The notes under the pieces: generated by a model
Database searches by the model: none
What the model saw: the letters and a program-made list of their open reading frames with translations, nothing else
Told to the model about the DNA's origin: nothing
Made by a program: the position numbers and the translations under genes
Part shown: piece after piece, positions 1 through 39,111 of the stretch
Position numbering within the stretch: the first letter of the stretch is position 1
How the letters are laid out: each line of letters begins with the position of its first letter
Virus record (IMG/VR): IMGVR_UViG_3300037882_001100
Location: 1-39,111 of that record
Reading direction: 5' to 3' (one strand)
Origin: a virus
DNA: 39,111 nt

Positions 1-99
1 GCCGCCTATGCCGCCGTCATCGCAAGCAAAGAGGTGCGCGAGTTGGTGGAGGCTGCTCTGAATATGAGTGAAATTGTAGAGATTCATGCAAGTCATATA
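1..99. repeat. Terminal direct repeat (left copy)
   Basis: Bases 1-99 are identical to bases 39013-39111. The copies start with GCCGCCTATG and end with AGTCATATA. A reading frame entering from the right end (38920) continues without a break from base 1 to a stop at 174, so the two copies are one locus in a circular map. A length of exactly 99 equals a common de Bruijn assembly k value, so this is most simply the overlap of a circularised contig and not a biological repeat. Confidence 0.95.
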
Positions 100-174
100 G
101 TTAGAGCAGCAGATAGGGAGCGTTTAGCCAAGCGCCTCAAGCGCTTCACCAAGGAGAATAACGATGGAAAATAA
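1..174 (+). CDS. Hypothetical protein, C-terminal part (gene crosses the contig junction)
   Basis: This open frame has no start in this copy and ends with TAA at 172-174. Joined to 38920-39111 with the 99-bp overlap counted once, it gives an 88-residue protein. The protein is mostly helical in appearance, with a basic C-terminus rich in Arg and Lys. The stop lies inside the next gene, which starts at 164, an 11-nt overlap typical of coupled early phage genes. I do not recognise the family. Confidence 0.75.
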   Translation, partial: AAYAAVIASKEVRELVEAALNMSEIVEIHASHIVRAADRERLAKRLKRFTKENNDGK

Positions 175-529
175 AGCGATGAGGGATGCGTTTGAGGCTT
201 ATGCACGCGAACACTATGATATTTATTCTAAGCCTGAATCATTTCAAGCGGGAGCTAAGTGGCAAGCCGCACAAGCCCGCCCTGCGTTGAGCGAGGATGA
301 GGCGGTGGCGGTGATGCTTAACTCGCGCCCACTTATTGACTATGAACGTGAGTTGACGATGCGTCTAGCCTACCGCGCCCTTTTAGCAGCGCAGGGGGTG
401 CAGCCTAACGCCGACAAAGAGCGCATCAAAAAGCTGGAAGAGGCTTTGCTATATGCAGCGGCAGGTAATGACGCATTAGTGGCTGCAATAGCTCGTAAAG
501 CCCTAAACGAGCAGAAAGGCGGGGTGTGA
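164..529 (+). CDS. Small hypothetical early protein
   Basis: 121 residues from ATG 164, with AAGGAG at 151-156 as ribosome site. The N-terminal part has the pattern FQAGAKWQAAQA (about residues 27-38), a motif family often seen in small phage accessory proteins where an Ala-rich helix carries a conserved Gly and Trp. The rest looks all-helical and charged (KERIKKLEEALL). Its stop TGA overlaps the ATG of the next gene. No function can be assigned. Confidence 0.75.
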   Translation: MENKAMRDAFEAYAREHYDIYSKPESFQAGAKWQAAQARPALSEDEAVAVMLNSRPLIDYERELTMRLAYRALLAAQGVQPNADKERIKKLEEALLYAAAGNDALVAAIARKALNEQKGGV

Positions 530-819
530 TGTATGACATACCTGTTTTAGAGCCATACGCTGGTTATTTGCATTTAACATGGGAGCAGCGCAACATTTTT
601 GAAAAACAAAATTTCATATCTTTTTATGAAAAACCTAAAACGCCGCATGTTATTCCTGTGAGCCAGCATGACAACAATGTGGACGCAGTAGATATTAAGG
701 TTTGCACTTTCAAGAGAGTGCGGGCTGGTGGCGGTTATGTGGCAAAAGTAGAAAGCGGAAACCCAAACAACATACCAACATGGAAAACCCCCACGCAGAA
801 AGGTAACGATGATGATTGA
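529..819 (+). CDS. Small hypothetical early protein
   Basis: 96 residues from ATG 529, which overlaps the preceding stop in a TGATG arrangement. A GTG at 526 is in frame but less likely. The sequence is rich in aromatic residues and Pro in its first half and basic near the centre (FKRVRAGGGY). No family is recognised. The next gene starts 11 bases before its stop. Confidence 0.7.
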   Translation: MYDIPVLEPYAGYLHLTWEQRNIFEKQNFISFYEKPKTPHVIPVSQHDNNVDAVDIKVCTFKRVRAGGGYVAKVESGNPNNIPTWKTPTQKGNDDD

Positions 820-979
820 ATACACCTTAAGCTATCTCAAAAATGGAAAAATGGTTAAGCATATTTTTCTCATTGAAGAGCCGACTACTGCGGAAGAACT
901 AAAAAGCAAAGTCTTAGAAGTGTGCCGCCCAGAAGACCGTGATATTATTAAAAAACTAATGGAGACCCCCAATGACTAA
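809..979 (+). CDS. Very small hypothetical protein (56 aa)
   Basis: ATG 809 with AAAGG about 5 bases upstream opens a 56-codon frame ending with TAA at 977-979. A second ATG lies at 812. The product starts MMIEYTLSYLKNGK, which reads like a short beta hairpin, followed by a charged helix. It fills what would otherwise be a 150-base gap and overlaps both neighbours by 8-11 bases, as is usual in this operon. Function unknown. Confidence 0.65.
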   Translation: MMIEYTLSYLKNGKMVKHIFLIEEPTTAEELKSKVLEVCRPEDRDIIKKLMETPND

Positions 980-1343
980 CCCCCAACAACTAGCCGACGA
1001 CATTGAACAATACATGGAACGATATGAAGCTATGGCGGCGGAAGGTGAGCAGCTTGCCCAAGAGCGAAAGAATCTTTTAGGGGAACACAAGTTTGACGGC
1101 ACAGGTTATAAAACTTTACCCTCTTTTCATCCTGCCCGCGATGCTTGGAAAAACGCACAGGCCGATTCTATAGACATTATCCGCAGACAGCAGGAGGTCA
1201 TAAACGACACAACGTGCGAATCCATTATTGCTATTGAGGCGCTTGAACAGATTAAAAAACTAGACGGGGAAGCTTCTGTCATTGCAAAGGCCGCACTGGA
1301 TAAAATAGCCGCCCCACTTTTGAAGGAGAAGAATGATGCGTAG
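972..1343 (+). CDS. Hypothetical helical protein
   Basis: 123 residues from ATG 972, with GGAG seven bases upstream. Long Glu, Gln and Lys-rich helices (for example QLADDIEQYMERYEAM and EALEQIKKL) suggest a coiled-coil or helical bundle. It has no membrane segment and no recognised catalytic motif. It lies within the overlapping early operon and probably has a role in host takeover, but this is inferred only from position. Confidence 0.7.
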   Translation: MTNPQQLADDIEQYMERYEAMAAEGEQLAQERKNLLGEHKFDGTGYKTLPSFHPARDAWKNAQADSIDIIRRQQEVINDTTCESIIAIEALEQIKKLDGEASVIAKAALDKIAAPLLKEKNDA

Positions 1344-1554
1344 TGTATTTACAGACCCGCCCAAAAAAGGAACTAAATTTGTCGCGCTATTTGGCGATGG
1401 GTCTGGCGGCAATGTATTTTTCAAAGATGATGATGGGCAATTATACGACCATGAGGCGCAATTTTTGGAACGAGGCTATCTTGAAAATGCTGGTTATGCT
1501 TATTGGTTGCCATTGCCAGACAGCTTTAAGCTATGGTTTGAAATTTCAGAATAG
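1336..1554 (+). CDS. DUF551-like small protein
   Basis: 72 residues from ATG 1336, with AGGAG at 1324-1328 giving a 7-base spacing. ATG 1333 is the alternative. The arrangement PPKKGTKFVALFGDG at the N-terminus and YWLPLPDSF near the C-terminus follows the usual pattern of DUF551 proteins, which are small phage and prophage proteins ending in W-x-PLP. Their function is not known. The family call rests on motif spacing only. Confidence 0.6.
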   Translation: MRSVFTDPPKKGTKFVALFGDGSGGNVFFKDDDGQLYDHEAQFLERGYLENAGYAYWLPLPDSFKLWFEISE

Positions 1555-1565
1555 GGAGATGGCAC

Positions 1566-1937
1566 ATGACTAAAACCTACGAAGATGGCTACCGCGCAGG
1601 GCTGGAAGCTGCGGCAAGAGAATGTGAAAATGTTGAGGAGAGAGGAATGGCATATTTAATCCGCGCCCTGCCTGTGCCTGAGACTAAATCGGTAAAAACT
1701 TTTCCATCTGGTGCTGTTCGTGTTTGCGACATTTGCGACATAGCGGAATGCCACACTCATGCACCGAAAAAGCAAGCCGTGAGCGTGGAGGATGCGTTTT
1801 TGCTGCTAAAGAAATGGATGCGTATTGCGAAATTGGAGTTACATAAAGACAGCGCCAAAGCGTCCCTTAGAGAGCATCCGCTTTATGACCAAACTCTCGA
1901 ATACCTCGCCGCATCTGGCATTAAGGTGGAGGGGTAG
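1566..1937 (+). CDS. Hypothetical protein with Cys/His cluster
   Basis: 123 residues from ATG 1566 after AGGGAG. The N-terminus has GYRAGLEAAARECE, a helix pattern common in small phage proteins. A central segment CDICDIAECHTH (near residues 54-65) has the look of a metal-binding site (Cys-x2-Cys, Cys-x-His). The C-terminal half is a basic helix. The metal site is inferred from residue spacing and the function is unknown. Confidence 0.7.
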   Translation: MTKTYEDGYRAGLEAAARECENVEERGMAYLIRALPVPETKSVKTFPSGAVRVCDICDIAECHTHAPKKQAVSVEDAFLLLKKWMRIAKLELHKDSAKASLREHPLYDQTLEYLAASGIKVEG

Positions 1938-1941
1938 GGGT

Positions 1942-2055
1942 ATGCACTGGTTTCATCGTTGGAGATATATTGGCCTTGTGAATAATGACAATGGCCTTCA
2001 TTGGAAATACCGCTGCATTTGCAGCAAGATTAAATTGGTAAAATGCGAACATTAG
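1942..2055 (+). CDS. Tiny Cys-rich protein (37 aa)
   Basis: ATG 1942 follows a G-rich ribosome site (GGAGGGGTAGGGG) and opens 37 codons ending with TAG at 2053-2055. The product starts MHWFHRW and ends with CIC and KCEH, so it could bind zinc through Cys and His. Its start resembles that of the 63-residue protein at 38742 (MHIFHKW), which suggests a shared origin. It is well below usual annotation limits but has a good start context and neat spacing to the next gene. Confidence 0.55.
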   Translation: MHWFHRWRYIGLVNNDNGLHWKYRCICSKIKLVKCEH

Positions 2056-2070
2056 AAAAGGACACACGCG

Positions 2071-2325
2071 ATGACACTAACCGATAAACTTAAACAGGTG
2101 CAGGAGGCTTTGGTAAAAGCGTCAAGAATTATGCCAAAAGAATCTACAAAACATAGAGGTTTTTTTACTTATACATCAGACCACCCTGCATACGTGCTTG
2201 TTGGAAAATCCCTCTCCCTCCTGCCTGAAATCATCAAGGAGGTGGAGGCTATGCAGATTAGAGTTGGTTCGATTGGCAGGCTACCTGTTATCGCCACACC
2301 AAAACCACCGCATGAGGAGAAGTAG
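2071..2325 (+). CDS. Small hypothetical early protein
   Basis: 84 residues from ATG 2071, with AAAGGA about 9 bases upstream. The N-terminal helix (TLTDKLKQVQEALVKASRIM) is amphipathic, and the C-terminus is Pro-rich. No family is recognised. The next gene begins one base after its stop. Confidence 0.65.
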   Translation: MTLTDKLKQVQEALVKASRIMPKESTKHRGFFTYTSDHPAYVLVGKSLSLLPEIIKEVEAMQIRVGSIGRLPVIATPKPPHEEK

Positions 2326-2326
2326 T

Positions 2327-2740
2327 ATGGATGAGGGTTTAACTATAGAGCAGTTAGACGCTACAGATTGGAATAAGATTCAGCTCAACGGTGATGATTG
2401 TGTTTTGTTGTATAAAGACACATTTAAGCCAGAGGATAATTGCGATGGTTTTGAGTTTAAGTGTTTGAACTTTTGCACTCAGCGTATAAATCAACACGGA
2501 ATCTATGATGGCATTTACTATAATGTAGTTTTTGAAGGTAAGGTTGCTTTTGACGGTGTTAGGCATTTATTTTTTGGGAGTGAAAAAACAGACAATTATG
2601 GATATTTATACTGTTGTGATTTACCGCTTTTAATTATGGCACTAAATGAGTTAGATAAATTACAGGTAGCAAAATGTAAATATGTAGCAGAAGAACGTAA
2701 CGAGGAGAAAATCAATGGAAAAATACAGGATGACCGATAG
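2327..2740 (+). CDS. Hypothetical protein, acidic and Cys-containing
   Basis: 137 residues from ATG 2327, placed after GAGGAGAAG. The frame stays open further upstream but the ribosome site fits this ATG. The middle contains several Cys (KCLNFC, YCCDLP) and many Asp and Glu residues, with a mixed alpha/beta look. It overlaps the next gene by 26 bases. Function unknown. Confidence 0.7.
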   Translation: MDEGLTIEQLDATDWNKIQLNGDDCVLLYKDTFKPEDNCDGFEFKCLNFCTQRINQHGIYDGIYYNVVFEGKVAFDGVRHLFFGSEKTDNYGYLYCCDLPLLIMALNELDKLQVAKCKYVAEERNEEKINGKIQDDR

Positions 2741-3143
2741 TGAGGAATTTGCTTGGGCAACCCGTTGCATTGAAAATTGTAAAGCCGCAGTAAAAAATAT
2801 GGAGGATAAAATGAAACTAGAAATCGGCAAGCAATATAAGGCCAGTGGCGGATGGCGTGCTATGGTGGTTGGGCGTCATAATGGCGACCTTGGGGATTTT
2901 ATTGTATGGCATAGCAACGTAGATAGAACGTATCCGCATGGCAAAACAGGCGAGCGCGAAGTGTGTCCCATTTATAGCCTCATCTCAGAATGGCAAGAAC
3001 CCCGCAGCGGTGAGGTGTGGGTGAATGTTTATGGCACAGGGAGCGGATATGCGTACCGAACAAAAGACGAGGCTGATAGAAGCGCACTCGATGAAAGAAT
3101 TGCTTGTATCAATGTAAAATGGACGGAGGGCGAGGGGTTATAA
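2715..3143 (+). CDS. Hypothetical protein with a possible internal start
   Basis: 142 residues from ATG 2715, which has GAGGAGAAAA upstream. A second in-frame ATG at 2811 has a very good ribosome site (GGAGG at 2801-2805, 5-base spacer) and would give a 110-residue form starting MKLEIGKQYK, a typical start for small phage beta-barrel-like proteins. Either the longer or the shorter form, or both, may be made. The body is rich in Gly and aromatic residues and ends just at the next ATG. Confidence 0.65.
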   Translation: MEKYRMTDSEEFAWATRCIENCKAAVKNMEDKMKLEIGKQYKASGGWRAMVVGRHNGDLGDFIVWHSNVDRTYPHGKTGEREVCPIYSLISEWQEPRSGEVWVNVYGTGSGYAYRTKDEADRSALDERIACINVKWTEGEGL

Positions 3144-3289
3144 TGTATAAAATCGAGTTTCTAGGCAATATCTGGCGTGTGATATATGCCGCTGATTTGA
3201 ACCACGCCGCAAAAATAGCTAATGCCCGCGCTCGTAAAGAGGGCTGGGTTGTAGCAGGCGTTTACCCCATGGACGGAGATTTGGTATGA
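3143..3289 (+). CDS. Very small hypothetical protein (48 aa)
   Basis: ATG 3143 shares its A with the stop of the previous gene (TAATG). It encodes 48 residues, MYKIEFLGNIWRVIYAADLN followed by a basic Ala-rich helix and a strand-like tail. This beta-alpha-beta pattern is seen in small phage proteins, but no name can be given. It overlaps the next gene by 4 bases (ATGA). Confidence 0.6.
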   Translation: MYKIEFLGNIWRVIYAADLNHAAKIANARARKEGWVVAGVYPMDGDLV

Positions 3290-3666
3290 AAGCGTATTAT
3301 ACAGACCCACTGGCTGCGGCTTGGATGTTAGAGAAGTTTGGTATGAAGTTTGATGATAATTCGATTTATATATATCAGGCCATTTCAGGCGAGATTGAAT
3401 ATCCTAAAATATACATCCACCCCGACAGCATGGGGATATTGGAGCCGATTGAAGATGACTTGATTGATATGCGGCCAGATGGAGTTGTGTGCGTGTTTCT
3501 TAAAGATGAGGATTATGATGTTTTAGATGCTAATCATCCAAATATTATTGAACATTTTATAAGCAATGCGGTGCTTAAGGGTGATGTGCCTATGATAGAA
3601 ACTAGTTGGTCTATCATCCAGCGCAACAACACGGCCTTTATGTGGCCAGAATTTGAGGGAGAATAG
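3286..3666 (+). CDS. Hypothetical acidic protein
   Basis: 126 residues from ATG 3286 in the TATGA overlap with the preceding gene. The product is strongly acidic (DDDLIDMRPDG, KDEDYDVLDAN) and Ile-rich. Small acidic early phage proteins are often inhibitors or DNA mimics, but nothing here proves that. It is the last gene before the replication module and ends one base before the RuvC-like start. Confidence 0.7.
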   Translation: MKAYYTDPLAAAWMLEKFGMKFDDNSIYIYQAISGEIEYPKIYIHPDSMGILEPIEDDLIDMRPDGVVCVFLKDEDYDVLDANHPNIIEHFISNAVLKGDVPMIETSWSIIQRNNTAFMWPEFEGE

Positions 3667-3667
3667 T

Positions 3668-4174
3668 ATGAGTAACGAAAGAGTATTGGCTTTAGACCTA
3701 GCTACCAAGTTTGGCTTCTGTGATTCCGAGGGCTTAGGCTCTGTCCAACTAGCTAGAGAGACACGCCATATAGACTTCTTCCTATGGCTTGAGGAGCGTC
3801 TTATCAACTACAACCGAGGTGAGGCTGCCACTAATTACGAGGCTGTCGTCATAGAGAACGCTATCTGCCAGATGGGACATGCAAATGAGGTGTTCCATGA
3901 ATTGAAAACTTGTGTTAAGATTCTATGCAGCACTTATGGGATTAACCTCCACTTGATGTCTCCTACGCATGTGAAGAAGGTCTTTACAGGCAACGGTGGC
4001 GCTAAGAAGGATGCCATGATTGACGAATGTTTACGTCGAGGCATTAAAGTTCCATATACCATCAAGAAGACAGGTGTTAATAGGGGTAAACGTAAGTACG
4101 ATGAGGATGCAGCCGATGCAGCAGCTATTTATTTTACTTACTGGGAAGATAAAAAACTTGTTGACAAGGAATAA
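3668..4174 (+). CDS. RuvC-like Holliday junction resolvase
   Basis: 168 residues from ATG 3668 after GAGGGAG. The fold is RNase H-like. The first strand carries the catalytic Asp (LALDLATKFGF, D10), a later strand carries the Glu (VVIENA, E63), and the C-terminal helix carries the Asp cluster (DEDAADAAAIY, D147 and D150). Such enzymes cut four-way DNA junctions, which phages need to clear branches from replicating concatemers before packaging. The length is close to the bacterial RuvC length of about 170. It opens the replication and recombination block. Confidence 0.85.
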   Translation: MSNERVLALDLATKFGFCDSEGLGSVQLARETRHIDFFLWLEERLINYNRGEAATNYEAVVIENAICQMGHANEVFHELKTCVKILCSTYGINLHLMSPTHVKKVFTGNGGAKKDAMIDECLRRGIKVPYTIKKTGVNRGKRKYDEDAADAAAIYFTYWEDKKLVDKE

Positions 4175-4188
4175 CTAAGTGTTATGAG
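4161..4188 (+). promoter_or_regulatory. Possible sigma-70 promoter for the replication module
   Basis: TTGACA at 4161-4166, a 16-base spacer and TATGAG at 4183-4188 (4 of 6 to consensus). It lies over the 3' end of the RuvC-like gene, just before the MazG-like gene at 4212 in the only real gap of this part of the operon (4175-4211). The predicted start at about 4195 leaves a short leader with AAAAAGGAG. Sequence match only. Confidence 0.4.
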
Positions 4189-4211
4189 TTAATTGAAAAA
4201 GGAGATTTACT

Positions 4212-4514
4212 ATGCTTTACACAGATAAGATTCTAAAATGGGCTGATGACCGAAATTTGGTTCAAGGCTCTAATACACAAGCCCAAATGCTTAAGCTTAT
4301 GGAGGAGGTCGGTGAGTTGGCTCATGCTGTAGCCCGTAACCGTGTCTTTGAGGCAAGCGATGCTCTTGGTGATATGTTTGTTGTCATGACCATTCTCTGC
4401 GCTCAGCTAGGTATTAGCATGGACGCTTGTGTAGAGTACGCCTACGAACAGATTAAAGACCGTCGAGGCCGTATGGTTGACGGTATCTTTATCAAAGATG
4501 AGATTGAGGAGTAG
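4212..4514 (+). CDS. MazG-like nucleotide pyrophosphohydrolase
   Basis: 100 residues from ATG 4212 with AAGGAG. It carries the all-alpha NTP-PPase signature: EEVGEL, then about 20 residues later EASDALGD (the ExxE...ExxD metal site). Members hydrolyse NTPs or dNTPs to the monophosphate and PPi. In phages they are thought to clean up nucleotide pools, recycle nucleotides or lower ppGpp. It sits with ThyX and the DUF3310 gene as part of a nucleotide-metabolism set. The length fits single-domain MazG-like proteins. Confidence 0.85.
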   Translation: MLYTDKILKWADDRNLVQGSNTQAQMLKLMEEVGELAHAVARNRVFEASDALGDMFVVMTILCAQLGISMDACVEYAYEQIKDRRGRMVDGIFIKDEIEE

Positions 4515-4516
4515 TT

Positions 4517-4762
4517 ATGAAAACTGCACTAAAACTTGCTACGTCTTTACTGCTTATTAGTACAGCCTACTATGCAGTTTTTGCTTTTGTTAGCCTTGAC
4601 ATTCTGTGGCCATTATCTGAGGAGGATTTTCATGGCAGCTCTCCAACTTCTTTGCGGATTGTTTATGTGTTAGTTATATCTCTACACTGGATACCCTTGT
4701 ACTTCCAAACAATCGATGGAATTTCCTTGCCTGAGCGTCAAAATACAGAAGGGGGCTACTAA
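4517..4762 (+). CDS. Small membrane protein with two predicted TM segments
   Basis: 81 residues from ATG 4517 after GAGGAG. Two hydrophobic stretches are seen: LLISTAYYAVFAFVSL near residues 11-27, and IVYVLVISLHWIPLYF near residues 47-63. The N-terminus is positive. It lies 2 bases after the MazG-like gene and 2 bases before the exonuclease gene, so it is in the same transcript. Function unknown. It is too far from the lysis genes, and early in timing, to call it a holin. Confidence 0.7.
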   Translation: MKTALKLATSLLLISTAYYAVFAFVSLDILWPLSEEDFHGSSPTSLRIVYVLVISLHWIPLYFQTIDGISLPERQNTEGGY

Positions 4763-4764
4763 CC

Positions 4765-5592
4765 ATGTCTTACCATGATAAAATCGAGGAAGCATTGCCT
4801 ACGGCTTTGAGTGGTCTTGTGCTAAGCCCTAGTTCCATTAACCTCTACCGCCGTGATAAGGCCTTGTGGGTTATTAAGCACTTCTGCAAAGTTACCTCGG
4901 AGACAAATATCCATGCTTTGCGTGGTATGGCTGTCGAAGATGGTATTGTAGCTTGTCTTAAAGGCACTGAGCTGGGTGAGGCTATCGAGAAGGCTGTTGA
5001 GGCCTTCAACGTAGCTGCATTCCATTTTGAGGATGACATTCGTGAGCCAGTGGCAGAGTTAATTCCAATGTGGATTACCAACGCTCTGATGCACTTATCT
5101 CAGCATGGTCTCGCTAAGAAAATTTCTTTTCAGGATAAGGTTTCCGCAGAGATTTCAGGCGTACAAGTTTCTGGCTATGTGGATATAACAGAGACTCATG
5201 GGCGGCTTTGTTTTAATCAGACGGATATTAAAACAGTTGCGAAACTCCCAAAAGTGTTGACTCGTGGTGAAGGCAAGGGCAACCTCAGTGCTGACAAGCG
5301 TGACAATGTACGTCAACAGTCATTCTACGCTTTAGCACGCCCTGACCACGTCACTAAGCTGCTCTTTGTATCTCCCGACGATACCTTGGAACATGTCCTA
5401 ACACCTATGGAGCTAGAGCGTGGTAAGCAGGAGTTAGAAGAAACATGCGCTGAAATAAAAAACCTCTTGACATTAAATATCGGAGCCTTTATCGAAGCAA
5501 CTGTACCCCAGTGGGATAAGATGAATCACAACTTCTACTGGGATTTCAAAACCATTAACACTGCCAGAGACATCTGGTGGTACTACGAATAA
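4765..5592 (+). CDS. PD-(D/E)XK exonuclease (RecB/Cas4 type)
   Basis: 275 residues from ATG 4765 with GGGGG upstream. Motifs in order: GMAVEDG near residue 54-60, GYVDI (D140), QTDIKTVAK (D154-x-K156) and RQQSFYALAR, which matches the late Gln...Tyr motif of RecB/Cas4 nucleases. The likely role is 5'-3' resection of dsDNA ends, giving single strands for the annealing protein encoded directly downstream. This exonuclease plus annealase pairing is the usual phage recombination unit, and supports concatemer formation and repair. Confidence 0.85.
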   Translation: MSYHDKIEEALPTALSGLVLSPSSINLYRRDKALWVIKHFCKVTSETNIHALRGMAVEDGIVACLKGTELGEAIEKAVEAFNVAAFHFEDDIREPVAELIPMWITNALMHLSQHGLAKKISFQDKVSAEISGVQVSGYVDITETHGRLCFNQTDIKTVAKLPKVLTRGEGKGNLSADKRDNVRQQSFYALARPDHVTKLLFVSPDDTLEHVLTPMELERGKQELEETCAEIKNLLTLNIGAFIEATVPQWDKMNHNFYWDFKTINTARDIWWYYE

Positions 5593-5600
5593 GGAGAATT

Positions 5601-6230
5601 ATGTTTACAGATGAACAGATTAAGCTATTGCAAGCGCCACTTGAGCGTAAGCATGTAGCACAGCGCAAGCAGGGTGGCATGAGCCTTTCCTACATCGAGG
5701 GCTACCATGCTATCGACGAGGCTAACCGTATCTTTGGCTTTGGTAATTGGACTCTCAGCACAACCCGTATGGAGTGCGTTTCTAACGTGCCAGTTAAGGT
5801 CGGGGCTAAACAAGAGGACGGCTACGAAGTTGGTTATTTGGCTATTGTCACTATTGGCATTGGTACGCTGTATCGTCAAGGTACAGGTTTTGGTTCTGGC
5901 GTTGCTAAGTCTCTCAAGGATGCTCACGAATCGGCTTCTAAAGAGGCTGAAACCGACGCTATGAAACGTGCCTTGCGCACCTTTGGTAATGCCTTTGGTA
6001 ATGCCCTTTACGACAAGCAGCAACGTAGTGTTGTTGATACCGTGGAAGACGAGCTTAAGTCTAAGGATGGTATCTTGGAGGCTATCAAGAAGGCTAAGAC
6101 TGTAGCAGAACTTTCCTCTCTCAAGACCCGTGTCTCTGGTATCGTTAATGGTTTCAGCGCTGAGGATAAGAGCGAAGTAGTATCACAATTTAACACCACT
6201 AAAAAGTCTTTGGAGGACAATGATGACTAA
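5601..6230 (+). CDS. Rad52-family single-strand annealing protein
   Basis: 209 residues from ATG 5601, which has AAGGAG 5 bases upstream. The frame is open earlier but lacks a good start. The Rad52/22 core is clear: LSYIEGYHAIDEANRIFGFGNW (about residues 30-51), a beta-rich middle with GTGFGSG, and ESASKEAETDAMKRALRTFG, the conserved helix of the family. It should bind ssDNA and anneal complementary strands. It lies between the exonuclease and a possible SSB gene. The C-terminal third is charged and likely flexible, a site for partner contacts. Confidence 0.9.
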   Translation: MFTDEQIKLLQAPLERKHVAQRKQGGMSLSYIEGYHAIDEANRIFGFGNWTLSTTRMECVSNVPVKVGAKQEDGYEVGYLAIVTIGIGTLYRQGTGFGSGVAKSLKDAHESASKEAETDAMKRALRTFGNAFGNALYDKQQRSVVDTVEDELKSKDGILEAIKKAKTVAELSSLKTRVSGIVNGFSAEDKSEVVSQFNTTKKSLEDNDD

Positions 6231-6519
6231 TAAGGAAGAATTTGAAAAACGTGCGCGTATCGTAGTGTTTCGCAATGATACCGACAACGAGAAGGCTCCT
6301 GATTTCACTGGACGTATCGAATTAGACGATGCCTTGGTAGAAGCCATTAAGAATGGTGAATCAGAACTCCGCCTTTCTATGTGGAAAAGCCAAAGCGAAT
6401 CTGGTGTCCGTTACTGGTCTGGTTCTGTACAAACTCCCTACAAAAAAGAGGAGGAAGCCAAGCCAGCGAAATCAAAGCCGAAGGCCGCGAAAGTAGCAGC
6501 AGATGATGACGAATGGTAG
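6223..6519 (+). CDS. Possible ssDNA-binding protein
   Basis: 98 residues from ATG 6223 (GGAGG at 6212-6216, 6-base spacer). An ATG at 6220 is possible but too close to the ribosome site. The N-terminal 70 residues look beta-rich (APDFTGRIELDD, ELRLSMWKS, YWSGSV). A Lys, Pro and Ala-rich linker follows, and the protein ends in an acidic tip with a final aromatic residue (ADDDEW). That tip resembles the C-terminal tails of SSB and T7 gp2.5. The position after Rad52 supports this. There is no direct family match. Confidence 0.5.
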   Translation: MTNKEEFEKRARIVVFRNDTDNEKAPDFTGRIELDDALVEAIKNGESELRLSMWKSQSESGVRYWSGSVQTPYKKEEEAKPAKSKPKAAKVAADDDEW

Positions 6520-6736
6520 TCAAGAAGAACTGGCGGCAAGGGTTAGAATCTTTTGGGAACTCTCTAATCTTTGCCGTTCCTCTACCACGTTTGTAGCCTT
6601 TTATTACGACGACCTTCTTTTTCTGCTTGACCATTTAGCAGGGGACGACGACACATTGGCTATGAAGTGCGAGGAGCTTATAGAGTTCATCCATGACACA
6701 TTTGATGAAATAGGAGTTGATGATGTCAGCATTTAA
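6503..6736 (+). CDS. Small hypothetical acidic protein
   Basis: 77 residues from ATG 6503 (or 6506), overlapping the previous gene by 17 bases and the primase gene by 14. It is helical and acidic (LLDHLAGDDDTLAMKCEELIEFIHDTFDEI). No strong ribosome site is seen, so translation probably depends on coupling to the gene upstream. Function unknown. The fixed position between SSB-like and primase genes hints at a replication accessory role, by inference. Confidence 0.55.
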   Translation: MMTNGSQEELAARVRIFWELSNLCRSSTTFVAFYYDDLLFLLDHLAGDDDTLAMKCEELIEFIHDTFDEIGVDDVSI

Positions 6737-8399
6737 TGAATACGCGAAGGTTCTCTGGGCTAAGGGCTATTCAGTCCTACCCATTGCACCTAAGTCTAAG
6801 CGCGTTATCTTGGACAACTGGTCTTTTTACTGCAAGACTCAAACACCTACCTCAGTCCTCAAGCCTTACCTTAAACAGTCAGACTTGAACATCGGGGTAG
6901 CTCTTGGTGAAGCTAGTGGCGTAATAGCCCTAGACTTCGACTATGACCACGAGGGTCTACATGCTAAGCTAGAGGGGTTGCTCCCTCCTAGCATTGTGGC
7001 TAAACGTGGCTCTAAAGGCTATACAGCCTTCTTCCGTTTTAATAATGAAGTATCTCGTCAGTGGAAAGCTGGCGGTAACGTCGTTGTTGAACTTCTATCC
7101 ACTGGTCGTCAGACTGTCCTCCCACCTTCAGAACACCCAGAAGGCTTCCCTTATGTTTACACTACCGCTAAAGGGCTACATGACGTTAGCCCTGAAGAAC
7201 TCCCCCACTTACCAGAAGATTTCATCTCTCAAGTCGATAAACTATTCGGTGTCGCTAAGACAGACAAAAAGTCATTACTCGACGTATCACTTGAAGATTT
7301 GCAAGACGCCCTTCAATATGTCTCTCCTGAAGAATACGACACGTGGCTCGCAGTCGGGATGGCTTTACGTTCACATCTCCCTTACGAAGTTGGGTTTGAG
7401 CTTTGGGACTCGTGGGCTTCCACCAGTGGAAAATACAACCCAAGCATTATGGTTGCTAAATGGAAATCCTTTAAGCGGGAAGGGGTGGGTATTGGTACGC
7501 TCATCTATCATGCGATTCAAGGGGGCTGGGCTAGTACCATCTCGACCGAAGCCTTAACCAAGGATGTGTTGGGTTCATTCATCACTCTCGACCAAGTAGA
7601 GGATGATATTGACACATGGGATAGAAGCTCATCAGACGTAGGTGTTCCAAGTGGTATGGCAACACTAGATGCTATGCTGCGTTACCGACGCAAGGAGTTT
7701 ACTATTATCTCTGGGTATGGCAACGCTGGCAAGTCTGAGCTATTAGACTCTATCGCCATGGGGCTAGCTCGTCACCAAGATTGGAAGTTTGCTGTCTGCT
7801 CTATGGAGAAGTCTCCTCAGCGTCACTACCGCAGCTTGATTAGTAAGTATGCTAAGACTAGCTTTGTAAAGGACAACGTGGATACCTACCGTGAAGCTAA
7901 GAGCTTTATCCGCAAGCACTTCGTTATGCTTGACCATGATTCTGTACGCAATGACTTTGATTCAATCATCATTCAGTTGGAGCGATACTTAGCTGTATCA
8001 CCTCTTGATGCGGTTATCATCGACCCATTTAACTACATCTCATCACCACAGCAGAGCAGTAACCCATTGGTGCATACACGTCATATCCTTGTGACCCTTG
8101 CAGCTTTGGCTAAGAAGCATAACATCCATGTATTCTTGGTAGCTCACCCTACGAAGCCTGATAAGACCTTCGGTAAACTTCCACGGTTGACAAAGTATTC
8201 CATTGCTGGTAGTGCTGACTTTGTGAACATTGCTGACAACATTGTCCTCGTGACCCGTGGTAAGGGTAACGTGGCTATCGTTGAAGTAGCTAAGGTTCGA
8301 GACCAAGAGCATGACCGCTTAGGCGAGACTGCTTTGGAGTTTATTAAAGAGACAGGTGAGTACATGCCTGTCGACGGTTATTTAGAAGGGGAGTATTAA
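6723..8399 (+). CDS. Bifunctional primase-polymerase / DnaB-type helicase
   Basis: 558 residues from ATG 6723, chosen because AGGAG at 6712-6716 gives a 6-base spacer (TTG 6717 and ATG 6720 are also in frame). The N-terminal prim-pol (AEP) domain shows YSVLPIAPKSK, ALDFDYD (D71 and D73 as metal ligands) and VLPPSEH. A PriCT-like linker domain follows at about 190-270. The C-terminal RecA-like helicase has Walker A GYGNAGKS (about 331-338) and Walker B DAVIIDP. It would unwind DNA and prime the lagging strand, replacing T7 gp4. Confidence 0.93.
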   Translation: MSAFNEYAKVLWAKGYSVLPIAPKSKRVILDNWSFYCKTQTPTSVLKPYLKQSDLNIGVALGEASGVIALDFDYDHEGLHAKLEGLLPPSIVAKRGSKGYTAFFRFNNEVSRQWKAGGNVVVELLSTGRQTVLPPSEHPEGFPYVYTTAKGLHDVSPEELPHLPEDFISQVDKLFGVAKTDKKSLLDVSLEDLQDALQYVSPEEYDTWLAVGMALRSHLPYEVGFELWDSWASTSGKYNPSIMVAKWKSFKREGVGIGTLIYHAIQGGWASTISTEALTKDVLGSFITLDQVEDDIDTWDRSSSDVGVPSGMATLDAMLRYRRKEFTIISGYGNAGKSELLDSIAMGLARHQDWKFAVCSMEKSPQRHYRSLISKYAKTSFVKDNVDTYREAKSFIRKHFVMLDHDSVRNDFDSIIIQLERYLAVSPLDAVIIDPFNYISSPQQSSNPLVHTRHILVTLAALAKKHNIHVFLVAHPTKPDKTFGKLPRLTKYSIAGSADFVNIADNIVLVTRGKGNVAIVEVAKVRDQEHDRLGETALEFIKETGEYMPVDGYLEGEY

Positions 8400-8400
8400 G

Positions 8401-8661
8401 ATGAGTAAAGCAGCTATTAAAGATTCACTGAGATTAGCTCATAGAGCGTTAGACTCTTACCAAGCTCAGATAAACGTCTTATATGCAGAGAAGGCTGGGT
8501 TGAAAGACTCCTTGCAAAAGCTAGAGCGTAAACAGGATTTTGCGAAGCAAGCGTTAAAAAACGCCTTCCACAGTGCGAGTGTAGCTCCTGAGGGGACATC
8601 TTACACAACTGAAAACATGCGTGCAGTGCTTGACACAATCGCTGTGTACTTGTTTGATTAG
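8401..8661 (+). CDS. Small coiled-coil protein
   Basis: 86 residues from ATG 8401, with AAGGGGAG upstream. Residues 10-55 form a likely coiled coil (AEKAGLKDSLQKLERKQDFAKQALK). It sits between helicase and polymerase with 1-2 base spacing. It may be a structural or accessory partner in the replisome, inferred only from location. No family recognised. Confidence 0.7.
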   Translation: MSKAAIKDSLRLAHRALDSYQAQINVLYAEKAGLKDSLQKLERKQDFAKQALKNAFHSASVAPEGTSYTTENMRAVLDTIAVYLFD

Positions 8662-8663
8662 TC

Positions 8664-10595
8664 ATGCGTCTTGTAGCTGACATTGAGACAGACGGTCTTT
8701 ACCATGAAGTGACGCAGATTCACTGCATCGTGGCTATGGATAAAGATACCAAGAAGGTTCACACTTTCTTTGATAAGCCTTTGGATGGTATCACCCCCAC
8801 TGGTTCTATCAACGATGGTGTAGCTTTCTTGTCTCAGGCAGCACATGTTACAGGCCACAACTGGATTGACTACGATGCTCGTGTCATCCGTAAGTTCTAT
8901 CCTGAGTTTGTGATTGACGTTAAGAAGATTACTGACACCATGTTACGGTCTTACATGTTTAGACCACACATGCACAGTCATCCTAATTGCCCAGCAAGTA
9001 AAGTTACTCCTACTGGCAGAAAGCCCATTGGGCCACATAGCCTAGAAAACTGGGGGTACTTTGTTGGGCTTGGTAAGGTTGAGAATGAAGATTGGTCAAC
9101 CTTCACACCTCACATGCTAACGCGGTGCATTGAGGACGTAAGAATAACAGACCGCGTGGACACACTTCTAGCTCAAGAGCAGGAGGGCTGGGACTGGGGT
9201 TTCGCTGAATGGATTGAAAAATCCTTCCGATTCATCATGTCCGAGCAAGAAGGCCACGGGTGGGTATTTGATGTGCAAGGCGCAGGGTGCGCTCTTGAGC
9301 GCTTAAACCAACGTATCATTGAGATTGATGCCTTGGTGTTGCCACGAATCCCACCTGTGGTTGTCCCATCAGATAAACCCACAACTCAGATAAGGAAGAA
9401 AACAGGTGGATACCATCCGAACTTTATTAAATGGTTTGAATCTTGCGGCATTGGCCCTAGCTTCATTATGGCTGATTTTGTGGGGGATTTTAGTCGCGTG
9501 TCTTTTGAACAAATTAACTTAGCTTCTCAAGACCAAATTAAGGCATATTTATTATCTGTTGGTTGGCAGCCTACAGAGTGGAACTATAAGAAAGACGCTA
9601 CTGGTAAGCGCAACCTAAAGGATGAGACAGGTAAGCTAATTGTCACCTCACCTAAACTGACTGAGGATTCCTTTGAGTCTCTGAGTGATGACTCTGGGAA
9701 GCTGATTGCAGAGCGTGTTACCCTGTGTCATAGACGTTCTCAGATTGAGGGTTGGCTAAGCAATGTGAGACCAGATGGACGCATTGGTGCTAGTGGTAAT
9801 ACATGTGGAACCAACACAGGCCGTGTAACTCACCGTGTTGTAGTGAACGTACCAAAGGCTGAGGAGAATGTGTTCTTCGGTAAAGAGATGCGTTCTCTGT
9901 TCACTGTGCCAAAAGGCTACAAGCTAGTTGGTGGTGACTTGGCTGCGCTAGAAGACCGTCTAGCTGGGCATCATACCTACAAGTTCGATAATGGTGACTA
10001 CGCAGACACGTTGCTGAAGGGAGACCCACATCAGAAGACAGCAGACTTATTTGGATGCACACGTCATAAAGGTAAGACTTGCAACCATGCTTTGAAGTAC
10101 GGAGCGCAACCACCTAAGGTAGCAGAGATTCTAGGTTGCGAGATTCCCAAGGCTAATTACTTTTGGAACCTGTGGTGGGAGAGTCATCCATCGCTGAAGG
10201 ATTTGAAGGAAGCTATCGAGAAGGGATTGACCAACCGTGGCTTCTTAAAGAATGGCAAGCTTTCAGATAACGCTTGGATTAAGGGTATCGATGGGAGAAA
10301 GATTTATATTCGTTCTACGCATTCGGCATTAAATGCTAGGATTCAGAACGCTGGTTCCGTGGTCAATAAGCTGACTACAATTTACATACAGGAAGGCATA
10401 GATGAGTTGTGGTTGGATGCTCATCTTGTAGGTAACTTCCATGACGAGACACAGGCTGAGGTAGCTGAAGCAGATGTAGAGGCTTACCGAGGTGTTGTGG
10501 AAAGGGCTGTTACAAGGGTTAATGAGGTCTTTGACTTTGCTATCCCAATGGCAGCCGAAACCAAAGTTGGTAATAATTGGAAAGAAACTCACTAA
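8664..10595 (+). CDS. Family A DNA polymerase with 3'-5' exonuclease domain
   Basis: 643 residues, T7 gp5-like in length (704 in T7). Exo motif I is VADIETDG (D6, E8) and motif II is HNWIDYD (D69/D71). Motif III appears as RCIED (D158), with Arg where Tyr is usual. Polymerase motif A is GGDLAALEDR (D425). Motif B runs R467 to K471, then NHALKYG (H475, Y479, G480). Motif C is HDE (593-595). H475 aligns with F762 of E. coli Pol I. This is the replicative polymerase. No ribosome site is obvious, so coupling with the gene 2 bases upstream is likely. Confidence 0.95.
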   Translation: MRLVADIETDGLYHEVTQIHCIVAMDKDTKKVHTFFDKPLDGITPTGSINDGVAFLSQAAHVTGHNWIDYDARVIRKFYPEFVIDVKKITDTMLRSYMFRPHMHSHPNCPASKVTPTGRKPIGPHSLENWGYFVGLGKVENEDWSTFTPHMLTRCIEDVRITDRVDTLLAQEQEGWDWGFAEWIEKSFRFIMSEQEGHGWVFDVQGAGCALERLNQRIIEIDALVLPRIPPVVVPSDKPTTQIRKKTGGYHPNFIKWFESCGIGPSFIMADFVGDFSRVSFEQINLASQDQIKAYLLSVGWQPTEWNYKKDATGKRNLKDETGKLIVTSPKLTEDSFESLSDDSGKLIAERVTLCHRRSQIEGWLSNVRPDGRIGASGNTCGTNTGRVTHRVVVNVPKAEENVFFGKEMRSLFTVPKGYKLVGGDLAALEDRLAGHHTYKFDNGDYADTLLKGDPHQKTADLFGCTRHKGKTCNHALKYGAQPPKVAEILGCEIPKANYFWNLWWESHPSLKDLKEAIEKGLTNRGFLKNGKLSDNAWIKGIDGRKIYIRSTHSALNARIQNAGSVVNKLTTIYIQEGIDELWLDAHLVGNFHDETQAEVAEADVEAYRGVVERAVTRVNEVFDFAIPMAAETKVGNNWKETH

Positions 10596-10605
10596 AGGAG
10601 AATTT

Positions 10606-10974
10606 ATGCAGAATGAAGACTACATGACACATGACGATTGGCTTCGTCGTCAACGAGAGCTAGAGACCGCAGAGGCTAAGGGTTCTTATGACACTTGGGC
10701 ACAGCAGTTAGCAAAAGACTGTGCTGGAACTCATGTAAACACGGCTGTAGTACGTCCTACACACTACACCTCTGGCTCTATTGAATGTATCGACGCTATC
10801 GAGTCTGCCTTGACTCCTGAGGAGTTTAAGGGGTTTCTAAAGGGTAACGTCATTAAGTACACATGGCGTCACAATCGTAAGAATGGTATTGAGGATTTAG
10901 ATAAGGCTGATTGGTATCTAGCCCGTCTTCGCTCCTTCACTCGTAACCTAGCCAAAAAGCTAAAGGGGGTTTAA
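10606..10974 (+). CDS. DUF3310 protein (T7 gp1.7-like region)
   Basis: 122 residues from ATG 10606 with AAAGGAG. The frame is open upstream inside the polymerase gene but the ribosome site marks this start. The C-terminal half carries the DUF3310 pattern: HYTSGSIECIDAIES, then FLKGNVIKYTWRHNRKNGIEDLDKA and W-Y-L. The domain is found in T7 gp1.7, a dTMP and dGMP kinase, so a nucleotide-kinase-related role is possible, but the domain alone does not prove activity. It is flanked by polymerase and ThyX genes. Confidence 0.8.
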   Translation: MQNEDYMTHDDWLRRQRELETAEAKGSYDTWAQQLAKDCAGTHVNTAVVRPTHYTSGSIECIDAIESALTPEEFKGFLKGNVIKYTWRHNRKNGIEDLDKADWYLARLRSFTRNLAKKLKGV

Positions 10975-10975
10975 T

Positions 10976-11203
10976 ATGCAAGACCCAGACATTATAGCTG
11001 CCCGTATTATGGCAGAAGAGGCAGATTGGAATAACGGCCTTCTAAGGGGGGCGTTAATCAAAAAAAAGGAGCGCTTATACAACCTCCGCAAGGTTGTAGA
11101 TGAGCGTATTAATCAGTTAGACCGCGAGGAAACCAACCTATATTTTTATCATACATACTCAGAGCAGCTTCGCATAGAACTTTTTAATGAAGGGAAAATT
11201 TAG
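10976..11203 (+). CDS. Small hypothetical coiled-coil protein
   Basis: 75 residues from ATG 10976 after AAAGGGGG. It is charged and helical throughout (IKKKERLYNLRKVVDERINQLDREE). It has a one-base gap to the gene on either side, so it is part of the same operon. No family or function recognised. Confidence 0.7.
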   Translation: MQDPDIIAARIMAEEADWNNGLLRGALIKKKERLYNLRKVVDERINQLDREETNLYFYHTYSEQLRIELFNEGKI

Positions 11204-11911
11204 ATGAATATCTTAGAACAAAACATTTCCCTTATCCATTGCACACACTTTGTGGATGGTCGAGATACAGACCTTATGCCTGTGGCTGCTGCCCGTGTAT
11301 CCTTTGGTAATGACGCCAACGTAGGTAAAGACCGAGAGGGTGATAAGAAGCTAACCAACTATCTGGCTAAGCATAAGCACCTATCTCCATTTGAACATCA
11401 AACCGTAGGCTTTAAGATTGAGTGCCCTATCTTTGTTGCGCGGGAGTGGATGCGTCATCGTAGCCAAGCCTTCAACGAGATTAGCCTCCGTTACACTGAC
11501 AAGACCATTGGTGACTTCTGGCTCCCAGAAAAAGGTTGGCGTATGGCAGGTGGAACCAATCGACAAGGTTCTGGTGCTGTTGTAGGGGATGCTCAGACCA
11601 ATGAGGGTCTTGACGCTATTGCCATTGCTGCCTATGAGGCTGCTGAGAAAGCTTACTTCGCTCTATTAGAACGTGGTATTGCTAAGGAGTTAGCCCGTAT
11701 CGTTATCTCTGTTGGTCACATGACAGAGTTCTATGCTACAGCTTCTCTGCGTAACTGGGCTGCTTTCTGTATGCAACGCCTAAGCCCTCTAGCTCAAGAG
11801 GAGATTCGTGTCCTCGCTGAGAAAGTGGACTTCACACTTAATGCCTTGTACCCTGATTCTTGGGGTGCATTGAAAACCCATTTCATTGGAGATACCCATG
11901 AAACAGCCTAG
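11204..11911 (+). CDS. thyX: Flavin-dependent thymidylate synthase ThyX
   Basis: 235 residues. The ThyX signature RHR-x7-S is present in full: R84-H85-R86, then S94 (RHRSQAFNEIS), with the upstream His-rich segment LAKHKHLSPFEH. ThyX methylates dUMP to dTMP using methylene-tetrahydrofolate, NAD(P)H and FAD, and works as a tetramer. The length matches the family. In phages it boosts dTMP supply for replication. It overlaps the next gene by 14 bases. Confidence 0.95.
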   Translation: MNILEQNISLIHCTHFVDGRDTDLMPVAAARVSFGNDANVGKDREGDKKLTNYLAKHKHLSPFEHQTVGFKIECPIFVAREWMRHRSQAFNEISLRYTDKTIGDFWLPEKGWRMAGGTNRQGSGAVVGDAQTNEGLDAIAIAAYEAAEKAYFALLERGIAKELARIVISVGHMTEFYATASLRNWAAFCMQRLSPLAQEEIRVLAEKVDFTLNALYPDSWGALKTHFIGDTHETA

Positions 11912-12689
11912 AATCAGCTTCTTTGATATTGAGTCTTCTCATAATCTAGTAGCTACCTTCTCCCTCTTTAAGCCTATCATCCCACATGGTGCTATCCTCA
12001 AGGAGCGTCACATTATTTGTGCCTCTTGGAAGTATGCTGGTTGTAAGACTGTGCATAGTGTATCCCTGCTGGATGACCCTAAGCGCTTTAAGAGAGACCG
12101 TAGCGATGACTTTATTGTCATTAAGGCTATCCATGAGATGCTTTCTAATACAGACATTCTCGTAGCCCACAATGGTGATAGATTTGACTTGCGCTATTTC
12201 AATACACGGGCTTTGTACCATGGGCTTCCTCCTATCGGGAAGATTACCACGGTGGATACCTTGAAGGTTGCTCGTCGTTACTTCAACTTCAACTCTAACC
12301 GCTTGGATTATATCGGTGGCTATCTTGGCGTAGGCCGTAAGACCCATACGTCCTTGGATATGTGGTTGGCTATTATTGACCCTCAGCGTTCAATAGAAGA
12401 TGCAGCAGCAGCTATTCTCAAGATGCGTCGCTACAACCGAAACGACGTACGCCTTCTGGAGGAAGTGTATTATAAACTACTACCTTACACAATTAACCAC
12501 CCTAACGTAGCGAATTTTATTGACACGGATAAACCAGTATGCACAAGATGTGGTTCCTCAAACCTGCAAAAGAGAGGTTTCCATACCACAGTTGGCGGTA
12601 AGAAGCAGCGTTATGGCTGCAATGACTGCGGTGCTTGGAGTCTTGAACGTGCTGTTGTCTCTAAATCAGTCCTTACAAAGGAGTCATAA
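11898..12689 (+). CDS. DEDDy 3'-5' exonuclease with C-terminal zinc ribbon
   Basis: 263 residues from ATG 11898, with GGAGA 5 bases upstream (TTG 11886 is a less likely start). RNase H-like exonuclease motifs: FFDIES (D10, E12), AHNGDRFDLRYF (N92, D97) and YNRND (Y179, D183), so all DEDDy residues are present. The C-terminus has CTRC (215-218) and CNDC (241-244), a zinc ribbon that may hold nucleic acid or a partner. It could act as a separate proofreading or processing nuclease beside the polymerase. Exact substrate unknown. Confidence 0.85.
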   Translation: MKQPRISFFDIESSHNLVATFSLFKPIIPHGAILKERHIICASWKYAGCKTVHSVSLLDDPKRFKRDRSDDFIVIKAIHEMLSNTDILVAHNGDRFDLRYFNTRALYHGLPPIGKITTVDTLKVARRYFNFNSNRLDYIGGYLGVGRKTHTSLDMWLAIIDPQRSIEDAAAAILKMRRYNRNDVRLLEEVYYKLLPYTINHPNVANFIDTDKPVCTRCGSSNLQKRGFHTTVGGKKQRYGCNDCGAWSLERAVVSKSVLTKES

Positions 12690-13136
12690 ATGCTGAAACA
12701 CAAACATCTAATCCTCGCCTTTGATTGCTTTAATCCGCCAGCTAAGGCAGCTGAAGCTGTATCCTTCCTAGAAGACATCATTCGTCTCGTGGATATGAAC
12801 ATTGCAAAGGCTGATACTATGCCATCTAATCCCCAAGGCTATCGCTGCGACCTCCTCGGTAACGAGGGAGTGACTGCTGTGGGTATCCTTGAAACAAGCC
12901 ATACGGTTATCCATACATGGGACTTAGCTGAAACTGGTAAGATTCAGTTTGACCTCTACTCCTGCAAAGAGTTTGATGTCCAACAAATCATCAACTTCTG
13001 CAAAGACCGCTTCGGTATCCGCAATGGCTCCTACATCATCTTGAACCGCGAGAGCGTATTAGAGATTGAAGAAAAGGGCTTCCTCGGAAACGATGGTGTT
13101 GTTACCCACGTTTATCACCCAACATTTATGCTTTAG
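12690..13136 (+). CDS. speD: S-adenosylmethionine decarboxylase homologue (SpeD family)
   Basis: 148 residues from ATG 12690 with AAGGAG. It has the core of pyruvoyl-dependent AdoMet decarboxylases: TSH-x3-HTW with S70 (future pyruvoyl), H75 and C92 (YSC). In bacterial class 1B enzymes the proenzyme cleaves itself between Glu and Ser of ESH; here the residue before Ser is Thr. Two extra residues lie between HTW and the Cys motif. Decarboxylated AdoMet feeds spermidine synthesis. Some SpeD homologues are instead ornithine or arginine decarboxylases. A metabolic gene carried by the phage. Confidence 0.8.
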   Translation: MLKHKHLILAFDCFNPPAKAAEAVSFLEDIIRLVDMNIAKADTMPSNPQGYRCDLLGNEGVTAVGILETSHTVIHTWDLAETGKIQFDLYSCKEFDVQQIINFCKDRFGIRNGSYIILNRESVLEIEEKGFLGNDGVVTHVYHPTFML

Positions 13137-13144
13137 GAGTTATC

Positions 13145-13324
13145 ATGCCATATCTATCACAGTTTCCCCTCCGCTTGGCTATCGCTATTACTTACGCAGC
13201 TTTAGTCCTACTGCTCTGTCCCTTCGTAGCTATCTTCATTGCAACTACCACAGCGTACTCAGCACTCACTCCTAAGAACTCTCTCGAATCCCTACTATCA
13301 CTTGACTTTTACGAAAAGGAATAA
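13145..13324 (+). CDS. Small membrane protein (59 aa)
   Basis: ATG 13145 follows AGGAG at 13136-13140 and opens 59 codons to TAA at 13322-13324. One long hydrophobic stretch (about residues 10-37, LAIAITYAALVLLLCPFVAI onward) suggests one TM helix, or two close ones. It lies between the SpeD and the 107-residue gene with short spacers, so it is clearly part of the operon. Function unknown; possible role in changing the host envelope. Confidence 0.7.
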   Translation: MPYLSQFPLRLAIAITYAALVLLLCPFVAIFIATTTAYSALTPKNSLESLLSLDFYEKE

Positions 13325-13326
13325 TT

Positions 13327-13650
13327 ATGGCAACTCTACTTAAAACTAAACACTTCATCTTCTATGGTAGCCCTTCACAGATTCAGGAGGAGTTAGAAAA
13401 AACCCTAGAGACCTTCATTAACAGTATGGAAGTCAACGTCATTGAGATGAGCCATACCTACGGCGTTACAAATTCGGGTGTACCCCACATCAGCGTTTTG
13501 GTAGCTTACTCTCATATCCCTGTTGCAGAGAAGAAACCAGTGGTCACGGAGGAAGAAAAGAAGATTCTTCTTGACAAAGACAACGTAGTGAAAGATAATA
13601 CTTCTGGTCTTAGTAAAAACACTGGTGCTAAAAACAAGAACAAAAAATAA
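13327..13650 (+). CDS. Hypothetical protein, last rightward gene
   Basis: 107 residues from ATG 13327 with AAAAGGA. The first 75 residues look alpha/beta (KHFIFYGSPSQIQEELEKTLETFIN, then HISVLVAYSH). The C-terminus is a long Lys and Asn-rich tail ending KNKNKK, probably disordered and possibly nucleic-acid binding. It ends the rightward operon and a terminator hairpin follows about 40 bases later. Confidence 0.75.
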   Translation: MATLLKTKHFIFYGSPSQIQEELEKTLETFINSMEVNVIEMSHTYGVTNSGVPHISVLVAYSHIPVAEKKPVVTEEEKKILLDKDNVVKDNTSGLSKNTGAKNKNKK

Positions 13651-13688
13651 CCAGAATTGGCAGGTTTGACTCCTTTCCCTGCTAATAA

Positions 13689-13725
13689 GAAACCCCCTTC
13701 TCTTGATTGAGTTGGGGGTTCTCTT
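13689..13725 (+). terminator. Rho-independent terminator, end of rightward operon (facing the leftward operon end)
   Basis: AACCCCC (13691-13697) pairs with GGGGGTT (13714-13720) around a 16-base loop, followed by CTCTTTT. It stands between the converging ends of the rightward operon (stop 13650) and the leftward operon (stop 13747). On the reverse strand the tail is TTTCTT, so some action in both directions is possible. Confidence 0.75.
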
Positions 13726-13746
13726 TTATCTAAATATAGGGTTTAA

Positions 13747-13974
13747 CTATTCAAGCCATTCTACAAGGTGTCTGTGCTTTACTGCACAATCCTCAAGATG
13801 TGCTTTATTAGTGATAGCAGCAATAGCAACCTCCCTAAGAGTGTCATCTTTAACATCGTATGCCTCCATGCAGGGAGCTGCTAAATTAGCAGGTGGTTTA
13901 GTCCATATCTTTATATTCCCGCAGCCAGTCAGTACCAGCGTGGCAGTTATCAAGGTCAGGGTTCTTAGATACAT
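13747..13974 (-). CDS. Outer-membrane spanin lipoprotein (Rz1-like)
   Basis: 75 residues from ATG at 13974 with AAGG upstream. A lipoprotein signal (MYLRTLTLITATLVLTGC) ends in the lipobox LTGC, with C18 as the lipidated residue, and the mature part starts GNIKIWTKPPAN, Pro-containing as in Rz1. It is sorted to the outer membrane and joins the inner-membrane spanin to fuse the two membranes in the last step of lysis. It overlaps the Rz-like gene by 77 bases in another frame, the classic overlapping arrangement. Confidence 0.85.
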   Translation of the reverse strand: MYLRTLTLITATLVLTGCGNIKIWTKPPANLAAPCMEAYDVKDDTLREVAIAAITNKAHLEDCAVKHRHLVEWLE

Positions 13975-14206
13975 AAATTACCTTAACGCCTTTCTCTAGT
14001 TTCTTCTTTATATCTTGTCTTTCTTCTTCATACTTCTCAGAATGAATCTGAGCCGTTTCTAGCATAGTCTGCTGTCTCTTGGCTATCTCCCTACGGGCTT
14101 TATCCTCTCCTATGCTGTAGCCCTTAAAATAAGCCCCTACAGCGAGAATTATACACCCACCTAGTATAAGACACCATTTAACTAGTACAAAGTTTATATT
14201 CAGCAT
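13898..14206 (-). CDS. Inner-membrane spanin (Rz-like)
   Basis: 102 residues from ATG at 14206, with GAGGAG upstream. An N-terminal TM helix (about residues 7-27, LVKWCLILGGCIILAVGAY) is followed by a long charged coiled coil (EDKARREIAKRQQTMLE, EEERQDIKKKLEKG). This is the i-spanin design: anchored in the inner membrane with a periplasmic coiled coil that binds the lipoprotein partner. Spanins imply a Gram-negative host. Confidence 0.85.
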   Translation of the reverse strand: MLNINFVLVKWCLILGGCIILAVGAYFKGYSIGEDKARREIAKRQQTMLETAQIHSEKYEEERQDIKKKLEKGVKVIYVSKNPDLDNCHAGTDWLREYKDMD

Positions 14207-14651
14207 CTCGTCTCCTCACAATCCCGCTACACTTATTTTCTTTCTTTCGGCAGTCCTTACCGCCGACGTACACCCACCTTTTGATTTCTTCACAAGCACC
14301 CTTAACATCACCACGGTTGGCTTTCTTGGCCAATGTAGAGCGTTGGATATTACCCAAACCTACGTTGTACGCTAATGAGATAAAAGCTGCCTTAGAGGTA
14401 TCTGGGATAGGGTGGTGAATCACTTTTGACACACCATCGTGAAAGCGTAGCAACTCTTTGTTAAGAAGGTGTTTACACTCCTCGTTAGAATAGATACGTC
14501 CCATGTCCACCGTGGTAGTGTAGCCGTAGCAGACGGTATTAACCCCCACGATGTCCTTGTAGGGTTTATTCTCCATTCCTTCATATGCCACAACTAACCC
14601 TGTTGCCAAGGCTATAGCTGGTAGAGCTAACCTAGCGTTTGCGTGTAACAT
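14178..14651 (-). CDS. SAR endolysin (lysozyme, glycoside hydrolase 24)
   Basis: 157 residues from ATG at 14651 (TTG 14657 would add two). The N-terminal weakly hydrophobic, Ala/Gly-rich segment (LALPAIALATGLVVAY) runs straight into the catalytic Glu, as in signal-anchor-release lysozymes such as R of phage 21. The catalytic triad E-x8-D-x5-T is complete (E24, D33, T39), followed by CYGYT. It cleaves peptidoglycan between MurNAc and GlcNAc after release from the membrane. It overlaps the holin gene by 20 bases and the Rz-like gene by 29. Confidence 0.88.
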   Translation of the reverse strand: MLHANARLALPAIALATGLVVAYEGMENKPYKDIVGVNTVCYGYTTTVDMGRIYSNEECKHLLNKELLRFHDGVSKVIHHPIPDTSKAAFISLAYNVGLGNIQRSTLAKKANRGDVKGACEEIKRWVYVGGKDCRKKENKCSGIVRRRDAEYKLCTS

Positions 14652-14826
14652 GCTCAATCCATGTGCTTACGATGTTAACTGCTTTAGGGATTAGGATAAA
14701 CACCTGAAGCCCCAAGTAAATGATAGTTGCAATGGCCACCCATTCGTTCAGTGTAGCCCCCCAGATGCTTAGTCCTGCTGCTGCTCCGCTAAATCTAGCG
14801 GCCTCTACTTTCGTATCTATATCCAT
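14632..14826 (-). CDS. Holin (small, two TM segments, pinholin-like layout)
   Basis: 64 residues from ATG at 14826. The first hydrophobic segment is weak and rich in Gly, Ala and Ser (about residues 9-25, ARFSGAAAGLSIWGAT). The second is strong (about 29-48, WVAIATIIYLGLQVFILIPK). The C-terminus is basic. Length, the weak first TM and the partner SAR endolysin resemble the pinholin S21 system, where small holes only depolarise the membrane. Called from topology and position. Confidence 0.72.
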   Translation of the reverse strand: MDIDTKVEAARFSGAAAGLSIWGATLNEWVAIATIIYLGLQVFILIPKAVNIVSTWIEHVTRKR

Positions 14827-14848
14827 TTGTTAATTCCCGTGATGCGTA

Positions 14849-16063
14849 TTAAAGATAAAATGCAGAAAGGTCTGCGGAAACATTTGTAAATAGGGCTGAC
14901 GCGGTGGTGCTATAGAGATAAGCGTTGCCGTTCTTAAGCCATACCTCGCCATTGCCAGCAGCCATGTTGTTAGCCCCTTGTGTATAGACCAGCTCACCAT
15001 AGTTGTGCGGTACAGGCTCTTGGTCTCTCCAAGCTAAGGCACGTCCTGCTGCGCTAGACATAGCCTCAAACGATAGATTGATTGCTTGGATGTCATTGCT
15101 CATAGCACCATTGGTCTCTGCTCGTAAATTCACAGGGAAGCCATACATGGCAGCACCAGAAGAGTCAGCCGTTGCTGGCATTTCGATGGTTGCATGAGAC
15201 AGTGAATTAGGGCTGTATTTAACAACAGGCTTAAACCAGCCGTCTTTCTGGCGGTAGTACCCAGCAGGGATACTCGCTGCGTTAGTAGCAAAAGGTTTGC
15301 TGTAGTAATACACAGTGTCATTGACACCAAGATGCTCTACACCAACTTCAAGAGGGCCAACTCCGCTACATGACGTTATAGCGTGTTGTGCTTCTACATA
15401 GCCAGAGCCAGACTGAGTAGCCCCATAACTTATGGTTCCATTGTCTTTAATATAGATACGCCAATCACCACTAGACTTGACACGAAACTTTACGCAGAAG
15501 GGTTGCCCAGCGTAATCAATACTGTCATCTAGAGATAAGGTGCGGTAGTGCTTAGAATTACCTGCATTCTTAACCATAATAGCTGCGACACGTTTTGTAC
15601 CTGAGTCCTGATTCTGAGGATTGTCGTCAACCCAAAACCAATCTTGGAGAGTCTTAGTCCAGCCGTCAGCAGCATGAGTGGTGTAGTTACCAGAGACATC
15701 ACCCCGTTGGATTGGTCGAGCAGTAACAGCACTTGACGTAGGTGGAGCAACACGACGTGGAAGACGTGCTTGGAATGACACATTCGGGATGAGGTTTTCA
15801 ACTTCCAATGAGCTAATAGTTAAGACTGGATGCCCCCCTGAAATAAGTACTAAATCGCCATTCTTTAGCTGGCTAGTAGCGCTGCAATAAAAGGTGACAA
15901 GGTTACTACCAGTGGTATGACCAGAACAAGATAGCGCGGGAAGATTGCCCAGACCTTGCCAATTCATAAGTGTAATCTCTGGGTGAGCAGTAATAATTTG
16001 CCACTCGGTGTTGTCTAAGTCATTCTGCATGTTGTATCCAATCGTTAGTTTGCCACCAATCAT
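14849..16063 (-). CDS. Tail fibre or receptor-binding protein candidate
   Basis: 404 residues from ATG at 16063, after the small gene downstream of the main fibre. It is Gly, Ser, Thr and Tyr-rich with a beta look throughout. Segments such as FCVKFRVKSSGDWRIYIKDNG and VGVEHLGVNDTVYYYSKPF look like carbohydrate-binding-type beta sandwiches, but I do not recognise a specific domain. No clear ribosome site is seen at this ATG. Position suggests a distal fibre or adhesin subunit that sets host range. Confidence 0.65.
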   Translation of the reverse strand: MIGGKLTIGYNMQNDLDNTEWQIITAHPEITLMNWQGLGNLPALSCSGHTTGSNLVTFYCSATSQLKNGDLVLISGGHPVLTISSLEVENLIPNVSFQARLPRRVAPPTSSAVTARPIQRGDVSGNYTTHAADGWTKTLQDWFWVDDNPQNQDSGTKRVAAIMVKNAGNSKHYRTLSLDDSIDYAGQPFCVKFRVKSSGDWRIYIKDNGTISYGATQSGSGYVEAQHAITSCSGVGPLEVGVEHLGVNDTVYYYSKPFATNAASIPAGYYRQKDGWFKPVVKYSPNSLSHATIEMPATADSSGAAMYGFPVNLRAETNGAMSNDIQAINLSFEAMSSAAGRALAWRDQEPVPHNYGELVYTQGANNMAAGNGEVWLKNGNAYLYSTTASALFTNVSADLSAFYL

Positions 16064-16083
16064 AGATGGGCGGAGGTGAACAG

Positions 16084-16293
16084 CTATTCAGCAAAAAGAG
16101 GGCGGCTAATAAGCGCAACATAGTTGCTTACTACTTCTTCCGTCCAAAGCTTTTTTGCCTCAGCCTTAACTGCCTCTGGTAAATCTTTTTCAGCAGTGGT
16201 TGGTGCATAGCTTGTGCGGTTAATAAGTTCGCCATTTCCATCGTAGGTTTCTAAATAAAGAATACCTAAAGCATCAGATTCAATCTTATTCAT
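16084..16293 (-). CDS. Small protein between the two fibre genes
   Basis: 69 residues from ATG at 16293. A longer frame reaches 16350 inside the fibre gene, but the ATG at 16293 with GAAAGG upstream fits better and just clears the fibre stop at 16295. It has a beta hairpin-like start (GILYLETYDGNGELIN) and a helical, acidic second half. By position it may be a fibre assembly chaperone or minor fibre subunit. This is inference. Confidence 0.6.
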   Translation of the reverse strand: MNKIESDALGILYLETYDGNGELINRTSYAPTTAEKDLPEAVKAEAKKLWTEEVVSNYVALISRPLFAE

Positions 16294-16294
16294 A

Positions 16295-18049
16295 TTATGC
16301 CTTTCTATAGCAAATGTATCCATAAAGTGGCTGGCTTGCCATTGCCGCATTGCTGCGGAATGTTAAGCTATCTCTACCAAGGATTTTAAGAGAGCCACTG
16401 TCTGCCGTGTATAATACGCCAGAAGACCCAGCAGAGCTGGTGTGCAATACGCCTATACTTTCCCCCACACTTGCAAATGGAAGGCCGTTAATAGTGGCCT
16501 CTGCGCCCGATGCTGTAGCAGGATAGTTCAACCGAAGCCATACCGTCACTGTGTCACCAATCATTGTATATCGGCAAACCACAGCCGCGAAGCTAAGACC
16601 AGCGCCAGAGCCATCTGTTGGCGTCCATGACGTAGGTGCTGGGACTAAATCGGCTAAAGCAGCGGTGCTTGCACCAGTGTAATAACCAACTTTGGAAGCC
16701 GATGGGGTTAGCGAACCAAGGGCAGACAATGATGCCCCGCTGCCAACGGCTAGAGTAGAACCATCTGTAGCAGTGATGGTTACAGTGTTGCTTGCAGTAA
16801 GGGTTTTACCATTTGCAACTGTAAGTGTCGCTGAGGTAGCTGGCGCAGTAATAGCAACTTTATTTACAGAGGTTGCAGTTGCGACACCAAGTACAGGCGT
16901 TACAAGCGTTGGAGAAGTGGCAAACACTAATGCCCCACTGCCAGTTTCACCAGTTACCGCAGCAGCTAAGTTAGCGCTTGAAGGGGTCGCTAAGAATGTG
17001 GCAACACCTGTGCCTAAGCCAGAAATCCCTGTGCTTACGGGTAAGCCCGTGCAACTCGTAAGCGTGCCGCTTGATGGAGTGCCTAGCGCTGGGGTAACAA
17101 GCGTTGGCGAGGTAGCCAGTACGTTATTACCTGTACCTGTGTTGGCAACGCTTACAAGCTGTTTAGAGGCGTTAGTGTGGATAGCTTGAGATGCAGTGAG
17201 GTTGTTTGCTGTGATTGCGCCAGTTACATCCAAAGCACCACCTACGTTAAATCCACCAACCACATCACCATTGGTCGTGCCAGCAATACCGAAGCTTGCA
17301 GCAGTCGTGCCAGCACTGTTTTTCAGCACTACGCCGCTAGAACCAGAAGTTTTGATAGCATCAACAACAGTGTCACCTGTTAGGGTTGGTGTGGCTACTG
17401 TGGGGGAAGTTTCACGGACAACCTTGCCTGTACCTGTAGTTGGCTCGATAGCTGCTAAGGCTGCTTCTGCTGCGGCTTGCGCTACTAGTGCTGCTGCCAG
17501 TGCTGCTTCTGCTGCGTCAGCATCGTCTGAAGCCGACTCTGCATAAGCTTGAGCATTGGTAATCTCGTCGGTGCTTGGCCCCATAACAAGAGCTGTACCC
17601 GCTGAATTTACAACGAGTGCCTTATTTGCAGCTATATCCCCAATGAGTTTAATGGGTGAGGATTTTGTAGCTTGTTGTACAATAGCTCGGTCAGAGACTT
17701 CCTTAATACCTTTTACCAAGCGGGTAAGCTTGTCGAAACCCTCCTCAACGGTGTCAGCAGGGAATGCTGTGTTATTCAGATACTCTTCCGTCTGAGTGGT
17801 GGAGATATTATAAACGATAGCAATCTTCTCACCCAAAGCAAGAACTTCAGAAAGAGTAATCTCTGTCAGTGCTGCGTTTACCGTATAGCCGTTGGTTCCA
17901 GCGTCCTTAGTAAGAGTGGTTTCCACGTTGGTAGTGCTAAAGCGTAAAACAGAAAACTCTGTCGCTGTATTAACATCAATCGTAATAGAAAAAGGCCCAG
18001 CGCTACCAGAGCCGCTGTACACTTGTTTATTAGCTGTCGTACTAATCAT
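16295..18049 (-). CDS. Tail fibre protein with T7 gp17-type N-terminus
   Basis: 584 residues from ATG at 18049 with GGAGG upstream. The first 125 residues match the T7 fibre N-terminal domain, which binds the tail (SGPFSITIDV-like start, then TEEYLNNTAFPADTVEEGFDKLTRL). An Ala-rich helix follows at about 163-201, then three copies of a TSPT-x2-TP-x-L repeat at 214, 313 and 378, common in proteobacterial phage fibres. The C-terminal 100 residues (WTPTDGSGAGLSFAAV onward) form a beta tip, probably the receptor-binding head. Confidence 0.88.
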   Translation of the reverse strand: MISTTANKQVYSGSGSAGPFSITIDVNTATEFSVLRFSTTNVETTLTKDAGTNGYTVNAALTEITLSEVLALGEKIAIVYNISTTQTEEYLNNTAFPADTVEEGFDKLTRLVKGIKEVSDRAIVQQATKSSPIKLIGDIAANKALVVNSAGTALVMGPSTDEITNAQAYAESASDDADAAEAALAAALVAQAAAEAALAAIEPTTGTGKVVRETSPTVATPTLTGDTVVDAIKTSGSSGVVLKNSAGTTAASFGIAGTTNGDVVGGFNVGGALDVTGAITANNLTASQAIHTNASKQLVSVANTGTGNNVLATSPTLVTPALGTPSSGTLTSCTGLPVSTGISGLGTGVATFLATPSSANLAAAVTGETGSGALVFATSPTLVTPVLGVATATSVNKVAITAPATSATLTVANGKTLTASNTVTITATDGSTLAVGSGASLSALGSLTPSASKVGYYTGASTAALADLVPAPTSWTPTDGSGAGLSFAAVVCRYTMIGDTVTVWLRLNYPATASGAEATINGLPFASVGESIGVLHTSSAGSSGVLYTADSGSLKILGRDSLTFRSNAAMASQPLYGYICYRKA

Positions 18050-18053
18050 TTAT

Positions 18054-21000
18054 TTATTCCTCCGTAAGGGATTCTTGCATTTTATTTGAGATGCGTACCA
18101 ATGGTTCAACGTCCATAAAGGGCACAAGGGACATCAGAGCTTTCGCATTTGATGCCGACATCGAGCCATCTGACATATACTGACCTAAACCGTAAGCTGC
18201 CTTCATCTGGTTTCTTGCTAAACGGCTGGACGGCCCAAAGGCATCCGCTACCACTCTGTCGGGGCTGAAGTATTGCTTAGCATCCTTGTCTGTGACATTA
18301 CCTCGTAAACCAATGCCAAAAGGCTCTAGCATTCGCTGATTAACCATGAATGGAACTGAGAACATCCCTGAGCGGTCTAACCCAGTAAACAACCAAGTGG
18401 TCACATCTTCAGCAGGTGTGGATACTCTGTTTCGGACTAGGTCAGTAAGCATTTTTGAACCGATACCCAACGACACCATAGTGGCAACACCCGTTGCTAC
18501 ATTGCGGTCATAACCCTGTAAGGTACGCATTAAGTATTTTTGATTAGAAGAAACAGGAAAAGATAAAAACTGAGTTAAGACTTGACCCACAGGGTGATTC
18601 CAACTAAGAGGAATATCACCAGCTTTCTTACGAATAATCACTTGCCCATTTAGTTTAGAAATGGCTAAGTCTAAAGCTCTTGCTGCACCCTTATCTGTCC
18701 ACGAAGCCGTGTTTGGCACATGCACCTTGAGGTCTCCAACAACTTCCCCATGAAGCTCCATAGCTGCGTTAATACGACCCAGCATTACTTTGTCTAGCCC
18801 TGCATCAGCTAATGACACATAGGTATCGGGGTCTTTAGCCCCATTAAGTGCTGTCTTAAGGATTAACTGCTGATGTGTGACACCAGCGATAGTCTCCATC
18901 ATGTCATTCCACTGGTTCATACCAAGGTTGCCTAACCCTGTGGAAAGGTTGTGCATCATCTTCTCACCCATAGAACCCTTAATAAATGGGTCTCCAATGC
19001 CGTAAAGAGTTCCCTGACGCGCATTGGTAAGTGTATTAACACCAATATTCAAAGATTCTAGGTACTGCTTATTCTTACTAATAGCAGCCTTAAACTCTGG
19101 GGACTCAAAGCTCTTTAATAAAGGTTTTAGACTTTCACCCCACACCTTAGAATAGCCCAATGTTAGCTGCATAGCGCCAGCGTCAGAGATAGCCGTCAGA
19201 GGAGCTGTTTCCATACCAGACAAGTAAGCCCACTTACGCTCAAAAGACAGCGCACGAGCAAGAGCTTGGTCAGGGGCTAAAATACCTGTATTACGATATG
19301 TTCCTCGAATTAAGTCCCATGCGTCGGCCAGTTGATTCTTGCCATCTCGCCAGTCTTTGTCTAGCTCTGTGAACTTCTTTTGATATTGTTTTTCAATTTT
19401 GTCTGCCTTAGAAGGGTCTTTAGCAAGAGCAGCTTCTTTTTCTTTTATGAGGGAGCCTCTAGCTAATTTGTAATCCTCATCGACAACCTTGCCGTAATCT
19501 TCAAAACGAGCAGAGCCAAAAGAGCGAGTAAGCTCAATCTCAGCACCAGCTTTACGCATGGTATTTTCCATGATAACCACAGGGTCGGTTTCCATGAAGT
19601 CAATGATATTCGCTGGGTCAATATCCCATGTGCGTTCTTTTAATGGCCCACGGGACATAGGTGAAACCTTAAACCCTGAGTCTGTACCCGCACTCGTTAC
19701 TTGAGCAGTAACATGGGCACGAATCTCAGCAGCCAACTCCTCAACACGCAAGGTCAAGATGTCTTCTGCTTCCTCGAAGTCTTTAATAAACTTCATTTCC
19801 TTTTTATATTCAGCGCTAGTTGGGCTACCTAGAACACCCTCGTCACGTTTCTTAAAGGCGACGTTATATTGGCTCTTAAACTTCTTTGTCGTAGCAGCAG
19901 CCTCTTCTTGAGCTTTAGCTGCTTTTTCCAATGACCACGGGGTAATGTCAGCATCCCACTTTTCTGGGTTAGCCACAATCTTTTCACGGACGTAAGAACG
20001 TGGGCGATAAGAGCGTCCTGACAATGGTAGGTCTTCTTCTGTCCACTTGCCAGTGCTGAGAGCTTGCTCCCTAGCAAAACCGTAAGCCTCATCTTCTGCC
20101 TTGGCCAAGCGAGAGGCAAATGGTCGGGCTAATTCAGGTAATGCAGTAAAACTATCATCACGAACTGTGGCAGAGGTAAACACTTGTTTGCGGAAGTCCT
20201 CTTTACTGAGTGGCTTCTCACCTGCTGACTTAGCGGCCTTAGCGTAGCCGCTATACTCGTCATCCAAGACACGGTAGTATTTCGAAGCTCTCCCAGCGTA
20301 CTGATTAAGAGCCGTTTCCACTGCTTGTTTAGAGGCAACACCCTCCACATTCTTAGCACGAACAGTAGAGAACTCTAGGAGCTGCTCAGCACCAGATACA
20401 ATAGACTCTAATGGACTGGCTGCAAAACGTGTATTAGGGTTGAGGAAAGCTGTTCCCTTTTCAAATGTCTTGAAAACCTTATTCATTACCTTGCCACCTT
20501 TGGCAACAGTACGCGAGGCTTCCAGTGGTAGCTTAGGATTTACCACAGCGGCAGATAGGCTGCTTTCACCTGCACCGTAAAACCCTGTTACAGCGGCAGC
20601 ACTATCGTCAACAACACTGAAGTCAAGCATTTCCTTATCCATAGCAAAGGCCATGTCGTCAACAGACTTACTCAGTAGCTTATTAGCTAATGCCTGACCA
20701 CCTGCGCCCATAATACCAGACAAGATAGTTGTACTGGCAATGTTGGCAACGGACTCAGTTGCGGTACGTTCTGGTTGAATGCCTTGTAAAACAGCCTCAG
20801 AAGCAGTCTCAGCAGCAGCACCAGTTCCAGCTAGTCTAGCCGCAGACGATACGACTGCACCCTCTAGATTCGAAGCTAATACAGCCCTAGCAGCAGTGGT
20901 TGCGGCAACCTCACTACCAAACATGGCAGAACGAGCTGCGGTGATAACTTGCTTTGCCGCAGGAATAGAACCAAGGCCGACACCCATAGTCAAGAGGGTA

Positions 21001-21380
21001 GGTATGTCGATAGTAGCAGAGACAATCCCCGCTGCGATACCATATCCACCTGATTCTGCCACAATCTCACGAGCCTGATTACGTTTGTCTATGTCAGCTT
21101 TAACTGCATCAAACTGCTCAGGGTTAACTGTGTTGGAGAACATCTCCCATTCTTCGGGGGCTATGCCTTTTTCTTTTGCGTAGTCAGAATACCAATAGCC
21201 CTGCTCAGGTTCTTCATTAACTTTAGGCGCAGTAATCTCGTCAATAAGACCCTTAGACATATTGCCAAAGGTTAATTGAGCGCTTAATGCGTCGAGGAAA
21301 CCATAGTCAGGGTTCTCCTGACCAGAGCGAGCTACTGGCTTATAGGTAGGTTCTTCGTTATCTAAAAATACTCTATCCAT
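18054..21380 (-). CDS. Internal virion protein, gp16-like (ejectosome)
   Basis: 1108 residues from ATG at 21380, overlapping the previous stop (TAATG). The N-terminal region has Ala-rich and hydrophobic stretches (GIAAGIVSATIDIPTLLTMG), and long helical regions follow. It occupies the place of T7 gp16, the last internal core protein that enters the host and lines the DNA channel. T7 gp16 is 1318 residues and starts with a lytic transglycosylase domain; I see no such domain here, which accounts for the shorter length. Called from order, size and composition. Confidence 0.75.
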   Translation of the reverse strand: MDRVFLDNEEPTYKPVARSGQENPDYGFLDALSAQLTFGNMSKGLIDEITAPKVNEEPEQGYWYSDYAKEKGIAPEEWEMFSNTVNPEQFDAVKADIDKRNQAREIVAESGGYGIAAGIVSATIDIPTLLTMGVGLGSIPAAKQVITAARSAMFGSEVAATTAARAVLASNLEGAVVSSAARLAGTGAAAETASEAVLQGIQPERTATESVANIASTTILSGIMGAGGQALANKLLSKSVDDMAFAMDKEMLDFSVVDDSAAAVTGFYGAGESSLSAAVVNPKLPLEASRTVAKGGKVMNKVFKTFEKGTAFLNPNTRFAASPLESIVSGAEQLLEFSTVRAKNVEGVASKQAVETALNQYAGRASKYYRVLDDEYSGYAKAAKSAGEKPLSKEDFRKQVFTSATVRDDSFTALPELARPFASRLAKAEDEAYGFAREQALSTGKWTEEDLPLSGRSYRPRSYVREKIVANPEKWDADITPWSLEKAAKAQEEAAATTKKFKSQYNVAFKKRDEGVLGSPTSAEYKKEMKFIKDFEEAEDILTLRVEELAAEIRAHVTAQVTSAGTDSGFKVSPMSRGPLKERTWDIDPANIIDFMETDPVVIMENTMRKAGAEIELTRSFGSARFEDYGKVVDEDYKLARGSLIKEKEAALAKDPSKADKIEKQYQKKFTELDKDWRDGKNQLADAWDLIRGTYRNTGILAPDQALARALSFERKWAYLSGMETAPLTAISDAGAMQLTLGYSKVWGESLKPLLKSFESPEFKAAISKNKQYLESLNIGVNTLTNARQGTLYGIGDPFIKGSMGEKMMHNLSTGLGNLGMNQWNDMMETIAGVTHQQLILKTALNGAKDPDTYVSLADAGLDKVMLGRINAAMELHGEVVGDLKVHVPNTASWTDKGAARALDLAISKLNGQVIIRKKAGDIPLSWNHPVGQVLTQFLSFPVSSNQKYLMRTLQGYDRNVATGVATMVSLGIGSKMLTDLVRNRVSTPAEDVTTWLFTGLDRSGMFSVPFMVNQRMLEPFGIGLRGNVTDKDAKQYFSPDRVVADAFGPSSRLARNQMKAAYGLGQYMSDGSMSASNAKALMSLVPFMDVEPLVRISNKMQESLTEE

Positions 21381-23521
21381 TATGGAAGATTCTCTGCAAT
21401 CGGTAAGGGTGGTAAGCCTTTATTCTTTAGGTCTTGAGAGGTGCTTTTCAGCATAGCCTTCTCTTCAATAGCGCGGGCTTCAGCAGCTTTACGGTCTTTC
21501 TTAGTCTCCCCCATTGTCTCCTTAACATCTTTAGAGTTTTGGAAGTTAGGACGCCATAAAACAGGTTCACCTTTGTTGTCCGTAAGTACCTTAATCCCAG
21601 AGGAGTCCTTATAAGTAAGGGCATACACAGGCTGGTCTGTGTTGCGAGTAGGTGGATACACTGTGACTTCTAATGCGTTCATAAGTTTATCCGCAGCAAA
21701 CCCTCTAGGGTCTTTCTTAGAATCCATAGAACCTACAGGGTCAAACCCAACTACAGAAAAACTATTTGCAGCTTTAACGAAGCTATCGGGTAGGTTATCT
21801 TTTACAGTGTTGCGTAAAGATTCCTTAATCCATGAAGGGTCTTGACCACGGGGGTTGTAAACCAGTTCTGGGGAATCCTTCATCCACTTCTTATTAGCAC
21901 CAACTTGGGTAACTCCCCAACGGGAAGCCACTCGTTTAGCAGCGTAGTCTTTAGCGTCATCAAGGGTAACAGATTCATTTGACATATAATGGGCTGTCAT
22001 AATGTCCTTGAAGTCCGAGGTCAAACCTGCGGGAACGGGAGCTGATGAATCATAGGCGTCAGTATATTTACTAATACCAGAGATGTCAAGTTTTTTCGGC
22101 TTAGCAGTAGTGCCAAATGCTTTTTTTAAGTCAGCCTCACGAACCTTGTATGGTTCTGTGTTCTTCTCAAAAGTAATGCGCTTAGCAGCTTCTACAGCCT
22201 CGGTAGGAGGAAGCCCTGCTGCATGGAGGGTACTCATGCGTACAGCTTCGGATGCCGTCTTCTCATCAAACTGCTTAAAGATTTTAGGGTTCTCAGAAGC
22301 AGCAGCGTTAATAAAGTTAGCAGCCTTGATACGTTCTTGAGGAGTCCCCGCAGCAATGGTACGAGTAACCTGTTTATTTAAGGCTTCTGGCACATAGCCC
22401 GTCTGACGAACAAAGGTTTCAGCTTCACGGGTGAAGATGCTAGGAACTGCTTCTCCGTCAGCAGTACGAGCAATGTTTTGATTAAAGTAAGCCTCTGCCT
22501 TGGCCTTATCCTTGGCATTATTGACATCCATAGGTACGCCATTGTTCATGGCATCAGCCATTTCAGAGGCAAAAGTGGTTTCTTCCAAGAAAGAGGCTGA
22601 GCGCTTAGTAACAAGAGCCTCCATTTGTAGATACTTCTTACCGTCAATAGCCCCTGTTTCAAAACCACGGTCTAGTTCGGTCTTAAGGGTATTGAAGTCA
22701 GCTACTGATTTAGCCGAAGCTAAGTTGTCAAAGAATACAGAATCACGCTGTTGCTGAGCTGCCACTTCTTGCTTACGAGCCTGCACTTCAAAATGAGCTA
22801 CTTGTCGGTCTGCTGCATTATTAAGAGTTTCTTTTGCACGAAAATCAAAAACATCGTCAAACTGCCCAGAAGCTAACATCTTCTTAGCGGTATTAGGAGA
22901 GCGCTCAATCATCCCACGGATATTGGCTTCTGCCAGTGTACCCTTAGATTTCTGCTCAAGCTCCATGACATCCAATGGGTCAAGGAATGTCTTTGCTGAT
23001 TCTAGTAAGAGTTTGTTTTGTTCAACAGCTTGCTGGTAGGTAGCTGGGTCTGAATAGACCATAGAGCCTAACTTAGAAAGAGACTCCATATGTTTTGTGG
23101 TATAGTTCTCAAGGGAAGCCTTGCGCTCCCACCCTGCCGCTTGGATAATGTTACCCTGCGTCATACCAGCAAACTGGTTTTCTAAGGCCATACGAGCGCG
23201 TTGTGAAGGCGCTTTCTCTGTAATGCTATTATATTCTTCCTGAGCCACTGTCTTAGCAGCGTCAGCATATCCCTGTGGGTTCTCAGCGTAATCTTGCTTG
23301 AGAGCTTCCATACGTTGACGAACACGGTCTGTTGCATCCACGGTTGCGTTAGCAATGAAGGAGGCGTCACGTTCTTTTTCCAACTGCTCACCAATAGCGG
23401 ATACCGCAGTACCAAGTATTTCTTCACCAGCGCCAACACCAGCGGGCGCTTGTAGTTGACCTACACGAGCATTATTCTGGGGGGTAAAACCCTCAGCCGA
23501 TACAATTCTAATAGTAGCCAT
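21380..23521 (-). CDS. Internal virion protein, gp15-like
   Basis: 713 residues (T7 gp15 is 747), ATG at 23521. It is helical and charged throughout, with Gln and Glu-rich segments (QARKQEVAAQQQRD) and no membrane segment. In T7, gp15 forms the middle of the inner core and, with gp14 and gp16, the trans-envelope channel. It lies in the expected order between the gp14-like and gp16-like genes, 2 bases from one and overlapping the other. Sequence similarity to T7 is weak by eye; the call rests on order and size. Confidence 0.75.
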   Translation of the reverse strand: MATIRIVSAEGFTPQNNARVGQLQAPAGVGAGEEILGTAVSAIGEQLEKERDASFIANATVDATDRVRQRMEALKQDYAENPQGYADAAKTVAQEEYNSITEKAPSQRARMALENQFAGMTQGNIIQAAGWERKASLENYTTKHMESLSKLGSMVYSDPATYQQAVEQNKLLLESAKTFLDPLDVMELEQKSKGTLAEANIRGMIERSPNTAKKMLASGQFDDVFDFRAKETLNNAADRQVAHFEVQARKQEVAAQQQRDSVFFDNLASAKSVADFNTLKTELDRGFETGAIDGKKYLQMEALVTKRSASFLEETTFASEMADAMNNGVPMDVNNAKDKAKAEAYFNQNIARTADGEAVPSIFTREAETFVRQTGYVPEALNKQVTRTIAAGTPQERIKAANFINAAASENPKIFKQFDEKTASEAVRMSTLHAAGLPPTEAVEAAKRITFEKNTEPYKVREADLKKAFGTTAKPKKLDISGISKYTDAYDSSAPVPAGLTSDFKDIMTAHYMSNESVTLDDAKDYAAKRVASRWGVTQVGANKKWMKDSPELVYNPRGQDPSWIKESLRNTVKDNLPDSFVKAANSFSVVGFDPVGSMDSKKDPRGFAADKLMNALEVTVYPPTRNTDQPVYALTYKDSSGIKVLTDNKGEPVLWRPNFQNSKDVKETMGETKKDRKAAEARAIEEKAMLKSTSQDLKNKGLPPLPIAENLP

Positions 23522-23523
23522 GA

Positions 23524-24174
23524 TTACCGAGCGTTAAAAATACCAGTTAAGATAGAAGTAGCTGAAGCAATTTTTCCAGCTTGTTTTATATTTGCAGACG
23601 ATTGGTCGAACGTCGCTGCTTGAGCGCCATACATAGCGGCGTCAGTGCGGAAGCCTGAAGCTCTCATAGAGCCTTCAAAAGCTAAGTTTTGTACAGCCAG
23701 TTCGCCTTCCATGGCTTGCTCTTGCTGTGCTAGTAGAGCTGTTCCACTTGTGGTCACAATGCCTGATTTAGCGTAACCAGCGCGGATGCTTGAGATAGCA
23801 CCCTTAGCTGAAGATGCGGCTTTCTTTTGAGCAATATCATAAGCACGAATAGTAGCGTTAGCATCACGAATAGCCATCTCTTGGTTGAAGCGACTAAGAG
23901 AAGCGTTTGTCTTATAATTTTGAGCCTGAGATTTATACTGCTGAGCTTGGCTGCTTGCTTGCAGAAAATTGCCAATGCCTGAAACAAAAGGAGCTGCTGT
24001 ATCTTTTACAGACTTCCAAGACAATCCTGAATCGGTTGCCCAAGGTAAGGGTTTACCTACTTGAGATTGGTCAATGTTAAGGCCATTCACCATGCTAACA
24101 GACGAGACATTGCTGCCAGCGCTGGACACTGTTGCTGCCGTACTCCCACCAAATGCACCACTAATACTTTGCAT
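23524..24174 (-). CDS. Internal virion protein, gp14-like
   Basis: 216 residues (T7 gp14 is 196) from ATG at 24174. A Ser and Ala-rich start leads into Gln-rich helices (ASSQAQQYKSQAQNYKTNA), then repeated Ala, Gly and Ser helices (KAASSAKGAISSIRAGYAKSG). It carries the pattern SGIVTTSGTALLAQQEQA, seen widely in podovirus gp14-like proteins. The product is expected to sit in the outer membrane at infection as the outermost part of the DNA channel. Confidence 0.8.
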   Translation of the reverse strand: MQSISGAFGGSTAATVSSAGSNVSSVSMVNGLNIDQSQVGKPLPWATDSGLSWKSVKDTAAPFVSGIGNFLQASSQAQQYKSQAQNYKTNASLSRFNQEMAIRDANATIRAYDIAQKKAASSAKGAISSIRAGYAKSGIVTTSGTALLAQQEQAMEGELAVQNLAFEGSMRASGFRTDAAMYGAQAATFDQSSANIKQAGKIASATSILTGIFNAR

Positions 24175-24175
24175 A

Positions 24176-24646
24176 CTACCTCGTTATTGAGTACATGGAG
24201 CAATCTGCCCCGTCCAACCCATAATACTTAAGAACAGGAGCCTCTAGAGTAAACCCAAGACGCTCCAACATTTGCTTTCCAGCGTTAAAATCACAGGTGG
24301 TTACAGCTTGTAACCGTTTCAGTGAAGGCTTCAATAGTTCTTTCTTAACCCTAAGCATGGCTACTGCCCTTTGGCTTGGAGCCAAGTGAAAGAAAAGCTC
24401 ATCAAAGAGCATCCAACATTCACCATTGTGATTATTTATTTTGTATATACCGCCTACGGCTAGGATAATACCGTTGCACTCGGCTGACCAAGAAGATAAA
24501 CTTCCCTGTTTCAGATATTCAGCAAATGCCTCCACGTTGCCCCATGCCTCAGCTAATGCTGTCTGCACAGAAACTTGACTCTCCTGCGGGGTAATAATCG
24601 CATAGTGCCAAGGTTCAAAGGGTATTAGTTTTATGGAGCTATTCAT
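24176..24646 (-). CDS. GNAT-like acetyltransferase fold protein (virion gene cluster)
   Basis: 156 residues, ATG at 24646, overlapping the nozzle gene end by 8 bases. It has the look of a GNAT fold: an N-terminal strand and helix, a central beta sheet (ILAVGGIYKI, ECWMLFDELFF), then a basic helix, and CDFNAGKQMLERLGFTLE at the C-terminus, which is the conserved N-A-x(2-4)-L-E-x-LGF ending of GNAT proteins. Genes of this type often follow the nozzle gene in podoviruses, at the T7 gene 13 position. It may modify a virion or host protein, or be structural. Confidence 0.72.
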   Translation of the reverse strand: MNSSIKLIPFEPWHYAIITPQESQVSVQTALAEAWGNVEAFAEYLKQGSLSSWSAECNGIILAVGGIYKINNHNGECWMLFDELFFHLAPSQRAVAMLRVKKELLKPSLKRLQAVTTCDFNAGKQMLERLGFTLEAPVLKYYGLDGADCSMYSITR

Positions 24647-27341
24647 TGCTTTCTATTTTAGCAGTAATACCTAATAATGTCAAGGGTAAAGGCTTACTTT
24701 GTCTAACATAAAACTTAGTAGCATCAGACCATTTGTGGTCGAGCTTAACGGTGTGTTCACCCGTGTATAGAGGCACACCCTCACCAATATTATGAGAAGG
24801 TTTTCTAAAGGAGATTTCACGGCTTTGAGCGCTGCTTGACCCAACTTCAAAACCAGAAGATTTGTAAAGGCGTAGTACACCCTCACCCATACGGTTTTTG
24901 TTAGCGAAGGACGAGCCAAAATAACTGCCACCTTCTAGCTCCATAGTTTCAAGTTCTTGCGTATAGCCCGCACCAATTAGAACTTCAAAGAACTGGTTAT
25001 CTAACGTAGCCTTGCCAAGGGAGCTTACTGTAATGGTACTTTGTGAGCCGCCATCAACACATGCTTCCGCCGTAGCACCACGCAAATGGTATAAGCTTTC
25101 AATGGTGTCCGTAGATGATTGCCAAGAACCCGCTGCAATAGCACTTGTAGAAGCGAAGTCCGATGTGACGGTAGCTGACACCTGTGTGGAGGAGGTGTAT
25201 GCTGTAATCGTAGCTCTCGCGGTTCCTGAGCGTATAATACGGCCTACCCAGTTTGACTCAAAGGTAGCTGCACTTGCAGTCAGAGTAATGTTACCCGTAA
25301 CAGCCGAGGGCGTAAGCGTTGAACTATACTTCCCATCTCGATACGTCCACATGTCAGCAAGGCGTGCATTTGTAGCGGAGGTAAGTTCTCCTGACTGAGC
25401 TAACACACCAACTTGTCGAATAGGTGTGCCATTTGTTTCTCTATAGAGGACAGCCCACAACTCGTCTTCACCAGAGGCAGGGATAACCGCTAGAGACTCC
25501 ACGGTGTACTGGCCATTGCCTAATGAATGTGGGGCAAAAGCTGCCACGTCCTCAGCAGGAACATAGGTAAACGACATAAGCTCACCCGCTTCATTGGCCA
25601 TCCATACAAGGCTGTCTGGCTCTTTTTGGTAGGCCATTTCTTTAATGGGTGATTGGAATAGGTGTTCTGCTAGTAGGGAAATGTCGGGGGCAACAAAGCC
25701 ATCAACCTCAAAGCTATAGCCCATGCGGCGTAGCTTCTTGCCTGTGCGCTGTAGGAATAAAGTGTAATTGTCTGCTAGGACAGCCTTGGCAGGATAAGAC
25801 CCATAAGAGGTCTCTTGCTTGGCTTGAATAGAAGTGGGCTTAATAGAGGAGTTAGGGCCACCTGAAATGCTCCATTCGGAGCCTGACGTACCCACGCGGA
25901 GAGTTCGTTGAGGAGAAATCCATTCGATACGGTTTACTTGGTCAGAAGCTAGGGTAGCTGTGATAGAGCTGTCATCGTCTGTGCCTTCTGTAAAATTGGT
26001 GTAGTCTTCCGTTACAGATGCCCAAAGAGTATCTGGCTGAGTGGTAGTGCCACCAAACCATAGACGGCCTTCAAAGAAACCAATAGACCGTGGAAATCCT
26101 GTGGTGGATGACCATGCGCCAAGTTTGTAATTAAAAAATGGCCCAACTGTGCCAACAGGGGTATCGCCTTGAATTTCTACTGAAACTTGGCTGGTGCTTG
26201 TGTAGCTGACAATCTTAGCCCAGCGCCACTCTTTACGAAGGCGAAACGCCTCGCCACCCGCTGCGTAAGCCGTGTAAGCCGTAGAGTCAATATCTTTAAG
26301 TTCAAACGTATTTGCGCCTGTATTGACATTTTCGATAGTATAAGTCTTACCATTAAGCTGCGTCATCCCTGTAACGCCAATAATGAATACTGTGTCACCT
26401 TCAGAAAAAGTAGCCGCAGAGCTTACAGTCACCACGCAAGGATTGGCTTGAGTTGCTCCTGTGATGCCTACAGCTAAGTCTTGGTCTTGAAACCTAATAA
26501 GACGAGAGGCGTCGCCTGTACCACCTGCACCAGCGGTGTCAGTAGCAGCAAAAGGTGTAGCTCCTGAAACTGTAGCAGACACAGTACCAGAGCGCGCAGA
26601 GAGGGTTAATACACCTCTAGAATCGCTGATGTCAAGATAAGGCCCATCCTTAAACTCAGTTTTTGTCAAAGTAAAAGATGTGGCTGACGTTCTGGCTAGC
26701 TCCCTAACAGCTTTAGTTTCCGTTGCAATGAACATAACGTCTGCTGATTGGGCAGTTTGCAGTGAGGGGAGTAAGGCCGTTGTATAGGGGGATGCAATAG
26801 CAATAGCCTCCTGCACGGAGCCGCCGAAGGCGTAGGTGTCAAAGGTTGTGCTGTCAACGCCAGACAGTTGGAAAGTGTTTGCACCTGCATTCACGTTAGC
26901 CACAACAAAATATTGGTTATTTACCTGCGTCATTCCATAGACGCCAGAGATAAATACAACATCACCATTGGAGTAAGTGTCTGCGCCAGAATAGGTAACA
27001 ACTGCTGGATTTGCTTTTGTAATGCCCGTAATAGCTTGCCCCGTAGCAACAAGAGGCGCTCTATCCTTGTAGAAGTTCATATACAGATTACCAGCTTCAA
27101 CTATGTAAGACTGGTCTGTACTGAATACAAAAGGAAGAAGGCGTTTTGCTGTAGTAGAGTCAACTGCCGTAGCAACAGACTGAAAGCCTAAGCGAGAGGT
27201 AGCTCCCCCTTGTGGCATAAGAGTCATATTGAGAATATGGGCTACACCATTTTTATATTGGCGTAAATCTGCTCGCGCAGAGAGACGAGGAGAAAGCTCC
27301 CCCGATGTGAAGTTATTTATTAGGGTATTTATTTTTCCCAT
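24639..27341 (-). CDS. Tail nozzle protein (gp12-like, tubular protein B)
   Basis: 900 residues (T7 gp12 is 794) from ATG at 27341, overlapping the adaptor stop (TAATG). The N-terminus NNFTSGELSPRLSARADL is the standard start of podovirus nozzle proteins, followed by QGGATSRLGFQ. Two copies of a beta domain of about 75 residues are inserted at about 104-180 and 291-365, each with NP-x-VVT, GDxVFI, GVxGMTQ and ANTFxL. These resemble the FCCH-like repeat seen in several phage nozzles. The protein builds the beta-propeller tail tube tip. The extra length fits the repeats. Confidence 0.88.
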   Translation of the reverse strand: MGKINTLINNFTSGELSPRLSARADLRQYKNGVAHILNMTLMPQGGATSRLGFQSVATAVDSTTAKRLLPFVFSTDQSYIVEAGNLYMNFYKDRAPLVATGQAITGITKANPAVVTYSGADTYSNGDVVFISGVYGMTQVNNQYFVVANVNAGANTFQLSGVDSTTFDTYAFGGSVQEAIAIASPYTTALLPSLQTAQSADVMFIATETKAVRELARTSATSFTLTKTEFKDGPYLDISDSRGVLTLSARSGTVSATVSGATPFAATDTAGAGGTGDASRLIRFQDQDLAVGITGATQANPCVVTVSSAATFSEGDTVFIIGVTGMTQLNGKTYTIENVNTGANTFELKDIDSTAYTAYAAGGEAFRLRKEWRWAKIVSYTSTSQVSVEIQGDTPVGTVGPFFNYKLGAWSSTTGFPRSIGFFEGRLWFGGTTTQPDTLWASVTEDYTNFTEGTDDDSSITATLASDQVNRIEWISPQRTLRVGTSGSEWSISGGPNSSIKPTSIQAKQETSYGSYPAKAVLADNYTLFLQRTGKKLRRMGYSFEVDGFVAPDISLLAEHLFQSPIKEMAYQKEPDSLVWMANEAGELMSFTYVPAEDVAAFAPHSLGNGQYTVESLAVIPASGEDELWAVLYRETNGTPIRQVGVLAQSGELTSATNARLADMWTYRDGKYSSTLTPSAVTGNITLTASAATFESNWVGRIIRSGTARATITAYTSSTQVSATVTSDFASTSAIAAGSWQSSTDTIESLYHLRGATAEACVDGGSQSTITVSSLGKATLDNQFFEVLIGAGYTQELETMELEGGSYFGSSFANKNRMGEGVLRLYKSSGFEVGSSSAQSREISFRKPSHNIGEGVPLYTGEHTVKLDHKWSDATKFYVRQSKPLPLTLLGITAKIESNE

Positions 27342-27934
27342 TAGTAAGTCCAGTCAGAATAAGAACCACCTGTACCAGCAGCATGAGCGCCAGTATATAA
27401 ATCTGCTTTAAGGTCTTCGGGAGTACCCTCTTGACCATCGCGGCGTTTAGCTTCGCGAATAAGGCTTTCATACTCAGCAAGGAGTTGGCCTTTTAGGTCA
27501 GCGCTGCCAGCTAGTGAATAGCACAGCTCAGCCGCTAGGCGTGTAGAAAGAACGCCACAGAACATAGGGTCATAGGTAGAGGTGTCTTCTTGACGAAACA
27601 CATATTCAATCTTCATAGTAGAAGAGTCGGTGTGTAAGTGGCCACCTTTAATCTTATAGACAATGCGGTCATTTTCTAATTTGAAAATACGGATATAGTC
27701 GCTTGGTAAAACAAAACGATTGCTAAACTCAAAAAGAGGAGCAGTACCGTCTAGTTGCAAGGCTTGCTGTTTAATAGCAAAATTCCAAAAGTGAGCGCGG
27801 AGAACTTCATCACGAATTTGCGTGTAAAGAATTTTACATCCTGCTGCTTCTTCTGAATCATCTTCAAAAGTATGGATAGGGCGTGCGTTAATGCGAAGTA
27901 AGGCGCGATTGCAGATTTGAATATCAGAAGCCAT
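27341..27934 (-). CDS. Tail adaptor protein (gp11-like, tubular protein A)
   Basis: 197 residues, the same length class as T7 gp11 (196), from ATG at 27934. The N-terminus ICNRALLRINARPI and the following Glu-rich helix with C-x2-LY and RDEVLRAHFWNFA are the usual signature of this family. It forms a dodecameric ring between portal and nozzle. It is the first gene after a strong terminator at 27944-27983, so its transcription depends on readthrough. The C-terminal Gly and Ser tail is likely flexible. Confidence 0.88.
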   Translation of the reverse strand: MASDIQICNRALLRINARPIHTFEDDSEEAAGCKILYTQIRDEVLRAHFWNFAIKQQALQLDGTAPLFEFSNRFVLPSDYIRIFKLENDRIVYKIKGGHLHTDSSTMKIEYVFRQEDTSTYDPMFCGVLSTRLAAELCYSLAGSADLKGQLLAEYESLIREAKRRDGQEGTPEDLKADLYTGAHAAGTGGSYSDWTY

Positions 27935-27943
27935 AGAACCCCA

Positions 27944-27983
27944 AAAAGAATTAAAAGGGAGGCCAGCATGAAGCCAGCCTCCC
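27944..27983 (-). terminator. Strong rho-independent terminator after the capsid region
   Basis: On the minus strand GGGAGGC (27983-27977) pairs with GCCTCCC (27963-27957). The stem can be lengthened by four more pairs including two G-U pairs, leaving a 5-base loop (TTCAT). It is followed at once by TTTT and then AATTCTTTTT. It lies 8 bases after the stop of the gene at 27992. The position, after the capsid genes and before the tail adaptor, is the same as T-phi in T7. Confidence 0.88.
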
Positions 27984-27991
27984 AGACGTTA

Positions 27992-28495
27992 CTAAGGAAT
28001 GTAACGGATTACAGCAGCGATTTTACCCGCAGCGTCAGTAGCAGCATTAACAGTGATAGCTACAAAGAAGGTGTCATACGCAGGACGCGCAGACAGACCA
28101 GCCAGTTGCCATGCAGCTTGCTCGATGGTGTTAGTAGACAACGTTTCAAAACGAATCTCAACATCGTTGATAGCAGCAGAGTTTACGTTAATGGCAGTAC
28201 CAATAGCATCTTTGTCAACGGCATTCGTGTGAACGATTGCTGAGGTTGCCAAGTTGCCAGGGTAAAAGCCTACGTCAAACGTACCAGTCGTACCCAAGTC
28301 ATCAGCCCAAAGGCGTAAAGACGTGATACGAGCTTCTACAGGGATTTCTGCCAAGAAAATAATATCGTTGGCAGCCAAAGCACCAGTAGAGGTGTAGGTC
28401 GCAGGAGCAGCGTGTTCAACCCCTTGAGCAGCACGAGCAATTTGTGCCGTCACAGAGTCTTTAGCGGTAATCAAACCTGATTTAAAATTAGCCAT
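27992..28495 (-). CDS. Structural protein candidate next to the capsid gene
   Basis: 167 residues from ATG at 28495 with GAGG upstream. It is Ala, Thr and Val-rich and beta-like (ARITSLRLWADDLGTTGTFDVGFYPG, YDTFFVAITVNA). It lies 11 bases downstream of the major capsid gene and before the terminator, so it should be made at a high level like the capsid protein. By position it may be a capsid decoration or head fibre protein. I do not recognise the family. Confidence 0.72.
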   Translation of the reverse strand: MANFKSGLITAKDSVTAQIARAAQGVEHAAPATYTSTGALAANDIIFLAEIPVEARITSLRLWADDLGTTGTFDVGFYPGNLATSAIVHTNAVDKDAIGTAINVNSAAINDVEIRFETLSTNTIEQAAWQLAGLSARPAYDTFFVAITVNAATDAAGKIAAVIRYIP

Positions 28496-28506
28496 GATTT
28501 ACCTCA

Positions 28507-29448
28507 CTAAGCTGGGATGATAACGTTAGGGTCGCAAGCAATCTGAATCACTTTTTCCTCAAACATACGAACAGCGCCGATGTCCTCGAAAGCAGAGATA
28601 TATTCAGGGTTGCCAGTGCGGGTAAAGTCTTCGCCCATTTTCACGGCCAAAGGCTTACGAACACCCAATTTAACCGCTGACTTAGGATACACATATACGG
28701 TTTCGTCAGAGGTATTAACAAGGTCAGTTTCTTCATAAGCAATGAAGTTCAAACCCAAGTAGCCTTGGAGACCAGGGATAATACCAGGTACGTCCAAAAC
28801 GTTCTTACGGTTGAAGTCACCACCACGAATTACTTCGTCTGCTACTGCCAGTTTCATCAATTGGTTCATTGGACCAACTACGAATACAGGCTCACGGGTA
28901 GCGTCAACATAGGTTTCACCCAGCAACTTCAAAGCTTCTTTGAGTTTAGATGGGGTAAGACCAATGTCATTCGTACCAGCAACAGCGCTGAACTTGTGAG
29001 AGTTTACTGCAACTTTAGAAGCAGCAGGCAAAGAAACAGAGCTGGTAGAACCAGTTTCTTGTTTCGTAGCTGAGCCAGAAAGTGCAGTGAAGATGATAGC
29101 ATCACGAGCGCGACCCAATTCTTGAACCATTGCAAGCAAGGCATCAGATTTAGGCGATTTCACCATATCGAGGCCATCGGTAACGTCCAGCAATTTATCA
29201 GAGCTGTTCATCACGAAGGTGATAAGGCGGCGTTCATAGGTATCGTCATGGTAGGTTTTAAGCTGACCACGTTGTGCTTTAACATAAGAACTAGCTTTAC
29301 CATATTTGGTAAACCAAGTTTTATTGCCTTCCACAGCTTCTACGGTTACAGTTGCAGTCAACAGTGAACCAGATTGCTGTAGTTCGTGTTCAAGATTATC
29401 CTTGAACATTTCCATATGGAAATCTTGATAAGTACCACCAAGTGCCAT
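28507..29448 (-). CDS. Major capsid protein (HK97 fold expected)
   Basis: 313 residues from ATG at 29448 with GGAG upstream (T7 gp10A is 345). The N-terminal helix (FKDNLEHELQQSGSLL), followed by TKYGKASSYVKAQRGQ, and the late segment YISAFEDIGAVRMFEEKVIQI match podovirus capsid proteins of this architecture. It lies right after the scaffold gene, and a structured 142-base leader precedes it. It forms the icosahedral shell. Confidence 0.9.
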   Translation of the reverse strand: MALGGTYQDFHMEMFKDNLEHELQQSGSLLTATVTVEAVEGNKTWFTKYGKASSYVKAQRGQLKTYHDDTYERRLITFVMNSSDKLLDVTDGLDMVKSPKSDALLAMVQELGRARDAIIFTALSGSATKQETGSTSSVSLPAASKVAVNSHKFSAVAGTNDIGLTPSKLKEALKLLGETYVDATREPVFVVGPMNQLMKLAVADEVIRGGDFNRKNVLDVPGIIPGLQGYLGLNFIAYEETDLVNTSDETVYVYPKSAVKLGVRKPLAVKMGEDFTRTGNPEYISAFEDIGAVRMFEEKVIQIACDPNVIIPA

Positions 29449-29607
29449 AAGTTTTCTCCAGTCTAAAGAGTTAAGTTTGAAAAATGAATTTCGGTATTTG
29501 CTTGTGTCTTACGACGGCTCACCTAATCTTGACGCGACTAACGGCAGAAATAGCTGTGGGAATATCTGCGTATCTCCCCCACGCATTGAACTAACTCGCG
29601 CTAGTTC
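29449..29607 (-). promoter_or_regulatory. Structured leader before the capsid gene
   Basis: This 142-base spacer is the only sizeable gap inside the head gene cluster. On the minus strand a stem GAACTAGC / GTTAGTTC closes a GCGA tetraloop (29607-29588) over the scaffold stop codon. A second stem, TGCGT / ACGCA, follows at 29585-29567. Neither is followed by a T run, so they look more like mRNA processing or stability elements than terminators. I found no convincing sigma-70 promoter in the spacer. Confidence 0.5.
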
Positions 29608-30412
29608 TAATCTTGTACAAATTCTCTAATTCAGCTTTTACAACGCTGTGCTTAGAGTGACTTGGATTCGTGTAAATCGCCATAAACTCTGGGTCTTTAC
29701 GCTTTTCCATGATTTTACTGGTTGCCTCTTCTGCGCTTAAACCAAAGCGACCAGAAGATGTGTTTTCTACGGAACGACCTTCATCAAGCATCATGCCAAC
29801 TTTTGCCAAGGCTTTAACAAGTGCTGGGCTAGTACCCATACCTGAATCATTGATAGCCTTAACCAACTCATCGCCACCAATTTCAGTAAGAGCGCGATTA
29901 GCAAGCTCAACACGTTCATCATAGGCAGCGCCAAAGTCACGCTTGAGGGCCTTAAGCTCTTCTGCTTGACGGAGTTGTTGCTCTGCTTGCATCTTAGTGT
30001 TAAGGTCTTCCATGCGGGTGTTCCATTCTTTGAACAGTCCTTCCGCAGCTTCTTTTGGCAAACCCTGCTTATGTGCAGTTTGTTTGAACCAATCAACGAG
30101 GTCTTTATCCATGCCGTCGCTGATTTCTAGACCATAGCCGTCTGGGGCTTCTGGGCGACCCTTCTTATTGAAGTAGGCGTCCATTTGGTCTGGGGTCATA
30201 TCTTCAAAGCGCTTACCAATTAGGCTTTGAGCATTAACATAACCCTTGGCTAAATCCTCAACGGTCTTAATAGACTCTAGCGATTTAGCGCTTTTAATTT
30301 CCTCTGGGAGTAGGCTTCGCCAATCTTCCGTTGACTGTGTGGTTCCTGTTAGAACTTGGGAATCTTCACTGTTGGTTGCCTCCGTAGAGACCTCGGTGTT
30401 ATTCTCTGACAT
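29591..30412 (-). CDS. Capsid scaffolding protein
   Basis: 273 residues (T7 gp9 is 307) from ATG at 30412 with AGAGGAAA upstream. It is acidic, low in aromatic residues, helical and charged (Glu, Lys and Gln-rich middle, MQAEQQLRQAEELKALKRDF), with a Thr and Ser-rich N-terminus. APDGYGLEI near residue 90 is a motif of podovirus scaffolds. The basic C-terminal helix (SKHSVVKAELENLYKIR) would bind the inner face of the capsid protein. It is placed directly before the capsid gene. Confidence 0.88.
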   Translation of the reverse strand: MSENNTEVSTEATNSEDSQVLTGTTQSTEDWRSLLPEEIKSAKSLESIKTVEDLAKGYVNAQSLIGKRFEDMTPDQMDAYFNKKGRPEAPDGYGLEISDGMDKDLVDWFKQTAHKQGLPKEAAEGLFKEWNTRMEDLNTKMQAEQQLRQAEELKALKRDFGAAYDERVELANRALTEIGGDELVKAINDSGMGTSPALVKALAKVGMMLDEGRSVENTSSGRFGLSAEEATSKIMEKRKDPEFMAIYTNPSHSKHSVVKAELENLYKIRTSAS

Positions 30413-30420
30413 ATTTTCCT

Positions 30421-30696
30421 CTAGTAGTTATGCTCCACCGCTTCTTCGTTTTGTTGTACAACGCGGGTGAGACTGAAAAGTTCTCCCTCACCATGAGAAA
30501 GAATTGATGCGATACCTTGGCCTACACGGTGTTTTCCCGCGTTGAAGGCTGTATCGTATGGGGTTGCTGCGTGAATCTGAGCATTCATTCCGCACATCTT
30601 GTAAATCTCGGCTAATACGCGCTTACCTTCGATAGTACCAAATACATGGTTGAAATCTTGGACACGCTGTTTCTTTTTAGCTAAGTAATCGAACAT
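30421..30696 (-). CDS. Bbp19-like small conserved phage protein
   Basis: 91 residues from ATG at 30696, whose codon overlaps the last base of the portal stop. FNHVFGTIEGKRVLAEIYKMCG is the core of the Bbp19-type family, found between portal and scaffold in many podoviruses, and the C-terminal part RVGQGIASILSH also fits. The role is not established; a head-tail or assembly function is assumed from its fixed place. Confidence 0.75.
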   Translation of the reverse strand: MFDYLAKKKQRVQDFNHVFGTIEGKRVLAEIYKMCGMNAQIHAATPYDTAFNAGKHRVGQGIASILSHGEGELFSLTRVVQQNEEAVEHNY

Positions 30697-32327
30697 TATA
30701 CTTCCATCCCTGCTGTTTTCATTTTAGCAGCCGTTTGGCCAGCTTCATTAGCCATCATAGCGGCTTGTTGCTGTTGCTGCTGTTGCGCGCGAGATTGACG
30801 CTCTTTATCCACATCTGCCTTTTTCTTAGTGTGCTGCAAAGCGACGCCAGCGACTTCGAGGCTGTTTCTGAATAGTGCATCACCATCCAAGATGTCCAAT
30901 ACATCAGGCTTGTACTCCAAGATAGGCAGAGAGGCTTCTACAGCACGATTAAGTGCTACAAGCTCATGAGAGCGCTGAAGACGAGAAAGGGGGTTAATGT
31001 AATCAATACGGACATCGACATTCGCCAACTCATCTGGGGTACGCCCAAACTTGCCAGAGCGCATATTGATGTTGAATACACGAGAAATAAGGCGTGAGGC
31101 ATACTCACTGTGGATACGGCTCAACTGAGGGCCAGTGAGACGCAAGGCATTTTCTTGCTGGTACTGGCTTTCGGTAGCTGTAATTGGTGTACCATCTTTA
31201 GGGGTAAACTGGTCAACATAGAAAGCGCGGCGAATAGCCTGACGACGTTGGTCCATCATCTCAAGACCAATATCCAAACGAGCGCCAGACTGCAAGGGAG
31301 CAATCAGAGGTTTACCATCTTGAGAGAGACCGCCGACGTTAATACCATTAGGGTGTGTACGCATTGGCATAACCACGCCGTCATCTGCTACGAGTAGTGG
31401 GGGGTCAACCATCTTCTGTGCTGCACGAAGGATAGTCTCAGACATGACGTTAATGGTACGGATGTCTGGGAGAGCGTTCCATGCTGGGCTACGACCATAG
31501 CGTTCGCCGATAAGTTTCTCCCAACGGCAGACGATGTACGGCATTTCATAGAAGCCTGAGCTATCAAGTACATGACAGCCATCTTCCATAACATACATTC
31601 CCACATAGGTGTGGCGCTTGGTCGTATTCTTGATAGTGCCGTCAGTCAGGCGAAGTGCATCTTCGCGGGGCATAATGGCGTGAATAAAGTTAAATTTCTC
31701 TTGCGGCTTGGTTACAAGCGCTTCCTTAATCTTGCGTGGGAGCTTTTCTTCTCCCCATGCCTGTAGCGCTTGACGTGCCGTGTACTCAAAAGCATAGAAT
31801 ACCGTATCAACGTTACCGCTCATGTCCTCGTCGATGTGAATCTGGGACAAATGACGGGTCATAAAGCGGATTCCGCGTCCTTTAGCTTCTTCCACATACA
31901 TGCAGCTAGTGCCGTAGGCTGTCAAATCGAGTAAGAACTCGTGGTTTTGCGGGTAAAAGTTGCCAAAAGAGCTATCGAAGTCACGATACATGGTATTCAT
32001 AGCGCTTTCGAGCCATAGACGCACGTTTTCGTTCTGAGAAAGTACCTTATCCTCCAATCGGAGGTCGAACCATTTGGAGCTAGGACTAAATCCACCTGTG
32101 TGGATAGCGGCTGCAAGCATTTCGTTGGCATGGATAGCCGTCGTATCGAATAGACGCGAGTTGTTTCGTTGACCCTCAGATGCCCGTTTGGTAATAAAGT
32201 CACCACGGTTGGGGAGAACGAACTCGCTAATTTGTTCACAAACAGAATCCACATTGCTGCGGGATGTCTTCAGCGTATTCTTACGCTCGACAATGCTGTG
32301 TGCTAACTTATCGTAGGGATTTTCCAA
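30696..32327 (-). CDS. Portal protein (head-tail connector)
   Basis: 543 residues, the size of T7 gp8 (536). The start is a TTG at 32327 with GGTGG upstream; no in-frame ATG occurs before residue 70, and the conserved N-terminal helix (ISEFVLPNRGDF) lies before that, so the TTG start is well supported. Further portal features are ETILRAAQKMVDPPLLV and a Gln-rich C-terminal crown (RAQQQQQQQAAMMANEAGQ). It forms the dodecameric DNA gate and binds the terminase and the tail adaptor. Confidence 0.92.
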   Translation of the reverse strand: MENPYDKLAHSIVERKNTLKTSRSNVDSVCEQISEFVLPNRGDFITKRASEGQRNNSRLFDTTAIHANEMLAAAIHTGGFSPSSKWFDLRLEDKVLSQNENVRLWLESAMNTMYRDFDSSFGNFYPQNHEFLLDLTAYGTSCMYVEEAKGRGIRFMTRHLSQIHIDEDMSGNVDTVFYAFEYTARQALQAWGEEKLPRKIKEALVTKPQEKFNFIHAIMPREDALRLTDGTIKNTTKRHTYVGMYVMEDGCHVLDSSGFYEMPYIVCRWEKLIGERYGRSPAWNALPDIRTINVMSETILRAAQKMVDPPLLVADDGVVMPMRTHPNGINVGGLSQDGKPLIAPLQSGARLDIGLEMMDQRRQAIRRAFYVDQFTPKDGTPITATESQYQQENALRLTGPQLSRIHSEYASRLISRVFNINMRSGKFGRTPDELANVDVRIDYINPLSRLQRSHELVALNRAVEASLPILEYKPDVLDILDGDALFRNSLEVAGVALQHTKKKADVDKERQSRAQQQQQQQAAMMANEAGQTAAKMKTAGMEV

Positions 32328-32329
32328 GA

Positions 32330-32611
32330 TTAACCACCAAGGACAGTTGTTGATGCGTTATTAACCGCCGTTTGAGGGAGGCCAGTAAGAATGGTAGAGC
32401 TACGACCACGACGTTGGGCAGATGCTTGACGGACACGCTCTGCTGCGGCGATACCCGTAGAGTCAGGGTCAGGCTGTTTCTTTTCTGGTTCCATGGTAGG
32501 AGCCACTGGTGCAGGAGCAGCTTTCTCTTTTGGCGCCATTGCCTTAGAAACAAAGCCACCTACAACCTGGGATGCAATCGTGCTTAAAATCATTGGAGCT
32601 GCTGCTGCCAT
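32330..32611 (-). CDS. Small head-region protein, unknown
   Basis: 93 residues from ATG at 32611 with GAGG upstream. A short hydrophobic, Ala and Gly-rich N-terminus (APMILSTIASQVVGGFVSKAMAP) is followed by a Pro, Ala and Lys-rich linker and a basic stretch (SAQRRGRSS). It lies between terminase and portal. Small proteins at this place in other podoviruses are sometimes minor virion proteins. No firm call. Confidence 0.65.
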   Translation of the reverse strand: MAAAAPMILSTIASQVVGGFVSKAMAPKEKAAPAPVAPTMEPEKKQPDPDSTGIAAAERVRQASAQRRGRSSTILTGLPQTAVNNASTTVLGG

Positions 32612-32619
32612 AGATACCT

Positions 32620-33900
32620 CTAATTGAATACGTCCCAGCTATTCTGAACGTTGTTATAAGATGGGGTGAGTGGGTCATAACGACCATAGACACCAATATG
32701 TCTTGCCTGACCTGTTGCGTCTGAGCGGGTTAAACCAACTGCTAGAGTGCGTAGGGCATCAGGAATATGCGTAAGTTCATGTGGGCTATCTGGGCAGTAC
32801 AGGCTCAATCCAACCAGACCTTCTCTGCACTTCTCAGCATCAAAGGATGCTTTGTCGATAAGACGTCTTGTTGCGTTAATACCCGTCATAATATCATCAC
32901 GGGGAGCCACTACACATTTAAGGCCAAAGCCCTCGACAGTCCCCTTGACTGTCAGCTTCTTATTCGTATTAGAACGCTTCACAGCATCATGTGGGAGAAT
33001 CTGTCTATCATAGACATAAGGCTTATTCTTAACAACCTTAACCACGTCGGGTACATCCTCACCCTTCTTGAATACATCGCAGTCGATGATATTGACACGG
33101 TTTAATACCATTTGGGCATACCACACAACGGTTCCATCGAATCCAATATCCCACCCTGCAATCACAGGTAACTCTGGGTCATAAGGGATGTGGCACATAC
33201 GGCCTTCATCTTCTGCCTTGGTCAGGTTACGTCCGAAGTAGGCTCCACGGATAGCAGCAGTAAAGCTACACTCCATCTCCTGTTCAAAATCCTCAGGAGA
33301 GAGTTCCAATCGTAGGTCATGAATCTCTGACTCTTTCAGAGCCTTTGTGTCATGATACGACAGCTTAATAGAACGCCAACCCTTCTGGGTCTTTCCACGG
33401 ACATAGAGGTCATAAAAGAAGTTCTGACCCTTAGGAGTTCCAATAAATAATGCACCACCTTCTCGGTCAGACAATGCAGGACGGATAACTGTATTCCACA
33501 GTGTCTCTGGCATATCTGCTACTTCATCGAGAACAGCGTAGTCTAAGTAGAGACCACGGAGACTATCAGGATTCTCAGCTCCCAGTACAAGGATACGACC
33601 ACCATTGGGTAAATCAATACGAAGCTCTGACTCATTCACCTTAACATTGGGAATAGGAGCAACGACCTCTTTGAAAATCTCCCAGCTAACTTGTTTAGCC
33701 TGTCTATACGTCGGGGCAATGTATGCCACCTGTGGTCTCTTCTTAGAAGAATCCAATGCTCTCTTGAGCAACTCATTCACAGCGAAGTGGGTCTTCCCAG
33801 CACGACGATGGACTACCATGACAGTGAAACGAGCAAGATTCATATGCTCATTCAATTGCCAATCTCGTGGCTGATATGGGATTTTGACTAGCTTAGCCAT
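32620..33900 (-). CDS. Terminase large subunit
   Basis: 426 residues from ATG at 33900. Walker A is HRRAGKTH (31-38), Walker B is YAVLDEVAD (D125, E126), the coupling motif region is FIGTPKGQNFF (about 152-162), and the nuclease domain starts AGWDIGFDGT (D251). It is the packaging ATPase and genome-cutting nuclease. It is shorter than T7 gp19 (586), in the range of P22-like and other compact terminases. The small gene at 33893 overlaps its start by 8 bases. Confidence 0.95.
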   Translation of the reverse strand: MAKLVKIPYQPRDWQLNEHMNLARFTVMVVHRRAGKTHFAVNELLKRALDSSKKRPQVAYIAPTYRQAKQVSWEIFKEVVAPIPNVKVNESELRIDLPNGGRILVLGAENPDSLRGLYLDYAVLDEVADMPETLWNTVIRPALSDREGGALFIGTPKGQNFFYDLYVRGKTQKGWRSIKLSYHDTKALKESEIHDLRLELSPEDFEQEMECSFTAAIRGAYFGRNLTKAEDEGRMCHIPYDPELPVIAGWDIGFDGTVVWYAQMVLNRVNIIDCDVFKKGEDVPDVVKVVKNKPYVYDRQILPHDAVKRSNTNKKLTVKGTVEGFGLKCVVAPRDDIMTGINATRRLIDKASFDAEKCREGLVGLSLYCPDSPHELTHIPDALRTLAVGLTRSDATGQARHIGVYGRYDPLTPSYNNVQNSWDVFN

Positions 33901-34057
33901 TAACCTGTTTCTTCAGTGGGTATAATCGCACAGACTCCCTTAGACTACGAATCTCCTCAGGGAATAAATGGAACCATAATGTACCATCGGTTTCAGGGAG
34001 TATAGCTTCTAACTGACGCCTTGTTAAGGCAAGGGGGTATTCTTCTACTTGCGACAC
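33893..34057 (-). CDS. Small hypothetical protein before TerL (54 aa, GTG start)
   Basis: The frame from 34117 to 33893 has no ATG. A TTG at 34117 is also open, but that base begins the -35 box of the leftward promoter, so the transcript would start downstream of it. The first start inside the transcript is GTG at 34057, giving 54 residues with a helical, Arg and Leu-rich end (EEIRSLRESVRLYPL). Its stop overlaps the terminase ATG, which supports it as a coupled gene. Function unknown. Confidence 0.5.
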   Translation of the reverse strand: MSQVEEYPLALTRRQLEAILPETDGTLWFHLFPEEIRSLRESVRLYPLKKQVNG

Positions 34058-34088
34058 ATTCTTATTATTTTTATATGGACTAAAGGAC

Positions 34089-34117
34089 AAGATAGCTCCA
34101 TTCGGAATAGTTGTCAA
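34089..34117 (-). promoter_or_regulatory. Leftward sigma-70 promoter for the late operon
   Basis: On the minus strand TTGACA (34117-34112), 17 bases, then TATCTT (34094-34089), 4 of 6 to consensus at -10 and 6 of 6 at -35. It stands directly upstream of the terminase, head and tail operon. The 15-base stretch around the -35 box is repeated exactly at the other leftward promoter (35242-35256). Confidence 0.68.
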
Positions 34118-34125
34118 GTAAAATC
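34111..34125. repeat. 15-bp repeat at leftward promoters, copy 1
   Basis: TTGTCAAGTAAAATC on the plus strand, identical to 35242-35256. Read on the minus strand it is GATTTTACTTGACAA, covering the -35 box and nine bases upstream. It could be a binding site for a regulator that controls both leftward promoters together, or a shared UP-like element. Confidence 0.8.
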
Positions 34126-34568
34126 GTACTAAAAAGTGAATAATATTTTATTTTTTCTGGGAGGGGGTTTGGCTATACTGGATAGGATTTGGACTAGTCA
34201 GCAATTTCCAACAATGCATTTTTGGTTATACCCCCCTTCGGGTCAATTGCAAAACCCACCCCCCTATTTGAGGCACTGGCAGGGGGTATGCCTAGCCATA
34301 TGGTTGCCTTTGTTCTAAGGGGTATTAGAAACGCATTAGCTTAATAATGGAATGATTGAGGGGTAACGATGGGGAAGGGGATAGTCGAACGACTATTGGG
34401 TACCATGGTAGGGAGTGAGACTAGGGGATGGGGTATAGCTTAACACAAACTTATTTAATATATTAGAGAAATAATACCTGAGTAATTTGTAGGGTTATTA
34501 TAGGAAGGACTAGTCCTAAGCTACATTCCTGCTCATTCTCTCTCATTCCCATTAAGCTAATACTTCCA
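34126..34568. other. Non-coding region between TerL and TerS transcripts; candidate replication origin
   Basis: About 440 bases without a credible gene. In order: a G-run and C-run section (GAGGGGGTTT at 34161, CCCCCC at 34231); an 11-bp inverted repeat ATTAGCTTAAT / ATTAAGCTAAT (34335-34345 and 34551-34561); several plus-strand G runs (34359-34433) with a 7-bp-arm hairpin ATAGTCG-AA-CGACTAT inside (34381-34396); an AT-rich stretch (34450-34489); the 12-bp palindrome AGGACTAGTCCT (34506-34517); and three 10-bp repeats (34521-34550). This mix is typical of origins or packaging sites, but no function is shown. Confidence 0.5.
34521..34550. repeat. Three tandem 10-bp iteron-like repeats
   Basis: CTACATTCCT, GCTCATTCTC and TCTCATTCCC stand head to tail with no spacer and share the core CATTC at the same place in each unit. 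They adjoin one arm of the 11-bp inverted repeat (34551-34561) and follow an AT-rich stretch, the layout of iteron-type replication origins. Confidence 0.6.
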
Positions 34569-35021
34569 TTAACTCTTTGTATCTTCTACCAATTCAATGA
34601 ATTCTGCTTCTATTGGTGCTTGCGCTTGGCTACAGCTAAAAACATCTTCTATAGATTGTTTCTTGTTTGTTTTGTCTTTGGGCAGTTTCATAGTTGTTTG
34701 TCTGTTATCTAAAGCAGGCTTTAGACTGATTTTATCAAACCCTAGCCAAGATATAGTTATTTCATTGTCTTGTTTGACTTCAGTCTTGATGCTTTGCAGC
34801 TTTGGTGTAAGATATGGGAGAAATTCCTTAACGAACTTATAAGCATCCGCTGGTGTCTCTGCTCTGGAACAAAAGAAAGCTAAAACACTATCAAGGTCTT
34901 TATCGACTAAGTATTTAGTTAGGTTTGTTCTATCAGAGTCGTTAAGCTTTCCTGCAATCTTTCGGTTGACATTCTTTGGTCTTCCGTTTGGATTGCCAGA
35001 TTGACCTTTTCTAAAAACCAT
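34569..35021 (-). CDS. Terminase small subunit candidate (DUF5681 N-terminus)
   Basis: 150 residues from ATG at 35021. The N-terminus FRKGQSGNPNGRPKN is the DUF5681 motif, seen at the start of many small terminase-type and phage DNA-binding proteins. LPYLTPKLQSIKTEV is also usual for these. The C-terminus is acidic. A small subunit would recognise the genome for packaging and hand it to TerL. It is separated from TerL by about 500 bases of control region and has its own promoter, so it may be expressed at a different time. Confidence 0.68.
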   Translation of the reverse strand: MVFRKGQSGNPNGRPKNVNRKIAGKLNDSDRTNLTKYLVDKDLDSVLAFFCSRAETPADAYKFVKEFLPYLTPKLQSIKTEVKQDNEITISWLGFDKISLKPALDNRQTTMKLPKDKTNKKQSIEDVFSCSQAQAPIEAEFIELVEDTKS

Positions 35022-35213
35022 GGTAAAGCCTTAAAGTTTGAATTCTCACAAATATATTTTGAGGGTTATACTCCTCCCCTCCCCGTGATAGCACTGCTAT
35101 AAAGAAAGAGTCTAAACAAAGTTATTTATGTTTAGTCTTATTCACGTAACCTTGGGCGTGTACGCCCGTAACTAACCCTAGTTAGGGAATAAACTTCAAA
35201 GTTACTTAATAAC
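35022..35213 (-). promoter_or_regulatory. Long leader of the TerS transcript with several inverted repeats
   Basis: About 190 bases lie between the predicted transcription start and the TerS start codon. It contains CCCTA-GT-TAGGG (35176-35187), GGGCGT-GT-ACGCCC (35154-35167), CTAAAC/GTTTAG with a 12-base loop (35112-35135) and ATAGCA-C-TGCTAT (35088-35100). No gene is seen. The repeats may be operators or RNA hairpins that control this transcript. Confidence 0.5.
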
Positions 35214-35219
35214 TCTTTA

Positions 35220-35248
35220 TTAATAGCATACTTTTAGCCTCTTGTCAA
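35220..35248 (-). promoter_or_regulatory. Leftward promoter with extended -10, upstream of TerS
   Basis: On the minus strand TTGACA (35248-35243), 17 bases, then TATTAA (35225-35220), preceded by TGC so that it forms an extended -10. It is the best promoter match in the window. It shares the 15-base element GATTTTACTTGACAA with the late promoter at 34089-34117. Confidence 0.75.
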
Positions 35249-35256
35249 GTAAAATC
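35242..35256. repeat. 15-bp repeat at leftward promoters, copy 2
   Basis: An exact second copy of the 15-base element at 34111-34125, in the same orientation and at the same place relative to a TTGACA -35 box. Confidence 0.8.
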
Positions 35257-35323
35257 TTCATTGGCATTGATATATAAGGATTTACCTTCTGGAAATTATT
35301 TTCATTAGATATGCATTTTCTTC

Positions 35324-35351
35324 TTGCAATGTTCATTTGGTATGCTAGAAA
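35324..35351 (+). promoter_or_regulatory. Probable rightward early promoter
   Basis: TTGCAA (35324-35329), a 16-base spacer and TAGAAA (35346-35351), with TGC just before it as an extended -10. The predicted start is near 35358, leaving a short leader with AAAGGAG before the first early gene (ATG 35384). It stands back to back with the leftward promoter at 35220-35248. Confidence 0.5.
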
Positions 35352-35383
35352 GAATATATCAACACAACAAAGGAGTTAAATAA

Positions 35384-35545
35384 ATGAAACATACAGACAC
35401 AATATACAGCCAATGGATGAAAGAGCCTATCAGCTTAAAGCGTAAAAGCTTATTAAAACGCTTTGGTTATTTCAACGCCTTATTTTTAGGCTTTGTAGCC
35501 TTTGGCGTTATCCTTAACATTTATTCACTTTTAACAGTTTACTAG
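35384..35545 (+). CDS. First early gene: small single-TM protein (53 aa)
   Basis: ATG 35384, with AAAGGAG 8 bases upstream, opens 53 codons to TAG at 35543-35545. The N-terminal half is basic and polar (SLKRKSLLKR), followed by one TM helix to the C-terminus (FGYFNALFLGFVAFGVILNI). With its positive side in the cytoplasm it would have its C-terminus out. As the first gene from the early promoter it is probably made at once after infection. Superinfection exclusion or host control are possible roles, by inference only. Confidence 0.72.
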   Translation: MKHTDTIYSQWMKEPISLKRKSLLKRFGYFNALFLGFVAFGVILNIYSLLTVY

Positions 35546-35558
35546 GGAGTATAAGGCA

Positions 35559-35924
35559 ATGACAAACATTTACGACTTACACAACAAAGCATTTGCCAGT
35601 GTATCGGCTTTTGTTATCTTGAAAGACGGGGAGCGAGTAGCCACAGTGGCTTTCAAATTCCCTAAAGATGGTGCGGGGCGTACGTGGTGCTATTTACACA
35701 TATTGGGCGCAGAGATGACACGTGGCTATGCAACGGGTTATGGCTATGATAAGCGCAGCGCAGCTTTTCTTGCCGCCGCAAAACATAAAGTCGACTTGAC
35801 AAAGTCAGACGCCGCTCACCTCGTGTGGCTTGACATTATCCCCGCCGCTCATCGCGGGGGCGAAGGTAGTGACTGGCAACGCGCTTTGCGGGACGCTGGT
35901 TTCACCGTTCTAGAGGCCGTGTAG
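35559..35924 (+). CDS. Conserved-looking hypothetical early protein
   Basis: 121 residues from ATG 35559, with AAGG upstream. The strand-rich N-terminus (SAFVILKDGERVATVAFKFP) is followed by DGAGRTWCYLHILGAEMTRG and GYGYDKRSAAF. I believe this GYGYDK pattern recurs in small accessory proteins of proteobacterial phages, but no function is known to me. It ends with a short Trp-containing helix. Confidence 0.7.
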   Translation: MTNIYDLHNKAFASVSAFVILKDGERVATVAFKFPKDGAGRTWCYLHILGAEMTRGYATGYGYDKRSAAFLAAAKHKVDLTKSDAAHLVWLDIIPAAHRGGEGSDWQRALRDAGFTVLEAV

Positions 35925-35964
35925 GCTTTAAGACACAACACAAACAACACTGAAAGGTTTTATC

Positions 35965-36321
35965 ATGCGTTATCAAACACTTAAACAGGCGGAGCGTAAG
36001 GTCATTGAGTTTGACAATTGGCGCGATGCTTATAATTACTTTAAGACTGCAAAGATTTCCACGCGAGCAAGTGATGCTTTTCGTGCAAAATACGACATTT
36101 GGGGCGATAAGCTGCCATCGCAAGCCTTTGAGGATATGTTTAAGATTGTCAAGGGAGAAGTTCTTATAGAATATTCTCGTAAACCTACGCAAGGAGAGAT
36201 ACGCTTTGGCCATGGTGCAAGGCATTATGCAGACTTTAATGCGTATGAATGCTTAAAGCCTAATGGACGCTATAAGAAGCGCCTAAAAGGCGATGACGGC
36301 CTGATATATACAAGGGGCTAG
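35965..36321 (+). CDS. Hypothetical early protein
   Basis: 118 residues from ATG 35965, with GAAAGG upstream. It is basic and rich in Tyr, Phe and Trp (EFDNWRDAYNYFKTAKIS, RKPTQGEIRFGHGARHY). No family is recognised. The next gene begins 3 bases after the stop, so they are co-translated. Confidence 0.68.
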   Translation: MRYQTLKQAERKVIEFDNWRDAYNYFKTAKISTRASDAFRAKYDIWGDKLPSQAFEDMFKIVKGEVLIEYSRKPTQGEIRFGHGARHYADFNAYECLKPNGRYKKRLKGDDGLIYTRG

Positions 36322-36324
36322 TTT

Positions 36325-36834
36325 ATGCGCTATCTAATACCAAGGGCAATCATTGAACCGCTTTGCATCCATATCTGGCATGAAGGGAGGGTGACTTTCG
36401 AGTTGCATAACAGCGGCCTTGCCTATGCTATAGCAGATAATGGGGCAAGCCTAGCTATCTATGCCACTAAAGAATGTGAAGCACCTCCCTTGTATATAAC
36501 TATCGATGCGGAGGCCTTAAATAGGGCTTTAAGGGCTAAGTCGGGGCGTTCGGTAGTCATCCAGCGTCAAGATATAGGATGGCTTCTAAATGGCGTCCTA
36601 ATGCGTTTAATAGATACCCCTGAACATCACAGGCGATGGCCTTGGTTAATGCGGGGGGAGAAATTTTTTTCTGCGTTTGATACCCGATTCCTTGTTCAGG
36701 CATCCAGCCTTTTTCCAAAAATCTTTCCAAAAGCTAAAAAGGAGGCTACTGTTTACTGGGTAAAAAATCATCATGGGCTTAAAGACACACAGGTTTTTGA
36801 GTCCACTGAACAACCATTCTATTTTATTAAATAA
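36325..36834 (+). CDS. Hypothetical early protein (169 aa)
   Basis: 169 residues from ATG 36325. The first 110 residues look like alternating strands and helices (RVTFELHNSGLAYAIADNGA, IDAEALNRALRAKSG, SVVIQRQDIGWLLNG). The C-terminus is basic and rich in Phe. No named family is recognised. It is the largest gene of the first early block. Confidence 0.7.
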   Translation: MRYLIPRAIIEPLCIHIWHEGRVTFELHNSGLAYAIADNGASLAIYATKECEAPPLYITIDAEALNRALRAKSGRSVVIQRQDIGWLLNGVLMRLIDTPEHHRRWPWLMRGEKFFSAFDTRFLVQASSLFPKIFPKAKKEATVYWVKNHHGLKDTQVFESTEQPFYFIK

Positions 36835-36843
36835 GGAGTTTAT

Positions 36844-37254
36844 ATGCAACAAATTGATTTAATCGATTATATCGCAGAACGTAGCAAAAGCCTTGATGAG
36901 GCAAGTGCGGATTTGTATGAGAACGTGGAATTCATTGAGAACGGGTGGCGTTATATTGACCTGAACTTTGTCAATTCTATTGTCTTGGATGACCTGCTAA
37001 GCGACCCTTGGATGGTGGGGGAGTTACCATTGCACCCTGTAGCACGTTGGGTAGGTTGGCCTGTTAAGGCATTGGAGCTTATCAAAGAGCTGGCAAGTGT
37101 TCAGACCTTGGGGGCATTCCTGATTAAAGAGGGGTATTTGAGTGAGCCATTCGTAGGTTATATGGCTGAGACCGTAGGTTGGTCTGAGATATTCAAAAAA
37201 CCTGTTGACACGACTAAAAAGGCAGGATATTTAGCTATTAAGGTAGAAATCTAG
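36844..37254 (+). CDS. Hypothetical early protein
   Basis: 136 residues from ATG 36844 with AAGGAG. It is helical and acidic in the first third (YIAERSKSLDEASADLYEN), with a central Trp and Pro-rich part (DPWMVGELPLHPVARWVGWP). I do not recognise it. The phrase LDEAS also occurs in the 37672 protein, but this is too short to imply relation. Confidence 0.68.
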   Translation: MQQIDLIDYIAERSKSLDEASADLYENVEFIENGWRYIDLNFVNSIVLDDLLSDPWMVGELPLHPVARWVGWPVKALELIKELASVQTLGAFLIKEGYLSEPFVGYMAETVGWSEIFKKPVDTTKKAGYLAIKVEI

Positions 37255-37263
37255 GAGATTAAA

Positions 37264-37422
37264 ATGAAAATAACAAAACAAGTCCGTGAGCGTTTTTTGA
37301 TTCATGGCTTAGGCTTAGATGAAGACGAGGTTATGGCTATGCCTGACTTCGTTAAGCGTGAGCTGTGTGAAGATGCAAAGGATGCTCTGCTAGAGTTTAT
37401 GGAGGATTATTATGCACGCTAA
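37264..37422 (+). CDS. Very small hypothetical protein (52 aa)
   Basis: ATG 37264, with AGGAG at 37253-37257, opens 52 codons to TAA at 37420-37422. The product starts MKITKQVRERFLIHG and has an acidic helical C-terminus (DAKDALLEFMEDYY). It fills an otherwise empty space between neighbours. Function unknown. Confidence 0.65.
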   Translation: MKITKQVRERFLIHGLGLDEDEVMAMPDFVKRELCEDAKDALLEFMEDYYAR

Positions 37423-37445
37423 TGCGGCTTCATTGGAGGGCAAAA

Positions 37446-37691
37446 ATGAGAGATTCTAACCTATCCTTTTCAAAAGACAAAAACGCCTTGCGGAGGTTTA
37501 TTTCTAGTCTTCGTGCTGTTAAAGACCAAGGTTTACCAGCCTGCACACTGAGTGAGCGCTATGGGGTTCACACTAAGACGATAGCCAAGCAGCTAAAAAG
37601 GCATTATAATATCACGGTGCGAGGTATCCTTGCAGATAAGCGACCAGATAACCAATTAGCGGAGGAATTGTATGCAGCAAGACGAAACTAA
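37446..37691 (+). CDS. Small helix-turn-helix DNA-binding protein
   Basis: 81 residues from ATG 37446, marked by GGAGGG at 37435-37440. An ATG at 37422 is in frame but lacks its own site. A helix-turn-helix is seen at about residues 33-55: LPACTLSERYGVHTKTIAKQLKR, with the first helix, a G-V-H turn and a basic recognition helix. It is basic and has no catalytic domain. As the only clear HTH protein of the genome it is a candidate regulator of the divergent promoters near 34.1-35.4 kb. Confidence 0.65.
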   Translation: MRDSNLSFSKDKNALRRFISSLRAVKDQGLPACTLSERYGVHTKTIAKQLKRHYNITVRGILADKRPDNQLAEELYAARRN

Positions 37692-37998
37692 ATACTGCCT
37701 AGGCGAGTTTGAGTTTCCATGTCTTGACGACTTGGCCTATTTTGGAGCCATGGCCTTAGATTTGGATACCTCATTGGATGAGACTATCATTTTGGACTCT
37801 GAGTTTGATTTTAGCGCCTACGAGCTGTATGCTGTCACATCGCTTGATGAGGCAAGTGAGCTGACAGCAACACAGAAAGATGAACTTCAGAAACTTTATA
37901 AAAAATATATTGACTCTATAAATAAAGAGCGTAGTAACTATTACAGGGATTATTATCCTCAAAAAACTATACGAGGTTCAAATCCTGATTTTGATTAG
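37672..37998 (+). CDS. Small acidic hypothetical protein
   Basis: 108 residues from ATG 37672 after GGAGGAA, overlapping the HTH gene by 20 bases. The first two thirds are very acidic with almost no basic residues (CLDDLAYFGAMALDLDTSLDE, DSEFDFSAYELY). The C-terminus is basic and Tyr-rich. The charge pattern would suit a DNA mimic or an antagonist of a basic partner. That is inference, with no family match. Confidence 0.68.
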   Translation: MQQDETKYCLGEFEFPCLDDLAYFGAMALDLDTSLDETIILDSEFDFSAYELYAVTSLDEASELTATQKDELQKLYKKYIDSINKERSNYYRDYYPQKTIRGSNPDFD

Positions 37999-38009
37999 GA
38001 ATAATTTTA

Positions 38010-38083
38010 GGGGAAGCCGAAACTTAAGGTTAGGCCTAGTAGCAAGATGTGCCTCACTGGCAATAGATGGGCTGCCTTCCCCA
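38010..38083 (+). ncRNA. Candidate structured RNA element, tRNA-sized but not a tRNA
   Basis: GGGGAAG (38010-38016) pairs perfectly with CTTCCCC (38076-38082), closing a 73-base element followed by ACA. Inside, AGGC (38032-38035) can pair with GCCT (38051-38054), and GCA/TGC can form a third short stem near the 3' side. The end stem has the length of a tRNA acceptor, but no T-loop sequence (TTCRA) is found on either strand. It lies in the 128-base gap before the PD-(D/E)XK gene. Strand assignment is assumed from the neighbours. Confidence 0.4.
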
Positions 38084-38126
38084 CAATATGACTGCGGCGG
38101 CGTGGTGGGAATAGTTTGGAGTTTTT

Positions 38127-38531
38127 ATGAAAGTAAGTACAAAATCAACAGGTGAAATAGCTGAGCTTATTTTTGCAGCGGAAGCTATGAGCCGTGGATA
38201 CATAGTGTCAAAGCCTTATGGTGACAATGCTCCTTATGATGCGCTTCTACACGCTGGTAATCACATTTATAAAATACAAATAAAAAGCACAAAAACGCTT
38301 GATAAAAGCTCAAAATGTAACAGGTTTCGTATTATGGCTTCTAATGGAAGGGATTCAAAAAAGTTTTACACAGGAGAATGTGTTGATTTTGTAGCGGCAT
38401 ATATTTTTCCACATCAATGCTGGTATTTGATACCACAAAAGGAGGTGGCAAATGTAAAGGCTATTAGTCTTTATCCACATAGGTCGCCTAAGTTTTCAAA
38501 GTTTGAGAAATACCGTGGGGTTTGGTTTTAA
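38127..38531 (+). CDS. PD-(D/E)XK endonuclease-like protein
   Basis: 134 residues from ATG 38127, with GGAG 5 bases upstream. Motifs: TGEIAELIFAAEAMSRGY (N-terminal helix with conserved Glu), then APYDALL (catalytic Asp), then YKIQIKSTK (Q-x-K, the (D/E)XK position occupied by Q-I-K). This pattern fits the small PD-(D/E)XK family that includes the homing endonuclease I-Ssp6803I. It could be a free-standing homing-type or host-DNA-cutting nuclease. The structured element just upstream may be linked to it. Confidence 0.68.
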   Translation: MKVSTKSTGEIAELIFAAEAMSRGYIVSKPYGDNAPYDALLHAGNHIYKIQIKSTKTLDKSSKCNRFRIMASNGRDSKKFYTGECVDFVAAYIFPHQCWYLIPQKEVANVKAISLYPHRSPKFSKFEKYRGVWF

Positions 38532-38573
38532 TCCTGCCCGCAGTCACCAGAATTTTAACAAAGGAGAAGTAAG

Positions 38574-38738
38574 ATGAGTATTAACGATTACAACAGAATG
38601 CGGTTTTATGTGGATGCAGTTGGCGTCGCTGTCTTTATTGGTCTGCTGGTTTTCTTTGCGTTTAGCATCATCGCCCATGCCGACGACAGCAGCGTGAACA
38701 GCGCAAGTGGACATGAATATGGAAGAGATGGGGATTAG
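38574..38738 (+). CDS. Small membrane or exported protein (54 aa)
   Basis: ATG 38574, with AAAGGAG upstream, opens 54 codons to TAG at 38736-38738. The N-terminus MSINDYNRMRF leads to one hydrophobic segment (VDAVGVAVFIGLLVFFAFSIIAHA) ending in AHA-DD, which reads like a signal peptidase site. The remaining 17 or so residues are Ser and Asp-rich. Either a type II membrane protein or a tiny secreted periplasmic peptide. Function unknown. Confidence 0.65.
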   Translation: MSINDYNRMRFYVDAVGVAVFIGLLVFFAFSIIAHADDSSVNSASGHEYGRDGD

Positions 38739-38741
38739 GCT

Positions 38742-38933
38742 ATGCATATATTTCATAAATGGTCAAAGTGGGGCAAGCCTGTAGATGCGTATGCTGGCCG
38801 TATTCAATGGCGAATATGTGAGGTTTGCAACGCTGTAGATTATCGCAAAATACCATACGCGAATCAATCTTACGCACAAGATATTGAAGAATCACTATCA
38901 TCACTAAAGGACACCGACCATGAAACCAAGTAA
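38742..38933 (+). CDS. Small Cys-containing hypothetical protein (63 aa)
   Basis: 63 residues from ATG 38742. It starts MHIFHKWSKWGKP and contains WRICEVCN, a Cys-x2-Cys knuckle with a His near the N-terminus. Small phage proteins with HKW, then R-x-C-x2-C, are common and may bind zinc. The start resembles the 37-residue protein at 1942. It overlaps the next gene by 14 bases. Confidence 0.62.
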   Translation: MHIFHKWSKWGKPVDAYAGRIQWRICEVCNAVDYRKIPYANQSYAQDIEESLSSLKDTDHETK

Positions 38934-39111
38934 AGAAACGCTGGATGAGCTAACCTCTATATTTCATAAATACGGAGGTAATGGTTGGCGCATAGTTACA
39001 TATCAGCCAGAGGCCGCCTATGCCGCCGTCATCGCAAGCAAAGAGGTGCGCGAGTTGGTGGAGGCTGCTCTGAATATGAGTGAAATTGTAGAGATTCATG
39101 CAAGTCATATA
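38920..39111 (+). CDS. Hypothetical protein, N-terminal part (continues at base 1)
   Basis: ATG 38920 opens a frame that runs off the right end. The last 99 bases repeat bases 1-99 in frame, so the gene continues to the TAA at 172-174, giving 88 residues in total. The N-terminus KPSKETLDELTSIFHKYGG is helical and basic. No family is recognised. Confidence 0.72.
   Translation, partial: MKPSKETLDELTSIFHKYGGNGWRIVTYQPEAAYAAVIASKEVRELVEAALNMSEIVEIHASHI
39013..39111. repeat. Terminal direct repeat (right copy)
   Basis: Identical to bases 1-99. It should be counted once in a circular map of 39,012 bp. Confidence 0.95.

Follow-up and report, generated by a model that had tools for sequence, protein, structure and literature searches.

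The window, as the whole stretch of DNA analysed is called here, comprises 39,111 nt and corresponds to the entire IMG/VR record IMGVR_UViG_3300037882_001100. Because an exact 99-base repeat is present at both ends (1–99 and 39013–39111), the 39.1 kb record is probably a complete phage genome. Podovirus-like signs include a head-tail connector (PF12236) and an internal virion protein, and the source is probably an uncultured, podovirus-like tailed phage of ~39 kb. The locus contains, in order, genes for a primase-helicase, a DNA polymerase A, a DUF3310 protein, a small ORF, ThyX, an exonuclease and a SpeD homologue (Table 1). The TAA of the exonuclease gene directly abuts the ATG start codon of the speD-like gene. 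ThyX thymidylate synthase lies two genes before the SpeD homologue, and two small ORFs on the same strand follow it on the 3' side, the shorter of which has the appearance of a membrane protein.

Table 1. Features at and around the speD-like locus (window coordinates)
Feature	Position	Strand	Evidence
ThyX thymidylate synthase	11204..11911		PF02511 7e-42
DnaQ-like DNA polymerase exonuclease subunit	11886..12689	+	phrog_403 3e-68
AAGGAG, Shine-Dalgarno-like, just 5' of the speD-like ATG	12678..12683	+	sequence
SpeD-family pyruvoyl-dependent decarboxylase, HTVC201P type (predicted arginine decarboxylase, SpeDA), 148 aa	12690..13136	+	PF02675 1e-12; clade with HTVC201P 100/99; AlphaFold2 pLDDT 89.9; Z 12.2 to T. 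maritima AdoMetDC
Thr69-Ser70 cleavage junction; Ser70 = predicted pyruvoyl source	12894..12899	+	alignment column table
His75, processing/catalytic His (T. maritima H68)	12912..12914	+	alignment column table
Two-residue insertion, residues 81-82	12930..12935	+	in 31/31 sampled clade members; absent from AdoMetDC-type and ornithine-type rows
Cys92, catalytic Cys (T. maritima C83)	12963..12965	+	alignment column table
Small ORF, 59 aa	13145..13324	+	no PHROG match
Small ORF, 107 aa	13327..13650	+	no PHROG match

The encoded protein matches Pfam PF02675 with 48.7 bits (cut-off 25) and phrog_3125 with an E-value of 1.3e-13. Judged from its sequence, it can beyond doubt be regarded as a class-1b SpeD homologue, the homology being beyond chance. 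TIGR03330, the model for bona fide Bacillus-type AdoMetDC, gave 34.9 bits, below its cut-off of 75.65, a failure that might also befall a divergent phage AdoMetDC. The AlphaFold2 model shows the AdoMetDC fold and is similar to T. maritima AdoMetDC (1TLU), with an rmsd of 2.4 over 110 residues. The T. maritima query sequence was checked against PDB entry 1TLU and gave a near-maximal score. Kinship with phage SAM lyase (PDB match with Z 6.0–6.4) was also considered and rejected: the score lies under the level of kinship, and the pyruvoyl Ser/His/Cys triad points to a SpeD enzyme.

The protein was compared column by column with 31 fellow members of its clade, 28 viral ornithine-type (Gln-Thr-Phe-Tyr) sequences and 16 AdoMetDC-type sequences, of which four are proven enzymes, namely those of T. 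maritima and of phages S-PM2, phiYS40 and P2559S (PMC9992855). The original prediction had described a protein with its catalytic Ser, His and Cys retained, a Thr-Ser cleavage junction and a two-residue insertion after HTW, and all three observations were borne out by the alignment. S70, H75 and C92 align with S63, H68 and C83 of T. maritima. The residue before the pyruvoyl Ser is Thr69. All 31 clade rows share this Thr, and all 16 AdoMetDC-type rows have Glu; the position is also Thr in all 28 ornithine-type rows, this Thr having been part of the pattern with which those rows were collected. The insertion follows HTWD; every one of the 31 clade rows has it, and the 28 ornithine-type and 15 AdoMetDC-type rows all lack it. 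Because the HTVC201P enzyme and all other sampled clade members carry both, the Thr-Ser junction and the insertion are lineage marks and no oddity of this phage. The prediction had also taken the junction Thr as a possible sign of changed substrate. This Thr is indeed common to the ornithine and arginine SpeD groups, but it marks a lineage and is not peculiar to this protein. The clade as a whole is characterized by the signature HKH...GN.G.T...[E/D]TSH...H.W(D)...Q.D.Y[ST]C, and the window protein shares ~25–39% identity with viral and chromosomal representatives of the HTVC201P-type group.

Residues typical of AdoMetDCs are replaced in the window protein. Compared with class-1b T. maritima AdoMetDC, with which it shares the fold (Z 12.2) and the processing residues, the Glu before Ser, the HTWPE motif, Phe49 and Glu72 are all changed: F49 (Phe in 16/16 AdoMetDC-type rows) is Arg52, E72 (Glu in 13/15) is Leu79, and the Pro of bona fide AdoMetDCs, taken as the Pro after H.W, is Asp78. 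Position 79 is, by its spacing from the catalytic His, equivalent to human Glu247, a residue in contact with the ribose of AdoMet. The loss of the Glu79 equivalent (Glu72 in T. maritima) thus makes the use of AdoMet less likely.

A maximum-likelihood tree was calculated from 79 rows and 124 columns. Placed in this way against the AdoMet-, ornithine- and arginine-decarboxylating groups, as the original prediction had proposed, the window protein lies inside a 32-row clade with the arginine-decarboxylating HTVC201P enzyme (support 100/99), apart from both the ornithine group and the AdoMetDCs. Its branch is long (1.35) and without a close relative, the best identity over the tree columns being 41%, and its position within the clade is unsettled. 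Forced grouping with AdoMetDCs was rejected by the AU test (p = 0.031), and forced grouping with the ornithine group was not (p = 0.155). The insertion columns, in which only about 40% of the rows have a residue, had been left out of the tree, so the insertion is a separate marker for the HTVC201P side. Placement among AdoMetDCs sharing the Thr-Ser junction, the outcome that would have contradicted a changed enzyme, was not observed, the AdoMetDC-type junction being Glu in every row. Residues, tree and modelled fold together lend good support to the prediction that the protein self-processes and would be no AdoMet decarboxylase. Sinorhizobium phage phiN3 also encodes a SpeD homologue, but with an Asp-Ser junction and without the insertion; it groups with the ornithine type in the tree though it is a proven AdoMetDC (PMC9992855).

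Phage SpeD homologues without AdoMetDC activity have already been described (PMC9992855). The enzyme of pelagiphage HTVC201P (AXH71538) decarboxylates arginine alone and not AdoMet, with a kcat/Km of 290 per M per s. Ornithine is the substrate of five further phage homologues, one of which decarboxylates arginine to a comparable degree as well, dual ornithine/arginine activity being reported for phage UCP01 (PMC9992855). The window protein shares with HTVC201P the Thr-Ser junction, the insertion, the HKH start and the GN.G.T, H.WD and Q.D.Y.C motifs, although the two are only ~30% identical. The placement of the gene after a DNA polymerase and an exonuclease gene is also shared, and the DNA polymerases are homologous (28%). 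In contrast, homology between the two exonucleases is not detectable, and the ribonucleotide reductase gene that directly follows in HTVC201P is lacking after the speD-like gene of the window. Comparison of the genes that occupy the exonuclease position in the window, HTVC201P and HTVC115P likewise did not support a common ancestry.

The reading judged probable is that the window gene encodes an HTVC201P-type class-1b SpeD, a proenzyme of 148 aa that would cleave itself between Thr69 and Ser70, with Ser70 converted to the pyruvoyl cofactor. The processed enzyme would decarboxylate L-arginine to agmatine, from which host enzymes would make putrescine and then larger polyamines during infection. 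This polyamine supply may benefit the phage. The original prediction had named compaction of phage DNA as a possible role of polyamines; for spermidine, a role in translation is stressed in the literature. A search of the 39.1 kb window for genes of spermidine synthase, agmatine deiminase and arginase/agmatinase found none. Family, fold, processing residues, clade membership, loss of AdoMetDC-typical residues and exclusion from the AdoMetDC placement are established. Within the clade, arginine activity has been measured for HTVC201P only (PMC9992855), by analogy with which arginine is the most likely, predicted substrate of the window protein. Of the original proposal that the enzyme had changed substrate, the non-AdoMet substrate is therefore supported, but the change is not a new one, since an enzyme of this kind is known from the arginine activity of HTVC201P (PMC9992855).

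An ornithine decarboxylase of the pyruvoyl-dependent, SpeDC-like kind, or a dual ornithine/arginine enzyme as in phage UCP01, is unlikely. SpeDC enzymes (PMC10407285) share with the window protein the SpeD fold, the Ser/His/Cys residues and the Thr before the pyruvoyl Ser, and this common Thr, the AU result of p = 0.155 and the precedent of a proven phage homologue that takes both substrates (PMC9992855) speak for such an activity. However, Gln, Thr, Phe and Tyr are the published markers of the ornithine group, as a gamma Pro is of bona fide AdoMetDCs (PMC10407285), and at these four positions, inferred from spacing as the text of PMC10407285 gives none, the window has Gly65, Thr69, Thr76 and Gln86, so that Thr alone matches. 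The translated viral matches of a DNA pattern built on the inferred positions were SpeD homologues. Furthermore, the window protein has the insertion and W77, Q86 and Y90 of the HTVC201P type, all lacking in the ornithine type, and the unconstrained tree sets it apart from that group. SpeDC identity was thus rejected on three of the four diagnostic residues, the AU test alone leaving p = 0.155.

Returning to the HTVC201P-type reading, the window protein departs from its own clade at several positions: E79L (Glu in 29/31 relatives), P82T (Pro in 31/31), Ala in place of R10 (26/30) and Arg in place of Y52 (26/30). HTVC201P itself keeps the E79, P82 and R10 equivalents. The loss of Glu at 79 may leave room for a further change of specificity, and along its long branch the enzyme could have moved to a further substrate or to dual specificity, in another retrograde-evolution step of SpeD. 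We consider such a move quite improbable: the catalytic triad and the remaining signature are intact, Glu81, two residues on, could replace Glu79, and the changes occur in no relative, so that they carry no sign of selection.

No SpeD homologue was present at 80 loci linked to the window through the neighbouring exonuclease, or in 20 viral records linked to it through portal or exonuclease, which suggests that the gene was individually acquired by this phage. For the same reason, no ortholog set for dN/dS exists. A near-match search among phage records gave no DNA match to the window, and no match to the gene was found among plasmids. A single-protein query (P0001) matched only five distant viral relatives, and a phiN3 query matched phiN3 alone. 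The isolated long branch and the lack of the gene in those 20 records, from which it looks dispensable, would suit a decaying or non-enzymatic copy without processing, yet the ORF is intact with a Shine-Dalgarno-like site, all processing residues are kept despite low overall identity and the predicted fold is confident, making decay very unlikely. The best reading is thus a divergent new representative of the known HTVC201P-type arginine decarboxylases, in a phage whose sampled relatives are without the gene.

A scan with the group profile confirmed at least 566 HTVC201P-type relatives in IMG/VR. Among 84,980 bacterial and archaeal genomes, 18 HTVC201P-type loci were found, some on viral-looking contigs (L302, L314) and some chromosomal. 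In an alphaproteobacterial MAG (L312, 7884–11790), three genes follow the SpeD homologue: a member of the deoxyhypusine synthase family, with 1,9-bis(guanidino)-5-aza-nonane synthase as its best-matching model, then aguA and aguB. These neighbours are agmatine- or putrescine-using genes, and the cluster resembles those reported for arginine-decarboxylating speDA genes (PMC10407285). No second SpeD homologue was found in this MAG, in which one PF02784 gene is present, and the cluster is well suited to a test of arginine decarboxylation. PF04371 (aguA-type) was found in five of seven related gammaproteobacterial genomes, with aguB adjoining in the single one inspected. Each of these genomes has one PF02784 gene (in G010 as two fragments); those of G011 and Ca. 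Thioglobus G005 were typed and are both lysA. Ca. Thioglobus G005 also has two arginase-family genes, one of which scores above the agmatinase model cut-off. Neither OKR_DC over cut-off nor PvlArgDC was found in the carrier genomes, and the missing pathway step in these bacteria is arginine decarboxylase; the genomes are incomplete, so these absences are weak. The location of chromosomal relatives beside or alongside agmatine-processing genes supports arginine decarboxylation in the HTVC201P-type group. At the two loci that were read, L307 and L310, the SpeD homologue and a spermidine-synthase-like gene are divergently oriented. An ordinary AdoMet decarboxylase for spermidine synthesis, with which the SpeD family and fold and the adjoining spermidine synthase of some gammaproteobacterial relatives would agree, was rejected as highly improbable on residues (the conserved Pro and the F49 and E72 equivalents), tree placement and AU test, and also in view of the proven relative HTVC201P, which has no AdoMetDC activity (PMC9992855), and of the second, class-1a-like AdoMetDC in four gammaproteobacterial carrier genomes.

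Other SpeD arrangements were encountered in the same material. Among 119 viral contigs that carry a SpeD gene of the ornithine type (QTFY), fourteen have a second speD, of the Glu-Ser-His type, immediately beside it in the same orientation (L101, L106, L114, L123, L133, L152, L163, L165, L180, L197, L207, L210, L211 and L215), and these tandem pairs are apparent phage modules for putrescine and decarboxylated AdoMet. In the record of Microcystis phage MaAM05 (L095, MW495066.1, 1–2594), speB, speE and a pair of SpeD homologues stand consecutively; the unusual motif FFFDVFSC occurs in the first of the pair, whose branch lies just outside the two substituted groups. Small gammaproteobacterial genomes contain 216-aa class-1a-like AdoMetDC paralogues (L335–L338; LNESHISFHSYFEN) that score far under the TIGR03331 cut-off. 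In addition, a Rhodospirillales MAG has an HTVC201P-type SpeD fragment at a contig end (L317, G016:C425), together with a bona fide-type speD adjoining a spermidine-synthase-like gene.

Overall, the original finding is correct and is mostly explained by published work; its value lies in a divergent, non-pelagiphage member of the group and in the pointer to chromosomal relatives with a clear pathway context. What appeared to be an altered cleavage site is a trait by which a large group of phage enzymes can be recognized as one lineage. The HTVC201P type now extends beyond pelagiphages, to a phage with different neighbouring genes, and the chromosomal relatives are a possible bacterial source of the phage genes.
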